DNA of 34,051 bases from Ignavibacteria bacterium (lineage in GTDB: Bacteria > Bacteroidota > Ignavibacteria > Ignavibacteriales > Ignavibacteriaceae). Of the stretch, positions 1-34,051 are shown piece by piece. Below the pieces are notes generated by a model. The model made no database searches. It was not told the DNA's origin and saw nothing but the letters and a program-made list of their open reading frames with translations. The position numbers and the translations under genes were made by a program. The stretch lies in contig JAJTBZ010000028.1 in assembly GCA_021286645.1 (NCBI GenBank), forward strand, positions 1 to 34,051. Direction: 5' to 3'. Within the stretch, counting starts at the first letter, position 1. Every line of letters begins with the position of its first letter.

Positions 1-1
1 A

Positions 2-487
2 TTGGGTACCCAAAAACTGTATCGCTTCATCGATAACAATCCTTTAATTGAATTCCACCCACAGGAATATGTGAATGATCCATTTGTGGTCGCTCAAAAC
101 AAAAAAATGGTGGCTATAAACTCCGCTATTGAGGTTGATATTACCGGACAGGTATGCTCTGATTCAATCGGCTCTCGCTTATTCAGCGGATTTGGTGGAC
201 AAGTGGATTTTATTCGCGGTGCATCACGGTCAGATGGCGGAAAACCAATTATTGCCCTGCCTGCAACAACAAAGGAAGATACTATATCACGTATTGTGAC
301 TACACTAAAGCCTGGGGCTGGTGTCGTTACCAATCGTGCCGATGTGCACTATGTTGTTACGGAATATGGCGTGGCTGATTTGTTTGGCAAGTCAATCCGT
401 GAAAGAGTAAAGGCGATGGTTGGAATAGCCCATCCAAAATTCCGGGAAGAATTAGAGGCATACGCCAAGAAAAATAATTATTTATAG
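2..487 (+). CDS. Acetyl-CoA hydrolase / CoA-transferase family protein, C-terminal part (5' end outside window)
   Basis: This is the last 161 codons of a gene that enters from the left edge; the frame is open to position 2, so the TTG there is not a real start. The fragment matches the C-terminal domain of the acetyl-CoA hydrolase / 4-hydroxybutyrate or succinyl-CoA:acetate CoA-transferase family (about 430 residues when whole). Visible family blocks are GTQKLYRFIDNN, the VDITGQVCSDSIG stretch, a glycine-rich GFGGQVDFIRGA loop that helps form the CoA site, and VVTEYGVADLFGKSIRERVKA near the end. The catalytic glutamate lies upstream and cannot be checked. The enzymes move CoA between acyl groups and acetate in the cytoplasm. 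The substrate cannot be assigned from this fragment. The next gene starts two bases after the stop codon begins its trailing base, so the two are probably co-transcribed. Confidence 0.9.
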   Translation: MGTQKLYRFIDNNPLIEFHPQEYVNDPFVVAQNKKMVAINSAIEVDITGQVCSDSIGSRLFSGFGGQVDFIRGASRSDGGKPIIALPATTKEDTISRIVTTLKPGAGVVTNRADVHYVVTEYGVADLFGKSIRERVKAMVGIAHPKFREELEAYAKKNNYL

Positions 488-488
488 C

Positions 489-1190
489 ATGATTGGCATT
501 ATTGGCGATATTCATGGATGCTTCTACACCTTGCAAAGGTTGGTTGGAGCAATCAGGGATAAGTATTCTGAAATTGACTTATATTGTGTTGGTGATCTTG
601 TTGATCGGGGTAATTTTTCCGACAAGGTGATTCAATATTGCATGGAGCAATCAATTCTACCGGTATTAGGTAATCACGATTGCATGTTCATGTATGCATT
701 TGAATATCCTAAACACCCCTATCGTGAAACCTGGGTCGCTAATGGAAACATAAGGACTCTTGAGGCATATGCCAAGAATGCAGAAGTGTTGAATTCGCAT
801 ATCAATTTTCTAAAAAAATTACCTCTTTTTTATAACCTGCGTGATTGTTTTATCAGTCACGCGGGTATTTCTGTTTTATTTGAAGAAAAGCTGCACGATG
901 CTCACTGCTGGGATAATACCGAATGGGAAGTCTTTATTGCAGATCGTATGCACCAGGAAGTCGGAGTGTTGTGGAACCGCACTGCTTTAATGAATATCGG
1001 TAAATTGCAAATTATTGGGCATACGAAACATACGCAGGTAACTGCTGCCAAAAGAGCCAATGCGCTGTATATCGATACCGGAGTATATATAGGCAACGCT
1101 TTGAGTTGCGTAATAATAAATAATAACGAGCATGTTGATACTATTGCTGTTCAAACTGCCCCTCGTGATATTATGCCTTATATAGGTTAA
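489..1190 (+). CDS. PPP-family metallophosphoesterase (serine/threonine phosphatase / ApaH-like)
   Basis: 233 residues with the full calcineurin-like metal-binding signature: GDIHG at 6-10 (D7, H9), GDLVDRG at 35-41 (D36, R40), GNHD at 61-64, SHAG at 123-126 and GHTKH at 177-181. These residues build a two-metal centre, as in bacterial PrpA-type protein phosphatases and in the related Ap4A hydrolases. There is no signal peptide or membrane segment, so it acts in the cytoplasm. The ATG lies one base after the stop of the CoA-transferase gene, which suggests translational coupling. The sequence does not decide between a protein phosphatase and a dinucleoside-polyphosphate hydrolase; the family-level call is secure. 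It is complete and of normal length. Confidence 0.88.
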   Translation: MIGIIGDIHGCFYTLQRLVGAIRDKYSEIDLYCVGDLVDRGNFSDKVIQYCMEQSILPVLGNHDCMFMYAFEYPKHPYRETWVANGNIRTLEAYAKNAEVLNSHINFLKKLPLFYNLRDCFISHAGISVLFEEKLHDAHCWDNTEWEVFIADRMHQEVGVLWNRTALMNIGKLQIIGHTKHTQVTAAKRANALYIDTGVYIGNALSCVIINNNEHVDTIAVQTAPRDIMPYIG

Positions 1191-1326
1191 AAAAAATCAG
1201 GCATAAAAATATGCTTTGTCAGCCCTAATGAAAATTCTTATTTTAGAGTCCGGTTTAGCCATTTTTTCATAAATTTTGAGGTTTTTTTTATCGATAGTTG
1301 CTACAATCTAGTTAATCCCGTTCAAA

Positions 1327-4300
1327 TTGGCATTACGAAACGGGGAATCAATAAGAAAAGATTCTGATAGAGTGAAGAAAACGAGTAAACCCGGGCTCAA
1401 TCGCGTTGTCGGCTCAGCAGGCATCCTTTTTGCCTTTCCAGTCTTAATTTTATCGATTTTTGGGTTCAGTTCTCCTGAATATCATTCTGGAGATCCGTCA
1501 TTTTGGATTCAGGAATTTCTCAACCTGAATGCACCGCAACCGCTACAGAACCAGAATATCGCGTCAGGTGATTCTCTTGGCACCCAGCCAAGTCAGGGCA
1601 CTGGTCTGCCGTTACTTTCAGATTCGCTTTTTGCTGAGAAAAAGAATACCGATAGCAGTCAATCTGCAATAAAAAGTGTTGACTCCGTTGGGCAAAAGGC
1701 TACACTTCCGCTGATAAAAATCAACCCTGATCAAATTGGTCTTCGGTCTTTTACACCGCTGTTAGATAGTATAAAAAAGGAAGTGGCAAAACGGTTTGGG
1801 AAACAGGGCACTGTAGATTCTATTTTAGCGGTTCAGGATTCTTTGCGCAAAATGGATACAATGAAAATTGACAGGGCCAAACTTGATTCTACTGCCCGTC
1901 TGAAATACTTGAAGTATAAGCCAAAAGATTCATACACACTTTCCATGTACACCCCGTATAATTCGAAGTTTTTCGCTACACCTTCACAGAAAAAACGAAC
2001 AATCGAAATCGATTCTACCGGCAAGTATGTGGTTATTAAGGATAAAGTAGGAGATCAAAAAGTAAAGTACCCTCTACGGTTTACCCTTGATGAGTACATA
2101 GCTATGAAACTAAAAACACATGATGAAGAGGCATGGGATAAATTAGTTTCCAAGTACGAACTGAAAGATGGGAAAAGGGATTTAGGGAACCTGATTAAGG
2201 ATATTACCGATATTGAAATACCTTTACCCAGTGTGGGGGTGTTAAGTATATTCGGTACACCTAAAATTAAATTAAATATTAGTGGTTCGGTCGATATTCA
2301 TGCAGCATGGCGCAATGAAACAACCGAGGGTGTAACTGCTTCGGGCTTGGGTAACTCACGAAATGAACCTGATTTTAAGCAGCAGGTTCAAATCAACGTT
2401 GATGGAACTATTGGCGACAAACTTCATATTTCTGCTGACTGGAACACTGAACGGACCTTCGAATACGAAAATCAGTTGAAAATTAAATATACCGGGTATG
2501 AGGATGAAATAGTTCAAAGCGTGGAAGCTGGTAACGTATCGTTACAGGGAGCCTCGCTTGTCGGAAGTTCTGATGCGTTGTTTGGTGTGAAAGCAGCTTT
2601 TCAATTGGGTCCGTTGACATTAACTGCTGTTGCTTCACAGAAAAAAGGTGAAACGAAAGAAAAAGAATTATCCGGAGGTGCCTCCTCGGCTAAGTTTACA
2701 ATTCACCCCAATGAATACCGCATGAATAAGTTCTTCGTTGATACAATCTATGCAGGAACTACACTCAATATATTCAATAACCGCTATGGTAAAGCAGAGC
2801 CGGTAGTATATGAAGCACTGGTAATCCGTGATATAGAAGTTTGGAAATCAGTTCAACAGACTACGCAAGTTGCTGATTTACGTGAGGGTATAGCCTATTT
2901 TGGATTGCCACCAGTAGTTACCGGGTCAAAATATAACGACTCATACAGAAATAGCAATCAAATAGTGACCGGTGAAATTGTACGTGGCCGATTCCGGCGA
3001 CTTACTGTGGGAGATGAATATACTGTTGATGTCAATACAGGGTTTATAACATTAAAATCTGAACCTTTAGCAGATGATATTATTGCCGTGGCCTATAAAA
3101 TTAATGGGACCGATGGAACTGGCTTGACTTATGGTGAATTTACAGCGAGCCAAACTGATAAAAATACCCTACTGGTACTAAAGCTCGTGAAGCCTGCAAA
3201 CCTTCAACCTGACTATCAGGCATGGAAGCTCATGTTGAAAAATTCATATAGTTTGGGTGTCTCTCAGGTAAAACAGGATGGATTCAAACTTGATATTCTG
3301 TATCAGGCAGATGGAACTGATCCGCAGAATTCACTTGGCGGTGTTCGACTTTTACAGGCTTTTGGATTTGATAATTCCGGTCCTAACAGAACTGGCGGTC
3401 CGGACGGAGTATTTGATTTTGAAGATCGTTTTATTAATCGTGACCTTGGCGAAATTATGTTTCCGGTACTTGAGCCATTTGGACGCGATTTGCCTTCGTC
3501 AATTCCCCGTGCCGATGAGTTACGATTTACTACTCTCTATACAAAAGATAAAACTACGGCTCTGAATCTTGATGCGGCTAAAAACAAGTTTGTAATTCAG
3601 GGCGAATCCGCTGGCTCTCGTTCAAGCTCGTATGATATAGGCTTTAACGTTGTAGAAAATTCCGTAAAAGTTCTGTTAAATGGCAGAGAACTGACAAATG
3701 GCGTAGATTACTCTGTCGATTATTCGATGGGTAAACTAACTATTAAAAATGATGCTGCTCTCAGTCCGGGGGCAAACTTAAAAATATCCTACGAAGAAAA
3801 CGATCTGTTCCAAATGGCCTCTAAATCCTTGTTTGGATTGCGGGGAATGTTTGATATATCGCGCCAAACAAAACTTGGTTTCACATATTTAACATTATCT
3901 CAGCAGACCCTGAGTGATAAGGTTCGTATAGGCGAAGAACCTATTTCCAATACAATTTACGGTATTGACTTTACCACACAGGGAGATTTGCCGTTCCTGA
4001 CCAGATGGCTGGATAAGATTATATCCACCAAAGAGATGTCAACATTTGCAATTCGTGCTGAAGCTGCAATGATGAATCCGAATCCGAATACAAAAACTTC
4101 TTCCATTACTTCGGATAATTCCAGCAGCATTGCATATATCGATGATTTTGAATCAAGCAAGAAAACAATACCGATTGGTATCGGGTACACTTCCTGGCAC
4201 GATGTTAGTCCACCCGCATTGATGTATCCGGAAATAAATGCGTTAGATAATATCACAAAAATGAATTTTAAAGCCAAGACCTACTGGTACAATGTACTCC

Positions 4301-7300
4301 CTTACAGCGGTGTTCAGGTACGAGATATTTGGCCGCAACGTAAAGTTGCCTCAACAGATCAAAATGTAACGGTACTTGACTTTGTTGTTGACCCTGACCT
4401 TGATAAACGGGGGCAGTATAACTACACGCCCGATAAGAGTGGTAAGCAAAAACGGTGGGGCGGCATGATGAAACTGCTTTCCAGTACTGCAAGCAACCTT
4501 AACTCAGATAAATATGATTATATAGAATTTTGGGGTAATGTAGCTGAAGCACCGTCTGGCGCTAAACTTTATATTGATATGGGTGAAATTAGTGAAAACG
4601 TCTATCCATATACTAACTTGTATGGCAAACCTCATACGGAAGATACATTAGGTAATCAGTTGCTTCAACCAGGCCTCGATATCGGTTTGGATATGATGAG
4701 TGATGCTCAGGAACGGGCTGCACATCCGGATGCTGTTGATCAAAATGATCCGAGCGGCGATAATTTTTCTTATTCTGCCGGAAACTACGAGAACATTAAT
4801 GGTACTGAAGGAAATGGCGTTAACACTGACGCGGGCAGAATTCCCGATACAGAAGATTTGAATTTGAATGGTAGCCTGGATATGACAAATTCGTACTTCG
4901 TTTTCGAAGTGCCGCTTGATACGAACAGGGCTACAAATAAATATATCGTTGGAGGGCAAAACAACTGGCGCCTGTACCGAATACCTCTTACTGATTTTAA
5001 GCAAAGAGTTGGTAACCCGAGTTTGAATAACGTACGAACGATACGTTTGTACACGTATAACAATACCGAAAGGGTACACCTTCGTTTAACTGAGTTAAAT
5101 ATCGTTGGTAATCAATGGTTGGCTGTTGAGACTGATACTGCAAATCCTCATTTAAAGCTTTCAGTGGTAAGTGTCGAAGATAACCCAGAATATATCAGCC
5201 CGGGCGGTGTACAGCGGGAACGTGACAGAACACGTCCCGATGTGGAAATATACCGTAATGAACAGTCGTTAAGTATGACATTCACAAATGTTGCTGATGG
5301 ACAGAGGAGCATGGCGGTAAAATCTCTTGTACCACGCACCCTTGATGTATTTAATTATAGTCAGATGAAGTTATTTATTCATACCGATTATAATACAGGC
5401 CCTTCATCTTTGGCCTACTATGTAGATGAGAACCATTATAATACCGATGTATTTTTCCGCTTCGGTACTGACACTGGAAATTATTATGAATACCGGCAGC
5501 CGTTACAGGAAAACCCATTTGATAACAACTGGAGCGAAATTTCAATAGACTTTAAGCAGATATCTGCACTGAAAAATACCCGGAATGATGCAAAGACTGA
5601 ATATAAAGTAGAGGTGCCTGGTAAACCTGGCCATTACTATGTAATTAAGGGAAATCCTGCGTTAACCCAGATATCTCAATTTTGGGTTGGTATTATTAAC
5701 AGACCGGATTCTGATCCGGTGAATCAACGGCCAATTTCAGGAACAATTTGGGTTAATGAACTTCGTGTAATTGGTGCAGATAATACCAAAGGGTGGGCGT
5801 ATAATGGAGCCCTCTCGCTTAAAATGGCTGATCTGATGAGTCTTAACTATACGTATTCCAGGCAGGATCCGTTCTTCCACCGGCTAAATGATCGCTTTGG
5901 TACACGAAACGAATCTGTTAGCTGGGGCTTCTCTGCTGATGTAGATTTTCTGAAGCTGATTCCTACCGAGGATAAAGAAAATGTTTTGCGTTTAAGCTAT
6001 TCACATACCGAGGGTATTGGCAAACCGCTATATTTGCCGGGTACGGATGTGAAAGTAAGCGAATCAGTTACTTTAACTAAGCTTCAGTTAATGCAGAGTG
6101 GCATGTCGGAAGAGATGGCCGGCAAATTAGCGCAACAAATTCAAACGAATAGTGAAACAATTAATATTTCTGATAGTTGGACGGCTCCGACAATAAAGAT
6201 GAAAATTCCTTCCAATTACTGGCTCATCCGTGACACCTGGAATAGTACCTCATTTAGTTTTAATTATAATAAAACGTATGGGAGGAATCCAACAACAGAA
6301 GACGCCCGGACCTGGATGTGGAATGCAAGCATGAATTATAGTTTGGCGATTAGTCCGGATTATTCATTTACTCCTGCTGATTTGCCGATATTAAGCTATA
6401 TCTATGGAATATTTCCTGAATATAAATCCCATAAAATTTATTTCTTACCACAATCATTTACATTTTCCGTTAATGCACGCAGATCAAGGTCATATACCAC
6501 CAGCAGGAAGACGGATTTTGCAGATTCAAGAACGGCCGTTATGCGTGATTTTGGTACAACCAGAAATATGGGTATTAACTGGAAGGTTACGGAAGCAGGT
6601 TTTTGGAATATATCCATCAACTACTCAAATAGTTTTGCTTCGTCTTTATTGTATGTCGAAACTGATTCTTCTGATCAGCAGAGAAGAGAAAGTGCAATCT
6701 GGAAGAAAATTTTAACCTCGGCGTTTTTTGGAAAAGATTATCAATACGCTCAAAACTTTGACTTTAGAACGGCGCCACAATTACCAGATTTCTGGGGATT
6801 GAATAAAAATGTCAGCCTGACAGCCGGGTATCAGGCTCAGTATAACTGGAATAATAATCTGAATCAACCGGAAAGAGGCCGCTCAATTGGCGTTACAAGC
6901 GGTATCACATTAGGTTTAAATCTTAAATTTAAGGCCATGCTCGAACCTATATTTGGTGATGGAAACAGCCCTTCCGTCAGTATGGATAGGGGAGGAAGGC
7001 CGCTTGGTGAAACTACTACGGTTGCCTATCAGGATACCGGCAGCGCGAAGGGGAAGGACACTTCTAATAAGTTCTTTTCACGCCTGATGGCAATTCAAAA
7101 TCTTTGGGCTGCAGTAAAAGGCCTGGGCCGTGCCGTCTTTGTTGATTACGAGAATATCCGGATTAATTATTCAAATAAAAGTCAGTTCTCTGCCAATGGT
7201 ATCCGTGCCGAAGGATCGGGCTTTTCTAATATGTTTACTATTAAATCAGATTACTCTGCTGCTCCATCCAGGCAGTTTATGCTCGGCTTAAGTCAGTATC

Positions 7301-8337
7301 CGGGGCCGCGGTCGGTAAATACTGAAGGTCTGCAGGACAATATTTCTTACGCGAATAATGTTGATTTTGCAACATCAAAACCTCTTTGGGAAGGTGCACG
7401 TTTAGAAATTAACTGGAAAACGGGTTGGTCCCAGAGTGATTCCAGAATTTATCGTTCTGATGAAAAGGGAACGCTTTCTTTGGTTAGTCAAACACAGACG
7501 GGAACACTGTCACGCTCATTCTTTTCCTTACCTCCTGTTTTCATATTTTCATCGTTCAGATCGGGAATAAAGAGAGTGAACGAGCTCCATACGCAATCAA
7601 ACAAAAGCCTTTCTGATGCGTTCGTTGAAGGATTTGAATCGCTTCCCTGGTTTAATCAGGTTGGTTTCATGAAGAATATGGCCAAATATATGCCGCGAGC
7701 CAACTGGCGTTTCAACTGGGATGGTCTGGAAAAATTCTCCATATTCAAATCATTTGCCAAGCGTGTTTCGGTCGATCATTCATATAATTCCGATTATAGC
7801 GAAGGATGGAAGTTGAATCAGGATGGTAACCGAGAAATAACATCTCAAAAAGTAACTTATGGTTTTCAACCTCTCGTTGGCGTGAATATAACTTTTAATG
7901 ATTTATGGTCGGGTAATTTCTCTGGTAATGTTAAATACTCTACAAGAAGCGGCTTCGATCTGGCTACTACAACGAATAATATTACTGAAGATTTTTCCAA
8001 GGATTTAGGAATTACTCTTAGTTTTGCCAAGTCCGGATTCGAAATTCCCATGTTCGGGCTTTCTCTTAAAAATGATGTTGAAATATCAATCGCTTTTACA
8101 AGTACACACACTTCGCTCATTCAATATGATATGACCAATTTTACGGAAAATGGAATTCCTCAGAATGGCTCAATAAAAACATCGCTTGAACCGCGTGTGA
8201 AATATGTTATGAGTTCCCGTGTGAATGTATCTTTCTATTACAAACGCACTACAACCGAACCCGAAGGAGCTTCAAAAGTGCCGCCTACAACAACAAATGA
8301 AGCTGGTTTGGATGTTCGTATAGCTATTCAACCATAG
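1327..8337 (+). CDS. sprA: SprA/Sov-type T9SS outer-membrane translocon protein
   Basis: A 2336-codon frame, close to the size of known SprA proteins (about 2400 residues in Flavobacterium). SprA forms the very large outer-membrane beta-barrel through which type IX secretion cargo leaves the cell. Residues 24-48 are a hydrophobic export segment after a basic start, followed by a Ser/Gln-rich linker. Family features include the YIDDFES stretch near residue 937, repeated short beta-rich segments of the DYSVDYSMGKLTIKND kind, many alternating aromatic strands towards the C-terminus, and an end in AGLDVRIAIQP. The start is uncertain: TTG at 1327 is the first candidate after an in-frame TAG at 1309, and GTG at 1372 (residue 16) is the alternative; neither has a clear Shine-Dalgarno site. 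No other T9SS component gene is adjacent. The identification is from remembered family features, but length and layout leave little alternative. Confidence 0.93.
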   Translation: MALRNGESIRKDSDRVKKTSKPGLNRVVGSAGILFAFPVLILSIFGFSSPEYHSGDPSFWIQEFLNLNAPQPLQNQNIASGDSLGTQPSQGTGLPLLSDSLFAEKKNTDSSQSAIKSVDSVGQKATLPLIKINPDQIGLRSFTPLLDSIKKEVAKRFGKQGTVDSILAVQDSLRKMDTMKIDRAKLDSTARLKYLKYKPKDSYTLSMYTPYNSKFFATPSQKKRTIEIDSTGKYVVIKDKVGDQKVKYPLRFTLDEYIAMKLKTHDEEAWDKLVSKYELKDGKRDLGNLIKDITDIEIPLPSVGVLSIFGTPKIKLNISGSVDIHAAWRNETTEGVTASGLGNSRNEPDFKQQVQINVDGTIGDKLHISADWNTERTFEYENQLKIKYTGYEDEIVQSVEAGNVSLQGASLVGSSDALFGVKAAFQLGPLTLTAVASQKKGETKEKELSGGASSAKFTIHPNEYRMNKFFVDTIYAGTTLNIFNNRYGKAEPVVYEALVIRDIEVWKSVQQTTQVADLREGIAYFGLPPVVTGSKYNDSYRNSNQIVTGEIVRGRFRRLTVGDEYTVDVNTGFITLKSEPLADDIIAVAYKINGTDGTGLTYGEFTASQTDKNTLLVLKLVKPANLQPDYQAWKLMLKNSYSLGVSQVKQDGFKLDILYQADGTDPQNSLGGVRLLQAFGFDNSGPNRTGGPDGVFDFEDRFINRDLGEIMFPVLEPFGRDLPSSIPRADELRFTTLYTKDKTTALNLDAAKNKFVIQGESAGSRSSSYDIGFNVVENSVKVLLNGRELTNGVDYSVDYSMGKLTIKNDAALSPGANLKISYEENDLFQMASKSLFGLRGMFDISRQTKLGFTYLTLSQQTLSDKVRIGEEPISNTIYGIDFTTQGDLPFLTRWLDKIISTKEMSTFAIRAEAAMMNPNPNTKTSSITSDNSSSIAYIDDFESSKKTIPIGIGYTSWHDVSPPALMYPEINALDNITKMNFKAKTYWYNVLPYSGVQVRDIWPQRKVASTDQNVTVLDFVVDPDLDKRGQYNYTPDKSGKQKRWGGMMKLLSSTASNLNSDKYDYIEFWGNVAEAPSGAKLYIDMGEISENVYPYTNLYGKPHTEDTLGNQLLQPGLDIGLDMMSDAQERAAHPDAVDQNDPSGDNFSYSAGNYENINGTEGNGVNTDAGRIPDTEDLNLNGSLDMTNSYFVFEVPLDTNRATNKYIVGGQNNWRLYRIPLTDFKQRVGNPSLNNVRTIRLYTYNNTERVHLRLTELNIVGNQWLAVETDTANPHLKLSVVSVEDNPEYISPGGVQRERDRTRPDVEIYRNEQSLSMTFTNVADGQRSMAVKSLVPRTLDVFNYSQMKLFIHTDYNTGPSSLAYYVDENHYNTDVFFRFGTDTGNYYEYRQPLQENPFDNNWSEISIDFKQISALKNTRNDAKTEYKVEVPGKPGHYYVIKGNPALTQISQFWVGIINRPDSDPVNQRPISGTIWVNELRVIGADNTKGWAYNGALSLKMADLMSLNYTYSRQDPFFHRLNDRFGTRNESVSWGFSADVDFLKLIPTEDKENVLRLSYSHTEGIGKPLYLPGTDVKVSESVTLTKLQLMQSGMSEEMAGKLAQQIQTNSETINISDSWTAPTIKMKIPSNYWLIRDTWNSTSFSFNYNKTYGRNPTTEDARTWMWNASMNYSLAISPDYSFTPADLPILSYIYGIFPEYKSHKIYFLPQSFTFSVNARRSRSYTTSRKTDFADSRTAVMRDFGTTRNMGINWKVTEAGFWNISINYSNSFASSLLYVETDSSDQQRRESAIWKKILTSAFFGKDYQYAQNFDFRTAPQLPDFWGLNKNVSLTAGYQAQYNWNNNLNQPERGRSIGVTSGITLGLNLKFKAMLEPIFGDGNSPSVSMDRGGRPLGETTTVAYQDTGSAKGKDTSNKFFSRLMAIQNLWAAVKGLGRAVFVDYENIRINYSNKSQFSANGIRAEGSGFSNMFTIKSDYSAAPSRQFMLGLSQYPGPRSVNTEGLQDNISYANNVDFATSKPLWEGARLEINWKTGWSQSDSRIYRSDEKGTLSLVSQTQTGTLSRSFFSLPPVFIFSSFRSGIKRVNELHTQSNKSLSDAFVEGFESLPWFNQVGFMKNMAKYMPRANWRFNWDGLEKFSIFKSFAKRVSVDHSYNSDYSEGWKLNQDGNREITSQKVTYGFQPLVGVNITFNDLWSGNFSGNVKYSTRSGFDLATTTNNITEDFSKDLGITLSFAKSGFEIPMFGLSLKNDVEISIAFTSTHTSLIQYDMTNFTENGIPQNGSIKTSLEPRVKYVMSSRVNVSFYYKRTTTEPEGASKVPPTTTNEAGLDVRIAIQP

Positions 8338-8344
8338 TTTTTGG

Positions 8345-8419
8345 TGGCTGTAACTGCATTGAATAATACCGAAGATTGAATTCGGGTTATAGAGAAAAAA
8401 TTAATTGCAGTTACAGCCA
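8345..8419. repeat. 14-bp perfect inverted repeat around a 47-nt loop, downstream of sprA
   Basis: TGGCTGTAACTGCA at 8345-8358 is exactly complementary to TGCAGTTACAGCCA at 8406-8419. Inside the loop CCGAA and TTCGG could form a second short hairpin. It starts seven bases after the sprA stop codon and is not followed by a T-run, so it is not a classical intrinsic terminator. It could be an mRNA 3'-end structure, an attenuator before dacB, or a small inverted-repeat element. I see no obvious target-site duplication. Confidence 0.7.
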
Positions 8420-8521
8420 TTCTAAAAGCTTCGTACAAATCTTTCCTAATTATTCTATAATATTTGCATTTATTCCTACGATTATTATTTTAATGAGTGA
8501 ATTTCATTCTGTCATTAATGC

Positions 8522-9991
8522 ATGTATATAACCTTGAAAACATACAAATCTGCCATTCTTAGTATATTAACATTTACTTTATCTTGTGTAGTCCTTAGTT
8601 CATCATCGGTAACAGCCCAATCCGATATACATAACACAATTAAGCTTCGACTGGATTCACTCGCACACATTCCGTTTTGGGATACGGTTTCATGTGGAAT
8701 CAGGGTTTTTGATGCAACTGAAGGAAAGCTCGTTTACGAAAACAATGCTCGCAAATTAATGCATCCGGCCTCAAACATGAAAATACTCACTACTATGACC
8801 GCGTTGCATTATTTAGGCCCCGAATATACATATAGGACAGATATCCTCCGTAAAGGAATGAGAACAGATAAAACGGTTCAGGGAGATCTGGTAGTTCGTG
8901 GTAGTGGTGATCCTGATTTTAATGAGGCAGATTTGGATTCGCTGCTCCAAATTTTACAACATGATGGAATAAAAGAATTTACCGGAAATCTTATTGCCGA
9001 TGTATCATTATTCGATTCCGTACGCTGGGGTAAAGGTTGGATGTGGGATGATGAAACCGGAAGCGATGCACCCTGGCTAACCCCTCTCAATATCGCGAAA
9101 AATTGTGTAAAAGTAACATACGTGAAACTTCCCGCCAGACAGCCGGAAATCTCAATTGTCCCAAACTACTCTTCCTGCGTCATTTTTAACGAAGTTGTTC
9201 TCGATACAGTACGAAAAATTTCAGTGTCCATCAATCGTGACGGGAATGATATGATACATAACATTTTCCATATCAGTGGACATGTCAATGATAATGATAC
9301 CATTTCGATTACTGAAGAGTTAAGCATTGTTCACCCGGCTTTGCGGTTTTTGGAGCTTGTTCGATCAAAACTTTCCAATTTGGGAATCAGAATTTTAGGA
9401 AAAGATTCTGTTTCATACGGCAAAGTTGAAACGACAGCTTTGCTTTGTGAAAAAAGCAGAAACCTTGGTGAAATCGTAATTCCATTAAATAAAGAAAGTG
9501 ATAACTTAAGTGCTGAGATGGTACTTCGATCTATACCGGCAGCACGCGGGAAATTACATATTACCGCCGCTGACGGGCTTCGATTTATCGATAGTCTCAT
9601 TTCATACTATGGAATGAATCCGGGAAATTATCGTCTGGTTGATGGTTCCGGTGCCTCACATTACAACCTTATTAGTGCGGAACTTCTGGGCAGACTTTTG
9701 GAAAACTGCTTTTACCAGGACCGAAAAGTATATGAATTGTTACGAACAAGTTTTCCCTGGGGAGGTATTGACGGTACTTTAAGGAAGCGAATGAAACAAG
9801 CTCCTCTGTTAGGGAATGTTTATGCTAAAACTGGAACAATCAGCGGGGTGAGCTCGTTATCTGGCTATCTGCATACGCCAAATAATAAGATTTATGTATT
9901 TTCAATAGTTATGCAGAATCATTTTGGAAAGTTATATCGCTGCCATGAATTGCAGGCAGAATTTTTGAGAATAATTTCGGATGCAGAGTAA
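8522..9991 (+). CDS. dacB: D-alanyl-D-alanine carboxypeptidase/endopeptidase (PBP4, peptidase S13)
   Basis: 489 residues, normal for class C PBP4. It trims D-Ala from peptidoglycan stem peptides and can cut peptide cross-links in the periplasm. An N-terminal signal sequence runs to about residue 32 (cleavage likely at VTA-QS). The active-site motifs are all present: SNMK (S84, K87), the conserved DGSGASHYN block starting at 374, and KTG at 436-438. The ATG at 8522 is preceded by a 184-base gap after sprA that holds the large inverted repeat, so a promoter for the following gene run may lie here. Its stop codon overlaps the start of the next gene by one base (TAATG), which ties cell-wall and menaquinone genes into one unit. 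The lipobox-like LSC at 20-22 makes a lipoprotein a minor alternative. Confidence 0.93.
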   Translation: MYITLKTYKSAILSILTFTLSCVVLSSSSVTAQSDIHNTIKLRLDSLAHIPFWDTVSCGIRVFDATEGKLVYENNARKLMHPASNMKILTTMTALHYLGPEYTYRTDILRKGMRTDKTVQGDLVVRGSGDPDFNEADLDSLLQILQHDGIKEFTGNLIADVSLFDSVRWGKGWMWDDETGSDAPWLTPLNIAKNCVKVTYVKLPARQPEISIVPNYSSCVIFNEVVLDTVRKISVSINRDGNDMIHNIFHISGHVNDNDTISITEELSIVHPALRFLELVRSKLSNLGIRILGKDSVSYGKVETTALLCEKSRNLGEIVIPLNKESDNLSAEMVLRSIPAARGKLHITAADGLRFIDSLISYYGMNPGNYRLVDGSGASHYNLISAELLGRLLENCFYQDRKVYELLRTSFPWGGIDGTLRKRMKQAPLLGNVYAKTGTISGVSSLSGYLHTPNNKIYVFSIVMQNHFGKLYRCHELQAEFLRIISDAE

Positions 9992-10824
9992 TGGTTATTC
10001 AGTTAGCCAAATCACAACAATTGCATAGTGAATTCTATCCGTCTAAAAGTCAGATACCTTTATGCGACTTTATACTCATACACGGATTCGCATCCTCAGC
10101 AAAGGATTTTTCGCAAGTTGCACCGTTGCTGGCTGAAACGGGAAATGTTTATGCGGTTGATTTGCCTGGATTTGGCAAAAGTATCCACCCACCCGAAAAT
10201 TCATACTATTCACTGAATTATATCAACGAGTCTATTCTTCGTTTGATTCGCCAGGAGATCAGGCATCCGCTTGTCTTGCTTGGCTACTCGATGGGGGGCA
10301 GGGTGGCAGCACATTTTACATTGGCCAATCCCGATGTTGCCAGTCTTACAGTACTCGAGAGTGCAACACCAGGTATAGAGGCCCTTGATGAACGAGAAAT
10401 ACGAGTGCAAAGTGATGAGTTGATTATTGAAATCCTTCAGAAACAAGGTATAACGAATTTCGTTCAATTTTGGGAAAGCCAGCAAATATTCAGCACCCAA
10501 TCCAAATTGCTTGATCTTATAAAAGATACCGTGCGCCTGCAGCGGTTAGAGTGTAATCCCGAAAGTCTTATTCTTGCACTCCGGAATCTGGGTCAGGGGG
10601 TACTGCCCTCAATTTGGGATGATATACACAAAATTAGTACTCCGGTTTTGCTTATAACCGGTGAATTGGATACAAAATACTCCAAAATTGCTTCTTTAAT
10701 GCAGCAAAGAATGAACTTGGCTCAACATGTAATTGTTAAAAGTGCAGGACACAATGTGCATCTTGAAAAGCCGGCGGATTTTGCTACTTTTGTAAATAAT
10801 TTTGTAAAAATAAATAGTAATTGA
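9991..10824 (+). CDS. menH: Alpha/beta hydrolase, probable SHCHC synthase (MenH)
   Basis: 277 residues with an alpha/beta-hydrolase fold. The oxyanion region is LIHGFASS at 29-36, the nucleophile elbow is GYSMGG with S100, the acid is D227 in TGELD, and the histidine is H254 in SAGHNVHLEKP. MenH removes pyruvate from SEPHCHC to give SHCHC in menaquinone synthesis. The family call (hydrolase) is certain; the MenH role rests mainly on its position directly before menB, menA, menC and menE, because this fold is shared by many enzymes. It starts by a one-base overlap with the dacB stop. There is no signal peptide, which fits a cytoplasmic enzyme. Confidence 0.8.
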   Translation: MVIQLAKSQQLHSEFYPSKSQIPLCDFILIHGFASSAKDFSQVAPLLAETGNVYAVDLPGFGKSIHPPENSYYSLNYINESILRLIRQEIRHPLVLLGYSMGGRVAAHFTLANPDVASLTVLESATPGIEALDEREIRVQSDELIIEILQKQGITNFVQFWESQQIFSTQSKLLDLIKDTVRLQRLECNPESLILALRNLGQGVLPSIWDDIHKISTPVLLITGELDTKYSKIASLMQQRMNLAQHVIVKSAGHNVHLEKPADFATFVNNFVKINSN

Positions 10825-10846
10825 TAATTAAAAGTTTGATAGTAAT

Positions 10847-10852
10847 GGAGAG
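10847..10852 (+). promoter_or_regulatory. Shine-Dalgarno site of menB
   Basis: GGAGAG lies five bases before the menB ATG at 10858. It is one of the few clear Shine-Dalgarno sites in this gene run; most neighbouring genes start by overlap or directly after the previous stop codon. Confidence 0.6.
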
Positions 10853-10857
10853 TTACA

Positions 10858-11691
10858 ATGAATTTCCCATGGAAAATTGCTAAAGAATATCAGGATATCA
10901 TCTATGAAAAAATGGATGGTATAGCTAAGATAACGATTAACAGGCCTGAGGTGAGAAATGCTTTTCGTCCGGAAACCGTGCAAGAGATGTATGATGCCTT
11001 TATCGACGCGCGCGAAGATTCGGAGATTGGGGTTATTTTACTGACTGGTAAAGGTCCCGCTAAAGACGGTAAATATGCATTCTGCTCAGGTGGTGATCAA
11101 CGGATTCGGGCCGACCAGGGGTATGTTGGCAAAGACGGTGTTCCTCGTTTAAATGTTCTGGACCTGCAAAAAATGATTCGCAGTATCCCTAAACCGGTAG
11201 TTGCACTCGTTGCCGGTTATGCAATTGGCGGCGGTCACGTACTCCATGTTGTCTGCGATCTGACAATTGCCGCGGATAACGCGATTTTTGGCCAAACCGG
11301 GCCGAAAGTCGGTAGTTTTGATGGCGGGTACGGCGCTTCATTTTTGGCCAGACTGGTAGGTCAAAAGAGAGCCCGCGAAATTTGGTATTTGTGTCGTCAA
11401 TATAGTGCCGCCGAAGCTTATGAAATGGGTTTAATTAATAAGGTAGTTCCGGTTGAAAATTTAGAGGCAGAAGGAGTACAATGGGCCACTGAAATGCTGG
11501 CAATGTCTCCCTTGGCTTTACGCTTGTTGAAGTCCGCATTTAATGCTGAATTAGATGGCCAAACCGGTGTGCAGGAATTAGCCGGAAACGCTACACTGCT
11601 CTATTATATGAGTGAGGAAGCCCAGGAAGGGAAAAAAGCATATTTGGAGAAGAGAAAACCGGATTTTAAAAAATTCCCCCGGTTACCTTAA
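10858..11691 (+). CDS. menB: 1,4-dihydroxy-2-naphthoyl-CoA synthase
   Basis: 277 residues of the crotonase fold. MenB closes the second ring of the naphthoquinone from o-succinylbenzoyl-CoA. Diagnostic stretches are SGGDQ at 77-81, the oxyanion-hole segment AGYAIGGGH at 119-127, and [16 protein letters not shown] at 144-159. The glycine at 148 in GQTG is the residue type found in bicarbonate-dependent MenB enzymes such as the E. coli one; the other class (for example M. tuberculosis) has aspartate here. The C-terminus ends in [11 protein letters not shown], as is usual for the family. A good Shine-Dalgarno site precedes the start. The next gene starts one base after its stop. Confidence 0.97.
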
Positions 11692-11692
11692 T

Positions 11693-12580
11693 ATGAAAAA
11701 TTCCATGTTTTCTGCCTGGGTTTTGGCAGCTCGGCCAAAAACTCTTTTGGCGGCATTTGTCCCGGTGATTGTTGGCTCTGCTTTAGCATTCACTGAAAAC
11801 AAAGGTAAACTTTTACCCACACTGGTTTGTTTTTTTTGCTCCGCGATGATTCAAATAGGAACGAACTTTACGAACGATTTATTTGATACGATTAAAGGAG
11901 CTGATACTGATGACCGTCTTGGCCCGGTACGGGCAGTTCACGCGGGCTTAATTACCCGTAAACAAATGACCTGGGCGGTAGCTGTTACCTTTGGAAGTGC
12001 TTTTTTTGCCGGCTTATACCTTGTTTGGCTGGGAGGGTGGTCAGTTTTTATTATTGGTGTTTGTTCGATTATTGCGGGATTAATTTATACCGCCGGGCCA
12101 TATCCTCTGGCGTATAATGGATTGGGAGACGTATTTTCTTTCCTTTTTTTCGGAATTGTAGCAACAATGGGTACATTTTATGTGAACTCATTGGAATGGT
12201 CTTATAGTTCGTTTGTTTTATCTTTACCGGTAGGCGCCCTTATAACCGCCATTTTGGTTGTCAATAATTACCGGGATATCGATCAGGATGCCAGAGCAGG
12301 GAAAAATACACTTGTTGTTAAATTTGGCCGGGCTTTTGCCCGAGCTGAATATATCGGACTCATTGTTTTAGCATATTCTATTCCAATTTATATCTTATTG
12401 GTCCACTCTGGTCAGTTTAATTGGCATGTATTATTTCCATTCTTATCATTGCCTTTTGCCGTGAAATTAGTTCAATTACTCTACAAACTGGAAGGAAAGG
12501 ACCTAAATAAACTTCTGGAACTTACCGCACGGCTTTCCGCAGTTTATGGCCTTTTACTGGCAGCGGGTATTTTGCTGTGA
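11693..12580 (+). CDS. menA: 1,4-dihydroxy-2-naphthoate polyprenyltransferase
   Basis: 295 residues, an integral membrane UbiA-family prenyltransferase that attaches the polyprenyl tail to DHNA to make demethylmenaquinone. The aspartate motif NDLFDTIKGAD is at 61-71 (N61, D62, D65, D71) and the second acidic region NNYRDIDQD follows near residue 190. About eight to nine hydrophobic segments are visible. I chose the ATG at 11693, one base after the menB stop; the same frame is open further upstream to 11612 inside menB, but that extension is basic, overlaps menB by 80 bases and does not look like MenA. Its stop TGA overlaps the GTG start of menC (GTGA). Confidence 0.95.
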   Translation: MKNSMFSAWVLAARPKTLLAAFVPVIVGSALAFTENKGKLLPTLVCFFCSAMIQIGTNFTNDLFDTIKGADTDDRLGPVRAVHAGLITRKQMTWAVAVTFGSAFFAGLYLVWLGGWSVFIIGVCSIIAGLIYTAGPYPLAYNGLGDVFSFLFFGIVATMGTFYVNSLEWSYSSFVLSLPVGALITAILVVNNYRDIDQDARAGKNTLVVKFGRAFARAEYIGLIVLAYSIPIYILLVHSGQFNWHVLFPFLSLPFAVKLVQLLYKLEGKDLNKLLELTARLSAVYGLLLAAGILL

Positions 12581-13602
12581 TAGTTCAAAGTGTTACTATT
12601 ACTTCCAATAAACTCATCCCTGAATATTCCGTTCGGTCTGCCTTAGGGACTGTAACCTCTCGCATGGTCGGGTTGGTTGAGATCAGAACTGTAAAAGGCT
12701 CTGGTTTCGGGGAGATTTCACCTGTCTCCGGATTCTTAGGCGACACTCTGGAGAGTGTGCTTGTTCAGGCCAGGCAGTTTTGTATGCAATTGCCTGGTAG
12801 AAATATGGAGCCGGATGAATTATTAGATTATATACGGAATTCTAACCTTGCTCCCATTGCCATAAGTGGACTTGAGCAAGCTGTGCTGCAATTAGTACCC
12901 TTGAGTTTCCTTGACTCTTACTTTGCTCCGATACAGTTGGAAGAAATTGAAACAAACGCAATTATTGGGGCAGGGGATTGGGAGCAAGCCCTCTCTCAGA
13001 TAAAAAATGTTTTTACTTCCGGGATTAAAACAATTAAGTTAAAAATTGGTGTGCTCCCTCTTCATGAAGAACTGCTGCTGCTAAATTATATAGCGGATTC
13101 ATATCCCGGGATGTTTTCTGTACGGCTGGACGCGAATGCATCGTTTACATTTTCTGAAGCAATATCACGATTAGGCGAGTACAGCAAGTTTCGCATCGAG
13201 TATATTGAACAACCGGTTAAGGATGTAAACCAATTCCCCGAGATTTATAACAGAACCGGTGTAACCCTTGCCGCGGATGAATCCGCGTGCTCCCTGACTG
13301 AAATAGAAAGAATTTGCAAAAATAAATTAGCTTCAGTAATTATTCTAAAACCTTCTATTATTGGTAGTTTAACGGATTCATTCAGTGCATTCTCTATTGC
13401 CCGGGAGCATGGGAGCACAGTTATTGTTACGAACACACTGGAATCTGAACTTGGGAACCGAAAAGCACTATTTTGTGCTTCCCGTATGCCTGTTTATCGC
13501 GCTTGTGGTGTTGCTTTTTTTGCCCGGATGGAGAATTTTCCCTTTTACCTGCCACCCTCAAAGAGAAATTCTAAAATTGTAATTGCTCCACCATTTATTT
13601 AA
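12577..13602 (+). CDS. menC: o-succinylbenzoate synthase (enolase superfamily)
   Basis: 341 residues. MenC dehydrates SHCHC to o-succinylbenzoate. The enolase-superfamily catalytic set is complete: KLK at 154-156 (catalytic lysine pair), metal ligands D185 (RLDAN), E211 (YIEQP) and D234 (AADES), and the facing lysine K258 (ILKPS). The N-terminal capping domain covers roughly residues 1-125. It starts with GTG, sharing four bases with the menA stop, so translation is probably coupled. The region between it and menE is 27 bases and contains a short hairpin. Sequence divergence in the MenC family is high, but the motif set and the context make the assignment firm. Confidence 0.94.
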   Translation: MIVQSVTITSNKLIPEYSVRSALGTVTSRMVGLVEIRTVKGSGFGEISPVSGFLGDTLESVLVQARQFCMQLPGRNMEPDELLDYIRNSNLAPIAISGLEQAVLQLVPLSFLDSYFAPIQLEEIETNAIIGAGDWEQALSQIKNVFTSGIKTIKLKIGVLPLHEELLLLNYIADSYPGMFSVRLDANASFTFSEAISRLGEYSKFRIEYIEQPVKDVNQFPEIYNRTGVTLAADESACSLTEIERICKNKLASVIILKPSIIGSLTDSFSAFSIAREHGSTVIVTNTLESELGNRKALFCASRMPVYRACGVAFFARMENFPFYLPPSKRNSKIVIAPPFI

Positions 13603-13627
13603 TAATAACTCTAACGTATTGTTATTA
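13603..13627 (+). repeat. 7-bp hairpin just before the menE start
   Basis: TAATAAC at 13603-13609 pairs with GTTATTA at 13621-13627 around an 11-base loop. It fills the whole gap between the menC stop and the menE ATG (13630), where a ribosome-binding site would be expected; no Shine-Dalgarno sequence is visible. It is AT-rich, so its stability is low. Confidence 0.45.
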
Positions 13628-13629
13628 CA

Positions 13630-15117
13630 ATGATAATTTGCACTCATATTAATTATATTCCTGAAAACATGCTCCCGCATTTTACACTATCTATGAAAGA
13701 TTTCTATTCAATAGAAGATAGTTGTCGAAATGAATTAGTTGCAGGAGTTAAAAACGAGATGGGGAAATTCCTGAATAAGGGAGAATATATATACATTGCC
13801 GTAAATAATCCATTGCTCAGCATACTGCTATTTGAGGCCTCCTGGTTGAAAGGCGTGACGCCGGTTCCAATTAATCCCGGGAGCACTATACCGGAGATAA
13901 CTTCTATGCTTGGCAAAGTTCATTCCCGGTACCTTATAACAGATTTTGACTTTGAAGTTCCTTCGGGGATTGATAGAATATCGGTGACTGATTTATTTAA
14001 CAATGTGCTCCGGAACCCTATCTCTGAGTCAGTTAATGCTCCCGACTTACATATTCCTACGTATCAGGGAGAAGCTTGTATTTTGTTTACCTCGGGTACA
14101 ACCGGTTGTGCAAAAGCTGTTTCTCTCAATTTTCGATTTCTCAATTATGCATTTCAGAGAGCTGCAAAGTGTTTCCATTTTGTATCCAATGAAAGTACTA
14201 TTCTATCTTTACCTCTATTTCATATAGGCGGGTTTTCTATCTGGTTTCGGGCAATGCTTGCGAATCAGCAATTATTTATTCCGGCTTCACTTAAGGCCGA
14301 CTCGATTAACCAGATCATCGATTGCTGTCCGGTAGGATATCTTTCAGTTGTTCCAACACAACTGAACATGGGGCAGTTTAACCTGGATTCTCTTAAGAAA
14401 ATAAAAGCGATATTAGTAGGGGGGGCGAAATTGAGCCCTGAAATTTATAATGAATATCTGAAAAATGAGGTCAGATTATATAAGGTTTATGGAGCAACTG
14501 AAACAGCAGCATTTTGTTGCGTTCTGACTCCGGATGAAGGTAAACTGAATCCGCAGGCCGCGGGTAATCCTTTAGATGGGGTGGAAATCAGAATTTTGAA
14601 TTCTACTTTATATAGTTCGGATAATCGGCAGACAGTGGGCGAAATTGGAATTCAACTTCAGGATATGCCGGGAGAATATTTGAATGATCCGGGTGCCTCG
14701 GCGCAGAATTATAAAAATGGCTATTTTTTGCCAGGAGATATCGGATATTTAAACCCGGAAGGATTTTTATTCATTCATGCCAGAATAGATGATTTAATTA
14801 ATAGCGGTGGAGAAAAAATTTTTCCGGATGAAATAGAGATGGTACTTAACCGGTTAAATGGCGTGGTTGATTCAACAGTTCTGGGAATCCCGGATTCTAA
14901 ATGGGGTGAAGCTGTAGTTGCCGTGCTTCAGATATCGGATGATTTTCGCATTGAATCCTTAAATGAAGGGATGGGAAAATTCCTTTCAAAATATAAGATA
15001 CCCAAAAAACTCTTTTTGACACGTGAGCCAATTTTTAATACATTAGGAAAAAAAAATAGATCTGATCTCAGGGCGAAAATTCTTTCAGGCCTATTTTCTG
15101 AATATATACCCAGGTAA
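13630..15117 (+). CDS. menE: o-succinylbenzoate--CoA ligase
   Basis: 495 residues of the ANL adenylating superfamily. MenE activates o-succinylbenzoate with ATP and CoA to supply MenB. The ATP P-loop FTSGTTGCAKA is at 153-162, YGATE at 287-291, GD at 369-370 and the hinge/CoA region HARIDDLINSGGEKIFP at 383-399. The C-terminal lysine region reads NTLGKKNRSDL, in place of the usual TxxGKxxR motif. The role follows from its position after menC; as a lone gene it would be called only an acyl-CoA/AMP ligase. It is unusually placed last in the men run, and 42 bases separate it from the start of the metallo-hydrolase gene. Confidence 0.92.
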   Translation: MIICTHINYIPENMLPHFTLSMKDFYSIEDSCRNELVAGVKNEMGKFLNKGEYIYIAVNNPLLSILLFEASWLKGVTPVPINPGSTIPEITSMLGKVHSRYLITDFDFEVPSGIDRISVTDLFNNVLRNPISESVNAPDLHIPTYQGEACILFTSGTTGCAKAVSLNFRFLNYAFQRAAKCFHFVSNESTILSLPLFHIGGFSIWFRAMLANQQLFIPASLKADSINQIIDCCPVGYLSVVPTQLNMGQFNLDSLKKIKAILVGGAKLSPEIYNEYLKNEVRLYKVYGATETAAFCCVLTPDEGKLNPQAAGNPLDGVEIRILNSTLYSSDNRQTVGEIGIQLQDMPGEYLNDPGASAQNYKNGYFLPGDIGYLNPEGFLFIHARIDDLINSGGEKIFPDEIEMVLNRLNGVVDSTVLGIPDSKWGEAVVAVLQISDDFRIESLNEGMGKFLSKYKIPKKLFLTREPIFNTLGKKNRSDLRAKILSGLFSEYIPR

Positions 15118-15149
15118 TTGGTAACTGTTCATATTTTTATAAATACTGT

Positions 15150-15155
15150 AAGGAG
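15150..15155 (+). promoter_or_regulatory. Shine-Dalgarno site that fixes the metallo-hydrolase start
   Basis: AAGGAG lies four bases before the ATG at 15160. This favours 15160 as the start over the in-frame TTG at 15118, which directly follows the menE stop and has no such site. Confidence 0.65.
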
Positions 15156-15159
15156 TGCT

Positions 15160-15996
15160 ATGCAAGTTGGGAAATATCAGGTACACTCGTTGGTTACTGG
15201 TGATTACGCGCTGGATGGCGGCGCGATGTTTGGCGTGATACCCAAACCTGTTTGGGAACGGAACAATCCGGCTGATTCACGAAACCGTGTTACTTTAATG
15301 ACAAGAAGTTTATTGCTTCTTTCAGATTCCCGGAAAATTCTAATCGATACCGGGATGGGGGGAAATTGGGATGAAAGATCACTTGACCGATATCAAGTTA
15401 ATAATATTCCGGACCCACTGACTTCGTTTGGGATAACTGCTGCTGATATTACCGATGTCTTGTTGACTCACCTTCATTTTGATCATACTGGCGGCTCAAC
15501 GATTATTGAAAATGGAAAACTGATTCCGGCTTATCCCAATGCCCGGTATTATGTACAACGGAATAATTTCCGGTGGGCACATAACCCAACCGAAAGAGAT
15601 AAAGGTAGTTATATCAAGGAATATTTTGAACCTTTAGCCCGAGAAGGTGTGTTAATACCCATAGATGACGATGTTGATATGCTTGATGATGAAATTGAAG
15701 TAATTCAGTTTAACGGACATACATACGGGCAGCAATTATTTCGAATTTTTGATGATACAGTGAATGTTTTCTTTGGGAGTGATCTCTTCCCATTTTCTGA
15801 GCATATAAATCTGCCAACAATAATGAGTTATGATTTACAGCCGCTTATTACTCTTCAGGAAAAAAAGGAAATATTACCTCGAATCATGGAGCAGGAATGG
15901 ATATTACATTTTTACCATGACCCATTTCATGCAGGTGCAAAGATCGAGAAAACAGAGAAAGGTTTCAAGGTAAAAGAGTTTATTGATGATATTTGA
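15160..15996 (+). CDS. Metallo-beta-lactamase-fold hydrolase
   Basis: 278 residues with the complete two-metal MBL set: THLHFDH (H104, H106, D108, H109), H187 in GHTYGQQ, D208 in FGSDLFP and H253 in FYHDP. The third motif reads GHTYGQQ where many relatives have GHTPGH. The long loop between LIDTG and the first metal motif fits the YtnP / N-acyl-homoserine-lactonase-like branch. There is no signal peptide. Its substrate cannot be told from sequence. It overlaps the Rieske gene by 11 bases and sits between the menaquinone genes and queG, so it may be a redox- or quinone-linked hydrolase, but that is inference only. The start is set by the Shine-Dalgarno site at 15150. Confidence 0.88.
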   Translation: MQVGKYQVHSLVTGDYALDGGAMFGVIPKPVWERNNPADSRNRVTLMTRSLLLLSDSRKILIDTGMGGNWDERSLDRYQVNNIPDPLTSFGITAADITDVLLTHLHFDHTGGSTIIENGKLIPAYPNARYYVQRNNFRWAHNPTERDKGSYIKEYFEPLAREGVLIPIDDDVDMLDDEIEVIQFNGHTYGQQLFRIFDDTVNVFFGSDLFPFSEHINLPTIMSYDLQPLITLQEKKEILPRIMEQEWILHFYHDPFHAGAKIEKTEKGFKVKEFIDDI

Positions 15997-16330
15997 GAAT
16001 GATACGAAAGATTTTATTCAGGTCTGTTCTGTGACAGACCTGATTGCGAATAGAGGTAAAAAATTCACTATAGGTGAATCGGAAATTGCAATTTTTTTGA
16101 TTGAAGGACAAATTCATGCAGTGACAAATATATGCCCTCATCAGCATGTTTCAGTTATGCACGATGCATTTGTTGAGGGGCAAGAGCTAATTTGTCCTGC
16201 TCATGGTTGGCAATTTAATTGCCGTTCCGGTAAAAAGCCCGATGGCGGTAAGGGATTGGATGTGCATGAAACAGAAATTCGCGATGGTTTTGTTTTTGTA
16301 CGATTACACGAGAAAAAGTTCAGGTTCTAA
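15986..16330 (+). CDS. Small Rieske [2Fe-2S] ferredoxin-like protein
   Basis: 114 residues, essentially one Rieske domain. The cluster ligands are C50 and H52 (CPH) and C70 and H73 (CPAH), with the spacing of the soluble Rieske ferredoxin / NirD type. There is no membrane anchor, so it is not the bc1/b6f subunit. I start it at the ATG at 15986; a TTG one codon earlier is also possible. It overlaps the MBL gene by 11 bases, and its stop codon abuts the start of queG with no gap. This tight arrangement suggests it works with one of these neighbours, for example as an electron carrier. Confidence 0.9.
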   Translation: MIFENDTKDFIQVCSVTDLIANRGKKFTIGESEIAIFLIEGQIHAVTNICPHQHVSVMHDAFVEGQELICPAHGWQFNCRSGKKPDGGKGLDVHETEIRDGFVFVRLHEKKFRF

Positions 16331-17263
16331 ATGATCTCAAATCGGTTGGTTCGTAATTTTAGCAAAGAGCTCGGGTTTGATTTATGCGGATTTGCCCGGT
16401 ATGAGGAATTAACTGAAGAATCTGATAGACTCGAACAATGGCTTGAATGCGGCTACCAGGCCGGGATGCTCTATATGGAACGAAATCGGGATAAACGTAG
16501 AGATATTCGCCAGGTTTTTCCCGAGGCTGTTAGTGTGATTTCTTTAGGGTGTAATTATTTTACTCCATTTAGTCATGGGAGCGATGAACAAGGAAAGATT
16601 TCGCGGTATGCCTGGGGTGTAGATTATCATTTAATAATGTGGGAACGGCTGGCTACACTTATAGAAAAGCTGCAAGAGATTGATCCGGAATTCAAAGCAA
16701 TGGCTTATGTAGATACCGGTCCGGTTATGGATAAGGTCTGGGCAGTTAAGGCAGGTATTGGCTGGCAGGGGAAGAATTCGAATATAATAAGTCCCGGGCA
16801 GGGGAGTTGGTTTTTTCTTGCTACAATTTTAACAAATACCGAATTCGAATATTCGCATATACTAGCTGATCATTGTGGCACTTGCAGAGCCTGTATCGAT
16901 GCCTGTCCCACTAATGCAATAGTGGCCGATCAGGTAATTGATGCTAATAAGTGCATTTCATACCTTACTATTGAAAATAAGGGTGATATACCGGAAGATT
17001 TTTCAGGAAAATTTGATAATTGGCTTTTTGGGTGCGATGTTTGTCAGGACGTTTGTCCATGGAATAAGAAATTTAGCATGTCAACTGATATCACTGAATT
17101 TTTTCCTGAAAACGAAAAAATCTCTATTATTCCCCAAAAGGTACTGCAGTTAACCCCGGAAGAGTTTAAAGAGCAATTTGCAGTTTCACCAATAAAACGT
17201 TCAAAAATAAGCGGCCTCCAAAGGAATGCTGCATTTTTATTGAAGGAAAATGAAAGACAGTAA
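16331..17263 (+). CDS. queG: Epoxyqueuosine reductase
   Basis: 310 residues. QueG uses cobalamin and two [4Fe-4S] clusters to reduce epoxyqueuosine to queuosine in tRNA anticodons. Cysteines sit at 182, 185, 188, 192 (CGTCRACIDAC), 208 (CISYLTIE), and 235, 238, 242 (CDVCQDVC), the standard eight-cysteine arrangement. The conserved YVDTGPVMDK block at 126-135 includes the likely catalytic aspartate D128. It is shorter than the E. coli and Bacillus enzymes (about 380), lacking the C-terminal HEAT-like extension; this short form is common in Bacteroidota. The start ATG follows the Rieske stop directly and its own stop is three bases before the next gene. Confidence 0.95.
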   Translation: MISNRLVRNFSKELGFDLCGFARYEELTEESDRLEQWLECGYQAGMLYMERNRDKRRDIRQVFPEAVSVISLGCNYFTPFSHGSDEQGKISRYAWGVDYHLIMWERLATLIEKLQEIDPEFKAMAYVDTGPVMDKVWAVKAGIGWQGKNSNIISPGQGSWFFLATILTNTEFEYSHILADHCGTCRACIDACPTNAIVADQVIDANKCISYLTIENKGDIPEDFSGKFDNWLFGCDVCQDVCPWNKKFSMSTDITEFFPENEKISIIPQKVLQLTPEEFKEQFAVSPIKRSKISGLQRNAAFLLKENERQ

Positions 17264-17266
17264 TTT

Positions 17267-18169
17267 ATGGCATCTCTCTTTTCAAATACTTCTGACACAA
17301 TTTCGATTGTGTTCAATTCTGCTGAACCTCTAAACTTTCTTGCCTCAAATAATATCAAATTGACTTTTCCGGAAATGCTATTCGCATTTGCAGAGCAAAA
17401 GGGGTTAATACATGGTATTGAAGATATAAACGGGCGGGTAAGCATAAGCGGGACAGCCCCGGAAATGGTTTTAGGTGCATACATACTCAATAATTATTCT
17501 CGAGCTTTACAAGCTAAATCGCAAATAGTAAAAATTGCTGAAACAATTCGATATTGTGAATACACGAATGAGGATGCATTGAAAACTGCCATTATCCTTG
17601 AACATTTGTGTAAATCAGGAAGTATTCTGCATCATGAGATTCAGGAAAAAGGGCAACTATCTATTGAAAATATAAATATATTATCAAATGCTATTGAAAA
17701 TCCCGATGAATTTGATGAGATTTGGGAAGACGAAATGAACACTTTTTCGGAAGGAGAAATTTCGTTTGATAATAGACTTTCAGTTTTTAGCAGCTATTCT
17801 GACTGCAATGTAACAGTAATAGAAACGGACTTAAAATTACATCCGGTAACTATTACCAAACAAAGCCAATGCAGTAGAATCTTGTTAGTTCAAAAAGTGC
17901 AAAATGGCCGTTATTTTTCTTTCTTTCTGAAACCACGATATTGGTTTAGTTCAGCAGCAGAACAGAAGCTTATTAAAGAAGGACTTGAATCCCTCGCTGC
18001 GGAATTGAATCAAATGAATTGTGGAAATGCCGGTAGATGGCAGTTGTGTAAGTCTTCGTTATTGAATGATTCATGGGATATTCAATTTTGCAATGAACTT
18101 AACGAACCAATCCCATCACCTGCTGAAGTGTATGAAATAGAAAATATTATTACCAATTATTATATATAA
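17267..18169 (+). CDS. Uncharacterised protein, queG-trxB interval
   Basis: 300 residues with no signal peptide, membrane segment or catalytic motif that I recognise. The protein is acidic in the middle (around residues 145-170, PDEFDEIWEDE) and has seven scattered cysteines without a metal-binding spacing. The C-terminal half, with HPVTITKQSQCSRILLVQ followed by a basic aromatic stretch (FLKPRYWF) and a helix rich in Leu/Glu, recalls from memory an uncharacterised family (possibly DUF6687), but the N-terminal Asn/His/Asp motif I associate with that family is missing, so I do not assign it. It is three bases from queG and 17 bases from trxB, so it is almost certainly expressed with them. Coding character is clear from the packed context. 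Confidence 0.75.
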   Translation: MASLFSNTSDTISIVFNSAEPLNFLASNNIKLTFPEMLFAFAEQKGLIHGIEDINGRVSISGTAPEMVLGAYILNNYSRALQAKSQIVKIAETIRYCEYTNEDALKTAIILEHLCKSGSILHHEIQEKGQLSIENINILSNAIENPDEFDEIWEDEMNTFSEGEISFDNRLSVFSSYSDCNVTVIETDLKLHPVTITKQSQCSRILLVQKVQNGRYFSFFLKPRYWFSSAAEQKLIKEGLESLAAELNQMNCGNAGRWQLCKSSLLNDSWDIQFCNELNEPIPSPAEVYEIENIITNYYI

Positions 18170-18186
18170 GAAATGGAAAGAAGTTT

Positions 18187-19134
18187 ATGTCTTCAACCAA
18201 TCATGCAAAAGTTTTAATCATAGGCAGTGGTCCTGCCGGTTTAACTGCGGCAATTTATACCGGCCGCGCAAATTTAAATCCGGTTGTTTTTGAAGGTTTA
18301 CAACCGGGAGGGCAGTTAACAATTACAACCGAGATTGAGAATTTCCCCGGATTCGAACATGGAATTCAGGGACCCGAATTGATGGATACAATGCGTAGGC
18401 AAGCACAAAGATTTGGCTCGTTATGCGAATATAAAGAAGTTACCGGTGTTGATTTCTCTAAACGTCCGTTTACTATACAGAGTTATGATGAAGTATATAC
18501 AGCTGACTCAGTAATTATTTCAACAGGCGCCTCCGCCCGATTATTGAATATTGAGAGTGAAACAAAGTTTATGGGCTATGGCGTTTCGGCATGTGCTACC
18601 TGTGACGGTTTTTTCTTTAAAAATCAACGCGTATTGGTTGTTGGTGGCGGAGATACTGCTTTTGAGGAAGCCAATTACCTGACTCGTCATGCATCCGAAG
18701 TGACAATAATCCATCGCCGTGATGAGTTTAGAGCTTCAAAGATTATGGAAGACCGTGTAAAAAATAATCCGAAAATTAAATTTCTTACAAATAAAGTCAT
18801 CGATGCAGTTCTTGGTACTGAAGAAGGCAGTAAGCGGGTAATGACAGGTGTTCGTCTTAAAGATACGAAAACCGGTGAACTTACAACGCTGGATGCGGAA
18901 GGGTTATTCATCGCCATTGGACATAAACCCAATACTGAACTTTTCCAGGGACTTTTAGATATGGATGAAACTGGTTACCTGATTACAAAACCGGGCTCAA
19001 CTGCTACTAATATCGAGGGCGTTTTTGCGGCAGGGGATGTAGCTGATAAACACTTCAGACAGGCAATTACTGCCGCCGGTTCAGGATGTATGGCTGCTAT
19101 TGAAGCCGAGCGTTGGTTGGAAGCAAATTCGTAA
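18187..19134 (+). CDS. trxB: Thioredoxin-disulfide reductase
   Basis: 315 residues of the low-molecular-weight bacterial type. It passes electrons from NADPH through FAD to thioredoxin in the cytoplasm. The FAD site GSGPAGLTAA is at 13-22, the redox-active CATC pair at 136 and 139, the NADPH site VGGGDTAFEEA starts at 152, and the FAD-binding GVFAAGDV stretch is near the C-terminus. It is complete. It ends the long same-strand gene run and is followed within five bases by a strong hairpin terminator. Confidence 0.97.
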   Translation: MSSTNHAKVLIIGSGPAGLTAAIYTGRANLNPVVFEGLQPGGQLTITTEIENFPGFEHGIQGPELMDTMRRQAQRFGSLCEYKEVTGVDFSKRPFTIQSYDEVYTADSVIISTGASARLLNIESETKFMGYGVSACATCDGFFFKNQRVLVVGGGDTAFEEANYLTRHASEVTIIHRRDEFRASKIMEDRVKNNPKIKFLTNKVIDAVLGTEEGSKRVMTGVRLKDTKTGELTTLDAEGLFIAIGHKPNTELFQGLLDMDETGYLITKPGSTATNIEGVFAAGDVADKHFRQAITAAGSGCMAAIEAERWLEANS

Positions 19135-19138
19135 TTGG

Positions 19139-19171
19139 AAAAGTACCCCGGCTCAGCCGGGGTACTTTTTT
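19139..19171. terminator. Strong bidirectional intrinsic terminator between trxB and the minus-strand unit
   Basis: A perfect 14-bp stem (19139-19152 with 19156-19169, core GTACCCCGGC) around a 3-base loop, with a T-run of six from 19166 on the plus strand and four T residues on the minus strand. It lies between two convergent genes, trxB and the FIST-like gene, and can stop transcription from both sides. Confidence 0.92.
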
Positions 19172-19175
19172 ACAA

Positions 19176-20156
19176 TTATTCTATTAATAAATATACAAGG
19201 GTTTGATTTAGGAGTGTATAGGCTATTTCTCCAAAAGTAATTGGTCCCGTCAAAGCACCCGTTTTTTTACCTTCAAGATTACCATACAGATAATTCAAAA
19301 TACAATTACATGTAAAGAAAGGTAAAAAGGTTTCTTCTTTCATCACCTTTTCAAATTCTGCTGAATAATCAGTAATTGGCTGAGCAATCTTATATTCTAC
19401 ATTTGGGAACACAGGAGCATAGAAGTTAACTTGCTTATTTGTTTCATCGATACTCTGAAAACTGGTGTTAACGAATGCCCCATAATAGTCGGCTACGAGC
19501 GGTAATTGTAGATTAATGTTCTTCTTTGTAAGATACTCAGCAAAATTCCACTCTTCACCATTTACCAGGCATGTAGTTGCAGAAAAGCCGGTTTCCGGAA
19601 ACGTAATAGTATCCCCGGTTCCGGGTTTAAAGAGATTAATAATATCAAGATGAGCGTTCTTTAGGTCAGGAAGTGAACAATGCATGACCATTGCTGAAGA
19701 ATCGGATGCTTCCCCGGTAAGTCCGTTAAATACTTTGGGATTAACTTTCCCGATATCGTCTAAAGAGACACCGGTTATCCAACCTAACAGGGGAGTATTG
19801 TAAATGCCGCTAAAGCCCATCGCATTATTTGCAAAATACAAGTGCATTTTACTAAAAGCCGGTATCAGAATAAAAGAAAAACCATTTATGTATGTTTCAT
19901 CTCCAACCGATTCGATAGTGGTTTCATCATATGCCTTTACGGTAAAAGCATCAACCTCTTCCGGAATGATGTTAACATATAATTTTGTTGTCTCAAAAAC
20001 TCCGCCAACCTCTTCACTCATAAAATATGGAATAGTGCCTCCAATCCAGTTACCCTGTTGTACTTTAGCGAGTAGTTTTTCATCTCCTGCCAATAATAGT
20101 TTCTTCCCCTCGTTGAGCAGATTGTTTACTTCTTCAATTGTATATAAAGTTGCCAT
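19176..20156 (-). CDS. Uncharacterised FIST-like protein (possibly DUF6976)
   Basis: 326 residues, soluble, with no signal peptide. The N-terminal part contains LLLAGDEKLL and GNWIGGTIPYFM; the C-terminal part has FFTCNCILNYLYGNLEG and then GPITFGEIAYTLLNQTLVYL. The end resembles the C-terminal signature of FIST sensory domains (a GFYTYGEI...NQTLV pattern), and the N-terminal glycine segment could be its ligand site, so I read it as a distant FIST relative; this is my inference. I believe such proteins are filed as DUF6976, from memory. FIST domains are thought to bind small ligands in signalling. AGGAGA overlaps the stop codon of the upstream 74-aa gene, so the two are translationally coupled. 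Confidence 0.75.
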   Translation of the reverse strand: MATLYTIEEVNNLLNEGKKLLLAGDEKLLAKVQQGNWIGGTIPYFMSEEVGGVFETTKLYVNIIPEEVDAFTVKAYDETTIESVGDETYINGFSFILIPAFSKMHLYFANNAMGFSGIYNTPLLGWITGVSLDDIGKVNPKVFNGLTGEASDSSAMVMHCSLPDLKNAHLDIINLFKPGTGDTITFPETGFSATTCLVNGEEWNFAEYLTKKNINLQLPLVADYYGAFVNTSFQSIDETNKQVNFYAPVFPNVEYKIAQPITDYSAEFEKVMKEETFLPFFTCNCILNYLYGNLEGKKTGALTGPITFGEIAYTLLNQTLVYLLIE

Positions 20157-20164
20157 ATTCTCTC

Positions 20165-20389
20165 CTATCCAAAAATCTTATGAATATCATTTTGTAATGT
20201 CTTTTCATTCTTTAGAAAATACTCGTGTACTTCTTTGATTTTCTTCTGGACGTTTTCGACCGATGGATCGCTTTTTACCGAAAGGGTTACACGGCCCATA
20301 AAGATCTTTGTGGCAAGGGAAGAAAACTCGTATTTGGTATCGCCACAGACGAGAGCTTTCCATTTGGGATGGGTTGTTGATGGTACCAT
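20165..20389 (-). CDS. Small uncharacterised protein upstream of the FIST-like gene
   Basis: 74 residues, soluble, beginning MVPSTTHPKWKALVCGD. The C-terminal half (VENVQKKIKEVHEYFLKNEKTLQNDIHKIF) is a strong amphipathic helix; the N-terminal part looks like short beta strands. The ATG at 20389 has an AGGAT sequence about nine bases upstream on the minus strand. Its stop TAG is part of the ribosome-binding site TAGGAGA of the next gene, eight bases away. I do not recognise the family. The arrangement suggests a partner or regulatory subunit of the FIST-like protein. Although short, the coupled spacing makes it a credible gene. Confidence 0.7.
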   Translation of the reverse strand: MVPSTTHPKWKALVCGDTKYEFSSLATKIFMGRVTLSVKSDPSVENVQKKIKEVHEYFLKNEKTLQNDIHKIFG

Positions 20390-20430
20390 AATGATGATCC
20401 TGTTAACTAGTGAGAAATTTAAGCTTTGGG

Positions 20431-20489
20431 ATGAAATTATAATTTTTTATTAACAAGTACCGTATTACTTTTGAATAATATAATTTCAT
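20431..20489. repeat. 11-bp inverted repeat in the divergent intergenic region before yqhD
   Basis: ATGAAATTATA at 20431-20441 is exactly complementary to TATAATTTCAT at 20479-20489, 37 bases apart. It lies between the start of the minus-strand small gene and yqhD. It could be an operator pair or chance in AT-rich DNA; its regulator is unknown. Confidence 0.45.
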
Positions 20490-20580
20490 TGGATAAAAAT
20501 CAAGTAATTTTCCTGAAAATAGAGAATTATTTCAGGTTAAAATTTGTTAATTCTATATATATCAATAAAAAGGATTTACA

Positions 20581-21744
20581 TTGAATAATTTTAATTTTTA
20601 TAATCCCGTTAAAATACTATTCGGCAAAGGCAAAATTTCTGAATTACCCCGTGAATTACCCGTTGACACAAGGAAAGTTCTTATAACGTATGGAGGAGGT
20701 AGCATTCTGAAAAATGGAGTTATGCAACAAGTTAAAGCTGCATTGCAAAATTTTGAAGTACTTGAATTCGGAGGTATTGAGCCAAACCCGACATTTGAAA
20801 CCTTAATGAAATGTGTAGAGTTTATTCGCAATAATGAAGTTGATTTCATCCTGGCAGTGGGTGGCGGATCGGTTATCGATGGTACCAAATTCATTTCTGC
20901 GGCGGTGTTCGCAGATGGGGATCCATGGCAAATTATGCTAACACGGGGTGCTGCCATTAAAAAAGCAATGCCCTTTGGTGCGGTATTAACACTGCCGGCA
21001 ACCGGTTCTGAAATGAACAGTGGGGGAGTAGTGACGAGGAAATCCATACAGGCCAAACTTGTTTTCGGAAACTCCCTGGTTTTTCCGAAATTTTCGATTC
21101 TCGATCCTGAAACAACTTATAGCCTGCCGGCTACACAGGTAGCCAATGGCATAGTTGATGCCTATGTACATATAATGGAGCAGTATTTAACGTATCCGGT
21201 AAACGCGGGGCCACAAGATCGTTTTGCTGAAGGATTATTGCAAACTCTCATTGAGGTTGGGCCCCAAACATTAGCAAACCCAAATGATTATGATTTGCGA
21301 GCGAATTTTATGTGGACGGCCACTCTTGCTCTGAACGGACTTATAGGGGCAGGTGTTCCTCAGGACTGGGCTACCCATATGGTAGGTCATGAACTAACAG
21401 CGTTATTTGGGATTGACCATGGTAAAACACTGGCCATTCTTTTACCAGGCATGATGAAAATTAGAAAAATGGCAAAAAGAACCAAACTGGTTCAATATGC
21501 TAAAAATGTATGGAAACTGAGCTCTACCAATGAAGATTTGCTTGTAGAAGAGGCCATCAGGTTAACCGAAGAATTCTTCCAAACCATGACAATCTCAACC
21601 AAATTGTCAGAATATGGAATTACTGAAAAGGATATACCATCAATAATTTCACATCTTGAGTCCCATGGAATGACTGCTCTTGGTGAGCATAGGGATGTTA
21701 CACCTCAGGTTGTAGAATCGGTACTTCGGGTTCAACTTTCGTGA
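20581..21744 (+). CDS. yqhD: Iron-type (group III) NADPH-dependent alcohol dehydrogenase / aldehyde reductase, YqhD-like
   Basis: 387 residues, the same length as E. coli YqhD and clearly similar throughout (starts MNNFNFYNP, contains GGIEPNPTFETL and NGLIGAGVPQDWATHM). YqhD reduces short reactive aldehydes with NADPH and protects against lipid peroxidation products. Metal ligands are D193, H197, H266 and H280; the nucleotide site is GGGS at 38-41 with a second GGGS at 94-97. The start is TTG at 20581 with an AAGGA about seven bases upstream; the next possible start lies further inside the conserved N-terminus. It stands alone, with a divergent unit on its left and its own terminator on the right. 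The strong family match makes lateral transfer or duplication possible. Confidence 0.95.
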   Translation: MNNFNFYNPVKILFGKGKISELPRELPVDTRKVLITYGGGSILKNGVMQQVKAALQNFEVLEFGGIEPNPTFETLMKCVEFIRNNEVDFILAVGGGSVIDGTKFISAAVFADGDPWQIMLTRGAAIKKAMPFGAVLTLPATGSEMNSGGVVTRKSIQAKLVFGNSLVFPKFSILDPETTYSLPATQVANGIVDAYVHIMEQYLTYPVNAGPQDRFAEGLLQTLIEVGPQTLANPNDYDLRANFMWTATLALNGLIGAGVPQDWATHMVGHELTALFGIDHGKTLAILLPGMMKIRKMAKRTKLVQYAKNVWKLSSTNEDLLVEEAIRLTEEFFQTMTISTKLSEYGITEKDIPSIISHLESHGMTALGEHRDVTPQVVESVLRVQLS

Positions 21745-21762
21745 CCTAACGATTAACAAAAC

Positions 21763-21803
21763 AAAAAAGGTCCGGTTACATAGCGTATATCGGACCTTTT
21801 TTT
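21763..21803. terminator. Intrinsic terminator after yqhD, also usable by the convergent membrane gene
   Basis: A 12-bp perfect stem (AAAAAAGGTCCG at 21763-21774 with CGGACCTTTTTT at 21791-21802) around a 16-base loop, with a run of seven T on the plus strand and six on the minus strand. It sits between the convergent yqhD and the membrane-protein gene. Confidence 0.9.
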
Positions 21804-21826
21804 ATTCTTACAGATTCTGGTATTAA

Positions 21827-22600
21827 TTATTCTTCAATACTACTGTCGTATCTCGATTTCATTCCATTCATACACCCGGCGAATGTGAACAAAACCTGCA
21901 TGGCCATAACGATAATAATTACCCGGATGGTCAAATGATAAAAGTTTCTGTCAAAAAAAGTAATATATAAGTCACTCGTAAATACTGCGCCAATAGCAGC
22001 TGCAATAATTGCATTGTTTAACTCCCATTCACGTGAATCTCTGCCAATAATGTACCCTGTTATGAATGGACCAGGGATTAATGTCAGAAGCAGGTACTGA
22101 TGAGCAACTTCGAAACGTGCCGAAATCAACGCGACGAGTAATACCGGTATAGTACCAGCAATAACCGCAGTAATGATTTTACGCCATGAAGGGAAGAATA
22201 AATCATCCTTGTTTGCACTATCATTCAGCTTCTGGTTTCGGCTTAAAGCCACGGCCCAACCGGGCGTAAAGAATATACTCGCGTTTATAAGACTAAAACA
22301 AAGAATAGTCATTTGTCGTTCTGTGCCTGTATTTGGCAGGGCTGTAATCAGGTTCGCGGGAAATGTAATGAAAAGCAAAATTGCCAAAATAATGGATGCC
22401 AAAACGGGGTTGTTGATTGAACGTGTATCCACTATAAGTCCCTGCCGAAATCCTGAGTAGAAAAAAACAAGACAGAGAAATGCAATCAGAGCGGTGATGG
22501 ATGAAATATACTTAAGTGCAACCAAACCACCAGCTACAGATAAAACATAGCCTATTGCCAGATGGAGTAGCATGCCATACTTTGTGCTTTGCATCTTCAT
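21827..22600 (-). CDS. Uncharacterised polytopic membrane protein
   Basis: 257 residues with about seven to eight hydrophobic segments (approximately at 10-28, 31-50, 66-85, 97-116, 139-160, 168-186, 190-211 and 224-244) and a short acidic C-terminal tail. One loop between the fourth and fifth segments (RNQKLNDSANKDDLFFPS) is soluble. No transporter or enzyme signature is recognisable. The start could be the first ATG at 22600 or the third residue; both give the same membrane layout. It is a single-gene unit, divergent from the secreted hydrolase, with which it shares a 201-base intergenic region. Function is unknown. Confidence 0.8.
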   Translation of the reverse strand: MKMQSTKYGMLLHLAIGYVLSVAGGLVALKYISSITALIAFLCLVFFYSGFRQGLIVDTRSINNPVLASIILAILLFITFPANLITALPNTGTERQMTILCFSLINASIFFTPGWAVALSRNQKLNDSANKDDLFFPSWRKIITAVIAGTIPVLLVALISARFEVAHQYLLLTLIPGPFITGYIIGRDSREWELNNAIIAAAIGAVFTSDLYITFFDRNFYHLTIRVIIIVMAMQVLFTFAGCMNGMKSRYDSSIEE

Positions 22601-22732
22601 ATATTTGTCGGGGTAAATAATTGATTTATTATAATAAGATAATAATTATTTCATCTCTCCCCAATATCGTTATATAATTTACATTAAATTATGCCTAAAT
22701 AAACCCCGGGTTGCATGAAATTTCTGTACAGA

Positions 22733-22787
22733 GTACAAAAATACACTATTTGTACCTGCCAATTTTGTAACTTTCGGTAATACAAAA
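22733..22787 (+). promoter_or_regulatory. Candidate operator: four TACAAA half-sites
   Basis: TACAAA at 22734, TTTGTA at 22749, TTTGTA at 22764 and TACAAA at 22781 form two inverted pairs (GTACAAA-N9-TTTGTAC and TTTTGTA-N11-TACAAAA). They sit 15 to 70 bases before the secreted hydrolase start, with centre spacings of 15, 15 and 17 bases. They could be binding sites for a dimeric repressor of that gene. Confidence 0.4.
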
Positions 22788-22801
22788 AATATTTACTGAC
22801 A

Positions 22802-23815
22802 ATGAAAACACTATATAAACTTTCTCTTCTTATAATAGCCATTTACAGCTTATCATTTGGCCGGAATGCTCAACAATTTATTACAATTAGCGACTTCCAC
22901 TTACAAAATGGTAAAACTATACCTCTATGCATGGTAGGGTATACCGTGTACGGAAAAGCCGCTACCGATAGTAGCAATATTATTCTCTTTCCCACTTGGT
23001 TTGCGGGGTCTTCTGCATCGATTGGCAATGTAATAGGACCCAATAAACTATTGGATACAAACTATTATTGTGTTATTGCGTTTGATGCCCTTGGCAATGG
23101 TATTTCTTCTTCACCTTCAAATTATCATGACGGTGAATTTCCCGAAATTTCAATGAATGATATGGTACAGGCTCAACATCGTGTATTAACCGAAAAATTG
23201 CATATACAAAAAGTCTTAGCTGTTGTCGGCGGATCTATGGGCAGTATGCAGGCCTTGGAATGGGCCGTCAGTTACCCTGAGTTTGCTCAAAAAATAGTGG
23301 CCTATGTGTGCTCACCTAAAATGAGTAGTCATGATTTATTATGGATGAACTGGGCCCACGATGTTATTGTGAAAGGGCTCGCTTCGAACCGTCCTGAAGA
23401 AGAAATAGCCGGTACATTGAATTTGATTTCTGCTATGCTTTCTACCACTCCTGAAGATATTGTTAATACCGTTTCAAATGATTCACTTCCTTCATTCTAT
23501 AAATCGCAATATCGTGCACAGTCTAAAGTATTTACATTCTCTAACTATCTGGCACAATTACATGCTATGATGCACCATGATATTTTTATTCATTGCGGCG
23601 GTTCAATGGAAAAAACTGCGCAACTGATAAAATCTAAAGTTTTATTTATTCTCTCTGAACAGGATCATTTAATACGACCTGAACCGGCTTTGCAGTTCAG
23701 TAAAATACTCGGGAATCGGGTAGAAGTTATTAATAATCATGGGGGCCATTTATGTATTGGCCGGGAAATTAAACGGATTGGCGGCATTATCCAATCATTT
23801 CTGGACGAGCATTAA
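22802..23815 (+). CDS. Secreted MetX-like alpha/beta hydrolase
   Basis: 337 residues. The first 23 are a signal peptide (cleavage likely near NAQQ). The mature protein has the homoserine O-acetyltransferase (MetX) type fold: FDALGNG at 94-100, nucleophile elbow GGSMGSMQALEW with S145, acid D288 in SEQDH and histidine H316 in NHGGH. True MetX enzymes are cytoplasmic and make O-acetylhomoserine, so an exported copy is unlikely to do that; an esterase or acyl-transfer role in the envelope is more probable. The distinctive GNGISSSPSN region is shared with MetX relatives. Its stop codon is five bases before dinB, so the two share a transcript. A possible operator array precedes it. Confidence 0.85.
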   Translation: MKTLYKLSLLIIAIYSLSFGRNAQQFITISDFHLQNGKTIPLCMVGYTVYGKAATDSSNIILFPTWFAGSSASIGNVIGPNKLLDTNYYCVIAFDALGNGISSSPSNYHDGEFPEISMNDMVQAQHRVLTEKLHIQKVLAVVGGSMGSMQALEWAVSYPEFAQKIVAYVCSPKMSSHDLLWMNWAHDVIVKGLASNRPEEEIAGTLNLISAMLSTTPEDIVNTVSNDSLPSFYKSQYRAQSKVFTFSNYLAQLHAMMHHDIFIHCGGSMEKTAQLIKSKVLFILSEQDHLIRPEPALQFSKILGNRVEVINNHGGHLCIGREIKRIGGIIQSFLDEH

Positions 23816-23820
23816 TTTAT

Positions 23821-24963
23821 ATGGCAGTAATTTTCCATATGGACCTGGATGCTTTCTTCATTTCGGTGGAACGCATTCTGAATCCCCAACTACAGGGAAA
23901 GCCGGTAATTGTTGGAGGAGATCCACATGGCCGGGGCGTGGTAGCGGCTTGTTCATATGAAGCGAGAGCCTTTGGCATTCATTCGGCAATGCCAATACGG
24001 CAGGCGTATAAGCTATGTCCACAAGGTATCTACTTACATGGTCATATGGAAGAGTATTCACGGTTTTCCCGACTTGTTGCCGAAATAGTTCGGAAATATG
24101 CCCCCGTAGTAGAGCAGGCTTCTATTGATGAGTTCTATATGGATCTGACTGGCTGCGTGAAAAATGGCCGTGATTGCATGGACCTTGCTTCCCGTTTACA
24201 GAAAGAGATAGGGAAGCACTTATTGTTACCTTGTTCAATTGGTATTGCTTCCAATAAAACTCTCGCGAAAATAGCCTCCGATTTTAAGAAACCCCGCGGA
24301 ATAACGTATATACTGCCCGGCAAAGAACGCGAATTCCTCGCGCCTTTACCAGTGGGAATCATTCCTGGTATTGGAAAAGTATCCGAAGAGCAATTAAAGA
24401 AACGCGGTATCGATAGAATTCGTGATATTCAAAATATTCCGGCAGATTACTATACCTCTACTTTCGGTAAAACCGGGTTGGATTTCTGGAAAAAAGCCAA
24501 CGGCGAAGGGTCAACATTCATTTCGGTGCATGGAGAACAAAAATCTATATCCCGGGAGACTACCTTTGATGATTTTATTCTGGAACCCGAAGTACTCAAG
24601 AACGTTTTATTAAAACTTACCGGAAAAGTCTGTCAAACACTTCGCGAACAGGGAGTAAAAGCCTCAACTGTGCATCTTAAACTTCGGTACTCTGATTTTC
24701 AAACACTCACCAGAGCAAAAACTATTGTACCAACTGACGACGATTCTGATGTGTATAATACTGTTTGTAGTTTATTGGATAAGGCCTTTACGCGCAGGGT
24801 TTCTATTCGGTTAATAGGGGTGAGCTTAACCAATTTTACTCAGTCTGCTGATCAATTGCTTCTGTTCGATTCACGTTATCAGAAGAAAAAGGATATGCTG
24901 AAGGCAATTAATAATATTCGCGGCAAATACGGCTATAGTAAAATTTCATACGGGGCTGGATGA
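23821..24963 (+). CDS. dinB: DNA polymerase IV (Y-family)
   Basis: 380 residues. Translesion polymerase with the palm residues D8 (MDLDAFF) and D103, E104 (SIDEFY), and steric gate F13. The finger region has the YEARAFGIHSAMP block. The helix-hairpin-helix segment GIIPGIGKVSEEQLKKRG precedes the little-finger domain. Near the C-terminus QLLLF at 345-349 matches the consensus clamp-binding motif QLxLF, so it should bind the DNA sliding clamp. After it follows a short basic tail typical of Bacteroidota DinB. It is complete. It starts five bases after the hydrolase stop; no LexA-type box is visible within the coupled gap, so regulation would be through the upstream promoter. Confidence 0.96.
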   Translation: MAVIFHMDLDAFFISVERILNPQLQGKPVIVGGDPHGRGVVAACSYEARAFGIHSAMPIRQAYKLCPQGIYLHGHMEEYSRFSRLVAEIVRKYAPVVEQASIDEFYMDLTGCVKNGRDCMDLASRLQKEIGKHLLLPCSIGIASNKTLAKIASDFKKPRGITYILPGKEREFLAPLPVGIIPGIGKVSEEQLKKRGIDRIRDIQNIPADYYTSTFGKTGLDFWKKANGEGSTFISVHGEQKSISRETTFDDFILEPEVLKNVLLKLTGKVCQTLREQGVKASTVHLKLRYSDFQTLTRAKTIVPTDDDSDVYNTVCSLLDKAFTRRVSIRLIGVSLTNFTQSADQLLLFDSRYQKKKDMLKAINNIRGKYGYSKISYGAG

Positions 24964-25433
24964 CTCGTGTGAAAAAGTTTTCATTCTATATAAAAATGCG
25001 TTTGTATAGAAAATAGATAACTCCATTCGTTCTGCTATGCCCGGGCAGCATTCGCATATTCATCAAAATCTCTTACTTTAATGCTCTCTCAGGCAGTATT
25101 CTGATATACCGGTACATTGTCTCTTCTCTATACATGTTAACTCCATAAATATACCTGGGTTCAATAGCCCTGATTTAATAATCATGTTCCTTTCCAAATT
25201 GCATTCCTTTTTTCTTATAATACCCGCCCAAATGCTTCGCTGAGTTGATTACTGCAAATTGGAGAACACGGCTTCTATGCACGAGAATAGCGACTAATGG
25301 CATAAAGTTATAGAATAATACAACATTCGTTGTATTGCCGGGTAAAAGGTCGTAGAATAATTTTACCTATCAATTCTGGTCAGTTAAAATCGATTAGTAT
25401 GTAACATCTTTTATCATAATCCGGGACTACCTT
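24964..25433. other. 470-base intergenic region with small hairpins
   Basis: No open frame of note, RNA gene or IS remnant is visible. I find three short dyads: TTCTATA/TATAGAA (24984-25011), AATACAA/TTGTATT around CATTCG (25317-25336), and GGTAAAA/TTTTACC (25341-25367). The last two sit back to back about 70-115 bases before the propeller gene and may be part of its leader. No clear terminator for dinB is present. Confidence 0.6.
25317..25367 (+). promoter_or_regulatory. Two tandem hairpins in the leader of the propeller gene
   Basis: AATACAA (25317-25323) pairs with TTGTATT (25330-25336) around a 6-base loop, then GGTAAAA (25341-25347) pairs with TTTTACC (25361-25367) around 13 bases; only four bases separate them. 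Neither has a following T-run, so they are not terminators. They may structure the mRNA leader or bind a protein. Confidence 0.35.
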
Positions 25434-27560
25434 ATGCAATCCTTGAAAGTCATTTTTGCGGCAATCATCGTAATTTCTGCATCTATAAACCTATCATATG
25501 CCCAATGGAAGACCAATTCTGCCTTCGGTTCATATTCTATTTGCACTACCGGCAATACACTGTTTGCTTCTTTTGGAGATGGCTCTTACCGATTCAAGGG
25601 CGTATATCGCTCTACTGATTTCGGGAAAACCTGGGCTTTTCGATCAAACGGAATACCGCAGAATGCTGAAGTCTCACAAATACTTTCAGATTCGGTGAAT
25701 ACGTATGTTTATACAACGGCAAGCGGGATTTATAAAACGCTGGATAATGGGGAATCGTGGGTTGCAGTCTCTACGGATTCACGACTGGGTAGTGGTGTTT
25801 GCACTGTATTATCCTCATCCATTCTGTTGGTTGCAAAAACCAATGCTATTTTAGTAAGTAAAAATGGCGGGGCTACATGGGATAGCAGTAAGACCGGCCT
25901 TCCAACCGGGTTCACTGTTTCTGGTGCTGTAAGTTATCCTGGTAAGTTTATCATTGGGCTTAATACAAAAGGAATCTATGAATCAACCGACTTTGGCGGA
26001 TCATGGGCAGCCCTGAATACGGGCCTTTCAACTACTACAGGTACAACAGCATTTTTATCTCTGTTCGAAGGAAATCGGCTCTATACCTCAATTAATGACG
26101 GGAAACTATATCAACTGACTTACCCGACCTGGACTGCAATTAATACAACCGGGGTAGGTAACCCTGCCTGTGTAGGCTATTACAGTGGAACTTTATACAC
26201 TGCTGTAGTTAATAGCCCGAAAATCTATTATTCTTTGAATAACGGTTCTTCATGGTCAAATAAAGCTTTAACTACGGATAATAACGTAGCAATATATTCC
26301 TTTTTCCCGCTGAATAAAGCAATGATGATTGCAACGATGCATGGATTGCAAATTAATGGCTTGTATTCAACAACCGACAGGGGGGCAACATTCACACAAT
26401 TATCGAGTGCACCTGTTTCTGATGTCAAATCCATTCTTACATTTCAAAATAATAGATTCCTTACCGGATATTTCATTTCCTATGACAGTTGTAAATCGTG
26501 GTCAACAAGGCAACCGGGTTTAACTTCTGCAATTAATTCAGCGATTAACTTTGGCGATACAGTGCTGGTCGGAATGGCTGGTGGCGGGTCTTTAAATGGC
26601 TGTGTTTATCGCTCAGTTGACGATGGTGCCAACTGGAGTTTTTGTGGAACAGGCTTTACCAATAATAATACCACAGTTGTTGCTCTGGCAAAAATTGGTG
26701 ACCGTGCATTCGCTGCTACCAGCTCAGGAGTTTTTGTATCTACGAATAAGGGCACAAATTGGACGAAAAAGCTTTCGACCTGGGGAGCCAATGCTTTGGC
26801 GGCTAACGATACCTGTATTTTTGCGGCGATTAACAGTTTAGGAGTCGGAGCAGCATTTTCTTCAGATTATGGCCAGTCATGGTTGTCGTTTAATTCGGGA
26901 ATCAATTCGAATGCCAATTCTACAGCCATTGCCTGGTTAAATGGAAAAATTTATTTGGGGACTTATTCGAATGGGATATATATATCATCGGATAATGGGC
27001 ATACATGGGTTTCATCGAATAATGGCTTCCCGACAAATTTTGAAGTGACTTGTCTTTCGGTGATTGGTAATTATATGTTTGCCGGAGTTTATATCGGGAA
27101 CAGTGCGAAGATATATTACAGCAGCACCAATGGTACCACATGGAAGGATTTTAGCGATGGCCTGCCGCTTGTTAACAGAATCCTTTCCATTAAACAATTT
27201 GCTCAGAAAATTTATGCCGCGGCCGGTAATGGCCTGTATTTTTGTGATATAACTGATGTAAGCGGAATTGAAAAAGGACCGGAATCTTCATCTTTGAGAA
27301 CATTTTCGATAGAGCAAAATTATCCAAATCCTTTTAATCCATCTACTGTAATACGGTTTGTTATGCCACAAAGCGGATATGCTACTCTCAGGGTTTATGA
27401 TTTACTCGGAAGAGAAATCAGGTCACTCTTTAATGGATTCGCAACTGCCGGCAGGCATGAAGTACGCTTTAATGCTGAAGGATTGGCCAGTGGAATTTAC
27501 TTATACCGTCTTTCAACTGGTCAGGGTGTCGAATCGCGCAAAATGTTGCTGGAAAAATAG
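25434..27560 (+). CDS. Secreted Asp-box beta-propeller protein with T9SS sorting domain
   Basis: 708 residues. A signal peptide covers 1-23 (cleavage SYA-QW). The body has about eleven Asp-box repeats (SxDxGxTW type) at residues 60, 102, 142, 184, 267, 312, 394, 436, 476, 518 and 563, which fold as blades of a sialidase/Vps10-like propeller. The C-terminal domain from about 622 contains NYPNPFNPSTVIRF and the ASGIYLYRLSTG strand, ending in SRKMLLEK, the mark of T9SS type A cargo. It should be exported through SprA and anchored or released at the cell surface. No catalytic residues of sialidases are evident, so a binding or adhesion role is more likely. A hairpin terminator follows. Confidence 0.92.
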   Translation: MQSLKVIFAAIIVISASINLSYAQWKTNSAFGSYSICTTGNTLFASFGDGSYRFKGVYRSTDFGKTWAFRSNGIPQNAEVSQILSDSVNTYVYTTASGIYKTLDNGESWVAVSTDSRLGSGVCTVLSSSILLVAKTNAILVSKNGGATWDSSKTGLPTGFTVSGAVSYPGKFIIGLNTKGIYESTDFGGSWAALNTGLSTTTGTTAFLSLFEGNRLYTSINDGKLYQLTYPTWTAINTTGVGNPACVGYYSGTLYTAVVNSPKIYYSLNNGSSWSNKALTTDNNVAIYSFFPLNKAMMIATMHGLQINGLYSTTDRGATFTQLSSAPVSDVKSILTFQNNRFLTGYFISYDSCKSWSTRQPGLTSAINSAINFGDTVLVGMAGGGSLNGCVYRSVDDGANWSFCGTGFTNNNTTVVALAKIGDRAFAATSSGVFVSTNKGTNWTKKLSTWGANALAANDTCIFAAINSLGVGAAFSSDYGQSWLSFNSGINSNANSTAIAWLNGKIYLGTYSNGIYISSDNGHTWVSSNNGFPTNFEVTCLSVIGNYMFAGVYIGNSAKIYYSSTNGTTWKDFSDGLPLVNRILSIKQFAQKIYAAAGNGLYFCDITDVSGIEKGPESSSLRTFSIEQNYPNPFNPSTVIRFVMPQSGYATLRVYDLLGREIRSLFNGFATAGRHEVRFNAEGLASGIYLYRLSTGQGVESRKMLLEK

Positions 27561-27594
27561 GAAAGCCGCGCACTTTTGTAAATTTTTAATGGAG

Positions 27595-27623
27595 ACGGGG
27601 TTACTGTTATTGCAGAACCCCGT
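27595..27623 (+). terminator. Possible terminator hairpin after the propeller gene
   Basis: ACGGGGTT (27595-27602) pairs with AACCCCGT (27616-27623) around 13 bases, 34 bases after the stop codon. The following tract (TCATTATTCTTT) is T-rich but interrupted, so the hairpin may be a weak terminator. Confidence 0.5.
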
Positions 27624-27785
27624 TCATTATTCTTTACGATAGGCACTAATAGATAGCCAGTCGGGAATTCTTACGAGACAGCGTCCTTGTGCCGGTGATA
27701 AGAATCCGAATAAGTATTTCATTTATCGTGTGCTTGAACCGGTTTCGGAGTGTCTTTTCAACTTGAGAGGTGTGGTATATACCAA

Positions 27786-27827
27786 ATAGCTCCATTAGGG
27801 CATTCCCTTAATGGAGCTATCTGTTTT
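27786..27827. terminator. Terminator between convergent propeller and M3 peptidase genes
   Basis: ATAGCTCCATTA (27786-27797) pairs with TAATGGAGCTAT (27809-27820) as a perfect 12-bp stem, extended inwards by GGG/CCC with one bulged T. TTTT follows on the plus strand (27824-27827); the minus-strand side has a shorter T tract. It lies 18 bases after the M3 peptidase stop on its strand. Confidence 0.75.
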
Positions 27828-27844
27828 AAATTAGAAGCTATTCA

Positions 27845-29947
27845 TTAAAAAAGTCCGCGAGATTTCAGTAGTGCATCTACTTTTGGTTCTCTGCCACGGA
27901 ATCTTTTAAACATTTCATTTAAATCGTCGCTACCGCCTTTTGAAAGAATATTATTACGGAATGATTGAGCAGTGGCCCCGTCAAAAATTCCTTTTTCTTC
28001 AAACGCGCTGAAAGCATCGGCATCGAGTATTGCAGACCATAAATAGCTGTAATAACCGGCTTCATAGCCCCATGTAGCGATATGAATGAAATTTGTTGTC
28101 ATATAGCGTGGTAATATCTCCGGAATAAGTCCCATTTTTTTCATGGAATTCTTCTCGAATTTTGCTATATCCAGGTCCTTGGCGTTCGTAAGCACGTGCC
28201 AGTCCATATCAAGAATAGAAGCAGCAATGTACTCGAGAGTTTCGAATCCCTGATTAAAGTACTGGGCATTTTTGATTTTTTCAATCAGATTATCAGGAAT
28301 AACTTCGCCTGTTTTGTAATGTTTCGCGTACATTTTCAGTACTTCTGCTTTCATTGCCCATTTCTCCATTATCTGAGAGGGGAGTTCAACAAAATCAGAG
28401 GGAACATTTGCTGCACTTGGGTAATGCACGTTTTGGAATAAACCATGCAGGCCATGGCCAAATTCATGGAATAGTGTGCGGACCTCATCTTCACTTAACA
28501 GGGCCGGTTTATCACCGGTTGGTTTCGAGAAATTACCCACATTGTAAATAACAGGGCTAACCGCGTTACCGTCGATATTGGATTGGTCGCGAAGTGCTCC
28601 GCACCAGGCACCGTTTACTTTACTTTCACGCGGAAAATAATCGGTGTAAAGAATACCAAGATGTTTTCCATCAGCTTCTTTTACTTCAAACACTTTTACA
28701 TCAGGATGATATAGCTGAATATCGCTGCGCTCCGTGAACTGTAAGCCATATAATTTGCCGGCCACGGCAAATGCACCCTGTAATACATTCTCTAATTTGA
28801 AATAAGGACGAATCATTTCCTCATCGAGGGCATATTTCTCTTTTTTTACCTTTTCAGAGTAGAACCACCAGTCCCAAGGTGCAATTTTAAATTTCTTGCC
28901 TTCTTTATCAACTATTTTTTGCATTTCTGCAACTTCAGCTTTCGCATGCTTCACGGTTGGTTTCCACATATCGTGAAGGAATTTTTCTACTTTTTCAGGA
29001 GTTTTTGCCATTTTCCGGGAAACAACAAAAGCTGCGTAATTCTTATATCCCAGCAATTTTGCTTTTTCAATACGAAGAGTAAGGATTTTCTTAAAAATTG
29101 CCTTATTGTCTAATTCATCATTATTATTGCCACGATTCATGTATGCCTTATACATCTTCTCGCGGAGATCGCGATTCTCTGCATATTGCAAGAAGGGTAG
29201 TAAGGTGGGTTTATCGATAGTAAAAATCCACTTATTCGTCAAATTCTTAGCTTTTGCTTTTTCAGCTGCAGGTTGAATCGAAGTTTCCGGAAGTCCTGCG
29301 AGATCTTCCTTCTTACTCACTACCAGTTCAAATTTGGAATTTTCTTTACGAACGTTATCGCCAAATTTTAAGACAACCGAGGACATCTCTTCATTAATCT
29401 TGCGAAGTTTGGCTTTTTTAGCTTCGGTAAGATTTGCACCGCTGCGAACAAAATCGAGGTAATAATTCTCTAAAACCATTTTTTGCTCAGTCGTCAGGTG
29501 CAGTTTATCTTTTTCGGCATAAATAACTTTTACGCGCTTAAATAATGCTTCGTTAAGGTAAATATCGTCACTGTGCTTGGCCAGGAGTGCACCGCTCTCT
29601 TCGGCTATTTTCTGCATATCATCATTTGTATTAGCAGAACTCAGGTGCCCGAATACACGGCTGACTTTTGTCAATAGCGCGCCGCTTTTTTCCATAGCAA
29701 CTACCGTATTCTCAAAGGTCGGTTTTTCTTTGTTGTTTACGATGGCTTCAATTTCAGCTTTTTGCTCTTTCATTCCCTGAAGGAATGCCGGCATATAGTG
29801 CTCAAGCTTTATTTCTGAAAAAGGCGGTGTGCCAAAGGGGGTGTTCCATTGTTTAAAGAACGGATTATCATCCATCATTGTATATGCCATAGTACTTGTT
29901 AAACATAATAACAGGAACGGCAAAAATAGCGAAAGTTTTCGGAACAT
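27845..29947 (-). CDS. Exported M3 family metallopeptidase (Dcp / oligopeptidase A-like)
   Basis: 700 residues. It begins with a signal peptide (about 22 residues, MFRKLSLFLPFLLLCLTSTM), so the enzyme is periplasmic or lipid-anchored rather than cytoplasmic like E. coli Dcp. The zinc site is H494-E-F-G-H498 with the third ligand E521 in DFVELPSQ. The family GHGLHGLFQNVHYPSAANV block follows. Members cut short peptides, often removing dipeptides or processing signal-peptide fragments. The start ATG has GGAGT upstream on the minus strand. An LLLC sequence in the signal region makes lipoprotein anchoring possible but it is not a standard lipobox. It is complete and probably has its own promoter because a terminator separates it from the M16 gene. 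Confidence 0.94.
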   Translation of the reverse strand: MFRKLSLFLPFLLLCLTSTMAYTMMDDNPFFKQWNTPFGTPPFSEIKLEHYMPAFLQGMKEQKAEIEAIVNNKEKPTFENTVVAMEKSGALLTKVSRVFGHLSSANTNDDMQKIAEESGALLAKHSDDIYLNEALFKRVKVIYAEKDKLHLTTEQKMVLENYYLDFVRSGANLTEAKKAKLRKINEEMSSVVLKFGDNVRKENSKFELVVSKKEDLAGLPETSIQPAAEKAKAKNLTNKWIFTIDKPTLLPFLQYAENRDLREKMYKAYMNRGNNNDELDNKAIFKKILTLRIEKAKLLGYKNYAAFVVSRKMAKTPEKVEKFLHDMWKPTVKHAKAEVAEMQKIVDKEGKKFKIAPWDWWFYSEKVKKEKYALDEEMIRPYFKLENVLQGAFAVAGKLYGLQFTERSDIQLYHPDVKVFEVKEADGKHLGILYTDYFPRESKVNGAWCGALRDQSNIDGNAVSPVIYNVGNFSKPTGDKPALLSEDEVRTLFHEFGHGLHGLFQNVHYPSAANVPSDFVELPSQIMEKWAMKAEVLKMYAKHYKTGEVIPDNLIEKIKNAQYFNQGFETLEYIAASILDMDWHVLTNAKDLDIAKFEKNSMKKMGLIPEILPRYMTTNFIHIATWGYEAGYYSYLWSAILDADAFSAFEEKGIFDGATAQSFRNNILSKGGSDDLNEMFKRFRGREPKVDALLKSRGLF

Positions 29948-30152
29948 TGTTTACTCCTGATTGTGAATATAAATATGAATAGTATTCATAACTTTAAAAA
30001 AATCGATTATTGTATCTTAAACACTCATCCGGTCTGACCGAAATACATAATTCCATTAGTGTAACTTGGCAAAAAAATACCAGAGAAACAAAAAAAACGC
30101 GTCATTCAGCAGGGTGTAATGCCACTCATCGAAAATAAAATTGCCCAAAAAT

Positions 30153-30182
30153 CAAAAAAAAACCGCTCAATCGAGCGGTTTT
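30153..30182 (-). terminator. Intrinsic terminator of the M16 peptidase gene
   Basis: On the minus strand AAAACCGCTC pairs with GAGCGGTTTT (10-bp stem, 4-base loop, 30159-30182), followed by a run of T residues (the A-run 30154-30160 on the plus strand). It starts 22 bases after the M16 stop codon and separates it from the M3 gene. Confidence 0.92.
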
Positions 30183-30203
30183 AAAATAGTTCATTCAGCT
30201 ACA

Positions 30204-33191
30204 TCATTTTTTGAGTGGTTCAACAGCCTTGAATAATGAGCTATTTGCTTTAATTTTTTCTTCGTTACCATAAACGCAGAGTGCGTTTTGATCAAGAATG
30301 TTCTTAATAATGTTTACATATCCTTTAACATCGCTTTCTGTTGTGCTGAGGATTTGATCCCTGTTTTTCTGTAAATCAGCTTCAGTAGTACCCTCCAGGT
30401 AATACCGGAGAGCTGTATTTCCTTTTTGCATTGGGGTTAGAGGCCTGTCAACATCTGCGATAGTGCCAATAATATATCGGGTCATATCTTTATCATCGAT
30501 ATGCAATGATTCCAGATATTTGGGTATACCGTTGTAGTTGGTAACTGTTTCGCTCAGGTTTGGATCCCTGTAAGAAGCAAAGTATATGTTACCGGTTGGG
30601 AAAAATCCACTAAATCCGCCGTAAGCGCCACCAATTACCCGCAATTGAGTTTGAAGGTAATCGGTAGAAAGAACCTGTTCGAGCACTTTCATTTTTCCGC
30701 TCCATTCAGCAGAAGGATTTTGCAATTTCCCGATGCGTATTACATACTGTACTTTTGAGCCGGTTAAAAAGCCTTCATTCTTCACCGAATACTCGAGCTT
30801 CCAGTTTTGTAGTGCCGGTTTTAATTCCGGGAGTTTTGATAACGAAGCGCCGAGAGATTTTTCAATTTTCATGTAATCTCCTTCAGCGCAATTAATTGAT
30901 ATCATCATATTACCGCGTGAAAATAACGATTGTGCAATATTTTCTAAAATCGCTGCAATTTCTGCTCTACGCGAATCAAAATTTGCAGTAAGCTCTGAAA
31001 TAAAGCGATAATATTCAATCCCGCTGGTTTTTTCATTAAATACACCCGAGTGTGAAACATAAGAAGAAGCGCGGGTTAAAGCTGGTGAAAAACCATCCTG
31101 TTTAAGTTGACCTTCCAAACGAGCCTGTAATCTGATCAAAATATCTTTAAGCCGGGCGGTATCCCTAAAGTTGGTCTGCGATATTATTTCGTACATCAAA
31201 TCAGCCAGCTTATCTGTTTTTACATTCATAGCCCTGCCATCCACAATAAACTTAGGCAATAACTGATTATCATCAAGTTTACCGTAATAGCAATTAACCA
31301 ATGCTGAAATACCACCTGTATGAATGCTAATTTCTTTATCGAGATCGCCATAGGTGTAATTTTTGGTGTTCTGGCTTCCTAAAACATTGCTCAGTAGGGA
31401 AGCATACGGCAGGTATTTTTCATCAATAGCTCGTAAATCGAACAGTAGACGGGCATATACTACATTATTTGTGAATTCTTTATGAAAAACAGCCGGGGCC
31501 GCAGCAATAGTTTTATTTTCTACAGCGTAAAAAGTTGCTTTGGGATTAATATCAGAGCGGGTTAACAGTGGCATAGTAGCAAGGGCTTCTGGTGTATCTT
31601 CGCGCTTCTGATATTCAATTAATTCTTTTGTTTCAGCAACTAGTTTATTGATTTGATCCTGGGATAAACTGTTTTTATAATTCGTCAATTTTGCAGATGT
31701 TCTTGCTGCAATTTCTTTTTCCAAGCCTGCTTTTGGTTCCAAAACCAGGTATGCCGCGTGCGTATTCTGTAAAATCTCGGTCTTTAATATTGTTTCCATA
31801 TAATTAGAAGTTAAAGACGATTTTACTTTTTGTAGCGGTTTTTCATATTCCAATGTTAAAAAGGGGTCATCCGCAAAGAACCAGCCTGGTAATACCTGGA
31901 AATTATAATTGATTCCTTTCTGGGCATCGTTACCTTCGCGCAAAGAAAACTCAACCTTATTAATTGCGCCTTCCAATGCTTTTTTGTCGAAACCCCTGGC
32001 GATAATATTTTTTATTGTAGCAGTTACAATTTCCTTAAACTTTGGCATGTCTTCAGGGTTTGCATTCGTTACCGTTATAGAGAAAACATTCTGCTGCAAT
32101 TCGTCAACAGAAGCACTGACATCCTGCCCGATACCGGCTTCCTGTAATGCCAAACGAATTGGAGCTGCTTCCTGATTAACCAATAAATCGCATAAAATAT
32201 TCAACGCCATTGTTGTAGCCCTGTCAGCATTTTTACCCGCGACTACAGCGTACGAAAGATAGGTTTGTCCCTTTACATCACTACCTTCGGTAACCGGGTA
32301 GTACGTGTGCAGGTTTTTAACTTCACCGAGAGGTTTTTGAAGTGGGAAAATTTCAGGACGCTTTGCTTTACCAAATTCTGATAAGTACTCCTTATCAATA
32401 AAAGCAAGCTCCTGCTTCAAATCGCCATTACCGTATAAGAATATGTGCCCGTTAACAGGGTGGTAGTATTTTTGATGAAATTTTGCGAACATTTCTTTCG
32501 TTAAACCCGGAATAGACGTGGGGTAACCGCCGGAACACCACTTATAACCATTATCTGGGAACAGATTTTTATAGAGAATATAACTTAGTTCCCGTTGCGG
32601 ATCAGAAAACGCGCCCTTCATTTCATTAAAAACCACACCTTTGTACGTGATTTCCTCTCCCGGACTGTTTAGTTCATGATGCCAGCCTTCTTGTTTCAAG
32701 ACACGGTCATCGGTCTTAAACAATGGATGAAGAACCGCATCCAAGTAAATACCCATAAGGTTGAAATAATCTTTATCATTAATACTCGCGAACGGAAAAC
32801 ATGTGAAATCGTTTCCCGTAAATGCGTTCATATAGGTATTTAATGAGCCCTTTGACAGGATATCAAACGGACTTTTAACCGGATATTTAGCTGAACCGTT
32901 TAGAACAGAGTGTTCCATGATATGCGGTGTTCCGCAATCAGATTCGGGATCGGTTTTAAACCCGATACTAAACGTTTTATTGGGGTCGTTATTAGCAATT
33001 TTAAAGAGCCGCGCGCCACTTTTAACATGCTCAAAATAATAACAATCGGCATTAACTTCCTTTACAAATTTCCTCTGTAGAAGTTTAAATCCCGAATAAA
33101 CTTCACCTATCTGATATTCGTCTTTTGTTTGCGCGTGTATCAGCAGGGGAATGAGAACTGCAAAAGCAAATAATTGATAGAATAGCCTCAT
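30204..33191 (-). CDS. Exported M16C (presequence protease/PreP-like) metallopeptidase
   Basis: 995 residues, the usual size for the one-chain, four-domain PreP/M16C family. A signal peptide precedes a likely cleavage site at IHA-Q (residue 20). The inverted zinc motif HIMEH gives H90, E93 and H94; E190 in GVVFNEMKGAFSDP is the third ligand. These enzymes degrade free peptides up to about 65 residues inside a closed chamber. Here the target would be peptides in the periplasm. I start it at 33191, because GGAG lies at the right distance upstream; an in-frame ATG at 33206 is 15 bases earlier and is itself part of that ribosome-binding region. It is followed by a strong terminator. Confidence 0.95.
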   Translation of the reverse strand: MRLFYQLFAFAVLIPLLIHAQTKDEYQIGEVYSGFKLLQRKFVKEVNADCYYFEHVKSGARLFKIANNDPNKTFSIGFKTDPESDCGTPHIMEHSVLNGSAKYPVKSPFDILSKGSLNTYMNAFTGNDFTCFPFASINDKDYFNLMGIYLDAVLHPLFKTDDRVLKQEGWHHELNSPGEEITYKGVVFNEMKGAFSDPQRELSYILYKNLFPDNGYKWCSGGYPTSIPGLTKEMFAKFHQKYYHPVNGHIFLYGNGDLKQELAFIDKEYLSEFGKAKRPEIFPLQKPLGEVKNLHTYYPVTEGSDVKGQTYLSYAVVAGKNADRATTMALNILCDLLVNQEAAPIRLALQEAGIGQDVSASVDELQQNVFSITVTNANPEDMPKFKEIVTATIKNIIARGFDKKALEGAINKVEFSLREGNDAQKGINYNFQVLPGWFFADDPFLTLEYEKPLQKVKSSLTSNYMETILKTEILQNTHAAYLVLEPKAGLEKEIAARTSAKLTNYKNSLSQDQINKLVAETKELIEYQKREDTPEALATMPLLTRSDINPKATFYAVENKTIAAAPAVFHKEFTNNVVYARLLFDLRAIDEKYLPYASLLSNVLGSQNTKNYTYGDLDKEISIHTGGISALVNCYYGKLDDNQLLPKFIVDGRAMNVKTDKLADLMYEIISQTNFRDTARLKDILIRLQARLEGQLKQDGFSPALTRASSYVSHSGVFNEKTSGIEYYRFISELTANFDSRRAEIAAILENIAQSLFSRGNMMISINCAEGDYMKIEKSLGASLSKLPELKPALQNWKLEYSVKNEGFLTGSKVQYVIRIGKLQNPSAEWSGKMKVLEQVLSTDYLQTQLRVIGGAYGGFSGFFPTGNIYFASYRDPNLSETVTNYNGIPKYLESLHIDDKDMTRYIIGTIADVDRPLTPMQKGNTALRYYLEGTTEADLQKNRDQILSTTESDVKGYVNIIKNILDQNALCVYGNEEKIKANSSLFKAVEPLKK

Positions 33192-33206
33192 AATATCTCC
33201 ATTCAT

Positions 33207-33839
33207 TTGAAAAAAATGTATTTAGCGGCAACTAAACACAAAAATCAGTATCAATTTTAGATAGATTGGCAGTATATTCAAAAAATAATTCCTTGAAAGG
33301 CAAATTATACCCGTGAACGGTAAGAATAGGGAATTTTGTTCAAACATGGTAAGAGAAAAAGAGAAATAATTGAGCAAAAAGAACTCAATAACCGGTTGAT
33401 ATGATATATATATGAATTGTACCTATGGAAATATGTGCATTTGTCACCTTGTCACGGGAAAATGTGAAAAACTTTTGGATATTATCGATTAAAGTTTGCT
33501 TTTGAAAATAATTATAAATATTTTTATAATTATTGTGAAAAAGTATCTATGGTATTTTTTCAGGTCTGGCTTACGTACCAGATAAAGTTAAATAATGCAG
33601 CGATCAGGACACAAATATAAATTGGTTACCCGGTGATTAGACAATGCAACATTTTATACTACAATACTTTAACCTGCCGCATCAAGGAAGGTCGATAAGA
33701 TGATGGAAAACACCTTACGATGTTCTTTACCGTGTTCCTGTATGGCTAATGATCTCGCTTCGTTCAGAAATTGTTCGATAAACAAATACTATCCAAAAAC
33801 AAAAAATAAACACATTAACTTCAATTCTTCGGAGGTTTT
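33207..33839. other. 633-base divergent intergenic region
   Basis: No long open frame or RNA gene is recognised. It holds a 12-bp perfect AT-only inverted repeat (33507-33534), a TTGTCACC/TTGTCACG tandem near 33440-33456, a short TCTGG/CCAGA hairpin near 33565-33582, and a 47-codon open frame at 33700-33843. It must contain promoters for both flanking genes; I could not place them with confidence. Confidence 0.6.
33507..33534. repeat. 12-bp AT-only palindrome
   Basis: AATAATTATAAA at 33507-33518 is exactly complementary to TTTATAATTATT at 33523-33534, with a 4-base loop. It could extrude as a cruciform or be a regulator site, but AT-only repeats also arise by chance in such DNA. Confidence 0.5.
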
Positions 33840-34051
33840 ATGAAGAAATTGCTAATACTATTTGTACTCTTATGTACTGTATGGCTTAGCGCTCAGACAA
33901 ACCCTGGGACACCGTTAACACTACCGGTATCGCAGGATTTCTCCGGTTTAGCCTGGACCGCGACTGCTCTCCCTACCGGTTGGTCCGGTTGGAAAGTGGG
34001 TACTGCGGCTACAACATCATTTAACCTGGGTTTTAGCTCTGGTTCTGCTGA
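33840..34051 (+). CDS. Exported protein, N-terminal part (3' end outside window)
   Basis: 70 codons are visible from the ATG at 33840, which has a strong GGAGG five bases upstream. Residues 1-18 form a signal peptide (MKKLLILFVLLCTVWLSA, cleavage before QTNPG). The mature start is rich in Thr, Ser, Gly and Trp (TALPTGWSGWKVG), of the kind found at the start of T9SS cargo or other surface beta-sandwich proteins in this group. Whether a sorting domain is present cannot be seen. The function is unknown. Confidence 0.85.
   Translation, partial: MKKLLILFVLLCTVWLSAQTNPGTPLTLPVSQDFSGLAWTATALPTGWSGWKVGTAATTSFNLGFSSGSA

Follow-up and report, generated by a model that had tools for sequence, protein, structure and literature searches.

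Stand-alone FIST sensors are already known. NosP is described, in the available text of two reports (PMC12570481, PMC8846402), as an auxiliary sensor made of a solo FIST domain, and its gene (PA1975) is placed by the consulted portion of a third within the ped/exa alcohol-oxidation cluster, the ped cluster holding the aldehyde dehydrogenase ExaC and the iron-containing alcohol dehydrogenase ErcA/YiaY (PMC12997753). In human FBXO22 a helical F-box precedes FIST; residue C326 reacts with aldehyde degraders to give a hemithioacetal, E362 activates this cysteine, and the E362A change abolishes activity, according to the excerpt of PMC13316043, the only match found when the literature was searched for 'FIST domain' together with 'aldehyde'. 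The E. coli YqhC-YqhD system, in turn, is aldehyde-responsive, and its regulator gene resides beside that of the YqhD reductase (PMC6115493, PMC8262776, both as excerpted).

The locus analysed here belongs to an Ignavibacteria bacterium, and lies in a window (the whole stretch of DNA that was analysed) corresponding to a 34-kb contig from a 3.7-Mb genome, in which no tRNA was found. Two genes of the minus strand encode a 326-aa protein of the Pfam family DUF6976 and a 74-aa partner. Like NosP, DUF6976 would be a solo cytoplasmic sensor devoid of an output domain, has the conserved Cys, GE and T residues, and is found near kinases. Yet it is shorter than FIST auxiliary sensors such as NosP, does without their Arg and late His, is not matched directly by a FIST HMM, and is provided with a dedicated helical partner, none being mentioned for NosP in the portions of the reports at hand. 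Enzyme types of the ped cluster (ExaC, ErcA/YiaY), as far as the excerpt describes them, resemble the DUF6976 neighbours at two loci, L020 and L009. As in YqhC-YqhD, the unit in the window adjoins a YqhD-type reductase gene; however, YqhC is a transcriptional regulator, whereas the window unit itself lacks a DNA-binding domain, and its control of the YqhD-type gene is putative. The novelty resides in the dedicated partner domain. The original prediction regarded a stand-alone sensor with a small partner as a little-described arrangement, which holds for the partner and not for the solo sensor, of which NosP is a known example in the available text of PMC12570481 and PMC8846402. The features of the locus are the following.

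19136 to 19172, plus strand: terminator-like hairpin located between the DUF6976 gene and the convergent gene for a thioredoxin-reductase-like protein
19176 to 20156, minus strand: DUF6976 (PF22396) protein, FIST-like, 326 aa, assigned by Pfam match and hhalign alignment to FIST
19304 to 19302 and 19229 to 19227, minus strand: codons of DUF6976 C285 and E310, respectively, residues aligned with the Cys and Glu conserved in FIST
20154 to 20167, minus strand: coupling junction, read from the sequence, with stop TAG at 20167-20165, AGGAG at 20166-20162 and ATG at 20156-20154
20165 to 20389, minus strand: predicted helical partner ('adaptor') domain, 74 aa, without known family; the same domain occurs at 20 of 20 DUF6976 loci
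20390 to 20580, no strand: divergent intergenic region of 191 bp separating the partner gene from the YqhD-type gene
20581 to 21744, plus strand: YqhD-type iron-containing alcohol dehydrogenase / aldehyde reductase, divergent, candidate target

Both reading frames, of 326 and 74 aa on the minus strand, were recovered where the original prediction had placed them. The junction reads, on the minus strand, GGA TAG GAGAGAAT ATG, 8 nt separating the stop of the 74-aa gene from the start of the 326-aa gene. The AGGAG shares bases with the TAG, and the ribosome site of the large gene does overlap the stop codon of the small gene, as had been proposed; judging from this arrangement, synthesis of the two proteins in a fixed ratio by translational coupling is plausible. 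Promoter-like consensus sites found on both strands near the divergent intergenic region are not evidence of function, and the terminator-like hairpin is one found against 0.9 expected by shuffles. Elsewhere in the window, the gene at 17267-18169, flanked by a QueG-type gene and the thioredoxin-reductase-like one, encodes a 300-aa protein with a match to Pfam DUF6687 (E 1.9e-10), a family without assigned function.

The 326-aa protein matches DUF6976 over the entire length of the profile (positions 2-320 of 321; E 1.6e-134), at 448.3 bits against a curated cut-off of 27 bits, and the pattern noticed in it is thus not due to chance. The C-terminal string singled out in the original prediction is present, and falls where the family is best conserved. 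Twenty distinct loci above cut-off have been analysed, two of them from one genome (G1011), and G304, T307-F308-G309-E310, Y313 and L316-N317-Q318-T319 are invariant in all 20 homologues, as are H105 and H159. The Pfam entry gives no function, and a literature search retrieved no paper naming DUF6976 or PF22396, nor any report of the partner domain, the fusions or the FIST link. The family is rare and patchy: in genome draws which overlap one another, members were identified in 4 of 395 genomes (phylum-wide draw), in 2 of 92 from the family of G046 and 2 of 245 at class level, above cut-off in 3 of 400 from the phylum of L002, in 2 of 177 and 1 of 98 from two further classes, and in 8 of 356 from the class of G617. 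Three of 72,556 plasmid records carry a copy, and no relative was found among phage and viral-contig sequences. A PDB search with the DUF6976 sequence returned nothing, and one with the profile a single chance row. Two matches below cut-off (L017 and L018, 19-20 bits against 27), short stretches within ORFs of about 506 aa resembling by eye aldehyde dehydrogenases, were excluded ahead of all counts.

The relationship to FIST emerges from profile-profile comparison. The 326-aa protein has no direct match to the Pfam profiles FIST and FIST_C (PF08495/PF10442) at E<=10, and a FIST HMM built here, run against 13 DUF6976 proteins, picked up only that of L006, at E 0.74. By hhalign, the C-terminal half of DUF6976 aligns collinearly with FIST_C. 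The FIST set used comprised the proteins of 58 of 60 loci, L099 and L108 being left out because no clean ORF was obtained from them, and FIST matches that had not been fetched lie outside it. The comparison of 11 DUF6976 with 30 FIST proteins scored 33.7, a value reached by 0 of 150 column shuffles (maximum 25.0), and reversed FIST scored 16.1. For the C-terminal halves the probability was 88.9% with 13 DUF6976 and 58 FIST proteins (a score that 0 of 60 column shuffles equalled), 88.7% with 20 and 58 (P 2.6e-6), and 74.3% in a smaller set, in which 0 of 100 shuffles reached the score. The alignment of the N-terminal halves was not significant, 6 of 100 and 2 of 60 shuffles reaching the score, and cross-pairings of N- and C-terminal halves gave background scores only. 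DUF6976 is probably a distant relative of FIST, not a member of the Pfam FIST family. The FIST-like C-terminal pattern originally predicted is thereby sustained at the level of profiles, not as a direct FIST HMM match. The window genome also hosts an ordinary FIST gene (G000:C98), and FIST and DUF6976 hence coexist.

Within the aligned half, the C-terminal Cys (57/58) and the Glu of GE (56/58) are near-invariant in FIST, and the G (56/58) and the T (53/58) are conserved. Cys, GE and NQT are found in 20/20 DUF6976 proteins, C285 and E310 being the hhalign partners of the FIST Cys and Glu. The FIST Arg at Cys+3 (56/58) is replaced by Asn or Tyr, and the FIST His before N-x-T (48/58) by Leu, in 13 of 13 DUF6976 proteins. 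When the FIST profile was searched against the PDB, FBXO22 was the best match (E 0.005), and the Cys/Glu columns fall on its C326 and E362, counted from the printed start 301; the two FBXO22 residues are the counterpart of the DUF6976 pair.

Structural comparison points in the same direction, with a model of low confidence. The AlphaFold model of the window protein, made with one homologue (pLDDT 40.5), was not used in the fold search, which was run with the model of the L002 fusion protein, built from the window and L002 sequences and itself of low confidence (pLDDT 54.2). In the VIA ranking FBXO22 occupies the top 4 rows, with 180-221 residues aligned, nearly the whole DUF6976 part, and Z 4.9-5.5, of which even 5.5 falls below the level at which the tool is trustworthy. 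Chorismatase comes next, and cyanuric acid hydrolases and RidA/YjgF are found lower; the same groups (chorismatases, cyanuric acid hydrolases, YjgF superfamily) are listed as neighbours of the FIST fold in the available text of the report on the structure of FBXO22 (PMC11185555). Foldseek found no match to the same model at E<=0.001, its rows 1-3 being cyclic amide hydrolases, with FBXO22 at rank 4-5. As to the three-repeat FIST fold, FBXO22 ranks first by VIA, albeit with a low-confidence model, and the lack of any structural match that would have told against the original prediction was not observed. Fused DUF6976 proteins have a small helical domain at the N-terminus, as FBXO22 has its F-box. 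In contrast to FBXO22, the partner has no F-box match and no ubiquitin ligase context, and the likeness in architecture may be due to chance. An F-box identity of the partner, considered because of FBXO22, is unsupported, as no F-box row appeared in Pfam at E<=10.

With the small partner, a new domain of helical type comes into view. For the 74-aa protein, searches of Pfam, NCBIfam, PHROGs and PADLOC all ended without a match above cut-off; the protein is probably helical, since the homologous domain of L002, in the fusion model (the only usable one), forms four helices with pLDDT mostly 70-90. The domain is located directly upstream of DUF6976 on the same strand, or is fused to it, in 20/20 loci. 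The constant association of the small gene with the large one, posed at the outset as a check, was therefore found throughout, and the last 7 of the 20 loci, retrieved once the idea of linkage existed, represent an out-of-sample test. Such universal adjacency or fusion marks the domain as a dedicated partner. Its formats vary. A free short partner is encoded at 11 loci (the window, L004, L005, L007, L009, L021, L079, L118, L120, L123 and L124), and partner and DUF6976 form a single ORF at 5/20 (L002, L019, L119, L121, L122). At 2/20 (L020 and L080) the partner is the C-terminus of a XRE-type HTH protein (HTH_3 E 1.3e-10 and 2.3e-07), in L008 (Ideonella) 2 copies make up the C-terminus of a 373-aa protein, and in L006 the profile detects 4 copies within a 486-aa protein. 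In the 15 unfused pairs the two genes are spaced by about -4 to +13 nt, with the exception of L009 (47 nt), figures that rest on start codons picked by the author. Genome G1011 holds two DUF6976 units, L079 with a free and L080 with a HTH-fused partner, and lets the two formats be compared in a natural setting.

Searched in 11 DUF6976-bearing genomes or records, to which the exclusivity of the partner refers, the partner profile yielded no further match below E 0.096. Tblastn searches of plasmids with the 74-aa partner and the 373-aa Ideonella protein, whose sensitivity is low given the shortness of the partner, revealed no partner-like gene away from DUF6976. A few peculiarities of single loci may be mentioned. 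In L006 (19-1479, the same as L024:7610-9070) the partner copies are found in a row behind an N-terminus that weakly matches the transposase-type family DUF772 (E 1e-5 to 5e-5), and the 486-aa protein is possibly a domesticated transposase piece. The transposase-like look of the N-terminus of the Ideonella 373-aa protein was an impression only, with no Pfam match. The small gene of L007 (Pseudosulfitobacter, 11712-11921) is annotated as 59 aa; if the start is moved ten codons upstream, to a GTG, the conserved N-terminus is regained, and the annotated start is probably too far downstream.

Neighbouring genes, along with the conserved residues, hint at a link to aldehydes. The gene divergent from the unit in the window encodes a protein whose best PDB relatives are YqhD structures (phmmer; 4qgs, 1.1e-140; 1oj7, 1.2e-140), but which scores 562.3 bits against NCBIfam NF011717, below the equivalog cut-off of 645, and is therefore called YqhD-type rather than YqhD. 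Genes for iron-containing alcohol dehydrogenases, aldehyde dehydrogenases (ALDH) or aldehyde:ferredoxin oxidoreductases (AOR) lie within 5 kb of 9 of 20 DUF6976 loci against 1 of 60 control windows (Fisher 6e-6), as scored by phmmer with queries of which six derived from the DUF6976 loci themselves, for an enzyme class picked after the first 13 loci had been viewed. The controls were 60 windows of 11 kb from eight of the genomes, without proteobacteria, and the contigs of L079 and L122 are too short for 5 kb on each side. Counted by lineage, after loci were collapsed by hand on the tree, the figure is 4 of 11 (p 0.0016). Five of the 9 positives (L002, L019, L118, L120, L123) share an AOR-type neighbour and belong to one Chloroflexota clade; 4 of the seven later loci are positive, all of one Chloroflexota clade. 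The assignment is backed by Pfam or annotation at the window, L002, L009, L020, L120, L121 and L123, and is based on phmmer only at L019 and L118. The enzyme gene is divergent from the unit at two loci, the window and L020, the L020 enzyme being close to ExaC (892.7 bits, cut-off 900). No aldehyde enzyme resides within 5 kb at 11/20 DUF6976 loci, and for FIST genes proper an enzyme of this class was located within 1.5 kb at only 2/60 loci.

Signalling genes are also found. Kinase, response-regulator or GGDEF-EAL genes adjoin several DUF6976 loci, and a histidine kinase gene lies within 5 kb at 8/20, 7 strong and that of L079 weak, versus 8/60 controls (p 0.02). The original prediction had put the unit outside any signalling cluster and devoid of a fused output domain, which is correct for the window, where the two flanking genes are not signalling genes, and does not extend to the family, 7/20 loci having a strong histidine kinase within 5 kb. 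KaiB-like and KaiC-like genes were spotted by eye about 4 kb downstream of a DUF6976 gene (L024:13859-15967). On the Pseudosulfitobacter plasmid the DUF6976 unit is followed by CcdA/CcdB and, on the opposite strand, by genes for CHAT, caspase, patatin and serine protease proteins, the caspase matching that of PADLOC at 1.3e-20; the region (L007:13287-23487) looks like a protease-based defence island.

HTH fusions and kinase neighbours argue for a role in signalling, and the universal presence of the partner argues for its being the relay. On balance we lean, from sequence data, towards an auxiliary FIST-like sensor acting via a dedicated adaptor, with aldehydes as the leading ligand class. According to this reading, DUF6976, compact, stand-alone and related to the FIST sensor domain, and the partner would bind each other to make a two-protein sensory unit, in which the four-helix adaptor would pass the state of DUF6976 to an output. 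The adaptor, plausibly made here as a free 74-aa protein by coupled translation, would operate elsewhere fused to the sensor, to HTH, or in multi-copy arrays. The sensor would detect a small reactive metabolite, aldehydes first, most likely through Cys285-Glu310, and the unit may adjust adjoining aldehyde-handling genes, here the divergent YqhD-type reductase. A more ambitious version, which we hold only tentatively and deem rather doubtful as a whole, would make DUF6976, and perhaps the FIST fold generally, an aldehyde (reactive-carbonyl) sensor in which the Cys-Glu pair forms a reversible thiohemiacetal, by the chemistry that aldehyde degraders exploit in FBXO22, with the adaptor relaying to interchangeable outputs (HTH, kinase pathway), and in the window tuning the YqhD-type reductase.

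Aldehydes have against them that the known FIST ligands are heme and NO. The ligand of the same sensor-adaptor architecture might instead be heme/NO, as in NosP, or some other small molecule, and the aldehyde genes would then be incidental. The FIST domains of NosP and CdpA sense NO or heme, as stated in the available text of PMC12570481 and PMC8846402, and the invariance of H105 and H159 and the kinase, response-regulator or GGDEF-EAL genes beside several loci are in line with such a ligand; the over-representation of aldehyde-enzyme neighbours and the Leu taking the place of the late FIST His, a possible heme ligand, are not, and we consider this alternative unlikely. Less probable still is that DUF6976 is an enzyme, acting with Cys-Glu as catalytic pair on an aldehyde or a related metabolite, the small protein serving as subunit or chaperone. 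The fold would be common to chorismatases and cyanuric acid hydrolases, both present among the structure rows, Cys, Glu and two His are invariant, and the neighbours are enzymes of aldehyde metabolism; yet the closest profile relatives are sensors, and the partner-HTH fusions (2/20) and kinase neighbours point to regulation. A horizontally spread toxin-antitoxin or defence-type cassette, which would suit the patchy distribution (4/395 genomes), the coupled small-large gene order and the three plasmid copies, one beside CcdAB and the CHAT/caspase/patatin group, is very improbable, as neither protein matches PADLOC (0 rows at E<=0.01) or PHROG, no phage match or viral-contig relative was found, partner and DUF6976 form one chain in 5/20 loci, and kinase and aldehyde genes are the neighbours.

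FIST domains span bacteria to humans, yet it is only for heme/NO, and in few cases, that the ligand sensed has been established. A branch in bacteria always accompanied by one small adaptor, as the sensor-adaptor reading has it, would represent a tractable system to follow how FIST-like domains relay their signal. If the Cys-Glu pair is the sensing site, this would explain why aldehydes can recruit FBXO22, and a class of natural ligands for the fold would suggest itself.
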